A stretch of DNA of 64,000 bases, from assembly GCA_009783465.1 (NCBI GenBank), contig WRDM01000003.1, positions 1-64,000 on the forward strand, written 5' to 3'. The translations under genes were made by a program, and so were the position numbers. Source of the stretch: Phycisphaerae bacterium. Its GTDB lineage: Bacteria; Planctomycetota; Phycisphaerae; SM23-33. The notes beneath the pieces were generated by a model. That model was not told where the DNA came from. It ran no database searches and saw only the letters and a program-made list of their open reading frames with translations. Positions 1-64,000 of the stretch are shown here, piece after piece (position 1 is the first letter of the stretch; every line of letters begins with the position of its first letter).

Positions 1-2
1 CC

Positions 3-167
3 GACGCCAAGGCCGAGGGATATGCCGCCGTCGAGGGCTTTGCCATGAACCACGCCCAGCGGTACGAATGGGACTTCACCGGGCCTGCCCGCCTGTTTGA
101 AAAACTGGGATTCACCGCGACGACAAGTCAAAACAGCGGTGTGGTCATGAGAAAGGAACTGGAGTAG
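3..167 (+). CDS. GNAT-type N-acetyltransferase, C-terminal fragment
   Basis: Only the last 54 codons lie in the window; the 5' end is cut by the window edge. The frame ends with a segment of the type 'ARLFEKLGF' followed by 'VVMRKEL' and a TAG stop. This matches the C-terminal strand pair of GCN5-related acetyltransferases, where 'FYEKLGF' precedes a final 'M.K.L' strand. The acetyl-CoA-binding motif and the substrate are not visible. A possible small ORF follows 10 nt later. Confidence 0.6.
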   Translation, partial: DAKAEGYAAVEGFAMNHAQRYEWDFTGPARLFEKLGFTATTSQNSGVVMRKELE

Positions 168-177
168 TAGGAGAAAT

Positions 178-267
178 ATGATCAACAAAGATTTTCCGGG
201 ACTGCCGCAACGGAATATCCGTCCGGGCGGCCCAGTGGAACAAAAACTGAAACGGTGGGCGAAATAG
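178..267 (+). CDS. possible 29-aa small protein
   Basis: An ATG at 178 is preceded at good spacing by AGGAGA and opens a 29-codon frame (MINKDFPGLPQRNIR..., ending KLKRWAK) closed by TAG. It lies between the acetyltransferase and the cysteine-protease-like gene, all in the same direction. The peptide is basic and has no recognisable domain. The ribosome-binding site is the main support, and it could be a leader peptide or chance. Confidence 0.35.
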   Translation: MINKDFPGLPQRNIRPGGPVEQKLKRWAK

Positions 268-310
268 GAAAACTTGTCACGTTCAACGCGACAATGGAAA
301 AGGATAATCC

Positions 311-1429
311 ATGAAAAACGTTCTCGCGTTCAACGTCCCGTTCAGTGGATTCTGCGGAACCACGTTCATCAACTGTTTCGCCTCCACATACATGTTTTTG
401 GAGAACAAGGCCGTCGGTGGTAGTGATTACGTGTGCCGGCAGTTGGACGGTGAATCGTGTAACAGTTGCGGCCTTTGTGGTAAAGGCGGCGGCACGCCGA
501 TTTCGCGGCAGGAAAAGTTTTTCTTCCTGTTTGACACCGTGTGTGGGCGCAGTTCCCTGCGATGGCGTTTCGACGGCAAGCCGACCGCGATGCAAAAGAT
601 GATCTGTGAGATTGACTTTTACGATGGCGGCACGGAGAAAAACATTGATTTCCTGTTCGGTTTTGCCGGCTGGGAGTTCCGCACGTTGACCGACCCCGCC
701 GCGTTCAAGACCGCCATCATCGCCTCCATCGACGCGGGCAAGCCCGTCATGGCGAAGGTCAAAATCGGCGGCGGCCGTTTTCGTGTCATCATTGGCTATG
801 ATGACGACGCGTTGATTTGCCCCGACTTCACCAACGCGCAGCAAAAACCGGAGGGCGCACCGGCCTATGATGAACTTGATGTTCTATACATCGTCGGCAA
901 TAAAATCGCGCCGCGTTATACACTGATCGACGGCCTCAAACGCATCCGGCAGGTTATGGAGTACAACGCCAGCGAGAAACTCTGGGACGGCTACATGGAA
1001 AAGATGGGCCTGTACACCAACGACAGCCTGGGTAAGGTCAGCCTGGAGGAAAAGAAGGCGCGGATGAAACGCGTCGCCGAGACCATGTGGCACACGTTTA
1101 ATTGCCACAACTTCGCGGAGGTGTTCCGTGAATATTGCCGCGACGGCGACACGCCCGTGTATGACGGGGTCGGCGACGTGAGCAAACTTCGCCATCCCGA
1201 GTGCAAGGCATTAGGCCACATCATCGGCCCCCGCCACGGCTACACGCACGACCTCGCCTGGGCCCTGATCGGCCTGGAGGGATGCGCGAACTGGGACACG
1301 CACGTCGGCCATTGCGGCTACTGGGGCGAAATGGTCGAACTGACGCTCATGCGAATCGCCCAAAATGACGCCGACGTTCTCGACGCGATCAACAAAGCGA
1401 TTGAGATCGTGGAAAAATCCAAAACGTAG
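311..1429 (+). CDS. hypothetical protein, papain/C39-like (BtrH-type) fold suspected
   Basis: This 372-aa cytosolic protein is preceded by AAAAGGA at 7 nt from the ATG. Residues 12-30 carry 'GFCGTTFINCFASTYMF', which resembles the nucleophile-cysteine helix of papain-like or C39-like folds. Around residues 145-175 a 'GKPVMAKVKIGGGRFRVIIGYDDD' stretch resembles the strand that carries the second catalytic residue in that fold. The arrangement recalls the butirosin BtrH N-terminal domain family. A cluster of cysteines (CNSCGLCG, residues about 50-60) could bind metal. The C-terminal half is helical and unassigned. The function is unknown, and the fold assignment is inference from motif style only. 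Confidence 0.6.
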   Translation: MKNVLAFNVPFSGFCGTTFINCFASTYMFLENKAVGGSDYVCRQLDGESCNSCGLCGKGGGTPISRQEKFFFLFDTVCGRSSLRWRFDGKPTAMQKMICEIDFYDGGTEKNIDFLFGFAGWEFRTLTDPAAFKTAIIASIDAGKPVMAKVKIGGGRFRVIIGYDDDALICPDFTNAQQKPEGAPAYDELDVLYIVGNKIAPRYTLIDGLKRIRQVMEYNASEKLWDGYMEKMGLYTNDSLGKVSLEEKKARMKRVAETMWHTFNCHNFAEVFREYCRDGDTPVYDGVGDVSKLRHPECKALGHIIGPRHGYTHDLAWALIGLEGCANWDTHVGHCGYWGEMVELTLMRIAQNDADVLDAINKAIEIVEKSKT

Positions 1430-1754
1430 CGGGCCTGTGCCAACAGCCCAAGCCGGCAGCGCCGCCCGGCCGTCTGAAACCCCTCGCCGCGAGGCCGGCG
1501 TTGACCGTGGCGATTGAAACACTGATCGCCACGGACCGCCGACCGTCCGCGCGTGAAATCGCGCCCAAAGGCCGCGCAGATGGCAACGCCACGGATGGCC
1601 TGACCCCTCCCCTCAACCGAACCGACCCGCTATGCCCGAAACACAACCGGGTCGAGCCCCGCTTCGACAAAAGGCGCGGCTCGACCCGGCCATGTCATTT
1701 CTATTGCGACGCGACACGGCTCGACCCGGCCATTGTAATCGGAAACTCGCGGCG
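1430..1754. other. non-coding stretch with short direct and inverted repeats
   Basis: About 325 bases with no convincing gene. The 17-mer CGGCTCGACCCGGCCAT occurs at 1677 and again at 1717, and an inverted partner (ACCGGGTCGAGCC) starts near 1647. The arrangement can form a stem, but no U-tract follows it, so a terminator is not claimed. Confidence 0.5.
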
Positions 1755-2006
1755 TTATCCTACCGCGAGTAGGCCGTCATCCGTAATCATGGCCACGATG
1801 TCAGCCTTAACGGTTTCGGGCAAGGCCGCCCACGCCGTCAGCACGGCGGCAAGGTGCGGATCGGCCGGGGCGGCCGCTTGCGCCCACCCGGTGAGTTTCA
1901 CGGTGAGCGGCCCGACCGCCGATTCGCAAACATTCGATTTGTCGATGCTTGCGAAATTATCAAAACAAGTTTCGTGCTTGGGATTTCGGATTTTCTTTTC
2001 CGTCAC
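1755..2006 (-). CDS. small hypothetical protein, uncertain start
   Basis: This frame of up to 83 codons begins at a GTG that overlaps the stop of the prepilin-like gene by four bases (GTGA). The C-terminal half ('HLAAVLTAWAALPETVKADI' and 'VAMITDDG') has the pattern of small planctomycete proteins in which a 'W..LPE..KA.IVAM' motif ends the chain. The first 25 codons look like ordinary non-coding DNA, so the true start may lie further in. No function is known. Confidence 0.4.
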   Translation of the reverse strand: MTEKKIRNPKHETCFDNFASIDKSNVCESAVGPLTVKLTGWAQAAAPADPHLAAVLTAWAALPETVKADIVAMITDDGLLAVG

Positions 2007-2902
2007 GGTGCCAGCGTCGCGACGTCGTCGCCGTATTGGACGTACTGCACCCTGCCGTCAACGAAGCCATAATTTCGCGCGTCGGCCAGGCCGTACATCC
2101 AGACGCCTTTGTCGCGTCCGGTCAGCGGTTTGTTGCCGTGCGGTGCCCGCCACTCGTTCCACCAGATGGGATGATTATCCGTTCGCAACATGGTCGGACA
2201 GTTCAGAATGACGGCGTTTTGCAGCGGTTTTCGGAAAAAATTGGCCGTGTTGGACGAATAATTGTCGAGTCGTTCGTGACGGATCGGCGCGCTGGGATTT
2301 TTGGCATTGGAGTTGCCCCAGGAGTCGCCCCAGAGATCCCAGGCGTTGTACTTGACGTCCCACTCGCTACAGGCGCGCTGGTTCTCCGGAACGTCCGCGG
2401 GATAGGGCCTCAGCGGCCCGAGGAAGACAAACCAGTTGCGGTCGCCGTTGCGAAGCCCGCTGGCATTGAAATCTTTCGACCCGCCCCCGCCCGAGCCGGT
2501 GCGGGCAGCCCAGCACCACGTTCGGCCGTCACGCGGGATATTCCCCCGCAACTCATTATCCGCCGGCAGCGATTCGGAACAACGGTACGCGCCGCTGTAA
2601 TAGGCGCTTGTCTTGCCCTCCAGTTGATACATCCACGTCGTCGCCGTGCCCTGCCTCGTCAGGTAACGGTAATAGTGGGCGCCATCCACCTCCGTCCCGT
2701 CCAGCCGTTCGTTCGTGGGCCATTCGCCGTAGTCGTTGCCGTACACGTGCAGCGAGGCGATCGTGTTCCGCATGTTGCTCGCGCAGGCGGCCACCTTCGC
2801 CAACTTCTTCGCCTGGGACAGCGAGGGCATCAACATGGACACCAACAACGAGATAATGGCAATCACCACCAACAACTCAATCAGCGTAAAACCGTGTTTC
2901 AG
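2003..2902 (-). CDS. prepilin-type N-terminal cleavage/methylation protein (DUF1559-like)
   Basis: The N-terminus reads KHGFTLIELLVVIAII, the type IV prepilin signal (G|FTLIE) followed by a hydrophobic helix and a 'MPSLSQAKKLAK' segment typical of planctomycete surface pseudopilins. Near the C-terminus 'NYGFVDGRVQYV' is the DG motif of the DUF1559 family. The mature product should be exported, cleaved after the glycine and held at the cell surface. The start is odd: the only codon upstream of the motif in this frame and after an in-frame TAA is CTG at 2902. The next usable codon, a TTG, would destroy the signal. I annotate from the CTG; a nonsense mutation upstream is the alternative. Confidence 0.75.
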   Translation of the reverse strand: MKHGFTLIELLVVIAIISLLVSMLMPSLSQAKKLAKVAACASNMRNTIASLHVYGNDYGEWPTNERLDGTEVDGAHYYRYLTRQGTATTWMYQLEGKTSAYYSGAYRCSESLPADNELRGNIPRDGRTWCWAARTGSGGGGSKDFNASGLRNGDRNWFVFLGPLRPYPADVPENQRACSEWDVKYNAWDLWGDSWGNSNAKNPSAPIRHERLDNYSSNTANFFRKPLQNAVILNCPTMLRTDNHPIWWNEWRAPHGNKPLTGRDKGVWMYGLADARNYGFVDGRVQYVQYGDDVATLAP

Positions 2903-3153
2903 GCATTCAGACTTGCTTGCTTATGCGGGTCCGTTGATATTCCATGTCGCCATCCTTTCCCGTTCGAGAACATGATGCGCTCCTGTTTCGCCTTCTGCGA
3001 TGTGATAAGGTATCGGCGAAGCCATTCCAATGTGCCTGCTACTATAACTATATCGTCTACTTCCATGCCCGGCCACAATTTTTCCAAGATAATCGCATGC
3101 GGGGTACACGCCATAGTTATCGTTTGTCTCTATCCCTTCCGCCGCGTTCGCGA

Positions 3154-3159
3154 TACACT
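3154..3159 (+). promoter_or_regulatory. -10-like box for tsaB (leaderless candidate)
   Basis: TACACT lies 6 nt before the tsaB ATG, so transcription would begin at or beside the start codon. No clear -35 hexamer is found at 17 nt, so support is the -10 box and its repeated placement at other genes here. Confidence 0.35.
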
Positions 3160-3165
3160 ACGTGC

Positions 3166-3915
3166 ATGCGATCCGTATGTCTGACCATTGAAACCTCCTG
3201 CCGGGCCGGCGGCGTGGCGCTGGCGTTGGACGGCGCGCTGACGGCCGTGCGGCAGTTCGACGCGTCGAGCCGGCATGCCACCACGCTGCTCGTCCGGCTG
3301 CGGGAACTGCTGACCGCCCACGGCCTCGTCCCCGCCAACGTCACGGAGGTGTACGTCTCCGTCGGGCCTGGAAGCTTCACCGGCGTCCGCGTCGGCGTGA
3401 CCGTCGCGCGAACCCTCGCCCAGGCCATGCCGGGTGTCAAAACCGTCGCCGTCCCCACCACGCACGCGGTGGCTGAAAACGCCCGCGCCCTGCCGTGGCA
3501 ACACCTGGCCGTCGTTCTCGACGCCAAGGACGAATTCGCCTACGTGCAGTCCTTCCAGCGGGAAACGCCCCACGACGCCGCGCCGCCCCAACCCGCCGGC
3601 CCGCCGAGAATCCTCACGCCCCAGCAAATGCTCGCTGAATTCCCAAGGCCCGTCACGCTCATCGGCGAAGGACTCGCCTATCACCACGCCCTCCGCGAAG
3701 CGGCCTCGGCAACCGACGGATCGGCCGGCGAACCCACGCAACGTATCATCCTCGCCGACCCCGCGCTCCATCTGCCCACCGCCGAAAGCGTCTACCACGT
3801 CGGCCAACGACTCGCCCACGCCAACGCCGGCACCGACTACCACAACCTCCTGCCCATCTACGCCCGAAAAAGCGAAGCCGAACGGCTGTGGGAGGAAAAA
3901 CAGCGACAGGCGTGA
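3166..3915 (+). CDS. tsaB: tRNA threonylcarbamoyladenosine biosynthesis protein TsaB
   Basis: TsaB is the inactive ASKHA-fold partner of TsaD and is needed to build t6A37 in ANN-decoding tRNAs. The 249-aa product opens with 'TIETSCRAGGVAL' (family: ILaIDTS....vAL). It then has the 'VSVGPGSFTGVRVGVTVART' block (GPGSFTGlRiG), the family's strongest signature, near residues 65-85. The C-terminus ends in the short '.P.YaRk.eAE' segment (LLPIYARKSEAERLW), also typical. A longer in-frame extension upstream is possible, but the family alignment starts at this ATG. No Shine-Dalgarno is present; a TACACT box is adjacent. Confidence 0.92.
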   Translation: MRSVCLTIETSCRAGGVALALDGALTAVRQFDASSRHATTLLVRLRELLTAHGLVPANVTEVYVSVGPGSFTGVRVGVTVARTLAQAMPGVKTVAVPTTHAVAENARALPWQHLAVVLDAKDEFAYVQSFQRETPHDAAPPQPAGPPRILTPQQMLAEFPRPVTLIGEGLAYHHALREAASATDGSAGEPTQRIILADPALHLPTAESVYHVGQRLAHANAGTDYHNLLPIYARKSEAERLWEEKQRQA

Positions 3916-3976
3916 CGTGCAATCCGCACCTCGAATTTTTCGCAGGACAGTATGTACGTTCTTTTTGCGCCCGCAT

Positions 3977-4112
3977 TCCTATTCAGGCGTAACTGGCCGC
4001 AGGCCCTGCCATTTTGCGTTGTACGACGGTGTGAGCGACTGAACGCTTCGCCTGTCACAACGGTCTACAACGCAAAATGGCAGGGCCTGCGGCCAGTTAC
4101 GCCTGAATAGGA
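3977..4112. repeat. palindromic repeat family A, copy 1
   Basis: This 136-bp element has long inverted arms. The outer ends are TCCTATTCAGGCG and its complement, and the inner core GGCCGCAGGCCCTGCCATTTT is repeated inverted at the other end. The central 'GTGAGCGACTGAACGC' segment is unpaired. Close relatives lie at 32403-32536 and 36468-36586. It fills most of the gap between tsaB and the next gene. Confidence 0.85.
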
Positions 4113-4236
4113 CGGTCGCGCAAAAACGGAAAACGCAACCACACACCCGCCCTTCGGTTTTCCCGGTTTTCCTTGGAACAAATCGGCCAATGTCCGGTAG
4201 AATTGGCCGATGAATAGAATAGGAAAGGGGTGCCTC

Positions 4237-5337
4237 ATGAAACGCGGCGTGTGGTTGGCTGTGGTGTGTGCGGTGCTGGCCGCTCCGGCGTTCGCGGCGG
4301 ACGGCGTGGCGGAGTCCCTTTCCCGCAAGGTCTCGACGTTTCAGGCCAATGGTCCGCTGGACAAGGCCGTCGCGGCATTGGCGACGGCGGGTAAGGTCAA
4401 GATTGCCGTGGATTGGGATCGTCTGACGGCGGCGGGATTGGACAAGCAGACGCGGGCGGTCGTGCGGGCCAGCGACGCGACGGTGAAACAACTGTTGGAT
4501 CTGCTGGTGCTGTCGGCCTCGGAGAAGGACGCGCCACTGGGCTGGTATATCGACGGCGACAAGATTCGCGTCACGACGAAGGCGGCCATCGAAGACCGCC
4601 GCCCCGCGCGGACCGCCTCGGCGAACACGCCAGCCCGCACGTCGGGCGCGTCGGCACAGCCGGCGAAAGAGGCCGCTCCCGCGGCCGTTCCCATCGCCAA
4701 GGCCCTCGAGGGCGGCGTGGAGTTTTCGCAAACGCCGCTTCGCGAGGTCGTGAATTTCCTCCGCGACAAAGCCCGCCTGAATATCGCCGTCAACTGGACC
4801 GCCCTCGAGGAAGTGGGCATCACCAAGGACTCGCCCGTGAGCCTCAAGGCGCGGAATCTCACCCTGGGCCGTGTGCTGGACCTGCTCCTGGCCGACGTCA
4901 GCGGCTCCCGCGACAAATACGAGCGGCTGTATTATGTGATCGACGACGGCGTGGTGCTGATCTCCACCGGCAACGCGCTGAACACCAAAACGAGCACCAC
5001 GGTCACGGACGTCAGCGACCTGCTTCACCCCGTGCCGAACCCCATCGCGCCGGTGCTGAAACTCAACATCACGACCAATCGCGATAACAAAAACAACGAC
5101 AACGGCAGCCCGTTCGAGGAATCGCGCAACGAGGACAAGAACGACCCGCGTTGCGTCTCCCGCGAGGAATATCGCCGGCTGGTGGGCGAGCGGCTGGTGC
5201 AGGCCATCAAGGACTCTATCGGCGAAGACATGTGGCAGCCCGAGGGCAAGGGCGCCATTCAGATCACCGCGCGAGGCCAACTGATTATCACGCAAACGCC
5301 GCTGGGCTTCAAACTGCTGGGATCGGCGGGGCGGTGA
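4237..5337 (+). CDS. secreted protein with two STN-like domains, no secretin core
   Basis: The start at 4237 has AGGAAAGGGG at good spacing; an in-frame ATG at 4210 has no ribosome-binding site. Residues 1-22 are a signal peptide ending AFA|AD. Two similar modules follow. The first (about 25-120) has 'LDKAVAALATAGKVKIAVDW' and 'LLDLLVLSA'. The second (about 160-260) has 'LREVVNFLRDKARLNIAVNW' and 'VLDLLLADVSG'. Each ends in a 'Y.I.DG.I.I.T' strand, the pattern of secretin/TonB short N-terminal domains. The C-terminal 100 residues are charged and polar with no beta-barrel region. It probably acts in the periplasm. Its last 4 bases overlap the tilS start, so the two are likely cotranscribed. 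Confidence 0.65.
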   Translation: MKRGVWLAVVCAVLAAPAFAADGVAESLSRKVSTFQANGPLDKAVAALATAGKVKIAVDWDRLTAAGLDKQTRAVVRASDATVKQLLDLLVLSASEKDAPLGWYIDGDKIRVTTKAAIEDRRPARTASANTPARTSGASAQPAKEAAPAAVPIAKALEGGVEFSQTPLREVVNFLRDKARLNIAVNWTALEEVGITKDSPVSLKARNLTLGRVLDLLLADVSGSRDKYERLYYVIDDGVVLISTGNALNTKTSTTVTDVSDLLHPVPNPIAPVLKLNITTNRDNKNNDNGSPFEESRNEDKNDPRCVSREEYRRLVGERLVQAIKDSIGEDMWQPEGKGAIQITARGQLIITQTPLGFKLLGSAGR

Positions 5338-6542
5338 GGCCGTTGGCGGCATCCTGCGATTTGGTCGATCGCGTGGCGGCGACGCTTGATGCGTGTGGGC
5401 TGTTTCGCGATGCGCGGTGCGTGCTGGTCGGTGTGAGCGGCGGAGCGGACAGTGTGGCCCTGCTGGCGGTGCTGCGAGAGTTGGCGGAGCGGGCCGGCGC
5501 GATGTGGCGGCTGGCGGCGGCGCATTTGAATCACGGCATTCGCGCGGCGGCGGCGGCGGACGCCCGGTTTGTGCAGGCCTTGTGTGCGTCGTGGCAAGTG
5601 GAGTGTATTGTCGGGGCCGCCGACGTGCCCGCCGAGTCGCGGCGGACGGGAGAGAGCATCGAAGCCGCCGCCCGGCGGGCGCGGTACGCGTTTCTTGCCG
5701 ACGCGGCCGAGCGGGCCGACGCGCAGGCCGTCGCGGTCGCCCATCACGCCGACGACAACGCCGAAACGGTGCTGCACCGCGTGCTTCGCGGCACAGGTCT
5801 GGCGGGACTGGCGGGCATTCCCGTCGAGCGCCCCCTCGGTGCCGTGCGTCTGGTTCGGCCGATGCTGCACTGCCGCCGGGCCGACATCGAACAATTTCTC
5901 GCCGCCCGAGGCCTGTCGTGGCGGGAGGATGAATCCAATCGCGATCTCGACCACCGGCGGAATTTCCTCCGCCACGACCTGCTGCCGCACATCCGCGAGC
6001 ACGTCAATCCGCGCGCGGAGGACGCGCTGCTCCGGCTGGCCGAACAGGCGCAGGCGGCAACGGCGTTCCTGCGGACCGAGGCGGAAAAGGTGTTACAGGC
6101 GGCCGTCGAGGCCGTGCAACGGGACGCTGGCGCTTCACGTGGCGAGGGCGTCTCGCCCTCGTGTCCCGCGGGCATCTTGCCCGCGTCGGGCGTCGAAGGC
6201 GATTGGACGTCTTCCAGTGGCCAGTCGCATGGAACGCACAACGCGGGCGAGACGCCCGCGTCACATTGCGGGCCGCCCGCGTTTTCGGCGGCGGTGCTTG
6301 CGGCAGCGTATCCGGCAGTGCGGAGCGAGGCGATTCGATTGGCCTTCGAACAGGCCGGCCTGCCCGCGCGCGATCTGTCCGCCGCCGTCGTCGCGCGGGT
6401 GTGCGACCTGCTGTATGACCCCGCCGTCAAATCCGTAAACCTGCCGCGAGACTGGCGCCTGACACGCCGCCGCGACGTCGTGCGACTCCTGCCGCCTGTA
6501 TCGCGAGATACAAAGAACCGGCGACACGGAGAGAAAACCTGA
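5334..6542 (+). CDS. tilS: tRNA(Ile)-lysidine synthase TilS
   Basis: TilS converts C34 of tRNA-Ile(CAU) to lysidine with ATP. The PP-loop 'VSGGADSVALL' is at about residues 30-40. It is followed by 'AHLNHGIR', by 'ESIEAAARRARYAFL', and by 'VAHHADDNAETVLHRVLRGT', all in family order and spacing. A GTG start overlaps the preceding stop (GTGA). The C-terminal substrate-binding region is recognisable from 'YPAVRSEAIRLAF' to 'LPRDWRLTRR'. Between the two domains, residues about 267-310 are encoded by a palindromic repeat element (6133-6264) and read as low-complexity Gly/Ser/Pro-rich sequence. The frame is kept, so the enzyme may be functional. Confidence 0.9.
   Translation: MRPLAASCDLVDRVAATLDACGLFRDARCVLVGVSGGADSVALLAVLRELAERAGAMWRLAAAHLNHGIRAAAAADARFVQALCASWQVECIVGAADVPAESRRTGESIEAAARRARYAFLADAAERADAQAVAVAHHADDNAETVLHRVLRGTGLAGLAGIPVERPLGAVRLVRPMLHCRRADIEQFLAARGLSWREDESNRDLDHRRNFLRHDLLPHIREHVNPRAEDALLRLAEQAQAATAFLRTEAEKVLQAAVEAVQRDAGASRGEGVSPSCPAGILPASGVEGDWTSSSGQSHGTHNAGETPASHCGPPAFSAAVLAAAYPAVRSEAIRLAFEQAGLPARDLSAAVVARVCDLLYDPAVKSVNLPRDWRLTRRRDVVRLLPPVSRDTKNRRHGEKT
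6133..6264. repeat. palindromic repeat family D, copy inside tilS
   Basis: Inverted 'CGAGGGCGTCTCGCCCTCG'-type and 'GCGGGCGAGACGCCCGCGTC' units bracket a short spacer. The same family is found at 9686-9822, 16795-16944 and 56110-56245. This copy has a length of 132 bases and keeps the tilS frame, adding 44 codons between the catalytic and C-terminal domains. Confidence 0.8.
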
Positions 6543-6565
6543 AAAACAGAGGAGAACATAGCGAT

Positions 6566-7237
6566 ATGAAGAAAGAGTTTCCCACAGGGCCGGATGCCAT
6601 TACGAAACAGTGGTTGGTGTCGAAAGAAGCGGGCGGGTTTGCATGGCAGGATTTTGTGACCGCCATGCCCGCGTTGGTATTCGTCGTCACTGGCTGGAAA
6701 TCAAACGGAAAAGAAAACGCCTGCCTGCAATCCTGGTCGACCTGTGTCGGAGGCGGAGTCGATGATTTTGTCTGCATTATGGCGAAAGTCCAGACAGGCG
6801 GACATATGTATCAATCCCTGAAAGAAACCGGGGTTTGCGTGCTGAACTTTCCCTCACAGGATATCTATGATCGCTGTATAAAAACGATAGGAAACAATCA
6901 ATTCGAGACGGATGAAATTGCCGCCGCTGGCCTTACGTCGGAAAAAGCCGTGAAGGTGAACGCGCCGCGAATCAAAGAATGTTTTCTGAATATTGAATGC
7001 GAATTTTTATGGGAACATGAACTGTGCAAGGGCAGCCCCGATCTAACGGTCGCGTTAAAAGCCGTCCATATTTGCATGGACAGTGACCGCTACGATCAAC
7101 ATAAACTCGGCCGATACGGAACAACGGGATATCTGTATCAAATCCACTGTCCTACCCATCCGGAAACAGGAGAAATAACGCCGATGGGGCAGGGAACATT
7201 GGAGCCAGGCAATCCCATAGAATGGAAAACAACATAA
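6566..7237 (+). CDS. flavin reductase-like (FMN-binding split barrel) protein
   Basis: This 223-aa protein shows the flavin reductase-like pattern: 'MPALVFVVTGWKSNGKENAC' near residues 33-52, then 'WSTCVGG', then a 'VCVLNFPS' strand and a late 'LGRYGTTGYLY' segment. Members bind FMN and reduce or use it in small redox reactions; the partner is not known here. Base composition is clearly lower in GC than tilS upstream, and codon use differs, which fits acquisition by transfer. It starts 23 nt after tilS. The exact reaction cannot be read from the sequence. Confidence 0.7.
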   Translation: MKKEFPTGPDAITKQWLVSKEAGGFAWQDFVTAMPALVFVVTGWKSNGKENACLQSWSTCVGGGVDDFVCIMAKVQTGGHMYQSLKETGVCVLNFPSQDIYDRCIKTIGNNQFETDEIAAAGLTSEKAVKVNAPRIKECFLNIECEFLWEHELCKGSPDLTVALKAVHICMDSDRYDQHKLGRYGTTGYLYQIHCPTHPETGEITPMGQGTLEPGNPIEWKTT

Positions 7238-7249
7238 ATTAAGTATTGT

Positions 7250-7368
7250 CGACCACTGTTTTCACTGGCTCGCCTTTTTGCGCTGCAGGACATTGTAAAC
7301 TACAAAACGTTTTGTAATTCACAACATCCTACATCGCAAAAGGCGAGCCCGTGAAAACAGTGGTCGAC
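7250..7368. repeat. palindromic repeat family B, copy 1
   Basis: This 119-bp inverted repeat has perfect outer arms GTCGACCACTGTTTTCAC and an inner GGCTCGCCTTTTTGCGCTG / CGCAAAAGGCGAGCC pairing. The centre is AT-rich with 'CAAAACGTTTTG'. It sits between two convergent genes and may also terminate transcription, though it looks like a dispersed element. Related cores occur near 29400, 31276, 33765, 53493 and 63477. Confidence 0.8.
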
Positions 7369-7386
7369 TTCGTGATTGACTTTACT

Positions 7387-8313
7387 TTACGGAACGATTT
7401 TCACGTCGGCACCGGTCGCCAATAAACGATAGACCGTACGGATGTCGCCGTCGCCGACGCGGATGCAGCCGTGAGAGCGGGCCTTTCCGATGCTCGCCTG
7501 GTCGTTGGTCGAGTGAATGCCGTAGCCCTTGCATTTTTCGGTGGCCGGCGTCGCGCCGTCCAGCCGCATGAAGATGCCGTCCTTGCCGAGCGGATAGCCC
7601 TTTTCACCCCATTTCACGGGGGCGGGATGGGCGGCCTTCATGCTCGAAGGCGGATACCACGTTGCTTTTTCGGCTTTGCCGCCGATGCGGAAATCGCCCT
7701 CGGGCGTGCCGTTGTTTCGCCCGACCGACACGCGGGCGTGATACACCAGCGTTTTTTCGCCGTTTCGGCCTTGGGCGTAAATGTCGAGCGTGCAGTCGCG
7801 TTTGCTGATCTGGGCGCGGAACGGGCCTCGAAGCAGTTTGATCGTGCTGTCGGCGCGGAGGGCGTTGGCGTTCTTCAGGCCGTTGATCTGGACGAGAATG
7901 TCGATCGGGCAGCCGTTTTGCTTGGCCAGGGCGGCGAGCGTGTCTCCGGCGCGGACGGTGTGGGCGTACGCGACAGGGTCGCCGTCGTACCGTTTTGCGG
8001 AGAAAATTGTCGTGGCGTTCAGGGCGGTCAAGGCTTTGCGGGCCTGGGATTTCTGATCGGCGGTGGCGTCGGGGTGAAAGTAGACGAGGTTGAGCATCCG
8101 CCGCGAGGCGAGTTCCTGGCCTGGCGTTTTCTGGAGACGAAGCCCCTCGGCCAGACCTGCCGCGAGGGGATTTTGCGCCGCGGTCGGTGCGGCCGGTTTC
8201 ACGGCGGTCAGCGGTTTGGTCTGAGTTGCCTTATTGGCCTGCGCGTGACTCCCGCCGACGGCCAGTATTCCGAGGACCACGGCGCATACAATTCCCCACA
8301 TGGTGACGTTCAT
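7387..8313 (-). CDS. LysM and L,D-transpeptidase (YkuD) protein 1
   Basis: The product of about 308 aa has an N-terminal membrane/signal segment (MNVTMWGIVCAVVLGILAV). A LysM-like module follows ('HTVRAGDTLAALAKQNG' ... 'INGLKNANALRADSTIKLL'), then a YkuD domain. The catalytic region reads 'GIHSTNDQASIGKARSHGCIRV', matching the conserved H...S-H-G-C-[IV]-R motif with the nucleophile cysteine. Such enzymes cross-link peptidoglycan or attach proteins to it in the periplasm. I chose the ATG at 8313, which has AAAGGA upstream at workable spacing; the ATG at 8322 overlaps that site. A second gene of the same type lies just upstream in the same direction. Confidence 0.85.
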   Translation of the reverse strand: MNVTMWGIVCAVVLGILAVGGSHAQANKATQTKPLTAVKPAAPTAAQNPLAAGLAEGLRLQKTPGQELASRRMLNLVYFHPDATADQKSQARKALTALNATTIFSAKRYDGDPVAYAHTVRAGDTLAALAKQNGCPIDILVQINGLKNANALRADSTIKLLRGPFRAQISKRDCTLDIYAQGRNGEKTLVYHARVSVGRNNGTPEGDFRIGGKAEKATWYPPSSMKAAHPAPVKWGEKGYPLGKDGIFMRLDGATPATEKCKGYGIHSTNDQASIGKARSHGCIRVGDGDIRTVYRLLATGADVKIVP

Positions 8314-8452
8314 ACTCGACATCCTTTTCGAGTTGCGACCTGCCGACGTCCCAGAGCCAGCAGGATCATTGGTACGTAGTAAGCGTGTCCCCAATCCATC
8401 GCGAAACATCCCGCGAACACGACGGGCGCACCTACAGCCTTCAGCCTACAGT

Positions 8453-9667
8453 CTATTTCACAATCCGCACGGTGCTCCATTTTTCGTAGAGGAGCGACCA
8501 GGCGAGGTCAATGTCTTTATCGGCAAGTCGGATACAGCCGGATGACATTTCTTTGCCGATGCTGTCGGGCATATTGGTGGAGTGGATCGCGTAGTCCGTC
8601 AGCGGGCGGGTGGTTTCGTCCGCGCCTGCCAGGCCGATCCACAGGCCTTTGTCGCCCAGCGCGTAGCCGGGCTTGCCGTAGACGATAGGCCCTCGCAGTT
8701 CGCTGGATTCCGTCGGCGTCCAGGTGGGGCGGACGAGTTTGCCGGGCCTGAGCGTGCCCGTCTTGAGGTCGCCGACCTGGAACAGCCCTTCCGGCGTCGA
8801 GCCGCCCTTGCCGGTGCCGACCGCCAGCCGCGTGATCCAGATTTTGTCCAGCCCCTCGCGGTGGAGGTAAATGTCCATCGTGAAATCGCTCTTGCGAATG
8901 ACCGCGTGGAACGGGCCTTTGATGAGTTTGATCCTCGCGCCGGCCCGCAGGGCGTTGGCGGTGCCGAGGTCGTTGATTTTCACGAGAATTTCCGTGGGAA
9001 CGCGAAGGCTTTCACCGCGTTCGATGGCAATCAGCACCTCGCCGCTCTTGACCGGGTAGTGATAGGTGTACGGATCGCCCTCGATGACCTGCCGGGACCA
9101 CAGGGTGGTTTCGACGAGTTGCGTGAGCTGGTCGCGGGCCTTGGCGTCGTCGGTGGCGGCGAGCGCGCCGGACAACACGGCCTGCGAGAGCAGCGCGCGG
9201 GCTTTGAGCAGGTCGTTTTCCGACAGGGCGGCGAGGCCTTTGTCGAAGGCAGCCTTGGCGGACGCGGCGTCGGCGACGGCAGGCGTTCTTTCGGCCTGTG
9301 TGGCTGGCTTGATTGGGTCGGCCTCGGCGAATTCCGTGTCGGCAGGCGGCGGCGATGTCGACGCGATGTCGTTGTCGTCGTCAGCAGTCACATCATCGTC
9401 GGCGGGAGGGATGTCGTCCTCGCCAGGCCTGACGAGGGCCGACTCCACCGTCGCCTCGGCGTCGTGTTGCATCGCCGCGGGCACGTCGAAATCCGTTTCA
9501 TGCGCGGGCGGTTTCACGCCGCCCGTCCCGGCCAGCGTCGGCTGCGGGGTTGGCTGTTCCGGCCCGCCAGCGGTTCGCATCGCCTCCCGCGTCAGCGCGA
9601 TCCAGGTCACGCCCGCCGCCAGAATCACGCACACAAACGCCACAATGATCATCCGTGTTTTGGCCAT
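8453..9667 (-). CDS. L,D-transpeptidase (YkuD) protein 2
   Basis: This 404-aa protein starts with a membrane anchor (residues about 5-25, 'MIIVAFVCVILAAGVTWIAL'). A long acidic, proline-rich linker follows (about 30-120), then a short helical repeat (about 125-180), a LysM-like segment ('YPVKSGEVLIAIERGESLRV') and the YkuD domain. The active-site block is 'AIHSTNMPDSIGKEMSSGCI', where the usual SHGC is SSGC but the cysteine and the distal histidine are kept. It is a tandem relative of the gene just downstream. A likely role is envelope cross-linking. AGGATG at about 6 nt supports the start. Confidence 0.85.
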   Translation of the reverse strand: MAKTRMIIVAFVCVILAAGVTWIALTREAMRTAGGPEQPTPQPTLAGTGGVKPPAHETDFDVPAAMQHDAEATVESALVRPGEDDIPPADDDVTADDDNDIASTSPPPADTEFAEADPIKPATQAERTPAVADAASAKAAFDKGLAALSENDLLKARALLSQAVLSGALAATDDAKARDQLTQLVETTLWSRQVIEGDPYTYHYPVKSGEVLIAIERGESLRVPTEILVKINDLGTANALRAGARIKLIKGPFHAVIRKSDFTMDIYLHREGLDKIWITRLAVGTGKGGSTPEGLFQVGDLKTGTLRPGKLVRPTWTPTESSELRGPIVYGKPGYALGDKGLWIGLAGADETTRPLTDYAIHSTNMPDSIGKEMSSGCIRLADKDIDLAWSLLYEKWSTVRIVK

Positions 9668-9685
9668 GAGTTCATCCTAAACCGT

Positions 9686-9822
9686 AGCACGGGCGTCCCG
9701 CCCGTGAGTCGCATGGGCGTCTCGCCCATGCAAATCCACATGACAAACCAAACGTTCGCGTTCCAATACCAGCCACGGGCGAGACGCCCGTGGGACGCAT
9801 GGGCAGGATGCCCATGCTACGG
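9686..9822. repeat. palindromic repeat family D, intergenic copy
   Basis: The outer arms are CCGTAGCA/TGCTACGG-like, with inner 'ACGGGCGTCCCGCCCGTG' and 'CATGGGCGTCTCGCCCATG' units. The element separates the upstream end of the second L,D-transpeptidase gene from the 3' end of the cyclo-ligase gene and slightly overlaps the latter. Confidence 0.75.
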
Positions 9823-10380
9823 TCCAAACCGCAACGTCTCCGTATCCGTCACGAGTATATCAAGCCGGGCGTCGTGGTCAAACATTGGCACGGTTTCGAT
9901 GATCTGCTGATGAAACGCCAGGCCGACCGTGACGGCGTGTCCGCCAAGCCGCTCGATGAAGCGGTCGTAGAATCCCGCGCCGCGTCCGAGCCTCCCGCCG
10001 GCGCGGTCGAACGCCAGTCCCGGCACGATGACGAAGTCGACCTGCCCCGCGTCGTACGGCTCGGTGCAGGGCTCAGGGATGTCGTAGTAGCTGGGCGTCA
10101 TCTCGTCGTCGAAAGAGAAGGCAGGGCAGGCGTCCATCGCACGGTCACTTATGCGGCAGCGGGGCAGGAGGACGACTTTCCCGTCGGCCCAGGCGGCGGC
10201 GGCGACGGCGGTCGTGTCGATCTCCTCGGGCATGGGCAGATACAAAAACACGCTCCGGGCCCGCTGAAACTCCGGCAACGCCACAACGGCCGCCGCCGCC
10301 GCCGCCGCCTGCAAGGCCGCCTGCTCGGACGAAATCCGCAACAAAACCTCCCGCGCGTGTTGACGAAATTTTTTCTTCAT
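9817..10380 (-). CDS. 5-formyltetrahydrofolate cyclo-ligase
   Basis: The enzyme converts 5-formyl-THF to 5,10-methenyl-THF with ATP and so returns stored folate to the C1 pool. The 187-aa product shows the N-terminal 'RQHAREVLLRIS' helix. It also has 'VFLYLPMPEEIDT' and the diagnostic 'GGRLGRGAGFYDRFI' (G.RLG.G.GYYDR) near residue 130-145. After that comes a 'GLAFHQQIIETVP' strand with the usual final 'D.lvTdt'. The start at 10380 is the only in-frame ATG that matches the family length. A divergent HAD gene begins 97 nt away. Confidence 0.92.
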   Translation of the reverse strand: MKKKFRQHAREVLLRISSEQAALQAAAAAAAVVALPEFQRARSVFLYLPMPEEIDTTAVAAAAWADGKVVLLPRCRISDRAMDACPAFSFDDEMTPSYYDIPEPCTEPYDAGQVDFVIVPGLAFDRAGGRLGRGAGFYDRFIERLGGHAVTVGLAFHQQIIETVPMFDHDARLDILVTDTETLRFGP

Positions 10381-10440
10381 CAACGGTGTACTTACAAGAA
10401 TCGGCCGTGAATGTCCAGACGAAATGGCGCGTTCGTTCGT

Positions 10441-10469
10441 TTGACAACGCCCGCCCGTGGCCGTACGCT
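10441..10469 (+). promoter_or_regulatory. sigma-70-type promoter, leaderless HAD gene
   Basis: TTGACA at 10441, a 17-nt spacer and TACGCT at 10464. The ATG at 10477 follows 7 nt later, so the predicted transcription start falls on the start codon. Confidence 0.6.
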
Positions 10470-10476
10470 TTCTGGC

Positions 10477-11148
10477 ATGAGTACCACGAAAAATTCCTCG
10501 CGGTTTGACGGCGTGATTTTTGACATGGACGGCGTGTTGTGCGACAGCGAGCCGTTTATTTGTGAGGCGGCGATGACGATGTTTCGCGAGCGTCACGGGC
10601 TGGCGGTCGCGGCGGCGGATTTTGTGCCCTTTGTCGGCGCGGGCGAGAATCGTTACCTCGGCGGCGTGGCGGAGAAATACGGCGTGACGCTGGATCTCGA
10701 GAGCGACAAGGCCCGCACGTACGCGATTTACCTGGAGATCATTCGCGGGCGGCTGGGGCCTTTGGAGGGCGTGCGGGAGTTCATTGCCAATTGCCGCCGG
10801 CGCGGACTGAAGCTGGCGGTGGCGTCGAGCGCCGACCGCGCGAAGGTGGATGGCAACCTGCGAGAGATCGGCCTGCCGTGGGCGACGTTCGATGCCGTGG
10901 TCAACGGGCTGGACGTGGTTCACAAAAAGCCCGCCCCGGAGATTTTTCTGCTGGCGGCGTCGAAATTGTCGTTGCCGCCGGCGCGATGCGTCGTCGTCGA
11001 AGACGCCCCCAACGGCGTGCAGGCCGCCAAAGCCGCCGGGGCCGCCTGCCTGGGTTTAACCACCAGTTTCTCCGCCGACGCCCTCCGCGACTGCGGCGCC
11101 GACTGGATCGCGCCAAACCTCGCCCACGTGCCGGCGCTATTCGGCTGA
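10477..11148 (+). CDS. HAD-superfamily phosphatase (beta-phosphoglucomutase-like)
   Basis: This 223-aa protein has all HAD motifs: motif I 'VIFDMDGVLCDSEP' at about residues 11-24 (two aspartates), motif II 'KLAVASSADRAKV' near 110, a lysine in 'HKKPAPEIFLLAA', and motif IV 'CVVVEDAPNGVQAAKAAG'. The cap is the small helical type that follows 'CDSEPF', as in beta-phosphoglucomutase and related sugar-phosphate phosphatases. The substrate cannot be set from sequence. The last 12 bases overlap the 3' end of the convergent PEP-CTERM gene. Confidence 0.85.
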   Translation: MSTTKNSSRFDGVIFDMDGVLCDSEPFICEAAMTMFRERHGLAVAAADFVPFVGAGENRYLGGVAEKYGVTLDLESDKARTYAIYLEIIRGRLGPLEGVREFIANCRRRGLKLAVASSADRAKVDGNLREIGLPWATFDAVVNGLDVVHKKPAPEIFLLAASKLSLPPARCVVVEDAPNGVQAAKAAGAACLGLTTSFSADALRDCGADWIAPNLAHVPALFG

Positions 11149-12129
11149 CGTTCGTCGTCGCCGCAGCATCACCGCCATGCCGCCCAGGGCCAACAGCGTC
11201 AGTGCCGCCGGTTCGGGCACGGGGTAGGAGAGAGTGAGCGTCCATGGGCCGTGATTGACCGTGTTGTAGGTGAGCGTTTTTGTCCAGCCGGGCTGGATGG
11301 TTTCGGGCACGACGAACGTCGCGCCGCCATACCAGTTGCCCGCGGGCAGCGTGGACCAGCTCACGGCGTATTCGCCCGGCACGACGCCGGTGACGCCCGC
11401 GACGCCCTTGTCAGGCCCGCCGCCCTGGGGCCCGTCGCCGGCCCACCACAGCAGGTCGTCGGGCACGTTTTGACCTGCCCATTTGTATTCGATTGGGTAG
11501 GTGTTGGTGAATCGCAGCGCGCCGTCGACGACGGCCAAACCCATCGGGCCGGGGTCAGTCACCGCCACCGTGCCGTCGGTGGCGACGGTGAACAGGCCGG
11601 TGCGTCCGCCGGGGGTGGTGACGGCGTACGCGCCCGAAAGCGTCGCCGGCAGATTGTACGTGAATTGATGCCCGCTCGCGCCCGCCTGCCAATTGACGTT
11701 GTTGATCCACATCCCGCTGTCGTACCCCGTCGTGTCGAGCGTCACCGGATGCGTGTTGAACGTGACCGTCGAGCCGGCGACGGTGAACGCGTCGGGAAAC
11801 GGCGTGACGATCGCGCCGTCGTCGTGCACGGTGAACAGGCCCACCCACGCGCCAGGCCAGACGCCGGGCCCCACGCCGGGCCATTGAATGTACACGTCGA
11901 CATGGCTGCCGACGGGCACGTCGACGGTCTGCGCGTCGCGCGTCTCCCACAGCCAGACGCCAGGAATCGAGCTGACGGCGTACCATGTGCTGTCGCCGCT
12001 GTCAGGCCCGACGATGAACAGCCCCGGATCAATCGTGACCGGCACCGCCCGTGCAGCCCCAACCGACCACAACGCGACAACGAACGCAACGACCAACGCG
12101 GCAACGAACGGCACTCTGACGATATTCAT
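11137..12129 (-). CDS. PEP-CTERM sorting-domain protein
   Basis: The N-terminus (330 aa in total) is a signal peptide (VPFVAALVVAFVVALWSV, then ARA|V). The body is a beta-rich, glycine/tryptophan-rich exported domain without a known fold. The C-terminus is a PEP-CTERM tripartite tail: VPEP at about residue 303, a hydrophobic helix (ALTLLALGGMAVML) and RRRR. This tail directs exosortase-linked processing at the cell envelope, often with exopolysaccharide production. No exosortase gene is in the window. GGAGA at 6 nt supports the start at 12129. Confidence 0.85.
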   Translation of the reverse strand: MNIVRVPFVAALVVAFVVALWSVGAARAVPVTIDPGLFIVGPDSGDSTWYAVSSIPGVWLWETRDAQTVDVPVGSHVDVYIQWPGVGPGVWPGAWVGLFTVHDDGAIVTPFPDAFTVAGSTVTFNTHPVTLDTTGYDSGMWINNVNWQAGASGHQFTYNLPATLSGAYAVTTPGGRTGLFTVATDGTVAVTDPGPMGLAVVDGALRFTNTYPIEYKWAGQNVPDDLLWWAGDGPQGGGPDKGVAGVTGVVPGEYAVSWSTLPAGNWYGGATFVVPETIQPGWTKTLTYNTVNHGPWTLTLSYPVPEPAALTLLALGGMAVMLRRRRTSAE

Positions 12130-12307
12130 GACATTCTCCGAATGGGCATAACTCGCATAGGGCAAGCGTAGCGCCCTCGGAGACGCGGTAAGGGGAAATC
12201 TCTACTTTCTTTTGCCGCCGCGACGGCAACGGTTCATTTTTGGTGTGATGCGCTTTCGGATCCGTCGTTTTGCCCGAAACCGCGAAGTCCTCGTCACTCG
12301 TCACTCA
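12130..12307. other. short intergenic region, no gene seen
   Basis: The 178 bases upstream of the PEP-CTERM gene contain its GGAGA ribosome-binding site and no open frame of note. 'TCGTCACTCGTCACTCATTAC' lies next to the stop of the neighbouring gene. Confidence 0.4.
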
Positions 12308-13111
12308 TTACTGCCGCTTGGCCGGCTGGGTTGTGGCGGATTTCCGTTTGGCGGCCTCGCGGGCGGCGGACTCGGCCTCTTCGGTCAGGAATTTCCAGGA
12401 CCGTTCGAGATCGTCCTTGTGGATCGGATAGAGTTCCCCCAGGTCGTCAAAAATGATTTTCGCCTCGTCGGGCTTGCCCAGTTGGAGCAGGGTGACTTTG
12501 GCGATGTGCTGCTGGGCCAAAAAATACTCGCTGCCCGTGTCGCGTCTTTTGTCGTCGGGGTCGGTGATAGGCAGGCCGTCGGGCATGGGAACTTTTTTGA
12601 ACCACGCGATGGCCTCGGCCGGCTTTTTCGCGTGCTGGGCGTAATGCAACCCGATCGTGATGGCGGTTTGCTGCCCGTCCGGCGTGCGTTGGTACATGTG
12701 CGCGACATCCTTGAGCATCTCCAGGGATTTGTCCGGCTGCCCAAGATCATTGTAAAATCCCGCCATTCGAGTGGCGGCATAGGCGGCCATCTTCGAGCCG
12801 GGATATCGGTCCAGCACCGTCTGGTAAGCAGCCAGCACATTCGCCGCCTCCTGGTTGGCGTCGTCGGAGGCGGGTTTCGTCGTGGCCGAGTCCTTGGGGT
12901 AGCGTTTCCTGAAATCCTCCCATGCGAGGTCCGCGTCCTCCACCCTCTGCATCAAGGCCGCGTGTTCTTCACTCGACAGGTTGAGGAACGTGTACCCCTC
13001 CCACGGCAGCTTCGCCGGCTGGGTCTCCTGCGCCGCCGCCGGACAAACCGTCGCCACGACGACCGCAACGCAAAGCCATCGCCACACAGCCATCTCCATA
13101 GCGGTAATCAT
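12308..13111 (-). CDS. secreted TPR-like protein
   Basis: The product has 267 aa. Its signal peptide runs to about residue 27 (LCVAVVVATVCPAAA|QE). The mature part is helical with TPR-style pairs, such as 'VLAAYQTVLDRYPGSKMAAY', 'RMAGFYNDLGQPDKSLEML' and 'VTLLQLGKPDEAKIIFDDL'. Such proteins act as scaffolds in the envelope. The last 30 residues are basic and low in complexity. AAGGAA before the ATG at 13111 supports the start, although ATGs 4 and 6 codons later are possible. Partners are not evident. Confidence 0.7.
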   Translation of the reverse strand: MITAMEMAVWRWLCVAVVVATVCPAAAQETQPAKLPWEGYTFLNLSSEEHAALMQRVEDADLAWEDFRKRYPKDSATTKPASDDANQEAANVLAAYQTVLDRYPGSKMAAYAATRMAGFYNDLGQPDKSLEMLKDVAHMYQRTPDGQQTAITIGLHYAQHAKKPAEAIAWFKKVPMPDGLPITDPDDKRRDTGSEYFLAQQHIAKVTLLQLGKPDEAKIIFDDLGELYPIHKDDLERSWKFLTEEAESAAREAAKRKSATTQPAKRQ

Positions 13112-13149
13112 CGCCGTTCCTTTTCTGTTCTGAGTTCAGGTGCTTTTCC

Positions 13150-13231
13150 GAACTCTTTCCTCGTGCCTGACGCCACTGGCCGAGGACGCACCATCGCGTG
13201 AAGACGGCCTCGAACGACTCGCACGTTCCCC
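13150..13231. repeat. partial copy of repeat family C inner core
   Basis: The segment from 'CGTGCCTGACGCCACTGGCC' to 'CTCGCACGTTCCCC' matches the left inner arm found in the composite palindromes at 26735, 38813 and 43818, but the right arm is missing. Confidence 0.65.
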
Positions 13232-13238
13232 AAACGCC

Positions 13239-13282
13239 AAAACGGCGCCCCCCGTGCTTTGACGCGTGGCGACGCCGTTTTT
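13239..13282 (-). terminator. possible terminator after the ftsH operon
   Basis: AAAACGGCG at 13239 pairs with CGCCGTTTT at 13273. It lies just after the 3' end of the last gene in the minus-strand ftsH group, and T-runs sit on both strands, so it could work bidirectionally. The loop is long (about 25 nt), which weakens the call. Confidence 0.4.
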
Positions 13283-13330
13283 ATTCGGAATTTTCTTCTT
13301 TTTGTTTGTCGATTGGTTTCGCGATTACGA

Positions 13331-13546
13331 TTACGTTTTGTCCTGCCCTTCGAGGTCGCGCAGGTCGGGGGCTTCGTCTGGCAGGGGCGGCAGGTCGTCG
13401 GGCATGACGCGGACGATTTGCCCGTCGCGCCACAGGATCAGCGGCTGACCGTGCTGCCGGGCGATCTCAGCCGCCCGCCGTGCGGCGCGAATGATCGCCC
13501 GCCGGCTGCCTTTCATGGCGGGGTATTTTTCGTACAGATCCGTCAT
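13331..13546 (-). CDS. small partner of zeta-toxin-like gene
   Basis: The 71-aa product has a helical basic N-terminal half and the motif 'HGQPLILWRDGQIVRVMPDDL' in the middle (residues about 31-51). Small proteins with 'G.pi..WRDG.vv.i.p' are often found next to zeta-like ATPases in cyanobacteria and planctomycetes. The ATG overlaps the stop of the upstream ATPase gene (ATGA), so translation is coupled. It may be the antitoxin-like partner. The function is inferred from position and motif only. Confidence 0.65.
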   Translation of the reverse strand: MTDLYEKYPAMKGSRRAIIRAARRAAEIARQHGQPLILWRDGQIVRVMPDDLPPLPDEAPDLRDLEGQDKT

Positions 13547-14082
13547 GGATTTGCTCCTTCACTAATGACGACAGGCGGACATTGGCAGGCATCGTAAATT
13601 TGCCAACTATCCACGGCGGCGCGGTAGTATCGGTGAAAGTTTTCCAGCCCGCGGTCAAAGCGGCGGCGGATGTCCGGTTCGGGGATGTTGTGTCCGCCCT
13701 GGGTGACGCGCTGGCGGACTCGCGCCACGGCCAGGTCGGCGGAAGGCAGTTGGAGGAACGTCAGTTCTACGTTGTAGCCAACCGATTTCCATTCGTGAAT
13801 CATCCGCAGATATGCCCGGCCCGCCAGGGTTGTTTCCACGGCGAAGTCTTCTCGCCGGGCCACCCGGTGGCGGACGTGTTCGAGCATCAGTCGCGACGCT
13901 TCGACGGCCATCGCTTCGGGGCGGAACGGCGACAGTCCTTCCGCGATGAGGTCGGCGTTGATGAACGCGGGGCAGTTTCCCTCGGCCGGCAGAAACTCGC
14001 AGGCGAACGTCGTTTTGCCCGCGCCGTTTGGGCCTGCCACAATCAAGGCCCGCGGCGCGGCGATTGGCGGCGAAGGGTTCAT
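13543..14082 (-). CDS. zeta-toxin-like P-loop ATPase
   Basis: The 179-aa product has the Walker A 'AGPNGAGKTTFACEFLP' at residues about 16-32. It is followed by 'INADLIAEGLSPF' (substrate-site aspartate) and 'DFAVETTLAGRAYL', the set seen in zeta-toxin/UDP-GlcNAc-kinase-like proteins. The C-terminal part has an arginine-rich 'VARVRQRVTQGGHNIPEPDI' lid. True zeta toxins phosphorylate UDP-N-acetylglucosamine; this short form may have another target. It starts 5 nt after the ftsH stop and overlaps the next gene by 4 nt. Confidence 0.75.
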   Translation of the reverse strand: MNPSPPIAAPRALIVAGPNGAGKTTFACEFLPAEGNCPAFINADLIAEGLSPFRPEAMAVEASRLMLEHVRHRVARREDFAVETTLAGRAYLRMIHEWKSVGYNVELTFLQLPSADLAVARVRQRVTQGGHNIPEPDIRRRFDRGLENFHRYYRAAVDSWQIYDACQCPPVVISEGANP

Positions 14083-14087
14083 GGCGT

Positions 14088-16103
14088 TCAATCCAGTTCC
14101 GGCAATTTGATTTCGTCGTCGGGCGGTTCGGGTTTCTCTTCCTTCGGCGGATCCGTCGCGGGTTTGCCGGTCGGGCGCGGTTGGTCGAGCAGGTCGCCGA
14201 CGGTTGGGCGGTCCAGGCCTCGGCCGTCGAGAATGCGGTTGACGTCTTCCACCGAGAGCGTTTCGTACTTCATCAGCGCCTCGGCGAGGGCCCGGAGTTT
14301 GTCGCGATGCTCGATGAGCATTTGTTCGGTTTCGCGATAGGCCTGGTCGACGATGTCCTTCATTTCCTGGTCGATGATCTCGGCGGTGCGGTCGGAATAG
14401 TCTTTGGCGCCGACGTCCATCATCATGCGGCGTTCGTCGGCGCTGTAGCGGAGGGTGCCGAGTTTGTCGCTCATGCCCCAATCCATCACCATGCGTCGGG
14501 CGATTTCGGTCACGTGGGCGATGTCGCTGCTGGCGCCGCTGGAGATGTCGTCGCAAAAGATTTTTTCCGCCAGCCGGCCTCCCAATGCGACGCGGAGCAT
14601 GGCCAGGCAGTAGCCTCGCGTGTAGAGGTAACGGTCTTTTTCGGGCAGGCTGAAGGTCGCGCCGCCCATTTGCCCTCGCGGGATGATGGAGACTTTGTGG
14701 AGCGGGTCGGCGCCTTTGGTCATCACCTGCACCAGCGCGTGGCCGGCTTCGTGATAGGCGGTGGTGGTTTTTTCCTGTTCGTCGACGACGCGGCTTTTTC
14801 GTGCTCGGCCCCAGCGGACTTTATCGCGGGCTTCTTCGAGATCGGGCATTTCGACGTATTCTTTGTTGCCCATGGTGGCGGCGATGGCGGCTTCGTTGAC
14901 CAGGGCGGCCAGGTCCGCGCCGCTGAACATCGGCGTGCCTCGGGCCAGCCGGGTGACGTCGACGTCGGGGCTGACTTTGATTTTTTCCAGGTAAATTTTG
15001 AGGATTTGCATACGCCCTTCGACGTCGGGCAGGGGCACGTCGATTTGCCGGTCGAACCGGCCCGGGCGTGTCAGCGCCGGGTCGAGGATGTCCGAGCGGT
15101 TGGTGGCGGCGATGACGATGATCTGGTCGCTGCTGTCGAAGCCGTCCATTTCGACGAGGATGGCGTTGAGCGTCTGCTCGCGCTCGTCGTGCCCGCCGCC
15201 GTTGAAGCCCATGCCGCGGCGACGCCCCACCGCGTCGATTTCATCCAGGAAGATGATGCACGGTGAGGATTCCTTGGCCTGCTTGAACAGATCGCGCACG
15301 CGGCTGGCGCCGACGCCCACGAACATTTCCACGAAATCGCTGCCGCTGATGCTGAAGAACGGCACCTCCGCCTCGCCGGCGATCGCTTTGGCCAGCAGCG
15401 TTTTGCCGCAACCGGGTTCGCCGCACAGCAGCACGCCGCGCGGAATGCGCCCGCCGAGCCGCTGGAATTTCTTCGGGTTTTTCAGAAACTCGACAATCTC
15501 GCCGACTTCGTCCTTGGCTTCCTGAATGCCCGCGACGTCCGCGAACGTGATCTTGCTGAGTTCCTTGGTGGCCATGCGATGGCGACTGCGGCCGAAGTTG
15601 CCGAGGAATCCGCCGCCCCCGCCGCCGGCGCCGATCCGACGGAACAGCAGGAACCACGCCAGCATGAGCAAGCCCACAAAGATCAGCGTCTGGATCAGCA
15701 CGTCGCCGATCCAACTGGACTGCTCGTAGAACACTTTCACGTCGGGGCTGGACGCCCGCAACGCGCCCCGCAGCCGGGTGTCGAAATCCTTGTCGCGATT
15801 GGCCACCGGATAGCTGACGGTGAACTTGTCGCTCTCCTTGGCGGTCATGCCGGTTCTGTCGCGGTTTTGGCCGTCGATTTCGTTGTCGCGGACTCGCAGC
15901 TCGCCCGTGAGGTTGCCGTTCTCAACGTACTGCCAGAACGCCGTCACGTCGATCGTACGGCGATCGCCGGGCTTGCCGAAATACCCCAGCACAATCAGCA
16001 CCACCGCGATCAGCACGATCCAGCCGAGATAGGACCGGAAGCGGTTAGGCATCGGCGGCGGCATGGACCCGCGATCGGGCTTTTCTGGCGTTTGATTACT
16101 CAT
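14088..16103 (-). CDS. ftsH: ATP-dependent zinc metalloprotease FtsH
   Basis: FtsH is a membrane-bound hexameric AAA+ protease that degrades unassembled membrane proteins and regulators. Of its 671 aa, residues about 24-42 and 133-153 are membrane segments around a periplasmic domain. Walker A GEPGCGKT is at 228, Walker B IIFLDEID at 283, and the second region of homology contains '[20 protein letters not shown]'. The zinc motif HEAGH is at 451. The C-terminal tail is proline- and acid-rich. Glycine-rich residues follow the second membrane segment, as is common. It heads a transcription unit with the two zeta-like genes. Confidence 0.97.
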
Positions 16104-16174
16104 GTCTACCTATCATCTTATTCAATTATCGGCTGGCGAGGCGGAAAATCGCGGCAAAAACATGCCACTGGCAA

Positions 16175-16213
16175 GTTAACTGGTTGACTAGTTAACTAGT
16201 TAACCAGTTAACT
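16175..16213. repeat. TTAACTAG-type tandem repeats upstream of ftsH
   Basis: Units of the form AGTTAACTAG/GGTTAACCAG follow each other for about 40 bases. Each unit is itself palindromic (GTTAAC). Similar tracts lie at 50993-51096 and 55048-55102. Confidence 0.8.
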
Positions 16214-16274
16214 AAGACGATTCCCTCGAACATCCGATTTTTCTTCACCAACGCGCCACGCAGTCTGAGCGCAA

Positions 16275-16784
16275 TCACCACTCCGATTCAAGGCTCTCCA
16301 CGATTCGCTTGGCCACTTTATTGACCATGTCTTCCTGGCTTTGGAAGAACGTCTGGTTGAACGGCGCGTCGCTGATGCGTGTGACGACGATGGGCATGAG
16401 GTCGCGTTTGGCGCGGATTTCGCCGGTGCGCAGGTCCTTCCATTCGAACGAGACGTTGAACGTGACGGCCATTTCGCGCGGCGCGCCCGTGTCGGTGTTC
16501 CAGTAGAGGATCTGCTGCGAGATCGAATGAATTTCGCCCGTCAGCTCCGTGTCCGCCTCGTCGCGGGAGGCGAGTTTGTAGGGCGTGTCCTGCTGGAGCC
16601 TCTTGATGACGGCCTCGGTCAGGTCGAACTCGATGTCGCGGCGGAAGACCTCTTTGCCGCGTTGGAAAATCGGCACGTTGACCGTTCGCACGTCGTCGGG
16701 GAAGGGGCTGTCCATCGTGTAGCCGCACCCGCCGACCAGCGCGGTCGCCAGCAGCATCGTCAGAATCATCACGGCCCGTGTCAT
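16275..16784 (-). CDS. LptE-like outer-membrane lipoprotein
   Basis: This 169-aa product has a signal with a lipobox (LATALVGGC, cysteine at about residue 20) followed by 'GYTM'. The mature part contains 'VRTVNVPIFQRGKEVFRRDI' and a helix 'LTEAVIKRLQQDTPYKLA', then 'ADTELTGEI'. This is the order of LptE-family proteins, which plug the LptD channel for lipopolysaccharide export. The preceding gene is BamD-like, which fits an outer-membrane assembly pair. Between the two genes lies a family D palindrome. LptD is not in the window. Confidence 0.7.
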   Translation of the reverse strand: MTRAVMILTMLLATALVGGCGYTMDSPFPDDVRTVNVPIFQRGKEVFRRDIEFDLTEAVIKRLQQDTPYKLASRDEADTELTGEIHSISQQILYWNTDTGAPREMAVTFNVSFEWKDLRTGEIRAKRDLMPIVVTRISDAPFNQTFFQSQEDMVNKVAKRIVESLESEW

Positions 16785-16794
16785 GGCATGGAAT

Positions 16795-16944
16795 GTGACG
16801 CGGGCGTCTCGCCCGCGTGTGGCGAGGGCATCCTGCCCTCGCAAACCGTTCCACACGGCCGACGCCATGGTGAAAACCCAGGTATTCCGCATCCGAACGC
16901 GGGCAGGACGCCCGCGAGACACGCGGGCGAGATGCCCGCGACAC
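16795..16944. repeat. palindromic repeat family D, between the BamD-like and LptE-like genes
   Basis: Units 'GACGCGGGCGTCTCGCCCGC' and 'GCGGGCGAGATGCCCGCGAC' form inverted arms, with a second nested pair inside. It occupies almost the whole 182-base gap between two co-directional envelope genes. Confidence 0.8.
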
Positions 16945-16966
16945 GTTGCATGCGTTTGCCCTGGTT

Positions 16967-18115
16967 TCATGGCTGCTCCTCTTGCGGGGCCTGTTCGATC
17001 TCCTCGATCCGCTGCGTCGGGGTGTCGGGTTCGTCCTGGCGTTCGGGGGCCTGCACGGGCAGGCCTGGCGCGGGGATCGCCATGCCCACAGGCCGGGGAC
17101 GCTGCACGTCGCCAAGTGCCCGCCGCTGAGCCGCCGCCCGCTCGCCCCAGACCGTGTCCGAAAACGCGTCCGCCGTCCGATCGAAATAAAACGCCGCCGC
17201 CTCGGCCCGCCCGACGTCGCGATAGTACACGCCCGTCTCGAACGACTTCTGCCCGCGCAGGTCGCGAATCGTCGCGATAATTTTACCCGCCTCCGCCGCC
17301 TGCGCGTCCCGCGGAAACCGCCGGACGAACATCCCGAACCGCTGCTCGGCGTCGATCAGCGGCGTGCCGTCACGCACCGTGCCGCGGAACGTCCCCAGCG
17401 TCGACAACGCCGCCCGATACACCGCAAACGCCAGGCGCGGCGACCCCTTGAACAACTCCTGATACCGGTCGTACGCGCCGACCGCCAGCAGATAATCCCG
17501 CCGGTCGAAATAATGCTCCGCCACCGCCATCATAGATTTCTCGCCAATGGCCGACCCCGGCGCACGATCCACGATTCGCAACAAAATGTCAATGCCCTCC
17601 GTCCGGGCGGGCAGCGGCAAAAAACCCCATACGATCCGTCGTTTTCCCGCCAGAAACGCCACGCCCACCTCGTGCTGGCGCTCCAGGCCTCGCGCGGAAA
17701 ATCGGCCCGCCGGGTACGCGTTCAACTGCCGCTCAAACCACCCGTACGCCTGCCAGTACCGCCCGCGACGTAATTCCGCCTCGCCCGCCAACAGCATCGC
17801 CTCCTCCGCGCGCGATCCGCCGGGATGCTGCTCAAGAAACCGTTTCGCCGTGCTGATGACCAACGCGTTCTGGCGGCGGTCGGCGTATTGGCGAATCCAC
17901 GCCAGCATCCCCTCGGGCGTGGAAAAATCCCGCGGGGCGGCCGGCACCCATTGGCCGTCCACCCACTCCATGTCCTGACCGGCGGGCTCCTGCGCGTCGA
18001 CGACCTCGTCCTCCGCCTCGTCGGCGAAATGCCCATCCTGCGCGCCGGCCGAAACCGTCCAAAGCCCAATGCCCGCAGCCACCAGTAATGCCAACAATAA
18101 TCGACTCATGCGCAT
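16967..18115 (-). CDS. BamD-like TPR protein of the outer-membrane assembly type
   Basis: This 382-aa exported protein has a signal peptide of about 25 residues (LLLALLVAAGIGLWTVSAGA|Q). It then contains serial helical repeats: 'GMLAWIRQYADRRQNALVIS', 'LEQHPGGSRAEEAMLLAGEA', 'AYGWFERQLNAYPAGRFSA' and 'FVRRFPRDAQAAEAGKII'. The 'hP.s..aeeA....G...' pattern and the final 'ESFETG.YY' type helix resemble BamD/YfiO-like proteins, which help insert outer-membrane proteins. There is no clear lipobox cysteine, unlike classical BamD. The C-terminus is proline-rich. The LptE-like gene follows. Confidence 0.65.
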   Translation of the reverse strand: MRMSRLLLALLVAAGIGLWTVSAGAQDGHFADEAEDEVVDAQEPAGQDMEWVDGQWVPAAPRDFSTPEGMLAWIRQYADRRQNALVISTAKRFLEQHPGGSRAEEAMLLAGEAELRRGRYWQAYGWFERQLNAYPAGRFSARGLERQHEVGVAFLAGKRRIVWGFLPLPARTEGIDILLRIVDRAPGSAIGEKSMMAVAEHYFDRRDYLLAVGAYDRYQELFKGSPRLAFAVYRAALSTLGTFRGTVRDGTPLIDAEQRFGMFVRRFPRDAQAAEAGKIIATIRDLRGQKSFETGVYYRDVGRAEAAAFYFDRTADAFSDTVWGERAAAQRRALGDVQRPRPVGMAIPAPGLPVQAPERQDEPDTPTQRIEEIEQAPQEEQP

Positions 18116-18231
18116 TCACCAACCCCGCCACGCCGCACGCCGCGCACCACGCGACGCCAACCCGCAGCCGGGCCCACAGGCCGACACTATAACGGGGCAC
18201 ACGATCAAGGGCAAGGCGCGGAAAAATCGCT

Positions 18232-19284
18232 CTAGCGCACCGTCGCCGCGACGCGTGTGCCGGCCAGTTGCACGAACACCTTTTCGTCGTCGTGCGATGT
18301 CGCGATGTAGGCCAGCGCGATAGGGCACTGATGGGTGGGCGACCAGGTGCCGCTGGTGACGGCGCCGATTTCGGCGGTGTCGGCGTTGAGGACGGCGTCG
18401 CCCATTCGCGGGATGGCCGGTTCGGTGGTCGCGAGGGTCAGCCGCACGCGGCGGCGCGACGGGCCTCGATTGGCCAACGCCGCCAGGGCGGCACCGCCGA
18501 GGAAATCCTGTCGGGCACTCACGCGATCGAGCAAGCCCGCCGTCGCGGGGTCGATAGTTTCGTTGATCTCATAGCCGTAACGAGGCAAATTCTGCTCGAC
18601 GCGGATCGCGTTCAACGCGGCCTGTCCGACCGGGCGCACCGGCTTGCCTTTGGCGCGCGTGGTCATGTAGTTCCACGCCTGACCGGCCAGCAACGATGGC
18701 AGCACCACGCGGCCGCACCAGATCGCGCCCAGGTCCACCCGCACGGCGGTGTATTTGGCGATCAGCACCGAGCCGCATTTCACGCCGCCGTCGGCGAGGT
18801 CGGAAATTCGGAACGGCAGCACGGCGTCGAGAATCTCCGCCGCCGCCGGGCCGGCCAGCAGCAACTCCGCCGTCTTGGACGTGTGGTCGTCGATTTTGAC
18901 GCTCCGCCCGGCCTGATGCTCGCGCAGGTGGGCGAGCGTTTTCTCCCGTGTGACCGCCGGCGTCAGGAGCAGCCAGTCGTCCTCCAGCCGCAGCAGGCGG
19001 GCGGTGGTGACAATGCCTCCGCGTTCGTTGCACAGCAGCGTGGCGGCCGCGGTGTCGTCCTCCTGCCTCGCGACGTCGTGCGTGCAAAGCCGCTCGAGCA
19101 GCCCCAACGCGTCGTCGCCCCGCAGCCGGATCCGCCCGCCATGCGACACATCCGCCAACCCGGCCCGGCCAAGCAACTCACAGGCCTCACCCATCGCATC
19201 CCCATACGACAATGGCACCCCCACCCCGGCATCCTGGCCAAAGGTGGCGTTCAACTTGACATGCTGTTCACGAAGCGGAGACAT
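18232..19284 (-). CDS. GcvT-family (aminomethyltransferase-like) folate-binding protein
   Basis: The product of about 350 aa follows the glycine-cleavage T-protein layout: 'LADVSHGGRIRLRGDDAL' near residues 40-57, 'RVEQNLPRYGYEIN' near 225, and 'ARQDFLGGAAL' at the place of the family's 'KGDFIGREAL'. T-protein transfers the aminomethyl carbon to tetrahydrofolate. Here, however, the segment that normally reads GG[IV]x-DD carries GGIVTT, so the aspartate used by canonical T-protein is not obvious. It may therefore be a YgfZ-like or regulatory relative. No gcvH or gcvP genes are nearby. The start at 19284 fits the family; a GTG three codons earlier is possible. Confidence 0.7.
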   Translation of the reverse strand: MSPLREQHVKLNATFGQDAGVGVPLSYGDAMGEACELLGRAGLADVSHGGRIRLRGDDALGLLERLCTHDVARQEDDTAAATLLCNERGGIVTTARLLRLEDDWLLLTPAVTREKTLAHLREHQAGRSVKIDDHTSKTAELLLAGPAAAEILDAVLPFRISDLADGGVKCGSVLIAKYTAVRVDLGAIWCGRVVLPSLLAGQAWNYMTTRAKGKPVRPVGQAALNAIRVEQNLPRYGYEINETIDPATAGLLDRVSARQDFLGGAALAALANRGPSRRRVRLTLATTEPAIPRMGDAVLNADTAEIGAVTSGTWSPTHQCPIALAYIATSHDDEKVFVQLAGTRVAATVR

Positions 19285-19334
19285 CGTGCACACAAAAGTA
19301 ACGAGTGGTTTGCACCGAGTAAAGAGAACTTCAC

Positions 19335-19475
19335 GAACAGGAATTTCATGGACTCGGAAACCAACGGCCTGTCCTCCCCGTCCTCACATGGGGAATCGCC
19401 GGCACACAGCCGCGTCAGCGGCGTTGGGGCTACGTGCCGGCATGTCCACGCGAGGCCGGGGAGCCGATCCGTTTG
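19335..19475. repeat. partial palindromic repeat of the family C type
   Basis: The sequence 'CCAACGGCCTGTCCTCCCCG' and its inverted partner 'CGAGGCCGGGGAGCCGATCC' flank 'CACAGCCGCGTCAGCGGCG'. It is a degenerate relative of the composite palindromes elsewhere. Confidence 0.5.
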
Positions 19476-19550
19476 ACTTTCACTCAAAATCACACACCTA
19501 CTGTGCTGCAATCTCAGTTTGTTTTATGCTTCGGATTTCGGATTTTGCCG

Positions 19551-20036
19551 TTATCCAAGTTCGTCCAATAACTGGGCGACCGTTTTCCCCAGTACCGGAT
19601 GCACCGCGGCGGGAGCGATGTCGGCGAGGGGTTCGAGAACGAATTTTCGTTCGTGCAGGCGGGGATGCGGGAGCGTCAGGTCGGGCGTGTCGAGGACGAT
19701 TTGGCCGACCAGCAGCAGATCCAGGTCGCAGGTGCGGGAGCCCCAGCGTTGTTCGCGCGAGCGGTCGCGGCCCAGATGCGATTCGATCTCCATCAGCGTT
19801 GCCAGCAGCGCGTGCGGCGAGAGCGTGGTTTCGATTTCGGAGGCGGCGTTGATGTAAGGCCCCTGTCCCGCCGGGCCGACGGGTTGCGTTTCGAAAAATC
19901 GGCTGACGGCCCGCACGCGAACGTCGCCGCGGCAGCGCAAGAGTTCGACCGCGCGGCGGAGTGTGGCATCTCGGTCGCCCAGATTGCTGCCCAGGGCAAT
20001 GTGCGCGACGGCCCAGTGGGATGGTGATGAAGACAT
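19551..20036 (-). CDS. folK: 2-amino-4-hydroxy-6-hydroxymethyldihydropteridine pyrophosphokinase
   Basis: FolK transfers pyrophosphate from ATP to the pterin in folate synthesis. The 161-aa product has 'HIALGSNLGDRDATLRRAVE' near residues 12-31, 'FFETQPVGPAGQGPYINAA' and the catalytic 'RWGSRTCDLDLLLVG' (R.GPR.iDLDill). It closes with 'TLPHPRLHERKFVLEPLADI'. Both metal-binding aspartates of the DLD motif are present. The start at 20036 gives the usual length. No clear ribosome-binding site is present; a TACAAC box is close to the ATG. Confidence 0.95.
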   Translation of the reverse strand: MSSSPSHWAVAHIALGSNLGDRDATLRRAVELLRCRGDVRVRAVSRFFETQPVGPAGQGPYINAASEIETTLSPHALLATLMEIESHLGRDRSREQRWGSRTCDLDLLLVGQIVLDTPDLTLPHPRLHERKFVLEPLADIAPAAVHPVLGKTVAQLLDELG

Positions 20037-20091
20037 CGTGTTGTATGGGTTATTTTTTGACACGGTAACAACGCCATATGGAAACGAACGG

Positions 20092-20205
20092 ATTGGCCTC
20101 CCCAGCCCGCACGGGAGGGCCGGCACACAGCCCCAACGGGGCGTCCTTGGGTAGCCCCCTGTTGGGGCTGTGTGCCGACCCTCCCGCGCGGGCTGGGGAG
20201 GCCGC
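20092..20205. repeat. palindromic repeat family C, short copy
   Basis: GGCCTCCCCAGCCCGC at 20095 pairs with GCGGGCTGGGGAGGCC near 20190, and the CACAGCCCCAACGGGG segment pairs with CCCTGTTGGGGCTGTG. It lies between the divergent ends of folK and tex. Confidence 0.8.
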
Positions 20206-20237
20206 TCTGCTCTTATCCATGTAACGAGGCGCCGTCT

Positions 20238-22670
20238 CTATTGTTTCGGTTTATAGTTCTTAAAGAAATCGGCGAACGGGTTGTTATTGAGTGGTTGGTC
20301 GTATCGTTGCGTACGGGCCTGGTTGGTTTTATCTTTATCTTTTCGTGGCGCGGGTTTTGCGTCGGCGGCCGGTCCTGTGATTGGCGATGTGGTTGCGGCG
20401 GGCCGTTGGCGTGGGGCGGGTTTTTCGTCGGCGGTTCGTGCGCCCTCGCGCGGGCCTTGTGACTTCTCACGCGGACCTGCCGTGCTACCGCCTCGCGGGC
20501 CTGGTGCGTTCTCCCGCGCGGGATTGGCAGGCCTTTCCTGGCTGATCCGCATCGTCAGGCTGACGCGTTTGCGTTCCAGATCCACTTCCAGCACCGTCAC
20601 CATGACGCGTTGCCCGACCTTGACGATTTCGGCGGGGTCTTTCACAAAACGGTCCGCCAGTTGGCTGACGTGCACCAGGCCGTCCTGATGCACGCCGACG
20701 TCCACGAACGCGCCGAACGCGGCCACGTTCGTCACGATACCCGGCAGCCGCAGTCCCGGCGTGAGGTCCGAGAGCGTCTTGACGCCCTCGGCGAACTGGA
20801 AAACTTCGAACTGTTTTCGCGGATCTCGGCCTGGTTTGGCCAATTCGGCGAGGATGTCCGTCAGCGTCGGCAGGCCCGTTTTCGGCGTGACGTATGTCTC
20901 CAGGTTGATTTTCTGCCGCGTTTCCGGCTCGCGCAGAAGTTGGTGCACGCTCACGCCGAGATCGCCGGCCATGCGATCGACCACGGAATAACTCTCCGGG
21001 TGCACGGCGGAGGCGTCGAGCGGGTTGGCGCCGTCACGGATGCGGAGGAAGCCCGCGCACTGCTCGAACGCCTTCGGGCCCAGCCGCGGCACGTTGAGCA
21101 GCTCGTGCCGGTTGGCGAAAGGCCCGTGCTCGTCGCGAAAGGCGACGATGTTCCCCGCCAGCACGTCGCCAAGCCCCGAGACGTATCGCAGCAACTGCTT
21201 GCTGGCGGTGTTGAGTTCCACGCCCACGCTGTTGACGCAACTGACGACCACGTCGTCAAGCCCCTTCTTGAGGTCGCCCTGATCCACGTCGTGCTGGTAC
21301 TGCCCGACACCGATGGATTTCGGGTCGATCTTCACCAGCTCGGCCAGCGGGTCCATCAGCCGACGCCCGATGGAGACCGCGCCGCGGACGGTGACGTCCT
21401 GGTCGGGGAATTCGTCGCGGGCGGTTTCGCTGGCGGAGTAGACCGACGCGCCGGACTCGTTGACCATGACGACGATCGGCTCGCCCGGCAGCGGCAGGGC
21501 GCGGACGAAGGCTTCGGTCTCCCGGCCGGCCGTGCCGTTGCCGACGGCGACGGCTTCGATATCGAATCGCCGGCACAGGTCCATGATGCGGGTGGCCGAC
21601 TCGGTGAGTTGTCGTTGCGGCTCGTGGGGGAAGATCACTTCGTCGTGAATGAGTTTGCCCTGACGGTCGAGGCAGACGACTTTGCAGCCGGTGCGGAAAC
21701 CGGGGTCGAGCGCGAGCACGTTTTTTTGGCCCAGCGGGCTCGAGAGCAACAGCTCGCGCAGGTTGTCGGCGAAGACGTGGATGGCTTGGTTTTCGGCCCG
21801 TTTTCGCGTGGCCAGTCGGATTTCCGTTTCCATCGACGGCGAGAGCAGGCGTGCGTAGCCGTCCTCGACGGCCTGGCGGACCTGCCCACTGGCGGCGGAG
21901 TCGCCTTTGACGTACAGGCCTGTGAGCAGGGCGACGGCGGGCGCGTCGTCGGGCAGGACGCGGAGGGAGAGGACGCCCTCGGCTTCGCCGCGTCGCATGG
22001 CCAGGATGCGGTGCGACGGCGCCGACGCGGCCGGTTCGGACCAATCGTAGTAGTCTTTGAATTTGATGCCGTCGGCTTCTTTTCCGGGGATGACTTTGGC
22101 ACGGTAGGCGGCCTGGGATTCGTACAGGTCGCGCATGGCGGCGCGGACGGCGGGGGCTTCGTTGACGATTTCGGCGATGATATCCCGCGCCCCAGCCAGC
22201 GCCGCGGCGGCGTCCTCGACGCTTTTCTCAGCCGACACAAATTCCGCGGCGGCGGCGACGACGTCGAAGGCTGTCTGTTCCAGCAGTCGCATCGCGAGCG
22301 GTTCGAGGCCTTTTTCGCGGGCCTGCATCGCTCGCGTGCGTCGCTTGGGCCGATACGGCAGATAGATGTCCTCGAGCTGGGCCATGGTCGGCGCGTCGAG
22401 GACGGCACGGTTGAGTTCGTCGGTGAGTTTGCCCTGTTCGGTCAGGCTGGCGAGGATGGCGTCGCGGCGCTTGTCGAGTTCGACGAGTTGCTCCAGCCGA
22501 TCGCGGATGGCGAGAATGGCCACCTCGTCCAACCCGCCGGTGACCTCCTTGCGATAGCGGGCGATAAACGGCACGGTGGCGCCGCCGTCAAAGAGGCCCG
22601 CCGTCGCCACCACCTGCCGCAGGCCAACCTTCAACTCCCCCGAAATCTGCTCCAGATGCTTCGTTTCCAT
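20238..22670 (-). CDS. tex: Tex-family RNA-binding transcription accessory protein
   Basis: Tex is a cytosolic nucleic-acid-binding protein related to eukaryotic Spt6. The 810-aa product carries the N-terminal HTH/helical core ('VPFIARYRKEVTGGLDEVAI', residues about 31-50). The YqgF-type nuclease fold follows ('NVLALDPGFRTGCKVVCLD'), then helix-hairpin-helix segments and an S1 domain near residue 635-705 ('LPGIVTNVAAFGAFVDVGVH'). After the S1 domain it adds a basic, proline-rich tail of about 90 residues ending in 'NNNPFADFFKNYKPKQ'. A promoter is visible upstream. The start at 22670 is the family start. Confidence 0.95.
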   Translation of the reverse strand: METKHLEQISGELKVGLRQVVATAGLFDGGATVPFIARYRKEVTGGLDEVAILAIRDRLEQLVELDKRRDAILASLTEQGKLTDELNRAVLDAPTMAQLEDIYLPYRPKRRTRAMQAREKGLEPLAMRLLEQTAFDVVAAAAEFVSAEKSVEDAAAALAGARDIIAEIVNEAPAVRAAMRDLYESQAAYRAKVIPGKEADGIKFKDYYDWSEPAASAPSHRILAMRRGEAEGVLSLRVLPDDAPAVALLTGLYVKGDSAASGQVRQAVEDGYARLLSPSMETEIRLATRKRAENQAIHVFADNLRELLLSSPLGQKNVLALDPGFRTGCKVVCLDRQGKLIHDEVIFPHEPQRQLTESATRIMDLCRRFDIEAVAVGNGTAGRETEAFVRALPLPGEPIVVMVNESGASVYSASETARDEFPDQDVTVRGAVSIGRRLMDPLAELVKIDPKSIGVGQYQHDVDQGDLKKGLDDVVVSCVNSVGVELNTASKQLLRYVSGLGDVLAGNIVAFRDEHGPFANRHELLNVPRLGPKAFEQCAGFLRIRDGANPLDASAVHPESYSVVDRMAGDLGVSVHQLLREPETRQKINLETYVTPKTGLPTLTDILAELAKPGRDPRKQFEVFQFAEGVKTLSDLTPGLRLPGIVTNVAAFGAFVDVGVHQDGLVHVSQLADRFVKDPAEIVKVGQRVMVTVLEVDLERKRVSLTMRISQERPANPARENAPGPRGGSTAGPREKSQGPREGARTADEKPAPRQRPAATTSPITGPAADAKPAPRKDKDKTNQARTQRYDQPLNNNPFADFFKNYKPKQ

Positions 22671-22737
22671 GATGCTCCGCCAACATTTCACACAATCCGC
22701 CACGCGGGAATCGACCATTCACAAACCACGCGCAAAC

Positions 22738-22765
22738 ATTGTAACGCCACACCGCAAGCGGTCAA
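22738..22765 (-). promoter_or_regulatory. promoter of tex
   Basis: On the minus strand TTGACC, a 16-nt spacer and TACAAT precede the tex ATG by about 67 nt. The predicted leader is about 60 nt. Confidence 0.5.
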
Positions 22766-22842
22766 CAGAATCACCTTGTACCCATGTGGCAAACGTAAGA
22801 ATAAACACCAGCACGCCGGGTCGGTGGTGCCTCGTACCCTGC

Positions 22843-23706
22843 TTAGCTTGGAGGCAGGCTAACCTTCTCGGAATTACACAAGGCCAGAAGATCCTGGTAT
22901 AGGGACTCGTATTCTTCGATGACGCGGTGGCGGCCGGGGTCGTCCAGGGGTAAGCTTAACAGCCGCGTATAGCGGTTCATAAAATCTCGTGGGAGTTTGT
23001 GTAGCCCCTGGAGACTTTGCTCCACCCGTTTGATGGCTGGGTCGTAACACTCGTTCAGGGCGTAGAGCGAGCGACATATTGCGTCGCTCATCCGATTCAG
23101 ATGAAAGGCAAACGCGGTATTGCCGATGCCCCGCTTTTCGTAATCCCGCAACTCCTCCAACGCTTCGGAAAGAACGCACATCCCGTGATGTATAATGTCC
23201 ATCCTGAGCTTTTGAGGATAGGGCCACAACTGGTGTTTTATGTTGCCGAGTTCGCCGTTGCGGTCGAACAACACGATACAGGTGTCCAGCAGGCCCAGCA
23301 TGGTGTCGGGCCGGAACGGCAGTTCCGCCAGCGGCGCCGTTCCGTGGGCAAGCACATGCTCCACAAGCCGGCGCATCCAAGCGATGGTGTTATAGGATAG
23401 GTCACACGGGAGTTCATTTATATATAACTTGTCCTGCGCCGCCATCCAGTCGTTCTCGAAACCGGCCGAGGTCGTTCCCAACCGAAGATCGGCTACCCCC
23501 GGAATGCCCAGCAACAGTTCACGCCTCTGCCGATCCGGCATGACCAGCGGATCGCAAAAAACATAGAGGTCGATATCCGACAGTTCATCGTCGGTTGACA
23601 TAGCCACCGACCCGAAACAGACGACCGACGTGACGTATGGGCAGGAACTCAGATGCTTTACAAGAACGCTGCTGGCCTCCAGGAGCCGTTGACGCCGTTC
23701 ATTCAT
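22843..23706 (-). CDS. nucleotidyltransferase-domain protein
   Basis: The 287-aa product has the pol-beta-type signature 'VCFGSVAMSTDDELSDIDLYVF' at residues about 29-50 (GS motif plus D-x-D), which binds two metals and a nucleotide. The rest is alpha-helical, with 'FAFHLNRMSDAICRSLYAL' in the second half. Enzymes of this shape adenylylate small molecules, antibiotics or proteins; the target is unknown. GC content is lower than the flanking genes. It overlaps the upstream acetyltransferase gene by 8 nt, so the two form a unit. Confidence 0.7.
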   Translation of the reverse strand: MNERRQRLLEASSVLVKHLSSCPYVTSVVCFGSVAMSTDDELSDIDLYVFCDPLVMPDRQRRELLLGIPGVADLRLGTTSAGFENDWMAAQDKLYINELPCDLSYNTIAWMRRLVEHVLAHGTAPLAELPFRPDTMLGLLDTCIVLFDRNGELGNIKHQLWPYPQKLRMDIIHHGMCVLSEALEELRDYEKRGIGNTAFAFHLNRMSDAICRSLYALNECYDPAIKRVEQSLQGLHKLPRDFMNRYTRLLSLPLDDPGRHRVIEEYESLYQDLLALCNSEKVSLPPS

Positions 23707-24247
23707 GCCGGATACCCTCTGACGGCGAATCTGTTGTCAAAACATAATTTTTACTCTGAAAAACGCGTTTTCCGTCAAAACTTGAAATTTCTCCGTCATC
23801 TCGATACACAAATCCCAGTTTTTCCATCACTTTGCCAGAAGCGATATTCTCTTTCGCATGTCTGCCATAAAGTGAGGTCCGGCCTAAATCGTTGATCGCA
23901 AAATCAACCATGGCTCTTGCGGCTTCGGCGGTAAGCCCTTGATTCCAGTATTTCTTCATGATGACGTATCCAATTTCAAACACATCGTGACCAAAAATAC
24001 CACCTGATCCGAAAATCTGGCCTGTTTCTTTTAATATAAAACCCCAGTCATAACACGTATCGCTCGCCAGGTTGTTTTCTACCGAAGTCAGCCATTCTAT
24101 GGTAACATCCACCGATGGATGCGTGTTCCATCGCATGTATTTCGTAACATCGGGATCGCTTGCCCAGTTTTTGAATATGTTTTCGGCATCTGATATTTTC
24201 AAAGGACGCAATATGATTCGTTCTGTTTCGAGAATTGGAGTGTTCAT
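23699..24247 (-). CDS. RimJ/RimL-type GNAT acetyltransferase
   Basis: The 182-aa product begins 'ILETERIILRPLKISDAENI', the standard opening of the Acetyltransf_3 branch. The acetyl-CoA region is 'IMKKYWNQGLTAEAARAMVD', followed by 'NIASGKVMEKLGFVYRDDGE'. Such enzymes acetylate N-termini of proteins or small amines. Low GC and AT-rich codons contrast with the chromosome around it, which suggests transfer together with the downstream nucleotidyltransferase gene. The substrate is unknown. Confidence 0.85.
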   Translation of the reverse strand: MNTPILETERIILRPLKISDAENIFKNWASDPDVTKYMRWNTHPSVDVTIEWLTSVENNLASDTCYDWGFILKETGQIFGSGGIFGHDVFEIGYVIMKKYWNQGLTAEAARAMVDFAINDLGRTSLYGRHAKENIASGKVMEKLGFVYRDDGEISSFDGKRVFQSKNYVLTTDSPSEGIRHE

Positions 24248-24310
24248 CGCTTCACTTCCATATCATGTAAAAATGATCACGCCCGGCCAACCACGATGCC
24301 GACAAGCCTG

Positions 24311-25129
24311 CTATTTGGCTTTATTTTCCGCTCGATATTCATCCGCGTCAATTCCATTTTCCGGCGGTTTTTCTGCGAGCACGAGCCGCAGGTCGAAGTG
24401 GCCCATCAAGGCCTCGTCCACCTGGCCGGCTCGCACACGAGCAACAATACTTCGCTTCTCCTCCTGCTCGCGATCGTCATGGCGTGGATTATCCGCGAGC
24501 AGGCCGTCCAGTTCTTCCTCCGTATACGCGTGAAGCCGCTGACCGAACACGGCAAACCCCATGTGTTCCCAGAACGGCCGGGGCGGAATGCACGCGTCGA
24601 GCCAGTCCCACGGGAACAGGCCGCCTGTTACGTCGTAGGCCTCGATGCGTCGCCAGCCGTGCTCCCACGCCCACGCGAGCATCATGTCCACCATCGCCCG
24701 GCCCACGCCCTTGCGGCGAAACCCGTGGCCGCTGAGCGAACAAAAGGCCAGATTCACCACCACGAGCGTGCCCGCGTCGCCGGCCCCTGTCGCATCGTCG
24801 GCGGCGGGGCCGAAGCATTCGAAGCCTTTCGCCCGCAGCGTCCGGGCCTCGTGGCGAGGCATCCACACGAGATGGCCCAGGACCCGTTCGTCGTGCCAGG
24901 CGATGGCCGCACAGTGGCCATAGGTGTCCCGCAGCCGCCGCAGCATATTCGGAAACTCATCGCCGGCGATCTCGGGCAGCCTCGCGCACCGTTCATGTGC
25001 CTGCCACACGACGCCCGGCCGCGGCTTGAACGGATGGGCCCCGGCACACTGATTGATCAGCCACGACTCGTCCATGAGCCTGAGGGTCACCGTCTTGCCA
25101 TCGACGCGGATCGTGGTCGTGGGAATCAT
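24311..25129 (-). CDS. GNAT-family acetyltransferase-like protein
   Basis: This 272-aa product has the GNAT acetyl-CoA site in 'LVVVNLAFCSLSGHGFRRKG' followed by 'VGRAMVDMMLAWAWEHGW' (residues about 128-165). It ends the domain with 'PFWEHMGFAVFGQRLHAYTE'. The N-terminal third (to about 80) is an extra segment with 'CAGAHPFKPRPGVVWQAHER'. The ATG at 25129 is the first that fits; a longer reading is possible but not supported by an obvious ribosome-binding site. The substrate is not known. Confidence 0.75.
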   Translation of the reverse strand: MIPTTTIRVDGKTVTLRLMDESWLINQCAGAHPFKPRPGVVWQAHERCARLPEIAGDEFPNMLRRLRDTYGHCAAIAWHDERVLGHLVWMPRHEARTLRAKGFECFGPAADDATGAGDAGTLVVVNLAFCSLSGHGFRRKGVGRAMVDMMLAWAWEHGWRRIEAYDVTGGLFPWDWLDACIPPRPFWEHMGFAVFGQRLHAYTEEELDGLLADNPRHDDREQEEKRSIVARVRAGQVDEALMGHFDLRLVLAEKPPENGIDADEYRAENKAK

Positions 25130-25336
25130 GAGCGATATCTTCCGTTTTTCACAGCCGTTCGCAAGAAAGAATTGCCCAGTATTTGGCCTCATCCTGTGTA
25201 AATTCATTTGGACCTCAAAGATCATCCCGAACGGCAACGTGCAGGGAATACTTACAAATTCGCGACAAAGGTGGCCACCCCGGCCATAAACGAACATATG
25301 AGAAACATGTACGATGAGAAAAACTTAATCCCTCAC

Positions 25337-25361
25337 AACGATTCGGAATTTCCGAATCGTT
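25337..25361. promoter_or_regulatory. perfect 25-base palindrome, operator or terminator candidate
   Basis: AACGATTCGGAA, one central T, and TTCCGAATCGTT make perfect dyad symmetry. It lies between divergent genes about 85 bases before the plus-strand start, where a regulator site would be expected. No T-run follows, which argues against a simple terminator. Confidence 0.5.
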
Positions 25362-25433
25362 CAATGTGAAAGTTCGTGGGATGTGATCAGGAACATTGGG
25401 CACTACAACCTCGACGCGATTCTCGCTGTCGGG

Positions 25434-25439
25434 TACACT
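25434..25439 (+). promoter_or_regulatory. -10-like box for the URO-D-like gene (leaderless candidate)
   Basis: TACACT ends 7 nt before the ATG at 25447, so the transcript would start at the start codon. The -35 region is only weakly matched (TCGACG). Confidence 0.4.
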
Positions 25440-25446
25440 GTCACAC

Positions 25447-26508
25447 ATGGTATCTTCGGAAAATATCATGGCCGCGATATTGATGGGCGCCTACGCCAAC
25501 CCGGCTGTGCATAACATTTTTTACTCCGGCTCAGGCCGGGCGACCGCCTGTGAACGACTGAACGCCTTGCCGCACTGGGATTGGTGGCCCTGGCCAGTGC
25601 AAGGCGTCGAGGGCGGCGGCACGACGCTATTTCCGCTCTCGCTGGGCTGCCCGCCGCGACGGACCAGCGAAGGCCGAGAGTGGATCGCACCCTGCATTGG
25701 CGAGCCGTCGCAAGCCCGCGCGTTGCGAATGCCCGATATTTACGAAGGCAGGACCGGCGCGGTGCTTCGCAACCTCCAGCAGGCCGCCGACGCGACGCCG
25801 CCGTGCCGACAACTCGGCCCCGTGGACGTGCAAAGCCCCCTCGGTATCGCCGAACTCCTATGGGACGAGTCGTTCTACCTCGCCCTGATCGAAGCCCCCG
25901 CCGCCGTCCATGTACTACTGAACAACATCACCGAATTCCTCATCGCGTTCCTCCGCGAATACCAACGCCTCGCCGGCGAGCGGCTCATGCCCGTTGCCTG
26001 GCCACCGATCTGGGCGACAGGCCGGGGCACCATGATCGCCGACGACACCATGAGCCTCGTCTCCCCCGCCATGCACGCCGAATTCAGCCTGCCCTACCTC
26101 AACCGAATCGCCGACGCATGCGGCCCCGTCTACTATCACTCCTGCACATGGCGAAAACCACACTTCGACAACATCCACCAACTCCGCCACGTCGCCGCCT
26201 ACAACTGGAACCCGGGAAACAGTGACGACTCCGCGGACATCATGCGCGAATTCGCAGGCAAGGCCGTCCTCGCCCCACACGTCGTCCTCAACATGCACAA
26301 AGACAACGACGTGCTGGCATTAAATCATCAACCACCGTTCGCCGACGAATGCATGTTCCTCGAATATCTTATAGATTCTGTACCGTCAAACGGCTGCGCC
26401 TACTTCGCCTTCACGAATATGGTCGAGAATAAACAACAGATCGAAAAAATATATGATTTGTTCGACAAACGTGGCTGGAGTCCAGAACAACGGTTGGCAA
26501 AAATATAG
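25447..26508 (+). CDS. uroporphyrinogen-decarboxylase-family-like protein
   Basis: The 353-aa product has the layout of the URO-D/corrinoid methyltransferase superfamily. 'ERLNALPHWDWWPW' is near residue 35-48. 'GPVDVQSPLGIAELLWDESF' and 'DDTMSLVSPAMHAEFSLPYL' lie in the middle. Then come 'GPVYYHSCTW' (metal-site-like H.C) and 'LAPHVVLNMHKDN' near the end. These enzymes decarboxylate uroporphyrinogen or move methyl groups to and from corrinoids. The classical substrate arginines are not obvious, so a methyltransferase-like or sensing role is more likely than haem synthesis. It stands alone. Confidence 0.6.
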   Translation: MVSSENIMAAILMGAYANPAVHNIFYSGSGRATACERLNALPHWDWWPWPVQGVEGGGTTLFPLSLGCPPRRTSEGREWIAPCIGEPSQARALRMPDIYEGRTGAVLRNLQQAADATPPCRQLGPVDVQSPLGIAELLWDESFYLALIEAPAAVHVLLNNITEFLIAFLREYQRLAGERLMPVAWPPIWATGRGTMIADDTMSLVSPAMHAEFSLPYLNRIADACGPVYYHSCTWRKPHFDNIHQLRHVAAYNWNPGNSDDSADIMREFAGKAVLAPHVVLNMHKDNDVLALNHQPPFADECMFLEYLIDSVPSNGCAYFAFTNMVENKQQIEKIYDLFDKRGWSPEQRLAKI

Positions 26509-26599
26509 AGTAATTTAATGTGAATCATCATCCCGTTCATGTCTATCTAGAAAGTATGTTTGGTTTTCGCGGTCGAGAACTGCAAAGTGGCCTCCACGG

Positions 26600-26956
26600 T
26601 CCCGCGTGGAAGCGGCGGCCCACAGCCCCAACGGGGCGTATTGGGTAGCCCCTTGCTTCGCTCTGCGAGCTACGCAGGGTGAGCGGTACTCCGCGAACCC
26701 TGGGTGCGAAAACGTTTGCGGAATTCTTTCATCATGCCTGACGCCACTGGCCGAGGTCACACCGTCGCGTGAGTACGGCCTCGAACAGCTCGCACGTTCC
26801 CCTGTTCGTGTCGTTCGAATCCGTACTCGCAAGATGGTACGCCTTCGGCCAGTGGCGTCAGGCATGAAAAACTTAAAAACTCCCGAAAACCCAGGGTTCG
26901 CCCGGGTACGGGCTCACCCTGCATAGCTCGCAGAGCGAAGCAGGGGGCTACCCAAG
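26600..26956. repeat. composite palindromic repeat family C, copy 2
   Basis: The outer arms contain CAGCCCCAACGGGGCGTATT and the partner 'CACCCCTTCGGGGCT'. Next inward lie 'GGGTGAGCGGTACTCCGCGA' and 'GGTTCGCCCGGGTACGGGCT'. The inner pair is TGCCTGACGCCACTGGCCG at 26735 and its complement ending at 26864. It fills most of the 515-base gap between genes. Confidence 0.85.
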
Positions 26957-27023
26957 GCACCCCTTCGGGGCTAAGACAGGCGCCGCCAAAACACATATCG
27001 TGCTGGAAACCTTGATCACATCC

Positions 27024-28004
27024 TCACGGAATGGTAATCGTAACCGTTCGTTCCTGACCGTTTTGACCGTCATATACATGCACGGAACCGTCTTCGAGGG
27101 CCAGCCAGAATCCATCAGTGGATGTCCCGCTGCCGATGATATTATCGTGAAGCAACGTTGCGAGTTTAACCGGCTGCCTATCCGGTCCAATGCGAAATAC
27201 ACGACCCTCTTCCGTAACGGCAAATATCGTATCCCCCACAACGGATCCGCGACAGATCTCGCCATCCAGCGCGATGGAATGATCTCCGATAAGAATATTG
27301 TGTTTTTCGCGGTAAACAGGGACATCGTTCAAAACGCCGATCAGCAGTTCGGGAGGCTGAGTGTCATTGATCCTGGTCAACGTCCACTCTTGAGAATCGC
27401 TCCGGTGAACGGCCATCAATCCTACCCGCATAGACGCCAGGATCTTGTTGTCATTGGCAAATGCCATGCTGATCGCTGGTTTTTCAACATTCAGGACGGA
27501 CGCATTCGCATGTACCAAATCAACAATGGCAAAAAAGTATTTGTCGTTGTCAACATCGTATCCTGTAACGGCAACGAGACTTCGTTTTGCGTCAAACGCC
27601 CATGCTGGTCTCTGTAGATATCCTTCTTTCCGCCAAACCAGCCGACATGTCCCATCCATCGGATTAATCGCATAAACACCATCAAGCGTCAACAGTATAT
27701 ATTCTCGCAATGTCGCGGACCATTCCACGTGACGGGCGCTTCCATCCGGGCTGTTCGTGCTACCGGCTTTTCCGTCCTGCTGCCAGAATACCGTGGCCTT
27801 CGGATATTTCGGATAGTGTTTAAAGAGGGAAGCCGCATCGCGATATCCGATCGTTGTCATACCGGCAAACATATTGGGATTGTCAAAATGGTGAATCGCC
27901 GTTCGTGTCACCAGCTTCGCATCCGGTTCTGAACAGCCGCCATCGACGACGAAAAGACCCAGGGACAGTATGAAGACGAACCTATGCCGTTTTATCGCGT
28001 TCAT
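27024..28004 (-). CDS. hypothetical lipoprotein, possible beta-propeller
   Basis: The 326-aa product starts with a basic region and a hydrophobic segment ending 'LFVVDGGC', a possible lipobox (cysteine near residue 23). The body is a chain of short beta strands with loops such as 'GVYAINPMDGTCRLVWRKEG', 'SLVAVTGYDVDNDKYFF' and 'GRVFRIGPDRQPVKLATLLH', which suggests a propeller of blade-like repeats. GC is lower than its neighbours. AGGAG at 8 nt before the ATG at 28004 supports the start. The function is unknown. Confidence 0.6.
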   Translation of the reverse strand: MNAIKRHRFVFILSLGLFVVDGGCSEPDAKLVTRTAIHHFDNPNMFAGMTTIGYRDAASLFKHYPKYPKATVFWQQDGKAGSTNSPDGSARHVEWSATLREYILLTLDGVYAINPMDGTCRLVWRKEGYLQRPAWAFDAKRSLVAVTGYDVDNDKYFFAIVDLVHANASVLNVEKPAISMAFANDNKILASMRVGLMAVHRSDSQEWTLTRINDTQPPELLIGVLNDVPVYREKHNILIGDHSIALDGEICRGSVVGDTIFAVTEEGRVFRIGPDRQPVKLATLLHDNIIGSGTSTDGFWLALEDGSVHVYDGQNGQERTVTITIP

Positions 28005-28048
28005 CGCGCTACTCCTGGTGATGTTTTGTATACTCATTCTTTATTCTT

Positions 28049-28693
28049 TCATAGAAACCCATTCTCTCGCAGTTTGTCCATGGTCAGCCCGCCGCCGTCA
28101 CGGAGCGGGCCTGCTTTCAGGCATTTCAGTACATATTTGCCGATGACGTCGGTTTCGATGTTGACCTCGTCGCCGACGCGCAACTGGCCCAGCGTGGTTT
28201 CGCGGAGTGTTGTGGGGATGATGGCCACGCCGAAGCCGTCGCGGCGGGCGGCGGTGAGCGTCAGCGACACGCCGTGGATGGCGATGCTGCCTTTGACGAC
28301 CATGAGGTCGGTCAGGTCGGCCCCAGCGGTGAACTCCAGTTCGCGCGACGCGCCGTCGCGGACGCGCGAAAGCCTCGCCAGGCCGTCCACATGGCCTTGC
28401 ACCAGATGGCCGTCCAGGCCGTCGCCGAGGCGCAACGCGGGTTCAAGATTCACCCGCGCCTGCCGTGTCAGCCCGCCCAGCGTGGTTCGCGAAAGCGTCT
28501 CGTGGATTACGTCGAAAACTCCCACGCCCTCCCGCACCGCCGACGCCGTCAGGCAGACGCCGTCCACGGCCACGCTGTCCCCCACGCGAAGCCCCGCCGC
28601 CAGCGGCCCCAACGAAATCGCCACCCGCCGCCCACACCGGGCCGACTCCACGCCCTCGACACAACCCACATGACGAATAATGCCTGTAAACAT
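28049..28693 (-). CDS. ribE: riboflavin synthase, alpha subunit
   Basis: The enzyme dismutates two 6,7-dimethyl-8-ribityllumazine molecules to riboflavin. The 214-aa product has the two tandem lumazine-binding domains. The first has 'MFTGIIRHVG' and 'VGDSVAVDGVCLTA' (residues about 37-50). The second has 'GHLVQGHVDG' and 'VKGSIAIHGVSLTL' (near 130-145). The final 'VNIETDVIGKYVLK' is also conserved. Length and motif order match the family. No other riboflavin gene is adjacent, and no FMN riboswitch is seen upstream. Confidence 0.96.
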   Translation of the reverse strand: MFTGIIRHVGCVEGVESARCGRRVAISLGPLAAGLRVGDSVAVDGVCLTASAVREGVGVFDVIHETLSRTTLGGLTRQARVNLEPALRLGDGLDGHLVQGHVDGLARLSRVRDGASRELEFTAGADLTDLMVVKGSIAIHGVSLTLTAARRDGFGVAIIPTTLRETTLGQLRVGDEVNIETDVIGKYVLKCLKAGPLRDGGGLTMDKLRENGFL

Positions 28694-28699
28694 GGGGAT

Positions 28700-28728
28700 A
28701 TCGTAAGGGCAGCAGCGACAAGTGACAA
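28700..28728 (-). promoter_or_regulatory. promoter of ribE (leaderless candidate)
   Basis: On the minus strand TTGTCA, a 17-nt spacer and TACGAT end 6 nt before the ribE ATG. The predicted transcript begins at about the start codon. Confidence 0.55.
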
Positions 28729-28755
28729 GCGGCAAGTGACAAGAGATAGAAACGA

Positions 28756-28935
28756 AAGCCACTAGCCACAAGCCACAAGGGTTTTCGCCACAACATGGTA
28801 AAATCACACCTCCCATTCGAGAGAGGGGTCTCGATGCTCCGCAGACTCGTGGCTCGGTGTTACATGTGCACACCGGCAGTATGTCCTGGTTTATGACAAA
28901 TCGCGCCACACCTGGTGGCTTGTGGCTGATGGCTT
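28756..28935. repeat. inverted repeat with AGCCACTAGCCACAAGCC-type ends
   Basis: 'AGCCACTAGCCACAAGCCAC' at about 28758 pairs imperfectly with 'GTGGCTTGTGGCTGATGGCT' near 28917-28936. The enclosed DNA shows no open frame of interest. It lies in the 300-base gap between ribE and the phasin-like gene. Confidence 0.6.
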
Positions 28936-28996
28936 CTTTTTTGCGGCGGGTGCGTACAATTCATCATGGATTCAACATCGAAAAACGGGAGACGGC

Positions 28997-29320
28997 ATGT
29001 TTGAGACATTGGACAAGATGATGTCGGCGGGGTTTGGGGCGTTGACGATGACTCGCGAGAAGGCTGAGCAGTTGTTCGACGATGCCGTCAAACGCGGGCG
29101 GCAGCAGCGAGGCGATCAGAAAAAGTTCGTGGACGACGTGATGGACTCGGCCACGCGGGCGCGGAACAATCTGGAGGAGATGATCGACAAGCAGATTCGT
29201 TCGACGCTGGCGTCGCTGAATCTGCCGTCGCGCGAGGATCTGGCCCGCGTCGAAGCCAAACTCGACGCCCTGCTGGAGTGTTGTCCGGAATCGACCGTGG
29301 CCGGCGCGAAAAACGATTGA
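28997..29320 (+). CDS. phasin-like / coiled-coil protein
   Basis: The 107-aa product is almost fully helical and charged. The core 'GFGALTMTREKAEQLFDDAV' followed by 'RGDQKKFVDDVMDSATRARN' is the pattern of poly(3-hydroxyalkanoate) granule-associated or phasin-like proteins ('G....ltrEka..l.deLv.rGe....e...l...l'). The C-terminal 'LPSREDLARVEAKLDALL' is the typical closing helix. GGGAG at 6 nt supports the ATG. The kinase-like UbiB gene follows, and such pairs occur in other bacteria. Confidence 0.75.
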   Translation: MFETLDKMMSAGFGALTMTREKAEQLFDDAVKRGRQQRGDQKKFVDDVMDSATRARNNLEEMIDKQIRSTLASLNLPSREDLARVEAKLDALLECCPESTVAGAKND

Positions 29321-29336
29321 GGAAACGGCGGCGTTT

Positions 29337-29516
29337 TTTACCACTGAGGCACAGAGGATACAGCGAAGTAGACTTTCGGCCTCGAAAGACGTTTCGCGGT
29401 ACACGACATCCTGCAGCGCAAAGAGGCAAGCCATCGCGAGAGATTTGCACGCTGCCCAGTGCCACTCTCTGTGATCCTCTGTGCCTCTGTGGTAAAAAAC
29501 GCCGCCCTCGAAAACC
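29337..29516. repeat. inverted repeat (ACAGAGGCACAGAGG type) with nested family B core
   Basis: 'TTACCACTGAGGCACAGAGG' at 29338 pairs with 'CCTCTGTGCCTCTGTGGTAA' near 29493-29512. Inside it is the family B core 'CTGCAGCGCAAAGAGGCAAG' at 29410. Related one-sided pieces occur at 31225 and 33717. Confidence 0.8.
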
Positions 29517-29520
29517 ATCA

Positions 29521-31212
29521 ATGAAACTTCGCCATTTTCGTTTCGGCAGGACCATCAAGCACCTGCGGCGGTATCATCATATCGCGCGGGTGCTGATGAA
29601 ACATGGGCTTGGCGAGTTGGCGGGCGGGCTGCGGCACCGCGTGTCGCTGCGGATTCGCACGGGCGTGACGCTCAAGCAGCCGATGCGAAACGGGCTTTCC
29701 CGCCCACAACGTCTTCGGCTGGCGTTGGAGGAGCTTGGACCGACGTTTGTCAAATTCGGGCAATTGCTCAGCACGAGGCCGGACCTGCTTCGGCCGGATT
29801 ACATCGAGGAGCTCGAAAAACTTCAGGACCAGGTGCCGCCGGAGGACTTCGACCGCGTGCGAACGGACATGGAATCGCAACTGGGAGGCCCGCTGGAGGA
29901 TTTTTTTCCGCAACTCGACGCCCAGCCGATCGCCGCGGGCAGCATCGCGCAGGTATATCGCGCGACGACGCGTGACGGCCGAATCGCCGCCGTGAAAGTC
30001 CGCCGCCCCGGCATCGTGCACGTCATTCGCACGGAATGCGAAATTCTCGAAGGGTTCGCCGGGCTGGTGAATTCGACGATGGAGGACACGCACGGGATCG
30101 ACCCGGTGCGTGTGATTCGCGAGTTCACGCAGGCCGTCACGCGGGAAGTGGATTTCCAGAACGAACTGGCCAATTTGCGGCAATTCCGGCGGAATTTCCG
30201 CGACGACGCGACTGTGCACATCCCCAGGCCTTACGAGGACTACTGCCGCGACGGCATCATCACGATGGAATTCATGCACGGCGTCAAGCCGACGGTGGCG
30301 GCCTCGCTGGCGGAGGCGGGGCTGGATCCGCAGGTCGTCGCGCGGACGGTCAGCGGGTTTATTTTGAAACAGATTTTCGATTTCGGATTTTTCCACACCG
30401 ATCCGCATCCGGGGAATTTGTTTGTCGAGGCGAACAACGTGGTGGCGGTGGTGGATTTCGGCCAGGCCGCCCGGCTGACGCGGAGCGATCGCGCGTTGCT
30501 GGGCGAGGTGATTTTGGCGGTGGTGGACGTCAGCGCGTCGCGGCTGGTGCGGGCGTTTGGGCACGGCGGCATGCTCGACGACACGCCCAGTCTGCCGGCC
30601 CTGACGCGTGAACTCGACGTCATGCTCGAAACCTATCACGATCTGCCGATGGGTGAAATTCCGTTTTCACACATCATGCACCAGACGTTCGCCATCATCC
30701 GCGAACACCGCGTGCATCCGCCGCCGGAATTCACCATGATGCTCAAAAGCCTCATGGTCAGCGAGTCGATGGCCCGCTCGCTGCACAGCGAGTTCACGCT
30801 GATCGAGCACCTTCGCCCATACGCGGCCCGGCTGCGATGCCGCCAGTTGGACCCGCGTCGCGTCGTGCGTCGCGGCTACGGTACGCTGCGCGACGTCGCG
30901 GGGCTGATGGAATCCCTGCCCGACGATGTCAGCACGATCGTCGAGAAACTCAAAACCGGCCAGGTCCGCATACACCTGGAGCACGAACATCTCGACAGCC
31001 TGGTGCGGATGCTGGACATCAGTTCCAACCGCGTCAGTTTCGGCATGGTGATCGCCGGGCTGCTGGTGGCGTCGAGTTTGCTCGTGCAGCGGCCCGAGGA
31101 ATTCATCATGGGCCTGGCCAGCCTGCAAACCTTCGGCATGATCGGCTACCTCCTGGCCGCCATCCTGGGCCTGTGGCTGGTGGTGTCGATCATCCGCAGC
31201 CGAAAAGTGTGA
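29521..31212 (+). CDS. UbiB/ABC1-family atypical kinase
   Basis: The product has 563 aa. The N-terminal segment 'LRLALEELGPTFVKFGQLLS' followed by 'TRPDLLRPDYIEELEKLQD' is the KxGQ motif region of UbiB proteins. 'PIAAGSIAQVYRATTRDGRI' with 'AAVKVRRPGI' forms the nucleotide site. 'FFHTDPHPGNLFVEANN' and 'VVDFGQAARL' carry the catalytic loop and metal site. Two membrane helices close the protein ('VIAGLLVASSLLV' and 'MIGYLLAAILGLWLVVSI'). Members support quinone synthesis or lipid handling; the role here is unclear because no ubi genes are nearby. The ATG at 29521 is the family start. Confidence 0.92.
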   Translation: MKLRHFRFGRTIKHLRRYHHIARVLMKHGLGELAGGLRHRVSLRIRTGVTLKQPMRNGLSRPQRLRLALEELGPTFVKFGQLLSTRPDLLRPDYIEELEKLQDQVPPEDFDRVRTDMESQLGGPLEDFFPQLDAQPIAAGSIAQVYRATTRDGRIAAVKVRRPGIVHVIRTECEILEGFAGLVNSTMEDTHGIDPVRVIREFTQAVTREVDFQNELANLRQFRRNFRDDATVHIPRPYEDYCRDGIITMEFMHGVKPTVAASLAEAGLDPQVVARTVSGFILKQIFDFGFFHTDPHPGNLFVEANNVVAVVDFGQAARLTRSDRALLGEVILAVVDVSASRLVRAFGHGGMLDDTPSLPALTRELDVMLETYHDLPMGEIPFSHIMHQTFAIIREHRVHPPPEFTMMLKSLMVSESMARSLHSEFTLIEHLRPYAARLRCRQLDPRRVVRRGYGTLRDVAGLMESLPDDVSTIVEKLKTGQVRIHLEHEHLDSLVRMLDISSNRVSFGMVIAGLLVASSLLVQRPEEFIMGLASLQTFGMIGYLLAAILGLWLVVSIIRSRKV

Positions 31213-31224
31213 GGGGACGTTTTT

Positions 31225-31350
31225 ACCACAGAGACACAGAAGATACAGAGACGTATACTTTTCGAACTCGAAAAACATTTCGCGACGGCTTGCCTCTTTG
31301 CGCTGTTACATGGTGTACAACGCAAAACGATCCTTGATATCAACCGTTTT
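31225..31350. repeat. repeat remnants (ACAGAG type and family B)
   Basis: 'TTTTACCACAGAGACACAGA' is followed at 31276 by 'GGCTTGCCTCTTTGCGCTGT' and an imperfect inverted partner near 31340. It lies between the ends of the convergent UbiB and small membrane protein genes. Confidence 0.6.
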
Positions 31351-31354
31351 GCGA

Positions 31355-31927
31355 CTACTGTTTTGGAATACGCGTCAGAATAACATCACGTATCTGGGCG
31401 GGGTTCAACACGCAACATTTATAGGATTTTCCCTGTCCGACGGCACGCACAGTGACTGCATTTTTTGTGATCTCCACACTGGATATTTGATCGTACGCTA
31501 TCTGAAATTCTACGACCCTGAGACCCCCCGGACGATCATACCCCTTTCCCGTCACCATCTCTTCATATACTTGGATCTCTGTTTTTTTGATACTTCGGAG
31601 AGTCAGTATCGGATAAATCAGTACACTGACGAGTATGAATGCGCCGCCCGCAAGCCATCCGACCGCTTCCTTGTCGAGGAGTTTCGCGTCGGCGATTCTC
31701 TCCTTTTCGATTTCCTGATTCGCCGCCATCGCGGCAGCGTCCGTTTCAACCATCTTCCGCGTCTCCCGGATGGTGTCTCGCACACCGGAAGCCTCGTTCC
31801 ATAAGTGAACCGCCGTACCGAAACACACGACGGAAACCACGACAATGAAAACGGCCATGACCACCCATGTGCGAGTGATTTCGGGGTTGCCTTTCCCGTT
31901 TCCTGCGATCAGCAGCTTGCCCATCAT
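31355..31927 (-). CDS. small two-helix membrane protein of unknown function
   Basis: The 190-aa product has two membrane segments: residues about 21-43 ('WVVMAVFIVVVSVVCFGTAV') and about 88-106 ('AVGWLAGGAFILVSVLIYPI'). Between them is a charged coiled coil rich in Glu/Lys/Ala. The C-terminal 80 residues are beta-rich with 'VEFQIAYDQISSVEITKNAV', which resembles a PH-like membrane-associated module. AAGGAGAAGG before the ATG pair supports this start. The leader upstream carries a hairpin with a T-run (31973-31998) and a nested stem (32069-32155). The function is unknown. Confidence 0.6.
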   Translation of the reverse strand: MMGKLLIAGNGKGNPEITRTWVVMAVFIVVVSVVCFGTAVHLWNEASGVRDTIRETRKMVETDAAAMAANQEIEKERIADAKLLDKEAVGWLAGGAFILVSVLIYPILTLRSIKKTEIQVYEEMVTGKGYDRPGGLRVVEFQIAYDQISSVEITKNAVTVRAVGQGKSYKCCVLNPAQIRDVILTRIPKQ

Positions 31928-31972
31928 GACCTTCTCCTTTTCCAGGCCCGTTCTTGCGAGGGCTTCAAAATG

Positions 31973-31998
31973 AAAAACCCTGTCCGACGTGGACAGGG
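31973..31998 (-). terminator. intrinsic terminator-type hairpin in the leader of the membrane-protein gene
   Basis: On the minus strand CCCTGTCC, a 5-nt loop and GGACAGGG are followed directly by TTTTT. It lies 46 nt before the ATG at 31927, so it could end readthrough from upstream or act as an attenuator. Confidence 0.65.
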
Positions 31999-32068
31999 CG
32001 ATCCGAACCATCATTGACGTGGGGGCGGCGCGTAAAAGGGACGCCGCCGTATGCGTCTGCCTCAAGGC

Positions 32069-32155
32069 TCGCCAAAGCCCGTGCCTGAACACAACAACAG
32101 CATCCCAGGAGGGACGCTTTGCGAACAGGCACGGGAACACAGGAAACCTTGGCGA
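32069..32155. other. nested three-stem inverted structure, candidate structured RNA or repeat
   Basis: TCGCCAA (32069) pairs with TTGGCGA (32149), CCCGTGCCTG (32078) with CAGGCACGGG (32126), and AGCATCCC (32099) with GGGACGCT (32111, one G-U pair). The three stems are nested and almost perfect. No protein is encoded. It could be a dispersed palindrome or the leader RNA of the minus-strand membrane-protein gene. Confidence 0.6.
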
Positions 32156-32402
32156 TTTTGAGGCATTCCCAAAGAATATAACGCCATCGTCACAGCGGCG
32201 TATTTGTCAGCAACAGATTCAGGCGATCTCCTGCACAAGTAAACCAATCCGGCGTAGCCGGACGTGGATCATATCACCACAAGCACATTCTATCCCATGG
32301 TTCAGGCCCCCGGCAAGCCCTTGCCCGAGGTAAACGTATTCTCGTGACACGGGTACTTCAGCCAGGGCAATTGCATGTATTTTCCTCTTTTTTCACGAGA
32401 TA

Positions 32403-32536
32403 CATGTTCAGGCGCCGCCGGCCGCAGGCCCTGCCAGTTTGCGTTGTAGATCGTTGTGGCAGGCAAAGCGTTCAGTCGCTCACACCGTTTTACAACGCAA
32501 AATGGCAGGGCCTGCGGCCAGTGGCGCCTGAACATG
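32403..32536. repeat. palindromic repeat family A, copy 2
   Basis: Outer arms CATGTTCAGGCGCC and its complement enclose 'GCCGCAGGCCCTGCCAGTTT' and the inverted 'AATGGCAGGGCCTGCGGCCA'. The central region repeats the 'GTTCAGTCGCTCACACC' strand of copy 1 in the opposite orientation. Confidence 0.85.
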
Positions 32537-32650
32537 AAAGCCCGTGCGAACCAGGGATGTACATACGTTTACCCCAGCTTCGCCCACAAGACATTGATTT
32601 TTCCCCGCCGCGCGGGTACGCTCCGGCCAATCTATTTCAAGGAGAACGTC

Positions 32651-33703
32651 ATGGCCTTTGTTCGTCATCCGAATAATCCGTTGCTGAGTCCGAGCGACGT
32701 CAACCCGACGCGCGGCGATCTGGAGATTCTTTGCACATTCAATCCCGGCGCGGTGCGGTTTGGCGGGGAGATTCTGCTGCTGGTGCGCGTCGCGGAGAAG
32801 CCCGTCGCCACCGACGACAACGAATTGGCCACCTGTTTCTTCGATCCCGCCAGGGGCGAGTTGGTCGTCCTGCGAATCAACAAGAAGGATCCCGACCTGG
32901 TGTACGACGACCCGCGCGTGTTCACGTACAAAAAGCAGGGCTACCTGACGAGCGTGTCGCATCTTCGGTTGGCCCGCAGCCGCGACGGCGGCAAGACGTT
33001 CACCTTCGACGACGCGCCCGCGATGGCGCCGGACTGCCCGGACGAGATGTTCGGCCTGGAGGACGCCCGCATCACGCTCGTCGAGGGGCGGTATTACATC
33101 AATTATTCCGCCATCAGCACGCGCGGCGTGGCGACGCGGCTGGCGGTGACCGACGATTTCAAGACGTTCACGAAGCTCGGCACGATGTTCACGACGAACA
33201 ATAAGGACATCGCGATTTTCCCCGAGCGCGTGCGTGGGCAGTTCGTCTGCCGGCATCGGCCCGACGGCGGCATGTTCAACAAGCCCTCGATCTGGACGGC
33301 CTGGTCGCCGGACATGATCCACTGGGGGCAGCACGAAATGACGCTCACCTGCACGCCGGGCACGTGGGAAGGCAGTCGAATCGGCTGCGGCGCCCCGCCG
33401 ATCAAAACCCCCGAAGGCTGGCTGGAAATCTACCACGCCGCCGACGCCAACGGCCGATACTGCCTGGGCTCGATGCTCTCGGACCTCGACCGCCCCGAGA
33501 AGGTGATTTGCCGTTCCAGCCGCCCGGTGCTCGAACCGACGACCGACTACGAAACGATCGGCCTGTACAAAAACGCCATCTTCTCCAACGGCCTGGTGGT
33601 CGACGACGACGGCGTGATGACCGTCTACTACGGCGCCGCCGACCGCGTCGTCGCCGCCGCTTCGTGCAAACTCACCGACATGATCGCCGCGGCGAAGCGG
33701 TGA
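32651..33703 (+). CDS. glycoside phosphorylase/hydrolase, GH130 family
   Basis: GH130 enzymes phosphorolyse beta-1,4- or beta-1,2-mannosidic bonds. The 350-aa product is a five-bladed propeller protein. It opens 'HPNNPLLSPSDVNP' (family: R..aNPil.p..v.p), then has 'CTFNPGAVRFGGEILLLVRV' and 'MFGLEDARITLVEGRYYINY' (the 'EDPRi' block that holds the proton-relaying Asp). 'GCGAPPIKTPEGWLEIYHAA' and 'YYGAADRVVAAASCKL' close the blades. There is no signal peptide, so it is cytoplasmic. AAGGAG at 7 nt supports the ATG. It could cooperate with the GH38 mannosidase of this window in mannan or mannoside use. Confidence 0.88.
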   Translation: MAFVRHPNNPLLSPSDVNPTRGDLEILCTFNPGAVRFGGEILLLVRVAEKPVATDDNELATCFFDPARGELVVLRINKKDPDLVYDDPRVFTYKKQGYLTSVSHLRLARSRDGGKTFTFDDAPAMAPDCPDEMFGLEDARITLVEGRYYINYSAISTRGVATRLAVTDDFKTFTKLGTMFTTNNKDIAIFPERVRGQFVCRHRPDGGMFNKPSIWTAWSPDMIHWGQHEMTLTCTPGTWEGSRIGCGAPPIKTPEGWLEIYHAADANGRYCLGSMLSDLDRPEKVICRSSRPVLEPTTDYETIGLYKNAIFSNGLVVDDDGVMTVYYGAADRVVAAASCKLTDMIAAAKR

Positions 33704-33716
33704 GTGGACGCGAGTT

Positions 33717-33877
33717 TTTACCACAGAGACACAGAGAACACAGAGAAAGACACACGATATTCGTAAAATGTTTCGCAGTGACTTGCCGGTTTGTGCTGTA
33801 GGGTGTTGTAAAAGCAAAACGTTTTTTGTTCCACAACATCCTACAGTGCAAACCGGCAAGCCATTACGGAACATTTC
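33717..33877. repeat. ACAGAG-type repeat plus family B palindrome
   Basis: After 'TTTTACCACAGAGACACAGA' there is a palindrome from about 33765: 'TTGCCGGTTTGTGCTGTAGG' pairs with 'CCTACAGTGCAAACCGGCAA'. The AT-rich centre is CAAAACGTTTTTTG. Confidence 0.75.
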
Positions 33878-33898
33878 ACGACTACCCCAGGGTGCACC

Positions 33899-34996
33899 AT
33901 GATTCGACGTACGATCGCTGCCGTGTTCGTGTGCCTGTTCTGTTCCGGCTGCGCCAATATCGTGGCCGATTTCGTTCTCCACGAAGGCTCCAACCGGGGC
34001 ACGCCGCTTACAGTTACGCATGACTTTCCGGCCACGATTCCGTTTGCGCAGGGACACACCGTGTGCGTGCAGGACCCCCCTCGCGTGGACCTGAAGGTCT
34101 GGGTCGTCCAGCCGCGGCATTTCCTGGCCGAGTTGTGGATCGGTGAAGAAAAAAACCTGGCCGTTCCCGAAGGATGGGTTCCCGAAGACTGGTTTATTGC
34201 GACCTTCCCGCCTCAGCCGGTGTCGTTCTGGTATCCGGGGGCACCCGCGGGCTCCCTTAACCTGCACCTGCAATGGTTCACGAAAGAATCCACTCCGGAG
34301 GTGACGCCACGCGGAACCGTCGTCCTTTTGCACGGACAGGGCGGCTGCATGCGAGTGCATTTTTCCTCGTGGTCCTGGGTTACCGCCGGCTATTTGGCCA
34401 ACGCGGGGTATCGTGTGGTCATGATCGATCTTCGCAGCCAGGGCGATTCCACGGGCGCGGAGCTTGGCTTTGTCATCAAGGACGCTCAGGACGTCAGCCG
34501 GGTGCTGGACTGGCTGGAACAGTATGACCTGTTGACCAGGCCCGTTGGCATCATGGGGCATTCGTACGGCGCGGCCACCGGCGGATTGGCCATGCTCAAG
34601 GATCCCCGCATTTCCACGGCGATTCTTTCCGGCACGCCGATGCAATGGCGCGATGTGCTCGAATTCCAGTTGTCGCAAAAATGGATCTGGAAATGGATGC
34701 CCACCTTCGAACGGGAACGGATGTTTGAAATCCTCAGCAGGCGAATGGGGCATGAGGCCTACAACCTTGACGGCCGGGAGTTTGCCCTCCAGTCGACGAA
34801 ACCCGTGATGCTTCTCCATGGCCGAAAGGACAACAACGTCCCCATCGAGCACGCCCTCGCGATGTACCAGGCCAGGCCGAAAAATTCGAAACTCGTCCTT
34901 TTTGAAACCAGCGGCCACGGCGACTATTTCTGGAGCCACTTCGACGAAATCCGCACGCTATGCCTGTCCTGGTTCGCCGAGCATATGAAAGAATAA
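33899..34996 (+). CDS. alpha/beta-hydrolase lipoprotein
   Basis: The 365-aa product has a lipoprotein signal (VFVCLFCSGC, cysteine near 18), so it is membrane-anchored outside the cytoplasm. From residue about 135 an alpha/beta-hydrolase fold follows: 'RGTVVLLHGQGG' (oxyanion region), 'GYRVVMIDLRSQGDSTG', the nucleophile elbow 'GIMGHSYGAATGGLA' (GxSxG, serine near 222), and 'KPVMLLHGRKDNNVPIEHA' with the acid. The histidine is in 'TSGHGDYF' near the C-terminus. The substrate is unknown; the family includes lipases, esterases and peptidases. Confidence 0.82.
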   Translation: MIRRTIAAVFVCLFCSGCANIVADFVLHEGSNRGTPLTVTHDFPATIPFAQGHTVCVQDPPRVDLKVWVVQPRHFLAELWIGEEKNLAVPEGWVPEDWFIATFPPQPVSFWYPGAPAGSLNLHLQWFTKESTPEVTPRGTVVLLHGQGGCMRVHFSSWSWVTAGYLANAGYRVVMIDLRSQGDSTGAELGFVIKDAQDVSRVLDWLEQYDLLTRPVGIMGHSYGAATGGLAMLKDPRISTAILSGTPMQWRDVLEFQLSQKWIWKWMPTFERERMFEILSRRMGHEAYNLDGREFALQSTKPVMLLHGRKDNNVPIEHALAMYQARPKNSKLVLFETSGHGDYFWSHFDEIRTLCLSWFAEHMKE

Positions 34997-35010
34997 GTTT
35001 TTCGCCGCCA

Positions 35011-36282
35011 CTACAATTTCTCGCCGTCGGTTTTCGTCAGGCGTTCTACGCGGAGGCGGGTGATTTTTCGTTCGTCGGCGGCGAGGATTATGAAGCGGGC
35101 ATCGAAGGCGTCGAACGTTTCGCCCGGCTGCGGAATGTAGCCCAGTTCGCTGAAGACCAGCCCGGCGATGGTGATGTAGTTTTCGTCCTCGGGCACGTCC
35201 AGGCCGAGGGCGTCGTTGAGGTCGTCGATATATAGTTTACCGTCGGCCTCGATGGTCCGTTCGTCCACGCGGCTCAGCAGGGCGGGCTCGCCGCGGTCGT
35301 ACTCGTCGCTGATTTCGCCGACGATCTCCTCCAGCACGTCTTCGATGGTCACCAGGCCGGCCGTGCCGCCGTATTCGTCCAGCACGATGGCCATGTGAAT
35401 TTTCCGCCCGCGGAACTCCTTGAGCAGGTCGTTGAGGGGCTTGCTTTCGGGAACGAAAATCGGTTTGCGAATGATGGCCCGCAGTTCCACCGGCGAGGCC
35501 GAGCCGACGTGCCGGAGCAGATCTTTGGCGTAGAGGATGCCGATGATGTTGTCGAGATCGTCGCTGTAGACGGGGATTCTGGTATGCCCGGCGCGAACGA
35601 CTTCATCGCACGCCTGCTGCCAGGTGGTCTCCACAGGCAGCGCGAAGAGGGCGGTTCGTGGCGTCATGATTTGGCCGGCCTGGAGGTCGCCGAATTCCAG
35701 GGCGGACTCGATCATTTTGACTTCGTCGCGTTGGACGGTGCCCTCGGCGACGCCGTCAGTGGCGGCTTGCAGGATCTGTGCGATGGTGGCATCCTCGCGA
35801 TCCTCGGACGTTTCGTTCGCGCCGGCGAGTCGTCGGACGGGGATGTCACACGCGAGCATGATCGCGACGACGGGGTAGAACAGGAATCGCAAGGCCAGCA
35901 GGGGCGCGTAGCAGACGGCGATGACGCGTGGTGTCGCGTGGGCCGCCCAGGCGTGGGGGATCGCGACGCTGAAGACGGTGACGAGTCCCGCCGCCACGGC
36001 CAGGGCAGCCAGCGCGGCCGACCACTGCCAGCCGGTGTCGTTTTGGAAGCCGTACAGCAGTAGCGTGACGAGCGTGAGGTTGGCGAGCGTTCGGCCCAGC
36101 GACGCGGTCATTCGCAGCGGCGCGAGATGGCGTTCGAGGAGGACCATGCGACGCGGGCGGTCGTGGAATTGTTCGCGCAAACCGGCCCGGCGGACGCCGT
36201 GAAACGCGCACTCCGCCAGCGAGAAAAATCCCGACACGATCGCGGCCAGGGCAGCGGCCCAGATCAGCCAAGCCAAGGGCAT
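35011..36282 (-). CDS. CNNM/hemolysin-type transporter with CBS pair
   Basis: The product has about 423 aa. A DUF21/CNNM membrane domain with three to four helices ('[20 protein letters not shown]' first) is followed by a CBS-domain pair: '[20 protein letters not shown]' and '[20 protein letters not shown]'. The '[20 protein letters not shown]' block is characteristic of CorC/HlyC proteins. The C-terminal CorC_HlyC domain has '[20 protein letters not shown]'. Members move Mg2+/Co2+ or affect membrane integrity. The start is uncertain: GGAGA lies too near the ATG at 36282, and an in-frame ATG 14 codons earlier is possible. Confidence 0.88.
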
Positions 36283-36467
36283 TCTCCGACGCGCGTTGAT
36301 TGATCGCCCCGCGAACCGACGCAACGCAACGCCAACCCGCGACAGGCGGCCAACACGCCGCCGAAGCGTATTCTAGTGTCCCCCGCGACGGCATGCGACG
36401 CAAAAACGGGGAAATCCTGGAGCGAACACATCCATTTTATTGTTTTTCGTACGGGATTCTGAACTCG

Positions 36468-36586
36468 GCGCGACTGGCCGCAGGCCCTGCCCGTTTGCGT
36501 TGCGAAACGTTGTGAGCGACTGAACGCTTCGGCTGGCACAACGATCTGCAACGCAAAATGGCAGGGCCTGCGGCCAGTCGCGCCTG
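36468..36586. repeat. palindromic repeat family A, copy 3
   Basis: GCGCGACTGGCCGCAGGCC is repeated inverted (GGCCTGCGGCCAGTCGCGC), with the 'GTGAGCGACTGAACGCTTCG' centre identical to copy 1. Confidence 0.85.
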
Positions 36587-36672
36587 AACATGAAGATCAT
36601 TCAAAAACAGGGCATTCCGATACGATTGTCTTGGTCCGAAATCCGAACCGTGGTTTTCTCTGTATCCGGGCG

Positions 36673-38574
36673 TCAGTCTACGATGACGACAGGCAACGCG
36701 ACGGGCACCGGCACCGCCTGGACCTCCACCGCCCGGGCCTTCGCCGCTTTGGCCGCCTCGGCCGCTTTCTTCGCTGCCTCTTCCGTCATCGGCGCGTCGT
36801 CGGTCGGGGCGGCCTCGGCGGGCGTGTCGCCTTCGTCGGATTCCTCTGCCGCGGTGATCGCGATGGTCGCGATGTGGCCGACGAAGAGGTTGATCTCCGG
36901 GCCGTTGTCCATCTTGAACTTAAGGTTCTTGCGTTCCAGCTTGCCGCTCATCGTCGAGTTGCTGTTGAGCGTGAGCGTGACTTTTTCCATGTTTTCGGCA
37001 TCAAACTCCATCGCGGAGATGTCGGTAAGTTTCACCTTCTGTTTTCCGGTTTCCGTCTGGACGGTCACGTCCGCGTCCGTCAGCGTGCCCATGACGGCGT
37101 CCTCGTTTCGCAGCAGAACCTGGGCCGTCGCCTTGGAGGCGGCCTCCTCGGTGCTGAACTCCACGCGAGCGACCATGTTGATCGACACGTTCAGCGTCGC
37201 GCCCAGCGCGAGCTTGGCGGAAAATTTATCCGCCGTCAGCAGCCCCGACAACACCGAGCCGTTGCGGAACATCGCGCGGTGAAGCCCGCCGTCGGGCGTG
37301 TCCGTGACGATACGCGACACGGTATCCGCATCGAGCTTAATCTTGCCGTGAAGCGTGCTGAACTCCAGCGACGGTTTGTCGGCCAAATACAGCCGCTGCC
37401 CGTTGCGGAGCACCACGAACTGGTCAGCCACCTTGACGTCCGCCGGCTTCTCGGGCGAAATTTTAAACGCCGCCGAGCGGAAATCCGTCGGCGCCAGCGT
37501 GACGCTGTTTTCGCTGTCCCGCTTGATGACCACGCTCGACGTCAAATCGCCCGCCAGAATCTGCCCGTCCGTCAACGCCACCTGCGCGTACGCGTCCTCC
37601 TCCTGCGGCATGAGCACGCCCAACACCTTGTCAGCCGGGATTTTCATCTCGCCGAACACCGTCTTGACGACGAACGTTTCGGTGGCGATCGTGCCGCGGA
37701 TCTGGTCGCCGTTTCGCAGGACGGCCAGGTCGTCCTTGGCGTCGCGGGGGATCTCCAGCCGATCCATCACCGTCCCGCCCGAGGGCATGTTCAGGAGGAT
37801 TTCGCGGAGCGGGGCGGGCAGTTTGCCCAATTCGGCGGCCACGTCGAAACTCTTCATGAACGCCTTGGCTTTTTCGGGGTTGGGCTGCTGGCTTTGGAAG
37901 AAGCACAAGGCCACGGGCTTGTTGGGTTCGACGGTGAGGTCGTAGAAGTACATGACTTCGTTGGTGCCGGATTTCCACTGGATGCGTGGTTTGGTTTTGG
38001 CGGCCGGGCTGGCGATGACGTGGACGATCACGGGCCGGTTGGAGTTTTCGCGGTACATGGTGGCGAAGGCCCAGTCTTTGGCTTCGATGTTTTTCGCGCC
38101 CCGGCTGCCGGCGACTTCGTGGATCGTCGAGCCCATGCGGTTGCGATAGCACAGCGCGACGCGGAACGGCTCGGACGATTCGTTTTCGAAGATGTCGACC
38201 CAGCGGCAATAGCCCTGTTTTTCGTCGACGTAGATCCGTCGCGACACGCGGACGTTGCCGTATTGCCACGGGCCGATTTCGATCTCGCGCTTGTCCTCGC
38301 TCATGCGACTGCCGCCGCCGGAAAACTCGTTGCCGTCGGTGATCGTCAGCCGCATGCCGTTGCTGTACGCGTTGTTCACGCCGCTGCTGACCCCGCCGAC
38401 CCCGTTGATATCCCAGCGGTTGCCCAGCCCGTCCTTCACGTCCCAGTTAAACGACACGCCCTGGCCGTCCGGGATGTGCAGGGCACTCTTGTTGTCCTGC
38501 GCCCACACCGAACCCGCCACCAGACAGCACACCGTTATCAAGCAAATCGACACTATCGCGAATCGTGTACGCAT
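36673..38574 (-). CDS. secreted six-repeat beta protein, paralogue 1
   Basis: The product has 633 aa. The signal peptide ends at about residue 26 (LVAGSVWA|QD). Residues 30-270 are a beta-rich domain ('DGLGNRWDINGVGGV'). From about 275 six repeats of 45-60 residues follow, each beginning with a 'V.LRNGD.L.G.L' strand and ending in '...h..I..h.F': examples are 'AVLRNGDQIRGTIATETF', 'VVLRNGQRLYLADKPSLEF' and 'VLLRNEDAVMGTLTDADV'. The tail is Ala/Glu-rich and may be disordered. AGGAG upstream supports the ATG at 38574. The same repeats occur in the 39171 gene. No known family was recognised. Confidence 0.7.
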   Translation of the reverse strand: MRTRFAIVSICLITVCCLVAGSVWAQDNKSALHIPDGQGVSFNWDVKDGLGNRWDINGVGGVSSGVNNAYSNGMRLTITDGNEFSGGGSRMSEDKREIEIGPWQYGNVRVSRRIYVDEKQGYCRWVDIFENESSEPFRVALCYRNRMGSTIHEVAGSRGAKNIEAKDWAFATMYRENSNRPVIVHVIASPAAKTKPRIQWKSGTNEVMYFYDLTVEPNKPVALCFFQSQQPNPEKAKAFMKSFDVAAELGKLPAPLREILLNMPSGGTVMDRLEIPRDAKDDLAVLRNGDQIRGTIATETFVVKTVFGEMKIPADKVLGVLMPQEEDAYAQVALTDGQILAGDLTSSVVIKRDSENSVTLAPTDFRSAAFKISPEKPADVKVADQFVVLRNGQRLYLADKPSLEFSTLHGKIKLDADTVSRIVTDTPDGGLHRAMFRNGSVLSGLLTADKFSAKLALGATLNVSINMVARVEFSTEEAASKATAQVLLRNEDAVMGTLTDADVTVQTETGKQKVKLTDISAMEFDAENMEKVTLTLNSNSTMSGKLERKNLKFKMDNGPEINLFVGHIATIAITAAEESDEGDTPAEAAPTDDAPMTEEAAKKAAEAAKAAKARAVEVQAVPVPVALPVVIVD

Positions 38575-38687
38575 GGAAAGCACTCCTGTGCCAGAAATTT
38601 TCAGCGTTTTGTGTTCAGAACGTTGTCAAAAAACCCCGCAAGAAAAATCGTGGTCTTCCCTTCACCTGGAACAACCGGAACATCACG

Positions 38688-39069
38688 GATTGGCCTCCCC
38701 GGTCTCGCGTTGGAGTGCCGGCCTACAGCCCCAACGGGGCGTCTTGGGTAGCCCAGGGTGAGCGGTACTCCGCGAACCCTGGGTGCGAGTGTTTTCGAGT
38801 TTTTTTCACCGTGCCTGACGCCACTGGCCGAGGCCGTGCCGTCACGCGAGCGCGGCATCGGACGATCCGCACGTTCCCCTGTTCGCGTTGTTCGGTGCCG
38901 CACAGGCCAATGTGTGCGCCCTCGGCCAGTGGCGTCAGGCACGGTCCGGGGGAAAAAAGGGCCTCGTTCCCCAGGGTTCGCGGAGTACCGCTCACCCTGG
39001 GCTACCCAAGACGCCCCTGTCGGGGCTGTGAACCGGCGCTCCAAACGCCAGACCGGGGAGGCCAATCGG
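38688..39069. repeat. composite palindromic repeat family C, copy 3
   Basis: The outer arms are 'GGATTGGCCTCCCCGGTCTC' and 'AGACCGGGGAGGCCAATCGG'. Nested within are 'CAGCCCCAACGGGGCGTCTT' with 'AAGACGCCCCTGTCGGGGCT', then 'GGGTGAGCGGTACTCCGCGA' with its complement, and a core TGCCTGACGCCACTGGCCG / CGGCCAGTGGCGTCAGGCA. At about 380 bases it is one of the longest palindromes here. Confidence 0.85.
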
Positions 39070-39170
39070 TTGTGTTCCACATCTGCCATGCTAGAAATTC
39101 CAACAATTCCCAAACCGCATAACGCATTTTTCCGTTCTACGCACGCATCAAACGTCCCGTCCCTGCGTCG

Positions 39171-41240
39171 TCAAAAATCATCGTCGTCATCAAAGAACAT
39201 CTCGTCGTCGATAAGAAGAACCTCCGCGCCCTCTGCCGTCGCGGCCGCCTTGGATCCGCCGAGTTTTTCGATGATCGACCCCACACGCTGGCGGACCTCC
39301 GCGTCCTTGTCCTGCGTGTATTTCAGCAGGCAGGGCACGATCTGCGCGCCCATGCGAAGCAGCTCCTCGCTGGCGGCATCGCGGTCCTTGTAACTTTCGC
39401 TGTAGAGTTTCGCCACGAGGGCGTCGACCTTCTTCACCACGTCGTCGGGCGGCAACGCCACGCTCTGCTCGAGCTTGACCAACTGCCCCGCGCCCAGTTT
39501 CAACGACGGGCCTGACATGACCTGGAACGTCAGCTCCTCCTGCGCCAGCCGGCCGCGATGCACCGACTTATCCCACAGCGTCGCGGTGACCCGGCCAGGC
39601 TGATTGGCCGCGAACTCCATCTTGCGAACGTTGCTCGGACGCAGCCGGACCGTGCCCACGTCGGTGACGATGGTAAACCGCTCGTCGGTGAACCGCCCCA
39701 TCAACGCGTCGCCGTTGTTGAGCTGAACCTCCGCCAGGTACGGGCTGGCCTTTTCGTCCCGGTTGTACTGGATCTGCAAAATCATGTCGCGCGGAATGTC
39801 GAGCGTCTTGTCCAGCTTGGTCAGCTTCACCGTCAGCGTCGCGTCGTCGATCATGCCCCCCAGCAGCGAGCCGTTGACGAAACTCGCGCGGTGCAACGCG
39901 TTGCCCGGATTGTCCATCGTGATGTTCTGCAAATCCTGGCCGCGAAGCTCCACCAGCCCGTGTCGCGTGCGGAACCGGATGGCCAGGGCGGCCGAGTCAA
40001 ACTGCAACTGGTCGCCCGTCCGCAGCACCATCACCGGGCCTGTAGGATCGGTGGTTTCGGGCTTGTTTTTGGTGATTTGATAGGAAAACTGCCGGATTTT
40101 CGACAGCGGGAATTTCAGCGGCTCGCCGCCGGTGGGGAGATTCAACAAAATCAACGTGTCCGCCGCCAACTCGCCGGAGATGACCTGGCCGTCCGTCGTC
40201 ATCACGCAAACGTTCTGCCCGAGGCAGGACATGCCGATCACGTCGTCAGCCCTGATCTCCAGCTCGCCGAACAGCGTCGTCATCTTGTACGACGCATTGC
40301 CGATTCTTCCGAAGAGCGGATCCTCCTCGTTGTTATTGCGGATGATGCAGTCGCTGGTGTCGCTGCGGGTCAGGTCCACGCCGCCCGTGCCGCCGGGCGC
40401 GAAATTCCACAGCAGTTTCCGCACCGCCGCCGGCAGATCCTTCATGTATTTCGCGCTGCGGAAGTCTTTCATCATTTTCGCGTGTTCGTCGAGGGTCTTG
40501 CCCTGCGACACGAAATTGCACACGATCACGCCGCTTTTGGGGGGGATTTTCACCTCGTACCGCATCTGCACGGTGTTGCCGTTGACCTGCATGTTGGGCC
40601 TGTTCTTGGCCCGGCTGTCGGCGAAGATGTGCAGCGTCACGGGCACGTTGCCGCCGCCCTGGTTGCATTGCGTCGCGACGGCCCAGTCCTCCGCGGTGAG
40701 CTGATTCTTGCCCGCGGACGTCAACTGCGTGTCGATATTCCAGTTGGTGTACACGTACTGGATCAACTGGACGTTCATCTCCTGGTCGGAGGGATTTTCC
40801 ATGATCGTCAGCCAGCGCGCCAACGGGGCGTCCTTGAAGACCTTCACCCGCCGCGTCAAAACGACGCCGCCGAGATTGAAGGGCCCGCCCTGAATCTCGT
40901 CGCCCTCGGCATTGATGGCCGCCTGGCCCGAACCGGGGAACCCCCACCCGCCCGTGCCGTTGACCATGATCTGGCAGGACATCGCGCTGCTGAACGCGTT
41001 GTTCGTGCCGCTATTGACGTACATCCCGCCGTAAATGTCCCAACGGTAACCGCCCGAGTCGGTCATCACGTACGGCCGAAGCTGAACGTCCTGCGTCCTC
41101 TCGATGAACAGCCCCTTGATGTCCAGCACGTTCTGGGCCGCCTGACGCTGCGCAGCCGCGTCCAGCTTGAGCCCCGCCGCCGACACCGCGGCCAGGCTCA
41201 CCGCCAGCGCCATCCACAACCCCGATCGAGTCCTGTTCAT
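39171..41240 (-). CDS. secreted six-repeat beta protein, paralogue 2
   Basis: The product has 689 aa with a signal peptide to about residue 22. The N-terminal domain (about 45-300) matches paralogue 1: 'DSGGYRWDIYGGMYVNSGTN'. Six repeats follow in the same order, e.g. 'CVMTTDGQVISGELAADTLI', 'VMVLRTGDQLQFDSAALAIR' and 'VQLNNGDALMGRFTDERFTI'. Unlike paralogue 1 it ends with a helical pair ('LVAKLYSESYKDRDAASEEL', 'VRQRVGSIIEKLG') of HEAT type and an acidic tail (FFDDDDDF). AAAGGA at 7 nt supports the ATG. The shared layout argues for duplication and joint export; the function is unknown. Confidence 0.7.
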   Translation of the reverse strand: MNRTRSGLWMALAVSLAAVSAAGLKLDAAAQRQAAQNVLDIKGLFIERTQDVQLRPYVMTDSGGYRWDIYGGMYVNSGTNNAFSSAMSCQIMVNGTGGWGFPGSGQAAINAEGDEIQGGPFNLGGVVLTRRVKVFKDAPLARWLTIMENPSDQEMNVQLIQYVYTNWNIDTQLTSAGKNQLTAEDWAVATQCNQGGGNVPVTLHIFADSRAKNRPNMQVNGNTVQMRYEVKIPPKSGVIVCNFVSQGKTLDEHAKMMKDFRSAKYMKDLPAAVRKLLWNFAPGGTGGVDLTRSDTSDCIIRNNNEEDPLFGRIGNASYKMTTLFGELEIRADDVIGMSCLGQNVCVMTTDGQVISGELAADTLILLNLPTGGEPLKFPLSKIRQFSYQITKNKPETTDPTGPVMVLRTGDQLQFDSAALAIRFRTRHGLVELRGQDLQNITMDNPGNALHRASFVNGSLLGGMIDDATLTVKLTKLDKTLDIPRDMILQIQYNRDEKASPYLAEVQLNNGDALMGRFTDERFTIVTDVGTVRLRPSNVRKMEFAANQPGRVTATLWDKSVHRGRLAQEELTFQVMSGPSLKLGAGQLVKLEQSVALPPDDVVKKVDALVAKLYSESYKDRDAASEELLRMGAQIVPCLLKYTQDKDAEVRQRVGSIIEKLGGSKAAATAEGAEVLLIDDEMFFDDDDDF

Positions 41241-41437
41241 AGTGTCATCCTTTTTCGCATGCCTCATGGGACGCACGCCCGCAACAAACGTTTCACGAAA
41301 GGCTTTGTTTCAATCACGCAATCGTCGCAATCCGCGCACCACCATTAATGACGCCGCCCGACGAACGAATAATGCAGCCAAATAGAAATTTCATCCACGC
41401 GGCCTCGGGACCGTCGCATCGTATTATCCCATTTTTG

Positions 41438-41540
41438 GCTGTAGGCCGTGGGCTGTAGGCTGTAGGGGCAGGCTTATGACGGATTGGGTCCAATGATTCA
41501 TAAGCCTGCGCCTACAGCCCACAGCCTACAGCCCACGGCC
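41438..41540. repeat. inverted repeat family F, copy 1
   Basis: 'GGCTGTAGGCCGTGGGCTGT' (41438) pairs with 'ACAGCCTACAGCCCACGGCC' (41521-41540), and 'GGCAGGCTTATGA' pairs with 'TCATAAGCCTGCG'. A related element is at 57008-57101. Confidence 0.8.
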
Positions 41541-41588
41541 TTTTTGCGAAAAAATTGGCACGTAGGATACGTTGGCCCTGCGTACGGC

Positions 41589-41618
41589 TTCACAACCACC
41601 ACATCGTCATGATACTAT
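41589..41618 (+). promoter_or_regulatory. promoter of the Cof-type HAD gene (leaderless candidate)
   Basis: TTCACA, an 18-nt spacer and TACTAT at 41613 end 7 nt before the GTG at 41626. Confidence 0.5.
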
Positions 41619-41625
41619 CGCGTTT

Positions 41626-42450
41626 GTGAAGGCAGGCAAAACAAAATTTCGTCTCCTGGCGGTGGATCTGGACGGCACGCTGCTGACGGGCGACAAGCGG
41701 ATTTCCCCGCGGTCGCAGGCCGCCCTTGCCCAGGCCAGGCGGGCGGGCGTGCACATCGTGCTGGCGTCGGCCAGACCGCCGCGAAGCGTCATGCCGTTCT
41801 ACACGCAACTGGAACTCGACACGCCGATGATCAACTACAACGGCGCGCTCGTCTACGACCCGCCCTCGCAACGCGTGCTCGCGCATCGGCCGATCCCCGC
41901 CGACATGGCCGCCGACCTCGTGCAGACCGCCCGGGCGCAACACCCCGACGTCGTCGTCTCGGCGGAGGTGCTCGACCGATGGTTCACCGACCGCGTCGAC
42001 GACCGGTACATGACCGAAACCGCCCGCCATTGCCGCCCCGACGTACTGGGGCCGATCGACGAATGGCTCAACCGCCCCGTCACCAAGCTGCTGCTGCTGG
42101 GCGAACAACCCATGCTCGCGTCGCTGCGGCGGGGGTTTGAGCGGACGCACGCGCACCAGGTCACGATGGTCCAATTGGAGGGATTTTTGCTGCAACTCAT
42201 GCACGCGACGACGTCGAAGGCGCAGGCCCTTCGCGAGGTAGCCGCGGAGCTGGGCGTCGCCCGCGAGGAGACGCTGGCCATCGGCGACAACGCCAACGAC
42301 GTCGGCATGTTGCAGTGGGCCGGCACGAGCGTCGCCGTCGCCAACGCCTGCCCCGAAGCCCTCGCCGTCGCCGACCACATCGCCGACCACCACGACAACG
42401 ACGGCGCCGCCAAGGCCATTGAACAGTTGGTGCTGCACGGGAAAAATTGA
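41626..42450 (+). CDS. Cof-type HAD hydrolase
   Basis: The 274-aa product has 'FRLLAVDLDGTLLTGDKRIS' (motif I), 'ALAQARRAGVHIVLASARPP' (motif II), 'LQLMHATTSKAQALREVAAE' (lysine of motif III) and 'TLAIGDNANDVGMLQWAGTS' (motif IV, with the final 'GDn.ND..Ml' signature). The C2B-type cap between motifs II and III is that of Cof/YidA sugar phosphatases. The chosen GTG lies directly after the promoter; a longer reading from 41572 has no support. The substrate is unknown, probably a sugar or vitamin phosphate. Confidence 0.88.
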   Translation: MKAGKTKFRLLAVDLDGTLLTGDKRISPRSQAALAQARRAGVHIVLASARPPRSVMPFYTQLELDTPMINYNGALVYDPPSQRVLAHRPIPADMAADLVQTARAQHPDVVVSAEVLDRWFTDRVDDRYMTETARHCRPDVLGPIDEWLNRPVTKLLLLGEQPMLASLRRGFERTHAHQVTMVQLEGFLLQLMHATTSKAQALREVAAELGVAREETLAIGDNANDVGMLQWAGTSVAVANACPEALAVADHIADHHDNDGAAKAIEQLVLHGKN

Positions 42451-42455
42451 GGCCG

Positions 42456-42767
42456 TCAATCCTTCATCGTGTCGGCGGCGGCTTTGAGGTTTTCGCGGTA
42501 CTGTTGAAAGGCCGCCCGGCCGGCGCGGCTGAGGCGGCAGATCGTTCGCGGCATTTTGTCCCGGAAGGTTTTCTCGATCTCGACGTACCCGCCGGCTTCC
42601 AGCTTCGTCAGATGCGAGGAGAGATTGCCCTTGGTCATGCCCGTCTCGCGAAGCAGATAGAGAAAATCGGCGGCATCGACAAAATACAGCACCGCCATGA
42701 TCACCAGCCGTCCCGGCTCGTGAATTAACCTGTCCACCTGAAGTATGGCCCGCATATCCCGCTTCAC
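42456..42767 (-). CDS. winged-helix transcriptional regulator (HTH_34/MarR-like)
   Basis: The 103-aa product is a single winged helix: 'VIMAVLYFVDAADFLYLL' (first helices), 'ETGMTKGNLSSHLTKLEAGG' (recognition helix) and 'YVEIEKTFRDKMPRTICRLS' (wing). This is the pattern of small regulators that often sit beside a membrane protein and repress their own operon. Its GTG start overlaps the stop of the upstream membrane-protein gene (GTGA), so the two are coupled. The near-perfect palindrome at 43546-43573 is a likely target. Confidence 0.85.
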   Translation of the reverse strand: MKRDMRAILQVDRLIHEPGRLVIMAVLYFVDAADFLYLLRETGMTKGNLSSHLTKLEAGGYVEIEKTFRDKMPRTICRLSRAGRAAFQQYRENLKAAADTMKD

Positions 42768-43534
42768 GGCCTGTTCCCCTCCGGAGTTTCCGTCTTGGTC
42801 TCCACAAGGGGATTCTTACGAACAAACGCCCGCAAGGCAACCCCCCCGCTGACGATAAAAGCTACGCCAATCAGGCTGAAGTATCCCCCCGTGACCAGGG
42901 TGTCATCAAAGTGCAAAAAGAACATGACGAACCCCAGGACCACCGAAAACGCCGCTAAGGCCTGGAAGCGGCGTAATTGAAAATGCATACCTGTGAGGAA
43001 TAAAATCCCGCCGCCGAAGACGCCAAACATCAGTGCATACCCGCGCTCCGCCATCGGATAGAACTCCGGAACCAACGCACACAAAAGCCCGATAACGCCG
43101 CCCCCAATGGCACCACCAACGATGATCAGCACCACCCGTTTTACAGTCCAAGTCGCCCCGCGAAGAACAACCATGCCCGCGCGAGGCTCGACCAGCCGGC
43201 TCTTGAGCCTTCTCGCGAGCCAGACTGTCGGCAGAGTCGCACCAAAGCACCACACCGCGAGCATGTAAGGCCACATGTCAAACCCACGCAGGGGGCCTAT
43301 CGAAATCTGGACGGCCACGGAATCGCCCAGGAGTACCCGACCCAGAAAAAACATACCGATCCAGACGAACCCCAAGCCGTTCACCAGTTCGACGACGCCG
43401 CTCTCCATGTTGCCCCGTCGGACACGCCGGCCGATTTCGGCGATTTTCCGATCGGCCTCCTTCATGTCCGGTTTCACATCCGGTTCGCCCCCGTTCATGC
43501 CCTGATCGGTCCTGTTCGTGTCCGGGTTCTCCAT
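42764..43534 (-). CDS. integral membrane protein, partner of the regulator
   Basis: The product has about 256 aa. The N-terminus is charged and hydrophilic (about 1-50). Six or so membrane helices follow, including 'LGFVWIGMFFLGRVLLG', 'VVLIIVGGAIGGGVIGLLCA' and 'LAAFSVVLGFVMFFLHF'. No transporter motif is recognised. Start: the ATG at 43540 is too close to AAGGAGA, whereas the one at 43534 has 7-nt spacing, so I use 43534. The upstream palindrome overlaps its promoter region and the regulator gene follows. Confidence 0.65.
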   Translation of the reverse strand: MENPDTNRTDQGMNGGEPDVKPDMKEADRKIAEIGRRVRRGNMESGVVELVNGLGFVWIGMFFLGRVLLGDSVAVQISIGPLRGFDMWPYMLAVWCFGATLPTVWLARRLKSRLVEPRAGMVVLRGATWTVKRVVLIIVGGAIGGGVIGLLCALVPEFYPMAERGYALMFGVFGGGILFLTGMHFQLRRFQALAAFSVVLGFVMFFLHFDDTLVTGGYFSLIGVAFIVSGGVALRAFVRKNPLVETKTETPEGNRP

Positions 43535-43545
43535 CGCCATTCTCC

Positions 43546-43573
43546 TTGTAATACAAACCAGTTTGCATTACAA
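43546..43573 (-). promoter_or_regulatory. 28-bp near-perfect palindromic operator candidate
   Basis: Half-sites TTGTAATRCAAAC and its complement GTTTGYATTACAA face each other over a 2-bp centre. It ends next to the ribosome-binding site of the membrane-protein gene and is AT-rich against the GC-rich background. The regulator encoded by the same unit is the natural candidate ligand. Confidence 0.7.
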
Positions 43574-43694
43574 ACCATCTTAGGGGATCGCCAAAGGGAT
43601 GTCAACGATTTTCTCGTACCGAATGACTGTGGGTGTGCCCAGATGTTCTGGCACACGGCAGATTCACCGATTTTTCGCGGGAAACAACCGATGT

Positions 43695-44018
43695 TCCTCC
43701 CCGGCCTCGCGCGGCAATGACGGGCCACAGTCCCGAAGGGACGGCGTCGGGTAGCCCAGGGTGAGCGGTACGCCGCGAACCCTGGGACGATGGGTTATTC
43801 GGAAATCATTTCATCGTGCCTGACGCCACAGGCCGCATATCACACCGTCGCATGAAGGCGGCATCGGACGACGCGAACAAGGGAATGTGCACGTCGTTCG
43901 CCGCCGACAGCCCGCGCGTATGCTATGCGGCCCGTGGCGTCAGGCACGATGAAATGATTTCCGAATAACCTGTCCTCAGGGCACGCCCGAATACGGGCGA
44001 GGCCGGGGAAGGCCAACC
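43695..44018. repeat. composite palindromic repeat family C, copy 4
   Basis: 'CCTCCCCGGCCTCGCGC' is inverted as 'GGCGAGGCCGGGGAAGG' at the right end. Inside are 'GGGTGAGCGGTACGCCGCGA' and the core TGCCTGACGCCACAGGCCG with its inverted partner near 43933-43951. It fills the gap before the glycosyltransferase gene. Confidence 0.75.
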
Positions 44019-44123
44019 CGTTCGTTTCCATGTAACGATGCTACCGTGTCATCTTTCGGGAACTATTGCTCGCCGCTTTCCGTTGCGGGCGCCTCTGTGG
44101 AAGCCGTAGAGGCAACGTGTAGT

Positions 44124-45149
44124 TTATCCCAGTATTTTTTTCGCTTCCTCGAAAACGGCTTGTGGCGTCACGTTGGACATGCATTCCAGATTTTTATCGC
44201 AACCAATCTTGCCCCGGAAGCACGGCGAACAGGGCACGTCGGCGGATACCGCGCGGTGCTTGGGGTCGAAGAGCGGCGTCCAGACGTCGGCATGGTTTAC
44301 GGTATGAACGGTCACGGTGGGAACCCCCGCGGCCAATGCCATATGTTTGGTGCCACCGCAGGAAGCGATGAAAATCGAAAGCCGGCTCAACAGGGCCATC
44401 ACGTCGCCCAGGTTTTTGGCGGCGGGCGCCAGTTGTATGTAGGACGGCATGTCGTGCGTGACGGCCTTGGCGAGATCTTCTTCGCCGGGACCGTAAAAAA
44501 CGAAAATCCTGGCCTTATATTTTTCATACAGAAGTTTTGCCGTTTCCCTATATTGTCCGGCGGGCCAGCGGCGCGTTTCATATCGCGGAGTCGGATAGAA
44601 CCCCATGATCATTTCGCCGTCTTTCACGCCCAGATCGTTATATGTTTGATCCCGGAAGGCCATCTCTTGCGGCGTCATATAATACTTCGCCAGCGGCGCG
44701 TGCTCATCCGGCCAGGTGAGTCCAAGATGTTTGAGACAGGCCAGTTTATAGTCGGATTCATAAAGGTGGTTGTTCGGAAACTTAACATTGTAGGCATAAA
44801 AGCTATGCCCGCATCGCCTCGCGCCCGCCCGCACCGGCGCGCCGCAGAAGGCGGTAATCATCGCCGGACGCGGATTGTTCACGGAAAGATCCACAACCCA
44901 GTCGTATTTGCGGGCGCGGATCCTGAATAGTTCTTTTACCGGATGTTTTCTGTCATAGGTAATGACATGATCTATATAAGGATTATTCGCCAACACCGGC
45001 GCGCCGTCCTTGTTCACCAGAAAATCCAGTTGCGCTTTGGGATAATTATGTTTCACCACCTGGGCGCACGGCTCGGTAAGAATAACGTCGCCAATTCCCT
45101 TAATGATAATGATCAGTATTTTGGAAGGTGTTTTTTCGAGTGATGGCAT
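44124..45149 (-). CDS. glycosyltransferase family 9 (heptosyltransferase-like)
   Basis: The 341-aa product opens 'ILIIIIKGIGDVILTEPCAQ' (family: ILii...igGDvlltTP) and 'KAQLDFLVNKDGAPVLANNP'. It has a two-domain GT-B layout with the C-terminal block 'FIASCGGTKHMALAAGVPTV' (family: D.G..HlAaAlg.p.v). The following 'TVHTVNHADVWTP' and 'PCSPCF' segments are also typical. Members add heptose or other sugars to lipid A-core or related glycans. GC is lower than its surroundings. The acceptor is unknown. Confidence 0.85.
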   Translation of the reverse strand: MPSLEKTPSKILIIIIKGIGDVILTEPCAQVVKHNYPKAQLDFLVNKDGAPVLANNPYIDHVITYDRKHPVKELFRIRARKYDWVVDLSVNNPRPAMITAFCGAPVRAGARRCGHSFYAYNVKFPNNHLYESDYKLACLKHLGLTWPDEHAPLAKYYMTPQEMAFRDQTYNDLGVKDGEMIMGFYPTPRYETRRWPAGQYRETAKLLYEKYKARIFVFYGPGEEDLAKAVTHDMPSYIQLAPAAKNLGDVMALLSRLSIFIASCGGTKHMALAAGVPTVTVHTVNHADVWTPLFDPKHRAVSADVPCSPCFRGKIGCDKNLECMSNVTPQAVFEEAKKILG

Positions 45150-45228
45150 CTATAGTCTCCATCAATACGATTCTATTTTTTCGTTACATGGATTTCCAGG
45201 CAAATTTCCGGTTTTTACATCGTCCGGT

Positions 45229-46359
45229 TCATTCGCCGCTCCCCACGGACTCCCACCACGGCGTGAAATGTTGTTCCCGGCCGTCGAGATACACCACCTG
45301 GCCGATGGTTGACGTGAGGAGTCCGAACGCGTTGTCGCCGCAGGCGGCGGTCAGTTTGACGTACGGATCGTCCCACGGATGATCGCTCAGCGAGAATCGG
45401 CCGGTGTGGATGGGCAGGACCGCCCTGGCCTTGACGTCGACGGCCGCACGCACGGTTTCCTCCGGCAGCAGATGGCTGTGTCGCCACCGCATGTTGTATT
45501 GGCCGTTTTCCATCAGCGCCAAATCCACGCCGCCGAACCGCTCGCCGATCTCGGCGAAATGACTTCCATATCCGCTATCGCCGCTGCAAAAAACCCGACG
45601 CCCTGCCGTCTCAATCATGAACGACGCCCAGAGGGTTTTGTTTCGGCTGAGCCAACGGCCTGAAAAATGCCTCGCCGGCAACACATGCACGGTCACATCC
45701 GTCGCGAGGCGGAACGTATCGTGCCAGTCGCCCTCGTGAATGATCGCCGGATCGAACCCCCAATACTCCAGGTGCGATCCGACGCCCAGCGGGCAGACGA
45801 CGGCCTTGACCCGCTGCCGCAACGCACGCAGGGTCGGGTAATCCAAATGGTCCCAGTGGTCGTGCGTGATGAGCAGGATGTCGACATCGGGCACGTCGTC
45901 GATCGAGTACGGGTACGGGCCGTTGAAGTCCCGGTTGAATCGCGCGAACGGCGCGGCGCTGTCGGAGAACACCGGGTCGATCAGGATGCGTTGACCACCC
46001 AGTTGCAGATAGCAACTGGAATGGCCCAGCCAAACGACCAGGTCGACGTTCCGGTCCAGGCCGCGAAAATCGATTTTAGCCATCGGCAGCTCCGCCGGTG
46101 GTTTGGGGCGTTCCATAGTGCCAAACAGAAATTTCAATATCGTGAAAAACCGATTGCCCTTTTTCGCGGACGTGAGCATCGTGGTCGGTTCGAGGTTTTT
46201 GAATTGGCCAACTTCGCGGTCGTAATTGGGCGACCGCTTGATGCGCTCGAGCCGCGGGCCGTCGGGAAGTTTGCCGAATCGCGGCGCGCAGGCGGACAGG
46301 CAGGCGACAATACCAGCCAAGGCCATAAGCTGCACCAGTCCTTTCACCATTCGTTTCAC
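45229..46359 (-). CDS. metallo-beta-lactamase-fold lipoprotein (NAPE-PLD/UlaG-like)
   Basis: The 376-aa product has a lipobox (GIVACLSAC, cysteine near 24). The metal-binding segment is 'LITHDHWDHLDYPTLRAL' (HxHxDH, residues about 165-172), followed by 'LPARHFSGRW' and 'FCSGDSGYGSHF'. 'VVWLGHSSCYLQLGGQRILI' upstream is the strand typical of NAPE-PLD-like enzymes, which hydrolyse phosphodiesters. Substrate unknown. It starts 3 nt after grpE, so it may be cotranscribed with the chaperone genes. Confidence 0.85.
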   Translation of the reverse strand: MKRMVKGLVQLMALAGIVACLSACAPRFGKLPDGPRLERIKRSPNYDREVGQFKNLEPTTMLTSAKKGNRFFTILKFLFGTMERPKPPAELPMAKIDFRGLDRNVDLVVWLGHSSCYLQLGGQRILIDPVFSDSAAPFARFNRDFNGPYPYSIDDVPDVDILLITHDHWDHLDYPTLRALRQRVKAVVCPLGVGSHLEYWGFDPAIIHEGDWHDTFRLATDVTVHVLPARHFSGRWLSRNKTLWASFMIETAGRRVFCSGDSGYGSHFAEIGERFGGVDLALMENGQYNMRWRHSHLLPEETVRAAVDVKARAVLPIHTGRFSLSDHPWDDPYVKLTAACGDNAFGLLTSTIGQVVYLDGREQHFTPWWESVGSGE

Positions 46360-46362
46360 GGC

Positions 46363-46926
46363 TCACGCATCCGGCGACGTGGAGACGATAACCTGTGCGG
46401 GGCGGAGGAGCCTGCCTTTGAGGGTGTAGCCTTTTTGCACCTCGTTCAGGACGGTCTGGGGCGGCACGTCGCCGCTGGGCTGCTGGAGCAGCGCGGCGTG
46501 GAGCGACGGATCGAACGGCTTGCCGGCGGCGGCGATGACCGCCAAGCCAAACGCCGTCGCCGCCGCCAACGCGTTGTCGTGCACCATCTGCATGCCCGCC
46601 ACCAGCGAGGCCGTGTCGTCGGGATGCGCCTTCGCCGCCGCCAGCGCCCGCTCCATGTCGTCGAACATTGGCAACAGCGCCTTCAGCAGCGACTCGTTGG
46701 CGAACTCGCGCGCCTGCTCGACGTCGCGATGCACGCGTTTCTGATAATTCGCGTAATCCGCCGACACCCGCTGCAACCGCCCGAGCAAATCGTCCCGCTC
46801 CGCCTGAAGCGCCACGGCGTCGCCCGCGCTGGCCGGCGGGGCCGACGAACAGGCGCACGACTCGCACGGCGCGGGTTGATGCGATTCCGATTCGTGATTT
46901 CCATGCTTATTTTTGTGCTGACCCAT
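46363..46926 (-). CDS. grpE: GrpE, nucleotide exchange factor for DnaK
   Basis: GrpE releases ADP from DnaK. The 187-aa product has a long helical N-terminal part with 'AERDDLLGRLQRVSADYANY' and 'QKRVHRDVEQAREFAN' (the dimer coiled coil). The conserved 'LLPMFDDMERALAA' and the C-terminal 'VQKGYTLKGRLLRPAQVIVS' (GY.l..RvlRpA.V.V) beta domain follow. A short cysteine-bearing segment (CESCAC) in the disordered N-terminus is unusual. It follows the VOC gene by 17 nt. DnaK is not in the window. Confidence 0.93.
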   Translation of the reverse strand: MGQHKNKHGNHESESHQPAPCESCACSSAPPASAGDAVALQAERDDLLGRLQRVSADYANYQKRVHRDVEQAREFANESLLKALLPMFDDMERALAAAKAHPDDTASLVAGMQMVHDNALAAATAFGLAVIAAAGKPFDPSLHAALLQQPSGDVPPQTVLNEVQKGYTLKGRLLRPAQVIVSTSPDA

Positions 46927-46943
46927 AATCGTTACCTGTAATT

Positions 46944-47414
46944 TTATTCGTCTTCACTGCGGTCCCAGCCGAAAAATTCTTCGACCTCTTTTGCGGTTGG
47001 ACGCTTGCCGGCGGGCAGGTAAATATACCACCATACACCATATTTATCTATGACATCAAAGCAGCATGGGCTCCATGGAAGTGCGGTTATCGGGTTCACG
47101 ATACGTCCGCCTTTTGACAATAACTCAAATGCCTTATGAACTTCTTCCTCAGCGTTAAAACCAAGAGCAAAACACATAATCGAACGCACGTTTCCCGACA
47201 GCATCATCTCGACAAGTTTCTGATTCGCATCCCCCGCCTCCGCTCCCACCTCCGCTAACGAAAAAACGGTTTCGCCGTCTCGTTGAAATTCCACATGGCC
47301 GTACGTTTCACCGGGATTCAGGCCATGGTGCGCCGATGTCAAACCCAACGCCTCTTCGTAAAATTTTACCGCTTCAATACTTCCTTTTACACAAATGCTT
47401 GCGCCCACGGCCAT
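46944..47414 (-). CDS. VOC-family (glyoxalase/PhnB-like) protein
   Basis: The 156-aa product opens 'CVKGSIEAVKFYEEALGL' and has paired beta-alpha modules ('GHVEFQRDGETVFSLAEVG' and 'SPCCFDVIDKYGVWWYIYLP'), the pattern of PhnB/3-demethylubiquinone-type VOC proteins. They often bind a metal and act on small molecules or confer resistance; the ligand is not clear here. GC is lower than grpE and dnaJ, and the gene separates them. It ends 17 nt before grpE. Confidence 0.7.
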   Translation of the reverse strand: MAVGASICVKGSIEAVKFYEEALGLTSAHHGLNPGETYGHVEFQRDGETVFSLAEVGAEAGDANQKLVEMMLSGNVRSIMCFALGFNAEEEVHKAFELLSKGGRIVNPITALPWSPCCFDVIDKYGVWWYIYLPAGKRPTAKEVEEFFGWDRSEDE

Positions 47415-47442
47415 GAGGGTTTCTCGCTTTCGAACATATCCG

Positions 47443-47817
47443 TTATGAATTTGTCTTTAACGACAACAGATGCTCCATCGCCTTTTGGTGACCGTCGACG
47501 AAGATCTCCACCCATTTTGTATATTTTTCGCACGGGAATTCGCCGCATTCGCCGCAATGATTCAGTTGCTTTTCTTCACAGCACGTACGTAAACCACAGT
47601 TGCCGGACCAGCAGACACCTGTTTTAGTCCAACAACCATCGCAGAGCGGAGTTTTCTTCAGCACCGCTTCGGCCCCTTCATCGTTTCCGATCAATCCAAT
47701 GCCTCGAAGCCACCCAACCAACGATTCCGCCGCGTTCACATCCTGTTGCGATGTGACTTTATATAGACCGCATTCGTTGCAATCCAGTCCGCAAGCGGCC
47801 ATTTTCAACGGTTTCAT
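47443..47817 (-). CDS. DUF3795 cysteine-rich protein
   Basis: The 124-aa product has a row of paired cysteines: 'MAACGLDCNECGLY' near the N-terminus, 'CDGCWTKTGVCWSGNCGLRT', and 'HCGECGEFPC' near residue 90. This is the DUF3795 signature, a small zinc- or iron-binding fold of unknown function. It has AT-rich codons and follows the dnaJ 3' end by 67 nt. Together with the VOC gene it looks like an inserted pair in the chaperone cluster. Confidence 0.8.
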   Translation of the reverse strand: MKPLKMAACGLDCNECGLYKVTSQQDVNAAESLVGWLRGIGLIGNDEGAEAVLKKTPLCDGCWTKTGVCWSGNCGLRTCCEEKQLNHCGECGEFPCEKYTKWVEIFVDGHQKAMEHLLSLKTNS

Positions 47818-47850
47818 AAACTCTCCACTTCGCCCTGTGTCTTCCTTACC

Positions 47851-47880
47851 TGTTGGCTACTGGCTATTGGCTACTGGCTC
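47851..47880. repeat. short GGCTACTGGCTATTGGC-type repeat
   Basis: A 30-base run of TTGGCTACTGGC units lies between dnaJ and the DUF3795 gene. The same unit forms the inner arms of the large inverted repeat at 61902-62091. Confidence 0.65.
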
Positions 47881-47884
47881 GCCG

Positions 47885-49009
47885 TCACGAAAAATACTCC
47901 TTCAGCTTCTCGAAAAAACTCTTGCGTTGCGGCGTGATGTTCTGGTCCTCGGTGGCCGCGAATTGTTCCAGCAGGCCTCGCTGGACAGACGTCAGTTTTC
48001 GCGGCACTTCGACGAACACCTGCACGTATTGGTCGCCCTTCTTGCCGCTGCGCGCGTTGGGCAGGCCTCGCTGTTTGAGCGTGATCACGTCGCCGTTCTG
48101 CGCGCCGGCGGGGACGTCGATCTCCTCGCGCCCGGTGAGCGTCGGCACGCCAAGTCTCCCGCCCAGGGCCGCCTGCGTGAAACTGATCGGCACCTGGCAG
48201 ACCACGTCGTCGCCGCGTCGCCCCAGCAGTGGATGCTGCTTCACACGAACGTACACGTGCAGATCGCCACGACTGGTGCCGCTCGAACCCGGCTCGCCCT
48301 CGCCGCGCACGCGAACCACCTGGCCGTCCTGAATGCCCGCCGGCACGTGCACCGACAGCACGCGTTTCTTTTTCCGTCGCCCGCTGCCGCGACACTCGCC
48401 GCACGGGTCGGACACGATCTGCCCTTTACCCTTGCACCGCGGGCATGCGATCACCCGAACGCTCATGCCGAAAAAACTCTGCACCTGCTGCTGCACCTGG
48501 CCGTAGCCGCCACACTGCACGCATTTGTCAGGCGTCGTGCCCGGCTTGGCGCCGCTGCCCGAACACGTCTCGCAAAAATCCATCCGCTCGAATTCCAGCG
48601 TTTTTTCCACGCCGGTGGCGACTTGTTCAAGCGTCATCTCCACTTCGGTCTCGAGGTCCATGCCCTGATCGACCGCCCCGCCGCGACCGCCGCCACCAAA
48701 CCCGCCGCCGAATAAATCGTTGAACATGGAAAATACGTCCTGAAATCCCATGTTCGAAAAATCGTGCATCCCCGCCCCGCGAAGCCCTTCATGCCCAAAC
48801 CGGTCATACGCCTGCCGCTTCTGCGGATCGCTGAGCACTTCGTACGCTTCGGCGCACTCCTTGAATTTCGTCTCCCCTTCGGCCTTGTCGCCTTTGTAAT
48901 TGTCAGGATGAAACTTCAGCGCCAACTTACGATACGCGCGCTTGACGTCATCGGCGCCCGCGGAACGCTCAACACCCAACACTTCGTAATAATCACGCTT
49001 GGTCGGCAT
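47885..49009 (-). CDS. dnaJ: DnaJ (Hsp40) co-chaperone
   Basis: The product has 374 aa. The J domain with HPD in '[17 protein letters not shown]' stimulates DnaK ATPase. A Gly/Phe-rich linker ('[13 protein letters not shown]') follows. The zinc region has four motifs: [24 protein letters not shown] and CGECRGSG. The C-terminal substrate domains end with '[20 protein letters not shown]'. Length and order match type I DnaJ. The start has no strong ribosome-binding site. It lies in a minus-strand cluster with grpE and groE genes. Confidence 0.96.
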
Positions 49010-49032
49010 AAATGAGTAGTACTATATACTTC

Positions 49033-49256
49033 TAGCCCCGAAGGGGCGCCTTGGGTAGCCCAGGGTGAGCCGTACTCGGCGAACCCTGGGGGCAGACGTT
49101 TATAACACCCAAGCCCCGTAGGGGCGTCTTGGAGTTTCACACATCCAAGGCGCCCCTGCCGGGGCTTGTTCTTTGGGGATCGCTACCCCAGGGCTCGCCG
49201 AGTACGGCTCGCCCTGGGCTACCCAAGACGCCCCTGCCGGGGCTGGATACCGGCAC
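49033..49256. repeat. composite palindromic repeat family C, copy 5
   Basis: Units 'AGCCCCGAAGGGGCGCCTTG' and 'CCCAGGGTGAGCCGTACTCG' are repeated inverted as 'CGAGTACGGCTCGCCCTGGG' and 'AAGACGCCCCTGCCGGGGCT'. It lies between dnaJ and groEL1. Confidence 0.8.
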
Positions 49257-49293
49257 CACAAGCGCAAGGCTGGGAAGGCCGATCTCCCGTTTT

Positions 49294-49346
49294 CGTCATT
49301 CGAACGTCGTCATTGATTCGTCATTCGAATTTCATCATTCGGGCTT
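49294..49346. repeat. GTCATTCGAATTTCATC-type direct repeats
   Basis: Units of 'TCGTCATTCGAA' recur downstream of groEL1, with a relative at 51475-51560 between groES and groEL2. Confidence 0.6.
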
Positions 49347-49352
49347 TACAGC

Positions 49353-50975
49353 CTACCGCACGACGCCCGGGATCGGGGCCGCTTCGTCGTCGTCTTCCTT
49401 GTACTCGGTGACCATGAGGTCGGTGGTGAGCAGGAGGCTGGCGACGCTGGCGGCGTTTTGCAGGGCCGTCCGGCTGACCTTCGCCGGGTCGATGATGCCC
49501 TCGGCCACCATGTCCACGTATTCGCCGGTCGAGGCGTTGTAGCCGATGTTGGCGCCCTTCTCCAGAATGTCCGCGACCACCACGCCGCCGTCGGCGCCGG
49601 TGTTCTCGACGATCTGACGCGTCGGCGATTCCAACGCCTTGGCCACGATCTCCACGCCGACTTTCTCGTCGCCCCTGGCCTTGGACGCGACCTTCCGCAC
49701 GGCTTCGATGCAGTGCAGGAACGCCACGCCGCCGCCGGGGACCACGCCTTCCTGAGCGGCCGCCCGGGTCGCGTGCACCGCGTCGTCGATGAGGTCCTTG
49801 CGTTCCTTCATCTCGGTTTCGGTGGCCGCTCCGGCGTACACCACGGCCACGCCGCCCGAGAGCTTCGCCAGACGCTCCTGAAGCTTCTCGCGGTCGTAGT
49901 CGCTGGTGGTCTTTTCGATCTGGTTGCGGATCGTCTCGACGCGGGCGGCGATGTCTTTCTTCTTGCCCGCGCCCTCGATGAGCGTGGTGTTGTCCTTGTC
50001 GACGACGATTCGCTTGGCCTGGCCGAGCATGTCCATCGTCACGGCGTCGAGCTTGATGCCCAGGTCGTCGCTGATGAACTGTCCGCCGGTGACGACGGCG
50101 ATGTCCTGGAGGATGGCTTTGCGACGGTCGCCGAAGGCGGGTGCCTTGACGGCGCACACGTTCAGCACGCCGCGGAGCTTGTTAATCACAAGTCCGGCCA
50201 GCGCGTCGCCGTCGATGTCCTCGGCGATAATCATCAGCGGCTTGCCGCCGGTGGCGACTTTTTCCAGCACGGGGACGAGGTCCCGCAGGCTGGAAATTTT
50301 CTTCTCGTGGATGAGGATGTAGGCGTCCTCGAGCACGGCTTCGAGCGTGTTGGCGTTGGTCATGAAGTAGGCGGAGATGTAGCCCTTGTCGAACTGCATG
50401 CCTTCGACGACCTTCAGCTCGTTGTTGATGCTCTTGCCTTCCTCGACGGTGATGACGCCTTCCTTGCCGACCTTGTCGAACGCTTCGGCGATCAGGCCGC
50501 CGATATCGGTGCTCCAATTGGACGACACGGTGGCGACGTTGCGGAGGTCGTCGGTTCCGGAAACTTTCTTCGCCATCTTGCCGATCGCGTCGACGGCGGC
50601 TTCGACGGCCAGGTCGATGCCCCGCTTGATCGCCATCGGGTTGGCGCCGGCGGTGACGTTCTTATAGCCTTCCTTCATGATGGCCTCGGCCAGCACGACG
50701 GCGGTGGTGGTGCCGTCGCCCGCGACGTCGGCCGTTTTGGAGGCCACCTGATTGGCCATCTTCGCGCCCATATTTTCGAACGGATTGGGCAGATCGACTT
50801 CCTTGGAAACGGTCACGCCGTCCTTGGTGACCTTCGGCGAGCCGAACGACTTCTGAAGAATAACGTTCCGCCCGGTCGGGCCCAACGTGACCTTGACGGC
50901 CGCGGACAACTTCTCCACGCCCGCCAAAATCGCTGCCTGGGCGCTAGTGTCATATAACATTTGCTTGGATGCCAT
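49353..50975 (-). CDS. groEL: GroEL chaperonin, copy 1 (no GGM tail)
   Basis: The product has 540 aa with the full GroEL layout. It opens '[20 protein letters not shown]'. The nucleotide site '[20 protein letters not shown]' is near residue 85-105, the apical '[13 protein letters not shown]' near 275, and 'VPGGGVAFL' near 410. The C-terminus ends in 'PIPGVVR', without the GGM repeats found in groEL2. It is the copy that follows groES. AGGAG at 8 nt supports the start. It folds proteins with GroES; a substrate preference of its own is possible. Confidence 0.96.
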
Positions 50976-50992
50976 GCGTTTGCTCCTGTTAA

Positions 50993-51096
50993 CGGGTTAA
51001 CTAGTTAACTAGTTAACTGGTTGACTTGTTAACTGGTAATCGGTTAGCGAACCAACCAATTCACCTGTTAACTAGTTAACTAGTTAACCAGTCAAC
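50993..51096. repeat. TTAACTAG tandem repeats between groES and groEL1
   Basis: About ten GTTAAC-centred units, spaced 10 bases apart with minor changes, run from 50993 to 51096. They occupy most of the groES-groEL gap. Each unit can pair with any other, so an RNA transcript could form hairpins. Confidence 0.85.
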
Positions 51097-51101
51097 GAAG
51101 A

Positions 51102-51392
51102 TCATTTCTCGATCACCGCCAGCACATCGGACTCGCGGAGGATGACGTACTCGTCACCGTCGATCTTGATCTCCGTGCCGCTGTACTTGCCGTAGAACAC
51201 CTCGTCGCCCTTCTTCAAGCTGCTGGCCGCCCGCTGGCCGTTGTCCATCAACTTGCCCGCGCCCACCGCGATCACCACGCCACGCTGCGGTTTTTCCTTG
51301 GCCGTGTCCGGCAAAACGATCCCGCCCGCCGTCCGCTCCTCAGCCTGACTCTGCTTGACCAAAATACGATCATCCAACGGTTTGACTGCCAT
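51102..51392 (-). CDS. groES: GroES co-chaperonin
   Basis: GroES caps the GroEL cylinder. The 96-aa product has 'MAVKPLDDRILVKQSQAEER' with the mobile loop 'TAGGIVLPDTAKEKPQRGVV' at about 20-40, and 'GDEVFYGKYSGTEIKIDGDE' near 60-80. GGAG at 8 nt before the ATG at 51392 supports this start. groEL1 follows, after the TTAAC tract. Confidence 0.97.
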   Translation of the reverse strand: MAVKPLDDRILVKQSQAEERTAGGIVLPDTAKEKPQRGVVIAVGAGKLMDNGQRAASSLKKGDEVFYGKYSGTEIKIDGDEYVILRESDVLAVIEK

Positions 51393-51474
51393 GATGGTTG
51401 CTCCTTGTTTTTCCAAGTGTTATCTGGTGTTTTTATTCCAACCGACTTCGTCAAATCCGAATGCCGAAGCCCGA

Positions 51475-51560
51475 ATTCCGAATCAATGACGAAGCTCGAA
51501 TATCATTCGTCATTCGTATTTCGTCATTGATTCGTCATTCTGGTTTCGGCATTCGGGCTT
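51475..51560. repeat. TCATTCGT-type repeats with an inverted component
   Basis: 'CGAAGCCCGAATTCCGAATC' at 51480 is mirrored by 'GGTTTCGGCATTCGGGCTTT' near 51541. Between them 'TCGTCATTCGT/TCGTCATTGATT' units repeat. It may serve as the terminator region of groEL2, but no U-tract hairpin is clear. Confidence 0.6.
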
Positions 51561-51564
51561 TCAA

Positions 51565-53256
51565 TTACATTCCCATCCCACCCATGCCCATGCCACCCAT
51601 CCCACCCATGCCGCCCATACCCATTCCGCCCATGCCACCCATGCCGCCGCCGGGGCCGCCGGGGGGCATTGGTTCGGCTTCCTTGGGGATTTCGCTGACG
51701 CACGCGTCGGTGGTCAGCAGCAGGGCCGCGATGCTGGCAGCGTTTTGCAGGGCCGCCCGTGTGACCTTCACCGGGTCAATCACGCCGCCGGCGAACAGGT
51801 CCTCGTACACCATCGTGCGGGCATTGAAACCGAACCCGCCCGTGCCCTGCTCGACCTTGCGAAGCACCACGCTGGGCTCTTCGCCGGCGTTGAGGACGAG
51901 GGTCCGAAGCGGCTCGGCCACCGCGCGCTTGACAATCGCAATACCGGTCGCTTCGTCGCCGCTGGCCTTGATGCCGTCCAAAACCTTGCGGGCGCGAATA
52001 AACGCCACGCCGCCGCCGGGAAGGATGCCTTCCTCAATGGCTGCCCGCGTCGCGTGCAGGGCGTCCTCGATGCGGGCCTTTCGCTCCTTCATCTCGCTCT
52101 CGGTGTGGGCGCCGACGTTGATCTGCGCCACGCCGCCAGCCAGCTTCGCCAACCGCTCCTGCAACTTCTCGCGGTCGTACTCGCTGGTGGTCGTCTCGAT
52201 CTCGTTGCGAATCTGGCCAATACGGGCCTGAATCTCGCCCGTCTTGCCCGCGCCTTCGATGATCGTCGTGTTGTCGTTGTCGATCGTGATCTTCTTGCAC
52301 GTGCCCAGGTCGGCCAGGCTGACGCTTTCCAGATCGATGCCCAGGTCCTTCGTGAACACTTTCGCGCCGGTCAGAATGCCGATGTCCTGCATCATGGCCT
52401 TGCGACGGTCGCCGTAGCCCGGCGCCTTCACCGCCGACACGTTCAAAATGCCGCGCAGCTTGTTCACCACGAGCGTCGCCAGGGCTTCGCCCTCGATGTC
52501 CTCGGCCACGATCAGCAGCGGGCGTTTGCTCTTGGCGGCTTTCTCCAGCAGCGGCACCATTTTACCGACGTTGGAAATCTTGTCCTCGTTGAGCAGGATC
52601 AGCGGCTTTTCCAGCACGCAGAGCATGGCTTCGGGATCAGTGACGAAATGCGGGCTGAGGTAGCCGCGGTCGAACTGCATGCCTTCGACCACGTCGACGG
52701 TGGTCTCCATGCCCTTGCCTTCCTCGACGGTGATGACACCGTCGCGTCCGACCTTGGCCATCGCTTCGGCGAGCATTTTGCCGACTTCGGCGTCATTGTT
52801 GGCCGACACGGCGGCGACGTTGCGGATCTCCGCGTCGCCCTTGACGGGCACGCTCATTTTCTTCAGCTCAGCCACCAGGGCATCGACGGCTTTGCGAATG
52901 CCGCGGGCCAACGCCATCGCGTCCGCGCCCGCGGTGAGATTGCGATAGCCTTCCTTAAAGATGGCCTCGGCGAGTACGGTCGCGGTGGTCGTTCCATCGC
53001 CGGCCATATCGGAAGTCTTGGAAGCGGCTTCCTTTACGAGCTGCGCGCCCATGTTCTCCGCCTTGTCCGCCAGGGTGATTTCCTCGGCCACGCTCACGCC
53101 GTCCTTGGTGACGGTCGGGGCGCCCCATCCTTTGTCCAGGATGGCATTGCGTCCGCGGGGCCCCAGGGTGCTCTTGACCGCTCTCGCCAGCTTCTCGACG
53201 CCGGCCAGCAGGGCCGCTCGTGCATCGGCCTCAAATGCCAACTTCTTTGCCGCCAT
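51565..53256 (-). CDS. groEL2: GroEL chaperonin, copy 2 (GGM tail)
   Basis: The product has 563 aa. It opens '[20 protein letters not shown]', with '[20 protein letters not shown]' near 85-105, '[13 protein letters not shown]' near 275 and 'LPGGGVAFI' near 410. The C-terminus is a long run of GGM units (about 25 residues), the standard GroEL tail. It is transcribed towards groES from its own promoter. The two GroELs differ in tail and in many surface positions, so they are diverged paralogues. The start at 53256 has GGAGA upstream. Confidence 0.96.
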
Positions 53257-53278
53257 TGACGATTCTCCTTTCAATTGT

Positions 53279-53345
53279 TTGCTATAAACCAGTCCCGTCG
53301 CCCATTTCACTAACGCAAAACGTGCGACGGGACGGATTATAGCAA
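53279..53345 (-). promoter_or_regulatory. groEL2 promoter region with long inverted repeat
   Basis: TTGCTATAAACCAGTCCCGT (from 53279) and the near-complement ending at 53345 form 22-23-bp arms around a 22-nt loop. On the minus strand the outer arm contains the -10 box TATAAT (53341-53336), with a weak -35 further out. The design is unlike CIRCE and could be an operator or a 5'-leader stem. Confidence 0.65.
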
Positions 53346-53392
53346 TCAATGTGCCGGTATGCTCAACTTTATATCATTCAAAAAGATAACAA

Positions 53393-53415
53393 TTTGTATA
53401 GATTTATTATACAAA
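53393..53415. promoter_or_regulatory. AT-rich palindrome upstream of the groEL2 promoter
   Basis: TTTGTATA and TATACAAA face each other over 7 bases in a very AT-rich stretch. It could be an UP element, an operator or a terminator for the sigma-54 regulator gene. Confidence 0.45.
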
Positions 53416-53492
53416 ATAAAAACCTGCCACTTCCATCACGTAACACCCCCATCAACGTCCTTTTGACAGGCGATGTCACCAAATCGTAGATC

Positions 53493-53577
53493 TGGCTTGC
53501 CTCTTTGCGCTGCAGGACGGTGTGTAAAATACAACGTCCGATTACACAACGTTTTACACCGCAAAGAGGCAAGCCAA
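53493..53577. repeat. palindromic repeat family B, copy 5
   Basis: 'GGCTTGCCTCTTTGCGCTG' pairs with 'CGCAAAGAGGCAAGCC' across an AT-rich centre. It lies just after the 3' end of the sigma-54 regulator gene. Confidence 0.8.
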
Positions 53578-53585
53578 ATTTACCT

Positions 53586-55025
53586 CTACCCTTTATCCCC
53601 GTCCAGTCCCAGTTCTTTGAGTTTATTCCGCAGTGTGTTTCGGTGCAACCCCAGCAAATCAGCGGCCTGGGATTGGTTGCCGCCAGTTTTGTTCAGAGCG
53701 TGAAGTATCAGCGCCCGTTCGAGCGGGGTGACAGCGGCGGCGTAGAGGCCGCCCTCGCCCGGCGGGGTTGGCAGGGCGCGGATGTAGGCTTGGAGTTGCT
53801 CATTCGCCTCGCCGGCAGCGGACTCGCCATCGGCTCGCATTGTCGCGCCGTCATGTACAATCTGCGGCAGGTGGTCGGGCAGGATCGTGCCGCCGCCGGC
53901 AATGATGGCCGCGTGCTGGATGGCGTTTTGGAGTTCGCGGACGTTGCCGGGCCAGTCGTAGGCGGTCAGCCGTTTGCGGGTTGACGTGTGGAGCGACGAC
54001 AGCTCGCGTGGCGGCGAGAGCTGCCGTAAAAAATGGTCCGCCAGCGGCAGGATATCCTCAGGCCGATCACGCAGTGGCGGCAACGCGATCTGCACGACGG
54101 CCAGCCGATAGAACAAATCGCTGCGGAACCGCCCGCGGCGGCATTCCTCGGGCAAATCGCGATTGGTCGCCGCCAGCACCCGCACGTTCAATGGAATCGA
54201 CGTCACCGACCCCAGCCGCTCGATCGAACGGTTGTCCAGAAACCGCAGCAATTTCACCTGGGCTGCCGGGGGCAACTCGCCCACCTCGTCCAGAAACAGC
54301 GTGCCGCCGCCGGCGGCTTCGAATCGCCCGATCTTGTCCGCGTCAGCCCCCGTGAACGCGCCGCGAACGTAGCCGAACAACTCGCTCTCGACGAGATTCT
54401 CCGGCAACGCCCCGCAATTGACCGGCACGAAAGGCCCGTCGGCCCGGCGGCTGTGCTCGTGAATCGCCCACGCCACCCGCTCCTTGCCCGTGCCGGTCTG
54501 CCCGAGAATCAATACGTTAGCGTCGGTGGCCGCCACCTTGCCGATCCGCAGAAACACCTCCCGCATCGCCGGCGAACTGCCGACAAACTGCGCGGGTTCA
54601 GAATGTGCGGTGTCTGCGCCAGCCGCCTCGCCACGTGAACCCGGCGACCGCTCCGCACGAGACGCCAGCGCCTGATCCACCAACGCCGCCGCCCGGTCCA
54701 GATCCAGCGGCTTGACCAGAAAATCAAACGCCTGCCCGCGAACCGCCCGCGTCACCACATCCAGCGAACCGTACGCGGAAATCACAATCACCGCCGACGC
54801 GGGATGCACCGCCCGCATCCGCTCCAACGCGGCCAGCCCGTCGCCGTCGCCAAGCCGGACGTCGAGAAACACCACGTCAGGCCGCCACGCCTCAAACGCC
54901 GCCAACCCGCCCCGAAACGTCCGCTCCGCCCGCACCGCAAACCCGCGGGCAGAAAAATACCGCTCAAACGCAAAACAAATCGCGTCCTCGTCATCGACAA
55001 TCAAAATGGAAGGCATCGTGGCCAT
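53586..55025 (-). CDS. NtrC-family sigma-54-dependent response regulator
   Basis: The product has 479 aa. Receiver domain: 'LIVDDEDAICFAFERYF' and the phospho-acceptor Asp55 in 'VVFLDVRLGD'. AAA+ domain: Walker A 'GQTGTGKERVAWAIHEHSRR', the sigma-54 contact 'ESELFGYVRGAFTGA', and 'GGGTLFLDEVGELPPAAQVK'. C-terminal Fis-type HTH: 'GGNQSQAADLLGLHRNTLRN'. It should be activated by a histidine kinase and drive RpoN promoters; no kinase or target is next to it. The start follows a TACAAT box by 6 nt (leaderless candidate); an ATG three codons in is also possible. Confidence 0.93.
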   Translation of the reverse strand: MATMPSILIVDDEDAICFAFERYFSARGFAVRAERTFRGGLAAFEAWRPDVVFLDVRLGDGDGLAALERMRAVHPASAVIVISAYGSLDVVTRAVRGQAFDFLVKPLDLDRAAALVDQALASRAERSPGSRGEAAGADTAHSEPAQFVGSSPAMREVFLRIGKVAATDANVLILGQTGTGKERVAWAIHEHSRRADGPFVPVNCGALPENLVESELFGYVRGAFTGADADKIGRFEAAGGGTLFLDEVGELPPAAQVKLLRFLDNRSIERLGSVTSIPLNVRVLAATNRDLPEECRRGRFRSDLFYRLAVVQIALPPLRDRPEDILPLADHFLRQLSPPRELSSLHTSTRKRLTAYDWPGNVRELQNAIQHAAIIAGGGTILPDHLPQIVHDGATMRADGESAAGEANEQLQAYIRALPTPPGEGGLYAAAVTPLERALILHALNKTGGNQSQAADLLGLHRNTLRNKLKELGLDGDKG

Positions 55026-55031
55026 GCGAGG

Positions 55032-55037
55032 ATTGTA
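55032..55037 (-). promoter_or_regulatory. -10 box of the sigma-54 regulator gene (leaderless candidate)
   Basis: TACAAT on the minus strand ends 6 nt before the ATG at 55025. A TTAACT element lies about 18 nt upstream within the tandem-repeat tract. Confidence 0.45.
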
Positions 55038-55047
55038 CCGTTTTTCA

Positions 55048-55102
55048 TGTTGACTAGTTAACTAGTTAACTAGTTAACTAGTCAACCGGCTAACCAGTAA
55101 TC
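55048..55102. repeat. TTAACTAG tandem repeats between divergent genes
   Basis: Five GTTAAC-type units in about 55 bases lie between the divergent sigma-54 regulator and the HAD gene. This is the third such tract in the window. Confidence 0.85.
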
Positions 55103-55124
55103 CTAACGAATAACGGAGCGACGA

Positions 55125-56123
55125 ATGCAACGAATACCCGGCTTTGGCGAGTTTCCCGCGGAATACGCGTCGGATTTGATTGACCTGTCCGTCGGCGGCG
55201 ATGGGCTGTTTCGCGTCGGCGTAGACGGCGTGCGGCGGATTGTTACGCCGTTGGATCGTAAGGAGGAGTTTGTCTGTTACGACGACAAAACGCTGTGTTA
55301 CATCAAGAGCGCGATGGGCTACCCGGCCATGTATCCGCTGGAGGAGGCCCGGTTTGAAGGCCCTGCCGAGGCGGTGTTGATGGACCTCGACGGCACGAGC
55401 GTGCACAGCGAACATTTCTGGATGTGGATCATCGAGCGGACGACGGCGAAGCTGCTGGGCAATCCGAAATTTGAACTCGAAGGCGTCGACGAGCCGCACG
55501 TCAGCGGACACAGCGTGAGCGAACATTTGCAGTACTGCATCGACAAATACTGCCCGGATAAAAAAGTCGAGGACGCGCGGCGGATTTACTTCGAGGTCAC
55601 GCATCACGAGATGGCGGAGATCACAGCCGGCCGGGGCAGGCCCAACGCGTTCACGCCCTCGCCGGGGCTGAAGGAGTTTTTGCTGGAGCTAAAGGGCCGG
55701 GGGATTAAGATCGGATTGGTGACGAGCGGGCTGTTCGAGAAGGCCTGGCCTGAGATTCTGTCCGCCTTCCGCACGCTGGAGATGGGCGATCCGCTGGAGT
55801 TTTACGACGCGATCATTTCGGCCGGCCATGCTATTCGCAAAGGGCAGGCGGGCACGTTGGGCGAGTTAACGCCCAAGCCGCACCCGTGGCTATACGCCGA
55901 AACCGCCCGCGTGGGGCTGGGACTCGGCAAGGATCGCCGCGCCCGCGTGATCGGTATGGAGGATAGTTCGGCGGGCGTGGTGTCGATCCGGCTGGCGGGT
56001 TTCGCGGCGATCGGCGTCGCGGGCGGCAACATCGTCAAGGGCGGCGTGAGGCCGTTGCTGAATTACGACGTCACCGACTTAGCGGAGGCGCTGCCGGTGA
56101 TTACAGGCGAGGCATTCACGTGA
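55125..56123 (+). CDS. HAD-superfamily hydrolase, 3' end altered by a repeat
   Basis: The product has 332 aa. Motif I 'AVLMDLDGTSVHSEHFWMW' is near residue 86-104. Motif II is in 'GRGIKIGLVTSGLF', the lysine in 'LGELTPKPHPWLY', and motif IV in 'RVIGMEDSSAGVVSIRLAG'. The first 80 residues are an extra N-terminal domain without a recognised fold. The C-terminal codons and 29 bases of this gene are duplicated beyond a family D palindrome (56081-56109 and 56246-56274). The present end (...VITGEAFT) may replace an older end (...VITGG). The function is unknown. Confidence 0.82.
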   Translation: MQRIPGFGEFPAEYASDLIDLSVGGDGLFRVGVDGVRRIVTPLDRKEEFVCYDDKTLCYIKSAMGYPAMYPLEEARFEGPAEAVLMDLDGTSVHSEHFWMWIIERTTAKLLGNPKFELEGVDEPHVSGHSVSEHLQYCIDKYCPDKKVEDARRIYFEVTHHEMAEITAGRGRPNAFTPSPGLKEFLLELKGRGIKIGLVTSGLFEKAWPEILSAFRTLEMGDPLEFYDAIISAGHAIRKGQAGTLGELTPKPHPWLYAETARVGLGLGKDRRARVIGMEDSSAGVVSIRLAGFAAIGVAGGNIVKGGVRPLLNYDVTDLAEALPVITGEAFT

Positions 56124-56245
56124 CGCGGGCGTCTCGCCCTCGCTGGCCATTCCGTGCGACAGGCGCATGAAGAAAATCAAGGCTTTCGCCTAGCCTGACG
56201 CAGGCGGGACGCCCGCGAGACACGCGGGCAAGATGCCCGCGTCAC
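56110..56245. repeat. palindromic repeat family D with 29-bp flanking duplication
   Basis: Arms of the 'GACGCGGGCGTCTCGCCC' and 'GGGCAAGATGCCCGCGTC' type bracket the element. AGCGGAGGCGCTGCCGGTGA plus 9 more bases occur directly before it (56081-56109) and directly after it (56246-56274), identical over 29 bases. Confidence 0.85.
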
Positions 56246-56298
56246 AGCGGAGGCGCTGCCGGTGATTACAGGCGGATAGGTTGTGAACGGCCTGTCGA

Positions 56299-56874
56299 TC
56301 AGCGCAGCGTTCCACGTCCCCCGCCGCTGCCTCTGCCTCCGCCGGGTCCCGAGGAGGACGTCGTGGACGAACCACCGGAGGACGGCGGCGCCGGCGCCGG
56401 CGCGGAATCCATCGACGGCGGAGGCGGCGCGGCTTGTTGGCTGTTGCTGCTGTAGCTGTAGCTGACTTCTTCCTCGAAGCTGATCACGTCGTCGAAGGTG
56501 ACATCCTCGACGGGCGTGTCTTTTCTCGCGAAGAGATAGGTCGGGAATTTATCGAGGTAGGGCCCGCATCGGAATTTTCGGGAGTCCCCGCCGTCGGGCA
56601 TGAGTTCGCCGTATCGGTTCGTGCGTTTGGTGAGCTGCGCGATCATCTGGTCGAGGTCTTCGCCCACCTCGTCAAACTCCCACGGATACGTGTCGCCGTG
56701 CTGAATGCGGTACAACTCCAATTGGTTACTGAGCGTCATCCGGTCGCTCTGACGGGTTGCTTCCCTGGCCATCTCGGACGCGGAACTGAACTTCGCGACC
56801 GCGATGCCGGCCAGGATACCCAGGACGACCACGACTATCAGTATCTCCAAAAGTGTCACACCCGTGTTCTTCAT
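56299..56874 (-). CDS. GspG-like pseudopilin
   Basis: The 191-aa product has a prepilin signal 'GVTLLEILIVVVVLGI', then 'LAGIAVAKFSSASEMAREAT' as in GspG/PilA-type pseudopilins. A short globular part ('LSNQLELYRIQHGDTYPWEF') and a low-complexity Ser/Pro/Gly-rich tail follow. It probably belongs to a type II secretion-like or surface pilus machine, but no other component lies nearby. The start is the ATG at 56874; the ribosome-binding site (AAAGGT) is very close to it, so it is uncertain by a few codons. Confidence 0.8.
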   Translation of the reverse strand: MKNTGVTLLEILIVVVVLGILAGIAVAKFSSASEMAREATRQSDRMTLSNQLELYRIQHGDTYPWEFDEVGEDLDQMIAQLTKRTNRYGELMPDGGDSRKFRCGPYLDKFPTYLFARKDTPVEDVTFDDVISFEEEVSYSYSSNSQQAAPPPPSMDSAPAPAPPSSGGSSTTSSSGPGGGRGSGGGRGTLR

Positions 56875-57007
56875 ACCTTTCGTCGCTTTCACCCCAATCG
56901 CTATTCCCCGCAATACGTACACTACGATTGATTTCGCCCCCAGGCAATTTCACGGGGCAAATATCGCGGGGCTGTCGCATTAAATTTCCGCGTTTTACCG
57001 CGAAACG

Positions 57008-57101
57008 GCTGTGGGCTGTAGGCTGTAGGCACGACCGCTTTTTCGACCTGTTCTTCGGCACGGCATGTCGCGCCTACAGTCTACAGCCTACAGCCCACAG
57101 C
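57008..57101. repeat. inverted repeat family F, copy 2
   Basis: 'GCTGTGGGCTGTAGGCTGTA' pairs with 'TACAGCCTACAGCCCACAGC' across about 55 bases. It lies in the gap between the pseudopilin and alpha-mannosidase genes. Confidence 0.8.
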
Positions 57102-57233
57102 TTAAAACCGGGCAAATTACGATGCAATGGCCCTGCGATGGCTTCGCTTGTCACTGGTCGTTTGTCGCCGTTTGCGGTACACTGTGCCGCGCGTTGCCTG
57201 TTTGATACCCATAAGGAAAACGAGGAAATCGTC

Positions 57234-60200
57234 ATGTCCAACACGTCTGATGCGAAGTCCGGCGCGAAGGTTGTCAGTGTTCCGCAGTGGTTGATTCTTG
57301 GGTCGTTCGCCGCGCCCGAGGGGTACACGAATCAGTTTTTGGCCATGGGACTGGAGGGCGAGGAGGCGCTCACGGCCCGGCTGGGTTGGGCCGGCGGCGG
57401 GACGGCGGCGGTATGGCAGGGGTGGGAAGGCGAAGAGGTGGATTTTCTTCATCCGGCGCTGGGGTTCACGACGACGACCTGTTGCTACGCCTATGCGATG
57501 TGTTACATCTTCTCGCCGCGCGACACGGAGGCGACCCTGCTGGCGGGCAGCGATGACGGCATCGCCGTCTGGCTCGACGGCGTGCCGGTGCATTTCAATG
57601 ACGTCCACCGAGGCCTCTCCGCCGGCGACGACCTGGTGCCCGTACACCTTCACGCCGGGTGGAACAAACTGCTGGTGAAAATTTCCCAGGGCAACGGCAG
57701 TTGGGGATTCATCGTCCAGTTCCGAGTCCCCGCCGACGTCGCGGAGGGGTTGTCGTTTTCGCAGCATCCGCCCGATCTGGGCGGCGACGGGCAGGACGTC
57801 GTGCATCTTCGCGACCGCCGCAACGGGCTTGCGCTTCAGCCCACGGCGGACGGCATGGCGTTTTCGTTGTCGTTACAGTTGTTGAGCGAGTCGGGCAAAC
57901 GCGGCGACGGCGCGGTGCTTGAGTTGCTGGGGCTGAATGACGCCGTGCTGGCGACCAAAACCGTGGCGAATTTTCCCGCGTTCGGCACAGCCCAGGTCAC
58001 GCTGGAGTGCGACGCTCAGGGCGTGCTCAACACGCTGGCGGCCGGCCAACCTGTGCGCGTGACGTACCGCGGCGACAACGGCCAAAGCGAATGGCGAAGC
58101 GAGTCGCGTCACCTGCTGCCGATTCTGCTGGAGGTCATCTCCGGCTTCCGCATTGAGTCGCTGCGGGGCCCGCTGCCGGTACCGCCGATTTTCCGCGGTC
58201 AGCCGGGCCTGCTCGAAGTCCTCAGCGAACGCGAGATTCGTATCCATCCGCTCAGCCGCCCCGCCACGCCACTGCGAGTCGCCCAGGAATTCACCGCGGC
58301 CCAGACCAAAACAGGCCGCGTCAAGCCGACGATCAAACTGCCCGCCGAACTGTACGATCCGGTCGCCCGGCTATGGTTCGGCCCGGCGCGGTTCCGCCGG
58401 CTGGTCCAACGGCTCGATATGTACGCCAGCCGATTCACGACCGATCTGGGCGCCGCGGAGGCGTCGATGTACAACGCCCTGGCCGCGTTGGCGGCAGGGA
58501 AATTCGCCCCGCTTGCGGCGGCGATGGAACAAATCTTCGCCGACCTCTCCAAGGCGGCCGGCAACAACAAACACGAATCCATCACCCTCGTCGGGCACGC
58601 CCACATCGACATGAACTGGCTGTGGGACACCGCCGAGACCGTCAAGGCCACGCACGACACGTTCCGCCAAGCCATGGCCTTCATGGACGAATTCCCGCAG
58701 TTTTGCTTCAGCCAGAGTCAATCCTCCACGTACGAGTTCATCGAGCGGACCGACCCGGTCCTGTTCAAACGCGTACAACAACGCGTTAAAGAAGGCCGCT
58801 GGGAACCGCTGGGCGGCATGGTGGACGAGGGCGACACGAACCTCTCGGGCGGCGAAGCGATCGCCCGCTCGCTCCTGCTGGGGCAGCGATATTTCCTGTC
58901 GAAACTCGGCCGGGCGGCGACGGTCGGCTGGCTGCCCGACAACTTCGGCCACGTTGCGCAGTTGCCGCAGTTGCTGAATCTCTCGGGTATGAAATCCTAT
59001 TACGGCCATCGGTGCATGCCCAAGCAAGGCCCGTTTGTATGGGAAGGCGTCGACGGCAGCCGCGTGCTGTGTTTCATCACCGAGACGTACAACGGCACCG
59101 TCATGCCCGCGACGATGCTGATGCCGAAAAAACTCAATCCGCAAAGCGGCAAGGCGATGCTGGTCTACGGCGTGGGCGACCACGGCGGCGGGCCTACGCG
59201 GGCGGACATTGTGAACGCCATCGACTTCAATGAACTGCCCGGCACGCCGACACTGAAGTTCGGCACCGCCGAAGCGTTCCACGAAGAACTGCGGGCCGAC
59301 GAGAAAACATTCGACGTCTTCAAAGGCGAGCGGCAGTACATCTTCGAAGGCTGCTACACGTCGATCGCCCGCGTCAAGGAAGGCAGCCGGCGCGGCGAAA
59401 ACGCTCTCTACGCCGCCGAACTGCTCTGCGCCTTAGCCGCCCTGCGAGGCCACAAATACCCCGCCGCCGCGCTCGAGGACGCATGGCACGCGATCTGCTT
59501 CAACCAGTTCCACGACATCCTGTGCGGCTCGGCCGTGCACGAGAGCAACCGCGAATCCGTCGCCCTCTACGACCGCGCGCTCGAACAGGCCGGCGAAGCG
59601 TTGTACTCCGCCATGCGACACCTCGCCGCCGCCGTGCCGACCGACGACCATCGCGGCCAGCCCGTCGTCGTCTTCAACCCGCATCCCTGCAAGCGAAGCG
59701 ACATCGTCGAAGCCGAAGTCTTCACCTACAACACCATGCCCACGCTGACCGCCGAGACATGGGGCCAGGGCGGGCCCGTCGAAGCCAACATGGGAAAAAT
59801 CCGCACGAAATGCATCGAGGGCGCCCAGGGGCCGTACCTCACGATGCACATGACCGACGCCGCCGGCAAGGCCGTCGATGCCCAGGTCGTCGCGAGCAAG
59901 ATCTTCCCCGGCGGGCAGCGGCTCAAGGTCCGCTTCCTCGCCGACATGCCCGCCGGCGGCGCGAAAACGTTCTACGTCAATTCGCTCGCCATGCCGCCCA
60001 AACCCGCCAAAACCATCCGCATCGACGGCACGACGATCGACACCGACAGCCTCACCGTCCGTCTAGACCCCGCCACCGGGCACGTCACGAGCATTTTCGA
60101 TAAAACCATCGGCCGCGAGCTGATCGAAAAAGGCCAGCCCGCCAACGTGCTGAAATACTACATGGAAAAACCCCACGGCATGACGGCCTGGGACATCGGC

Positions 60201-61070
60201 CCGATCGACTTCGTGCAGACCCTCGACGGAGTGGACAACATCCGCGTGACCGAAAACGGCCCCGTGCGGGCGACCGTGGAAATCTGGCGGACGCACAGCC
60301 GCTCGCGGTTCGTCCAGCGCGTGCACGTCTATCGCGACCTGCCCCGCGTCGAGTTCGGCCTGGATGCATACTGGTTCGAACAGGGCAGTCCGAAAACCGG
60401 CGTGCCAATGCTCCGCGTGAGCTTCCCGCTCAACGTGACCGACGGCCGATTCCTCTGCGACACGCCGTTCGCGGCCGTCGAACGCCCGACCACAGGCCGC
60501 GAAGTGCCCGCGCAAAAGTGGGTGGACCTCGCCGATGCCACCGGCGGCGCCGCCCTGCTGAGCGACACAAAGTTCGGCTTCCGCTGCGACAGGAACAACG
60601 TCGAGATGACGCTGCTCCGCGCCAGCTATGATCCCGATCCGTTCCCCGATCAGGGCCCCCATTTCATCCGCTACGCCCTGCAAGGCCACGCGGGCGACGT
60701 GCCAACCGCCGACCTCGTACAGGCAGGCCTGTGCTTCAACGTGCCCATGCCGGCCATCGAAACCCCAGCCGGACAAAAAGGCACGCTCGACAGCGGTACG
60801 AGTCTGCTGGCCCTGGCCTCGCCAAGCGTCAAACTCGCCGCCGTCAAAAAGGCCCAGGACGACGCCAGCCTCATCGTCCGCCTCTGGGAATCCGCCGGCA
60901 AAAACGCAACCGCCACGCTGACGCTGCCGAAACCGGCCAGGAAAGTCCAACGCGTCGACCTGCTGGAGTTCCCGATCAAAAATGCCCCCGCCGCCACACT
61001 GACGGGAAACACGGTGAAGGTCAAGGTGAAACCCCATGAAATCGTGACGCTGAAAATCACGATGAAGTAA
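57234..61070 (+). CDS. alpha-mannosidase, GH38 family, with N-terminal accessory domain
   Basis: The product has 1278 aa. Residues about 1-240 form a beta-rich accessory domain ('LAGSDDGIAVWLDGVPVHFN' resembles PA14-type modules). The GH38 catalytic domain starts near 440: 'VGHAHIDMNWLWDTAETVKA' (zinc-binding His and Asp) and 'GWLPDNFGHVAQLPQLLNLS' (the nucleophile Asp region near residue 570). 'GVGDHGGGPTRADI' carries the third metal ligand region. Long beta domains and a short C-terminal extension follow. No signal peptide is seen, so it should be cytosolic. GAGGAAATCGTC before the ATG at 57234 supports this start. It would release mannose from alpha-mannosides. Confidence 0.93.
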   Translation: MSNTSDAKSGAKVVSVPQWLILGSFAAPEGYTNQFLAMGLEGEEALTARLGWAGGGTAAVWQGWEGEEVDFLHPALGFTTTTCCYAYAMCYIFSPRDTEATLLAGSDDGIAVWLDGVPVHFNDVHRGLSAGDDLVPVHLHAGWNKLLVKISQGNGSWGFIVQFRVPADVAEGLSFSQHPPDLGGDGQDVVHLRDRRNGLALQPTADGMAFSLSLQLLSESGKRGDGAVLELLGLNDAVLATKTVANFPAFGTAQVTLECDAQGVLNTLAAGQPVRVTYRGDNGQSEWRSESRHLLPILLEVISGFRIESLRGPLPVPPIFRGQPGLLEVLSEREIRIHPLSRPATPLRVAQEFTAAQTKTGRVKPTIKLPAELYDPVARLWFGPARFRRLVQRLDMYASRFTTDLGAAEASMYNALAALAAGKFAPLAAAMEQIFADLSKAAGNNKHESITLVGHAHIDMNWLWDTAETVKATHDTFRQAMAFMDEFPQFCFSQSQSSTYEFIERTDPVLFKRVQQRVKEGRWEPLGGMVDEGDTNLSGGEAIARSLLLGQRYFLSKLGRAATVGWLPDNFGHVAQLPQLLNLSGMKSYYGHRCMPKQGPFVWEGVDGSRVLCFITETYNGTVMPATMLMPKKLNPQSGKAMLVYGVGDHGGGPTRADIVNAIDFNELPGTPTLKFGTAEAFHEELRADEKTFDVFKGERQYIFEGCYTSIARVKEGSRRGENALYAAELLCALAALRGHKYPAAALEDAWHAICFNQFHDILCGSAVHESNRESVALYDRALEQAGEALYSAMRHLAAAVPTDDHRGQPVVVFNPHPCKRSDIVEAEVFTYNTMPTLTAETWGQGGPVEANMGKIRTKCIEGAQGPYLTMHMTDAAGKAVDAQVVASKIFPGGQRLKVRFLADMPAGGAKTFYVNSLAMPPKPAKTIRIDGTTIDTDSLTVRLDPATGHVTSIFDKTIGRELIEKGQPANVLKYYMEKPHGMTAWDIGPIDFVQTLDGVDNIRVTENGPVRATVEIWRTHSRSRFVQRVHVYRDLPRVEFGLDAYWFEQGSPKTGVPMLRVSFPLNVTDGRFLCDTPFAAVERPTTGREVPAQKWVDLADATGGAALLSDTKFGFRCDRNNVEMTLLRASYDPDPFPDQGPHFIRYALQGHAGDVPTADLVQAGLCFNVPMPAIETPAGQKGTLDSGTSLLALASPSVKLAAVKKAQDDASLIVRLWESAGKNATATLTLPKPARKVQRVDLLEFPIKNAPAATLTGNTVKVKVKPHEIVTLKITMK

Positions 61071-61100
61071 AACGCGAAGCCGGATAATCGCCAGGACAAG

Positions 61101-61134
61101 ACGCACCCCCTACAATGTCTCACGGGGGGTGCGT
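61101..61134 (+). promoter_or_regulatory. hairpin over the -10 box and ribosome-binding site
   Basis: ACGCACCCCC (61101) and GGGGGGTGCGT (61124) are inverted around TACAATGTCTCAC. The TACAAT is a -10-like box, and GGGGGG forms the likely ribosome-binding site before the ATG at 61136. An RNA starting upstream could fold and mask it. Confidence 0.45.
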
Positions 61135-61135
61135 C

Positions 61136-61879
61136 ATGTTATACAGTGCGGCCAGGACGATGGGGTATCACATCAGCGCGTTTGACGGCGAGATCGGCAA
61201 GGTTCGCGACGTGCTGTTTGACGATCAGGAGTGGGTGATACGCTACCTGGTCGTCGATCTTGGCCAGTGGCTGCCGCGGCGCGAGGTACTGCTGTCGGTG
61301 GCGGCGATCGGGCGGTGGGAGTGGGCTCAGGGCGCCATCGGCGTGAGCTTGACGAAGGAGCAGATCGAGAACGGCCCGGACGTCAGCGCCGACCTGCCCG
61401 TCTTCCGGCAGCACGAGGAGCAATTGGCCCGCTATTACGGTTGGCCGATGTACTGGGCGTCCTCGATCTACGGCAACCTCGAACCCGTCAGCGTGGTGCC
61501 GCCGCTACCGGCCGACGCGAAAGACGACGTCCCGCCGCCCCACTACGACCCGCACCTGCGAAGCGTCAACGAGGTCCGCGGCTATCACATCCAGACGGCC
61601 GACCTCCGCTTCGGCCAACTCGCCGACCTGCTCTACGACGCGACGTTCGCCATCCGCCTGCTGGAACTCCACACGCACCGCCTGATACCGGGAGGCCAAA
61701 AAGTCGTCGCTTCGCCGGCATGGGTGCACCACATCGAGTGGAACACCCGGCGAATCGCCCTGATCTTGACGTCGGAACAACTCGTCACCCTCCCGCCCGT
61801 CGAACCAGGCCTCCCCGCCAACGAATACGACCGCCGACTGATGCAATGGCGCGAGGAACACCACGTATCGGCGGCGTGA
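61136..61879 (+). CDS. double PRC-barrel protein
   Basis: The product has 247 aa in two halves. The first has 'MGYHISAFDGEIGKVRDVLF' and 'WVIRYLVVDLGQWLPRREVL'; the second has 'RGYHIQTADLRFGQLADLLY' and 'RLIPGGQKVVASPAWVHHIE'. Each half is a PRC-barrel, a small beta-barrel found in photosynthetic reaction centres and in many sensing or RNA-related proteins. Function unknown. The ATG at 61136 is preferred, since the earlier in-frame ATG at 61115 lies inside the -10-like box. Confidence 0.85.
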   Translation: MLYSAARTMGYHISAFDGEIGKVRDVLFDDQEWVIRYLVVDLGQWLPRREVLLSVAAIGRWEWAQGAIGVSLTKEQIENGPDVSADLPVFRQHEEQLARYYGWPMYWASSIYGNLEPVSVVPPLPADAKDDVPPPHYDPHLRSVNEVRGYHIQTADLRFGQLADLLYDATFAIRLLELHTHRLIPGGQKVVASPAWVHHIEWNTRRIALILTSEQLVTLPPVEPGLPANEYDRRLMQWREEHHVSAA

Positions 61880-61901
61880 CAAGAGGTTTCACGTACACGA
61901 A

Positions 61902-62091
61902 CGATTCATCCGAGGGGGGCAAGCCAGTAGCCAATAGCCATCAGGTATGGCGGGACCTGCGGTAAATCATACGAGCTTGACGTTGGCTACACCTCTGCCC
62001 ATTCCCGCTTTCATTGCCTTTTCGCCCTTATTTTTCCATACCTATTGGCTACTGGCTATTGGCTACTGGCTTGCCCCCCTCGGATGAATCG
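61902..62091. repeat. inverted repeat with 39-bp perfect arms (family G)
   Basis: The 39-base arms (61902-61940 and 62053-62091) are exact complements; they include CCGAGGGGGGCAAGCC and the CAGTAGCCAATAGCC unit. The enclosed 112 bases show no open frame of interest. It fills the convergent gap between the PRC-barrel and URO-D genes. Confidence 0.85.
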
Positions 62092-62127
62092 CTCGTTCAC
62101 GCCACGAGGACGGAAAACCTGCGTTGC

Positions 62128-63246
62128 TCACCGCAATGCCTCATCCAACATCGTCAGGTAATTCTCCACGGGAATGTAATCCGGGATCGAGTTGCCTGAA
62201 CCCAGCGCGAAATGGCCGCCGGGGGCGCAGTCGTCGATGATCTGGCGAACGTATTTGCGCAGGTCGGCCGGCGACAGCCTCGTGAGCTTGTCGATGTCCA
62301 CGCCACCGAGGATGCCGATTTTTTGGCCGTAGCGCCGCTTCCATTCCTGCACGGGGTCGATGGCGTCCTCGACGCTGTGCTTGGCGTCGATCTTCACGTC
62401 GTTGATCAGGTCGGGCATGATGTCGTGAATCTGGCCGCAACTGTGCAGGAAATACGGGATGCCCTTGGCGTGCGCCTTGGCGGCGTAGCGTTTGTGGATG
62501 GGCAGGATGTATTGTCGCAGGGGGTCGGGGCCGATGAGCGTGCCGGTGCGGAAGCCCATGTCGTCGCCCTGGAAATACGCGATGATTCGCGGCACCTGGA
62601 GCAGGCGGTCGATGTAGCCGCTGACGACGCTTTCGACTTTGTCCGCGACGGCCCGCACCAGGTCCGGCTGTTCGTAGAGGGCGATGCACAGAAATTCGTA
62701 GCCCATGAGCATGTCGACCCATTCCAGAGGCCCGGCGGCGTGGCAGCAGATCAGGCCCAGCCCGTCGGGCATGGTTTTCGCGACGTACTCGTAGGGGAAG
62801 AAGTCCGCGTCGGTCCACGTCGGCCAGGGGTATTTCTCGAAGTCTTCCCAGCTTTGGATGGGACCTCGGGCGGTTTCGCTGTAGGTTCGGCCCTGATCGC
62901 CGCCGGGGCGGTGGTACCGCGGGAAATCCATGGCCAATTCCATGCGGACGAAGTCGTAGCCCAGGCGGTACCACATCTGGATGAAGTTGTCGTAGTAGGC
63001 CTTGACGCGGTCCTGCCCGGCGGGGGCAGGCTTGGTGTCGTCGCCGCGCTGTTCGTGAATGGGATGATCGTTGATGTCCACCCAAGGCCTGTCCAGCAGG
63101 GCCATGATCGCCTTCTGGATCGGCGGATTCATCAGATACTCCACCAGCCGAGGCCTGCGGGGTTCGTAGTCGGTGGTGACGGCCTGGATAAACTCCCGAT
63201 AATCCGGCTGAGGCTTGGCCAGGGGAAGCAGTTGGATCTCCGACAT
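62128..63246 (-). CDS. uroporphyrinogen-decarboxylase-family (methyltransferase-type) protein
   Basis: The product has 372 aa. It has 'VRMELAMDFPRYHRPGG', the conserved 'DADFFPYEYVAKTMPDGLGL' and 'HAAGPLEWVDMLMGYEFL'. 'YFLHSCGQIHDIMPDLIN' (HxCG zinc-type site) and 'LGGVDIDKLTRLSPADLRKY' close the TIM barrel. HxCG-type members work as corrinoid/CoM methyltransferases rather than haem enzymes, so a methyl-transfer or sugar-ether function is likely. AAAGGA at 8 nt supports the ATG at 63246. A second, more divergent family member lies at 25447. Confidence 0.8.
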   Translation of the reverse strand: MSEIQLLPLAKPQPDYREFIQAVTTDYEPRRPRLVEYLMNPPIQKAIMALLDRPWVDINDHPIHEQRGDDTKPAPAGQDRVKAYYDNFIQMWYRLGYDFVRMELAMDFPRYHRPGGDQGRTYSETARGPIQSWEDFEKYPWPTWTDADFFPYEYVAKTMPDGLGLICCHAAGPLEWVDMLMGYEFLCIALYEQPDLVRAVADKVESVVSGYIDRLLQVPRIIAYFQGDDMGFRTGTLIGPDPLRQYILPIHKRYAAKAHAKGIPYFLHSCGQIHDIMPDLINDVKIDAKHSVEDAIDPVQEWKRRYGQKIGILGGVDIDKLTRLSPADLRKYVRQIIDDCAPGGHFALGSGNSIPDYIPVENYLTMLDEALR

Positions 63247-63329
63247 CGCACGGTCCTTTCGATTGGTACTTGATGACATCACCTTAGAGGACGGCGGGTG
63301 ATTTGTAAAGAGTGACCCTCGCGTTGCGT

Positions 63330-63462
63330 GATCCGCCTTCGCGAAGACCGAGCGGGATTACACGGATTAAGGGATTTCAGGATTGCGGATTTGTCGTTCC
63401 ACACGGCAATCCATTAATCCGTTCATCCGCGTAATCCCGCTCGGTCTTCGCGAAGGCGGATC
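63330..63462. repeat. inverted repeat with 31-bp arms (family I)
   Basis: The 31-base arms (63330-63360 and 63432-63462), which contain CCGCCTTCGCGAAGACCGAG, are exact complements. Between them are ATTAA/ATCC-type direct repeats. The family B fragment at 63474-63515 follows. Confidence 0.85.
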
Positions 63463-63473
63463 ATCTAACATGT

Positions 63474-63515
63474 TCCGACAGGATCGTCCCACAGCGCAAA
63501 GAGGCAAGCCCGATC
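63474..63515. repeat. family B fragment
   Basis: 'CAGCGCAAAGAGGCAAGCCC' matches the right arm of other family B copies; the left arm is absent. Confidence 0.6.
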
Positions 63516-63559
63516 GAAGATTTGATTTTCGCGCGCGGTTTGCCGAAAATGGAATAGAC

Positions 63560-64000
63560 ATGGCCAAGCGTAAGGGTAAATCGCAACATCGGATGAATTG
63601 GCAGCAGCAGTATGAGCATGGCGAAGAAGATCGTCAGCAGTTTTCCGCGCGCTCGAGGCTGACGCAGCGGCAGGTGAAGTTGCCCTCGCAACGGAACCCG
63701 GCGGAGTTGGAGAATATCGAGTCGTTGCCGCGAGCCAACGGCATGGTGGTTGGATTGTATCCTGGCGGCGTGGCGGTGCGGGCCGAGGGCACGAACGTGC
63801 CGCTGGCGAGTCGGCGGGTGTTGTTCTGCGGGGTGGCCAAGGCGTTTCGCGTGCCGGGCGGCGCCGAGCACGCGTCGGCCGTCGCGGTGGGCGATCTGGT
63901 GACGGTGGCGTTGACGCGTCGCGAGCACGCGCAGGGGCAGGAGGCCGACAAAAGCCGCACCGACGGCCTGATCCTGCTGCGGCAGAAGCGTCGCAGCGCG
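63560..64000 (+). CDS. RsgA-like ribosome small-subunit GTPase, N-terminal part
   Basis: The frame from the ATG at 63560 stays open to the window edge (147 codons), so it is truncated at the 3' side. The start is basic ('MAKRKGKSQHRMNWQQQYEH'), followed by an OB-like domain with 'NGMVVGLYPGGVAVRAEGTN', 'RRVLFCGVAKAF' and 'VGDLVTVALTRREHAQG', then a 'DGLILLRQKRRSA' end. This resembles the N-terminal OB domain of RsgA/YjeQ ('G.V......y.V......C..rg....dl.VGD.V....'). The GTPase domain lies beyond the window. Confidence 0.6.
   Translation, partial: MAKRKGKSQHRMNWQQQYEHGEEDRQQFSARSRLTQRQVKLPSQRNPAELENIESLPRANGMVVGLYPGGVAVRAEGTNVPLASRRVLFCGVAKAFRVPGGAEHASAVAVGDLVTVALTRREHAQGQEADKSRTDGLILLRQKRRSA

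Follow-up and report, generated by a model that had tools for sequence, protein, structure and literature searches.

The window, i.e. the whole stretch of 64,000 nucleotides that was analysed, carries the gene of a tRNA(Ile)-lysidine synthase, tilS, with a composite repeat of the REP type inside its reading frame, and three further composite elements along its length:

5337-6542, plus strand: tilS, tRNA(Ile)-lysidine synthase; open frame with the stop codon at 6540-6542, PF01171 and PF09179 domains
6139-6264, plus strand: REP-type composite element in the tilS frame, 126 bp; hairpin, hairpin, 62-nt spacer, inverted hairpin
6143-6161, plus strand: left outer hairpin, core at 6146-6158, preceded by GTGG at 6139-6142
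6167-6185, plus strand: left inner hairpin, core at 6170-6182
6183-6244, plus strand: spacer between the cores, 62 nt
6242-6260, minus strand: right, inverted hairpin, core at 6245-6257, with the tag GTGA on the minus strand
9684-9820, no strand assigned: composite element of the S subfamily, GTAG-tagged, not called in frame
16795-16944, no strand assigned: D-subfamily composite element with GTGA and GTGT as tags; not scored as in frame
56120-56245, no strand assigned: D-subfamily composite element over which no frame is open

The original prediction had described a palindrome of 132 bases that interrupts tilS between two domains without breaking the frame and adds about 44 residues to the enzyme. 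The palindromic repeat and its position stand: the tilS frame is uninterrupted across the element, which is placed between the PP-loop domain (PF01171, residues 29-213, E 4.5e-55) and the substrate-binding domain (PF09179, residues 317-380, 20.3 bits, just below the cut-off of 21). Its dimensions, on the other hand, have to be corrected, since the tagged ends at 6139 (GTGG) and 6264 (GTGA, minus strand) delimit 126 bp, or 42 codons, and the arms are unequal, with two hairpins on the left and a single inverted one on the right, so that it falls short of a complete two-by-two palindrome. The outer arms (24 nt) are 88% complementary, the right end of the spacer fits the consensus of 16 spacers of equal length, and the RNA of positions 6133-6270 has a calculated folding energy of -81.8 kcal/mol (z = -5.35).

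TilS was searched for in 59 relatives, 52 of which gave a match, and 33 of these sequences were aligned. The insert has no counterpart in any of the 33, and at its position the protein has approximately 48 extra residues, 42 codons of which come from the element. Short extra residues close to the same position in L016, L022 and L029 are unrelated to it; in those of G021, G023 and G030 no hairpin peptides are present, and the TilS gap in G024 turned out to be a run of N. A second intact tilS, which would have undermined the original prediction, was not found in the 69.6% complete assembly, where the sole other match of the query is the insert region itself. In the AlphaFold model of TilS, built with 22 sequences, the mean pLDDT is 86.4 and residues 277-308 fall below 50; the insert is thus modelled as disordered within an otherwise confidently predicted enzyme.

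Judged by its sequence, the repeat is REP-like, with REP tags of the GTAG type. The exact 13-mer of the hairpin core is dispersed in 272 copies over the 2.48-Mb genome (its reversed control in none), as expected for a REP, and in the 64-kb window two hairpin patterns, with up to three mismatches allowed, occur 14 and 11 times vs 1.63 and 0.71 expected. In the usual layout one or two hairpins, spaced with a 24-bp period, are followed by a spacer and then by one or two hairpins in inverted orientation; two subfamilies are distinguished by their peptides, D (DAGVSPA...NAGETPAS) and S (STGVPPVSRMGVSPM...HGRDARAT). REPs have been defined by the tetranucleotide preceding the stem, most often GTAG, in the available part of a previous study (PMC8266576); here GTGA precedes 86, GTAG 52 and GTGG 18 of 172 ends (156/172 together), the strict GTAG tag being found mainly in the S subfamily and the tilS copy having the variant tags GTGG and GTGA.

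Other genes also carry the element in frame, as had been anticipated. A three-periodic coding model, in which the two flanks are scored separately, was applied to a sample of 749,874 bp in 37 stretches, approximately 30% of the genome and chosen partly around hairpins, which holds 87 complete elements, 86 of them with full flanks. The model placed 22 of the 86 in frame without a stop, three on the same strand in different frames, and 61 in neither class, these last being consistent with the further claim that the element also lies outside genes. The proportion in frame, 22 of 25, exceeds the one-third expectation (p = 2e-8). By this strict model the tilS element is not itself counted in frame, with a right flank score of 7 vs the cut-off of 15; nevertheless, both of its flanks gave one and the same frame. 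A single entry phase is common to all 22 in-frame elements, in either direction of the spacer, while the remaining phases encode Arg-rich peptides or, with a GTGA or GTAG tag, have a stop in the tag; this argument presumes two usable phases, and the tilS copy has no stop in any of its three plus-strand phases. The core-to-core length is a multiple of three in none of the 22 in-frame elements vs 12 of the 61 others (p = 0.03). According to Pfam and NCBIfam, the hosts of the 22 include a SNF2 helicase, RNase R and PurL (two copies each), ValS, HypF, TrkH, an exosortase, a radical SAM protein, a Rsm22-like protein and a pfkB kinase, and the SNF2 and RNB domain matches run across an insert; the frames of L169 and L170 gave no Pfam match.

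Some of these copies deserve separate mention. In the Rsm22-like gene (L050:8773-10128, minus strand) the element is entered in the usual phase and left in another peptide phase (RGRDARVT), so that an internal length change has preserved the frame. In L040:8233-11475 (plus strand) an element is located between NrfD and ActD domains in one open frame; several elements stand, as here, between two domains that are perhaps separate genes elsewhere, and some of these cases could be gene junctions and not insertions. In L176:5820-8825 (plus strand) a DUF1638 domain is connected through an element to a hydantoinase/oxoprolinase within one open frame, and the repeat may have created this as a gene fusion.

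We counted an element as genic when an open frame extends from it by 130 codons or more in both directions. In this genome 31 of 85 elements lie in such long open frames vs 42% of random places (p = 0.32), in contrast to four relatives, whose stretches were picked around hairpins, where the counts are 0/18 (G035), 0/8 (G014), 2/17 (G006) and 1/10 (G005), with 33-40% for random places. The genic share here, 31/85, differs from the 3/53 of the four relatives taken together (p = 3e-5); counting any cluster with an exact hairpin, 42 of 102 are genic here and 9 of 79 there, and the coding model found none in frame in G035 (0/18) or G014 (0/8). The repeats of this genome thus show no clear avoidance of genes, unlike those of the four relatives. 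Three of the four gene-avoiding genomes have a RAYT in valS, hence the RAYT alone does not account for intragenic spread.

Two Y1 transposases were found in this genome. The 3.3-kb locus of the first, on contig C23, is devoid of exact cores; the other, on contig C1, is a RAYT, since it matches the curated family NF047646 (87.8 bits vs a cut-off of 80), and it resembles E. coli TnpArep 4er8 (E 1.7e-8). This RAYT shares one open frame of 942 residues, cut at the end of contig C1, with valyl-tRNA synthetase, and double hairpins of the repeat type bound it at both ends; a second element, without a transposase, is located further along the same valS gene. Neither the RAYT with the same hairpins inside valS nor the GTAG-type tags could have been seen by the original prediction. 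In the ValS alignment, residues of the HIGH and KMSKS regions do not vary. The continuous frame suggests that ValS and RAYT would be translated as a fusion, for which the AlphaFold model is poor (mean pLDDT 49.2). Separate initiation of the RAYT within the ValS frame may also occur, the nearest ATG, GTG or TTG being 7-23 codons before the conserved RAYT start in the 12 rows of the ValS branch.

The valS RAYT is likely to mobilise the repeats. Among the 60 genomes searched, this one included, the 10 with a strong RAYT have 9-347 cores, whereas 40 of the 50 without have 0-5 (p = 4e-6); the association persists when this genome is left out (p = 1e-5), both values being calculated irrespective of kinship, and G035 has 197 cores but only a distant RAYT. 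As for the origin of individual elements, matches to the RAYT element, over 10-28 nt, were obtained for only 24 of 86 spacers, and several of these matches are hairpin sequence, so that descent of the elements from it is no more than hinted at. The right end of the tilS spacer has 10 nt in common with the right end of the RAYT element. For the GTAG-tagged subfamily the 69.6% complete assembly yielded no RAYT.

The search of the 60 genomes gave nine further strong RAYT matches (E < 1e-70). In 11 of 13 aligned ValS loci, this genome included, the RAYT is inserted between the YPL and ATTRPETM motifs (two of the 13, L054 and L084, look like one genome); in L057, from G021, a contig end falls inside the valS insert, and in L056, from G005, a RAYT of the ValS branch occupies a second, later position, presumably the C-terminal part of ValS, with the usual loop empty. 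A survey of this loop covered 29 loci, i.e. 30 fetched of the 57 matching genomes, with no result for L198: eight loops are filled (one split over two contigs), 15 are empty (G005 included) and six have short extra residues, which are hairpin-like in G017, G010 and G034 and merely suggestive in G016, G024 and G031. The hairpin pair in the loop of G034 is absent in three genomes of its genus; the net difference of 39 nt preserves the frame, and some of the neighbouring codons have been exchanged. We then compared trees, asking about vertical descent vs repeated entry at one valS site. RAYT and ValS distances show no correlation (rho 0.01, Mantel p 0.50). A grouping picked after the trees were seen had p 0.04 in a single AU test on ValS, and the three AU tests on RAYT gave p 0.13, 0.23 and 0.27.

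ValS is not the only host. Within the searched genomes, RAYTs in LeuS frames were identified in G035, G023 and G021; host sequence flanks the RAYT on either side in G021, the other two loci being cut. The RAYT of G025 interrupts an ETF domain. Scanning named genomes with the RAYT gave 356 relatives of it, and in 31 of the best 80, which were kept, host-protein sequence was recognised by Pfam or BLAST on both sides of the RAYT in the open frame: ValS (6), MetH (6), LeuS (5), Sua5 (3), a TPR protein (3), AlaS (2), methylases (2), and one each of a DinG-type helicase, CarB, IspG and an FAD/FMN oxidoreductase. Three of the ValS loci (L084, L090 and L091) look like genomes of the 60-genome search, and the host labels of five MetH loci (L141, L148, L151, L156 and L158) and two TPR loci (L149 and L150) were assigned by geometry and then confirmed by BLAST. 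Six further loci of the best 80 have host sequence on one side (L086, L088, L109, L113, L114 and L135), and in the remaining 43 the RAYT is alone, truncated or of unknown context. When flanks were re-tested, L157 and L061 proved two-sided, and the second flank of L086, L088, L113, L114 and L135 had no Pfam match. RAYTs nested in housekeeping genes recur across several phyla, also in strain-titled records, such as that of Roseibacillus persicicus KCTC 12988, where MetH is found on both sides. The HUH and tyrosine motifs are present in 87 of 88 RAYT sequences. In a quick tree of 88 rows, from which L002, L084, L090 and L091 were left out as copies of loci already in, the host labels take 22 changes (minimum possible 15), one starred group comprises 11 of the 12 ValS rows, and LeuS takes three changes, one of them forced by starred branches; 35 of the 85 inner branches are unresolved.

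In-frame REPs are already known, and the tilS insert is a member of this kind: intragenic GTAG/CGTC REPs are described, in the part of the work available to us, as short palindromic repeats, often dimers, located in frame in genes that include repair and tRNA synthetase genes, and O. terrae is given as the species with most GTAG repeats (Di Nocera et al. 2013, PMC3733652). The elements reported here are likewise short, palindromic and in frame, but their tags comprise GTGA and GTGG besides GTAG, and the RAYT is inside a host protein, whereas the available text refers to transposase genes flanked by REPs (PMC3733652). The comparison with Rickettsia RPE, made in the original prediction, is well founded, as the insert is an in-frame palindromic repeat in a gene, relatives lack it and other genes carry the element in frame; RPE is described as likewise palindromic and in frame in coding genes (PMC3733652). 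RPE-4 and RPE-6 are given there as CGTC-type repeats, a type said to have no associated transposase, unlike the present family, in which the RAYT has the hairpins at its ends and the tags are of the GTAG type (PMC3733652).

With the RAYT/TnpAREP systems and their REPINs or REPtrons the present case has in common the RAYT family, with a curated match, HUH and tyrosine motifs and a REP-flanked gene, the GTAG-like hairpin tags and the association with repeat copy number (PMC8049555, PMC8266576, as far as their available parts go). RAYTs are there considered single-copy, vertically inherited, domesticated genes (PMC8049555, available part), whereas many of those found here are in frame inside housekeeping proteins. 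Unexpectedly long TnpAY1 proteins, to which the nested RAYTs may be likened, were discarded as gene fusions or annotation errors, according to the accessible part of a survey (PMC6006769), and nested RAYTs might account for some of them. No title or abstract among the matches listed from published open-access papers describes a RAYT within an aminoacyl-tRNA synthetase or another housekeeping protein, and the in-frame nesting of a transposase in essential genes appears to be a new aspect of the REP/RAYT system.

We consider it highly probable that tilS has received a non-autonomous mobile element of the REP type, copied by a RAYT (a HUH/Y1 single-strand transposase), that persists through its linker phase and whose source RAYT is nested in ValS. 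One reading phase of the element would encode a flexible Gly/Ser/Pro/Thr-rich linker, and genic copies would survive only when the frame is kept, the entry is in this phase and the loop is tolerant, disruptive insertions being purged; if so, the ribosome would read straight through and the host protein would be made with a disordered linker. The probable source transposase would persist likewise, in frame in a ValS loop and between the same hairpins.

Three other explanations have to be weighed against this one. The strong fold of the insert RNA would suit a removal of the element before or during translation, by RNA-level excision or ribosome bypassing, yielding a protein without the insert. 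Stops and length would then be irrelevant, yet the genic elements are overwhelmingly in frame, stop-free and in one phase, and we regard such removal as very improbable. An artefact of assembly or binning at repeats has to be thought of in a genome of 70 contigs and 69.6% completeness; nevertheless, many separate assemblies agree in having this valS loop filled, two-sided nesting occurs in strain-titled records too, as in the R. persicicus MetH, and misassembly is not expected to conserve the frame, which makes this the least credible of the explanations.

More serious, and still unlikely, is the proposal that the tilS insert and the ValS-RAYT fusion are functional domains adopted by the host to regulate TilS or ValS. 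The conservation of the HUH and tyrosine motifs in nearly all RAYT sequences speaks for it, as does the fact that 8 of 29 loci have a RAYT at one and the same valS loop, with another genome having it at a second valS place. However, the loop is empty in 15 of the 29 and holds only short peptides in six, so that ValS has no need of a RAYT there; moreover, the host proteins are unrelated, and the tilS insert is missing in the 33 aligned relatives and modelled as disordered.

Beyond the RAYT-copied origin of the tilS insert, we incline, with considerably less assurance, to a broader reading, in which a branch of RAYTs lives co-translated in loops of essential proteins, where it would be hard to delete because it is translated together with the host enzyme; rare in-frame losses would leave scars of hairpin peptide, and repeats with a stop-free linker phase could spread through genes. 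Such a life would be intein-like, without splicing, and repeatedly reached in unrelated hosts. Inteins with homing endonucleases are mobile genes placed in frame in conserved essential proteins, and the nested RAYTs resemble them in this respect; unlike in inteins, the flanking hairpin peptides stay in frame here. A relation to inteins was rejected, as no splicing domain appears in the Pfam results for tilS, valS and the other host frames. If this reading is true, a transposase kept as part of ValS, LeuS, AlaS, MetH or Sua5 would represent a new route of persistence for a mobile gene, the nested RAYTs would provide natural cases in which essential enzymes tolerate large insertions, and the family would offer a testable case of selfish DNA supplying new peptides to old proteins.

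Apart from the REP elements, the window has another inverted repeat at 7248-7368, 3' of a flavin reductase-like gene, with arms of 31 nt that are 97% matched and 59 nt apart; its type of sequence differs from that of the REP elements.

Follow-up and report, generated by a model that had tools for sequence, protein, structure and literature searches.

The 3′ end of a HAD-family hydrolase gene in the 64,000-nucleotide stretch of DNA analysed here (the window, part of contig C3) carries a REPIN-like palindromic element flanked by an exact 29-bp direct repeat. As the preliminary description had reported, positions 56081-56109 are identical to 56246-56274. On balance, we lean towards the reading that the 126-bp element is a non-autonomous REP/REPIN repeat belonging to the system of a REP-associated tyrosine transposase (RAYT), that it inserted at the end of the HAD gene, and that DNA synthesis at the target duplicated 29 bp as it did so. 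Across the genome, long duplication beside such elements is real and recurrent, yet a minority outcome. The locus (55125-56922) comprises the following features, in which D denotes the duplicated target:

55125..56123, forward strand: HAD-family hydrolase gene with duplicated 3′ end (ORF; Pfam HAD_2 / Hydrolase)
56081..56109, forward strand: D, copy 1, end of the HAD gene (exact direct repeat)
56110..56119, forward strand: 10-nt tail AGGCATTCAC between D and the element (homologue C-termini; (T)TTCAC precedes GTGA in other copies)
56120..56245, no strand assigned: REPIN-like palindromic element GTGACGCGGG...CCCGCGTCAC (GTGACG...CGTCAC; inverted repeats, genome copies and fold)
56124..56142, no strand assigned: left REP hairpin CGCGGGC-GTCTC-GCCCTCG
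56223..56241, no strand assigned: right REP hairpin CGCGGGC-AAGAT-GCCCGCG
56246..56274, forward strand: D, copy 2, abutting the element's terminal GTCAC (exact direct repeat)
56299..56922, reverse strand: convergent gene with an N-terminal methylation motif (ORF; Pfam N_methyl)

The 136 bp between the two D copies (56110-56245) thus consist of the 10-bp tail and the 126-bp element, and their predicted fold reaches -45.4 kcal/mol (z = -6.1 against shuffled sequence). The HAD gene now reads ...ALPVITGEAFT*, its stop codon being supplied by the element's GTGA, and the convergent gene is unaffected by the duplication. The element lacks intact outer arms: its right side lies flush with D and its left side is separated from D by the tail. 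No terminal inverted repeats stand next to D, and the duplication measures 29 bp, not the 9-12 bp of the related arm-bearing elements described below.

To establish which D copy is original, we compared the gene end with its homologues. The preliminary description had proposed that copy 2 (...ALPVITGG*) might be the original end; the two nearest HAD homologues (L039 and L040; 73-74% protein identity) instead end ...ALPV(I/V)LGEA*, matching the GEA of copy 1 (...GEAFT*) and not the ...TGG* of copy 2. This agreement, two residues in two homologues, argues that copy 1 is probably the original gene end, still in its original place, and that AGGCA, the five bases opening the tail, is probably native. 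The remaining TTCAC is probably element arm; alternatively, the whole tail would be a truncated outer arm, X. The bases following D differ between the copies (AGGCA after one, GATAG after the other). A search for the empty site in close relatives gave none, so we infer the order of events: the HAD homologues in relatives are 55-74% identical, and the nearest two have a different downstream gene.

We read the whole draft genome (2.48 Mb, 70 contigs, 69.6% complete) for copies of the element, fetching all stretches and joining them within contigs. This survey recovered 424 hairpins of the element's type in 209 clusters, 126 of which contain two or more hairpins; two further copies lie in the window itself (6139-6264 and 16795-16944). 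Well-ended clusters start with GTGA, GTGG or GTAG and finish with TCAC, CCAC or CTAC. The head is conserved (GTGA 96, GTGG 15, GTAG 15), which defines a GTGA subfamily rather than the classical GTAG type, and paired hairpins with GTGA...TCAC heads mark the family as REP/REPIN-like.

A REP-associated tyrosine transposase, for which the preliminary description had advised a search, is present at C1:1511-2110. The genome contains two Y1-type transposase genes, of which the one on C1 passes the RAYT model (NCBIfam NF047646, 87.9 bits against a cut-off of 80) and appears intact. Hairpins of the element's family flank it on both sides, and the element is therefore REPIN-like by association as well.

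This RAYT, together with its REP hairpins, sits, unusually, in frame inside valS (valyl-tRNA synthetase; contig C1:2-2827, minus strand), after ...FYYLRYPL.. and before ..HVTVATTRPETMLGD. The same insertion point occurs in at least three genomes (G000, which is this genome, G027 and G038), and G021 matches the arrangement on the upstream side; the corresponding loci in relatives are L160, L284, L295 and L296. Uninterrupted frames of 1223-1384 aa contain homologues in G005, G014, G019, G027, G030, G038, G059 and G073, which suggests that several families of the class share the arrangement. A second hairpin element lies in frame in the same valS (C1:727-855). Our literature search found no description of a RAYT inside valS, and this in-frame arrangement is possibly of more interest than the 29-bp duplication.

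The preliminary description would have been refuted had no other copy in the genome carried a flanking duplication, but other copies do carry them. Among 192 hairpin clusters outside the arm-bearing class, six scored 15 or more against 0.13 expected, with the window locus at the top (score 29). When duplications were anchored to element borders, 7 of 92 good-ended clusters scored 15-29, compared with a maximum of 10 in a cross-pair null (n = 400). Random genomic positions (n = 1500) gave a 99th percentile of 11 and a 99.9th percentile of 25.5, a high tail that presumably stems from local repeats. Most other pairs of unique exact direct repeats in the genome look, as judged by eye, like intragenic repeats. 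The seven copies with long duplications (about 15-29 bp) are:

C3 (the window locus): 29 bp; the longest and cleanest, and the sole one with 29 exact bases
C25:16311: 19 bp
C37:11074: 19 bp
C21:25509: 18 bp
C43:19112: 16 bp, extendable to about 25 with mismatches
C40:14214: 20 bp with 2 mismatches
C14:44148: about 28 bp with one mismatch and one gap

In these seven copies one or both outer arms are mostly missing. C14:44148 is a mixed case, with an intact left arm and a duplicated target that starts with arm-like sequence. The sequence on the right of the element at C21 and C25 looks like the outer arm (X′) and also like the target; instead of lying flush, the duplications at these two loci may therefore measure 18 and 15-19 bp and be separated from the element by an arm. 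A further element copy (C19:17616-17717), flanked by 14-bp direct repeats within a long open frame, is possibly another case.

Three of the seven copies (C40, C37 and C43) sit on overlapping stop/start junctions, where D restores both genes: one copy of D ends the upstream gene and the other starts the downstream gene. In the reconstructed empty site at C40:14214, trpB overlaps trpA (...GEELHD* with ATGAC); at C37:11074 a MoxR-like gene overlaps the gene that follows it by GTGA, and at C43:19112 a small gene (ORF) overlaps a cinA-like gene by ATGA. These gene names rest on recognition of the sequences rather than on profile searches. We estimate from an approximate ORF count that some 130 junctions of this kind occupy about 0.2% of the genome. 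Because a simple insertion at a junction would damage a gene, mainly duplicating insertions survive there, and long duplications are therefore over-represented among the visible cases. The junction loci, in restoring two overlapping genes, provide a clear record of single insertion events.

The same hairpin element also occurs as cargo of a genome-wide MITE family with outer arms cAGGGC..CGCAT / ATGCG..GCCCTg, which enclose at least three unrelated interiors. Among 88 candidate arm pairs, which include a few chance ones, 29 show a clear target duplication, of 9-12 bp in every case except an imperfect one of 14 bp; about 2000 mismatched arm pairs, serving as a null, yielded none. One arm-bearing MITE with another interior type (..GGCTGTGGGCTGTAGGCTGTAGG..) lies in the window at about 56968-57134, some 700 bp downstream of the 29-bp duplication. 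Since arm-bearing elements give 9-12 bp, duplication length tends to vary with arm status, being longer where arms are missing. The proposal that the repeat records an insertion with target duplication is accordingly upheld in part: the footprint fits and recurs, but 29 bp is not the rule of the family, because its arm-bearing relatives usually duplicate 9-12 bp. The pattern of short duplications with arms and longer ones without is testable in any genome rich in such repeats.

Under the favoured reading, a copy without intact outer arms would have entered the HAD gene at its extreme 3′ end, and repair-type DNA synthesis would have duplicated 29 bp of target at the same time. This could have proceeded by nicks about 15-30 bp apart around a captured element, followed by fill-in, or by a template switch that copied an element and resumed 29 bp upstream. 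Long duplications would then persist where both copies are useful, one providing an upstream stop and the other a downstream start. Against this reading, duplication is undetectable at most arm-less copies, and about 24 element loci in relatives showed no convincing long unique duplication (the high scores at L290 and L296 fall inside repeats). Moreover, copy 2 serves no obvious purpose at the window locus, and the difference between AGGCA and GATAG after D calls for one more small change regardless of which copy came first. Inverted repeats adjoining the copies, examined as an alternative footprint, exceeded the null at only a few loci. Some arm-less copies (C23:11397-11521, C23:38282-38455, C5:23637-23762 and C9:69645-69794) have inverted repeats directly at their borders, 8-19 bp long and particular to each locus, as though the copy had landed mid-palindrome; there are more of these than in the null.

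A tentative alternative assigns the footprint to the RAYT itself, which would join one element end precisely at a nick, copy tens of target bases by strand displacement and seal the other end imprecisely. It draws on the apparently intact RAYT, on single strands being the substrate of IS200/IS605-like enzymes (PMC8266576), and on the geometry of the seven copies: in all of them D can be aligned flush to the element's right border, with a left tail of 7-19 nt. However, contig orientation is arbitrary and element orientation varies between loci, so chance or the choice of alignment may account for part of this asymmetry; the right-hand bases at C21 and C25 also resemble X′, and IS200/IS605 elements are stated to lack larger target duplications (PMC2817692). 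A minor possibility, likewise, is that RAYT-driven REP insertion natively leaves duplications of this kind, long and variable in length with one junction flush, and that they can be seen only where the copy is recent or the site needs both copies of the target. If true, this would offer a direct trace of REP spread.

Rather doubtful is an aberrant transposition by the enzyme of the arm-bearing MITE family, probably of DDE type, in which a damaged arm would lead to cuts further apart. Long duplications do mostly accompany truncated arms, and possible arm remnants occur at C21, C25 and C37. Copies with intact arms, however, never exceed 12-14 bp, and our search of this approximately 70% complete genome found no matching transposase, the single DDE_Tnp_1 match (C33:390-809) having no such arms nearby, and no parent element of 0.6-3 kb with matching arms and duplication.

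It is improbable that a tandem duplication of D plus element was followed by loss of the second element. Pseudomonas does show REPIN excision and tandem REPIN units including flanks (PMC3116915), but this route would call for a pair of events, including an exact excision, at each of seven loci. An assembly artefact is very improbable: the draft is fragmented and several contigs end inside these hairpin repeats, yet the other loci differ in duplication length and mismatches and restore real gene pairs, which an assembler would not produce. Ku-type end joining was set aside, as Ku was not found in the roughly 70% complete genome, and Cas1-like integration, prompted by the 29-bp length, was dropped because duplication lengths vary from about 15 to 29.

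Collectively, the element is of a known kind, its footprint is unusual and its mechanism is one that we infer; the route of REP repeats into new sites has itself been described as unresolved (PMC8266576). The family resembles REP/REPIN repeats with RAYT (TnpA-REP; GTAG- or CGTC-tagged palindromic repeats) in its paired hairpins, which are present in many copies and bear a short conserved head, in the same repeats flanking the RAYT, and in copies that sit within other palindromes, as reported for REP dimers of H. neapolitanus and T. roseum (PMC3733652). It differs in its head, mostly GTGA or GTGG rather than the GTAG of classical REPs, and in the subset with 15-29 bp target duplications, of which we found no description in the REP literature examined. 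Unlike IS200/IS605 elements, stated to insert without larger target duplication, it has 29 bp here and long duplications at a minority of copies (7 of 92), with none at most others, which weakens the case that this insertion was a standard RAYT event. With MITEs it shares the terminal inverted repeats of those copies carried in cAGGGC...GCCCTg arms with 9-12 bp duplications, whereas the copy at 56120-56245 lacks intact arms and its duplication is 29 bp long. Rickettsia palindromic elements similarly invade coding sequence and can allow read-through (cited in PMC3733652); the difference is that here the gene end was duplicated, not simply interrupted.
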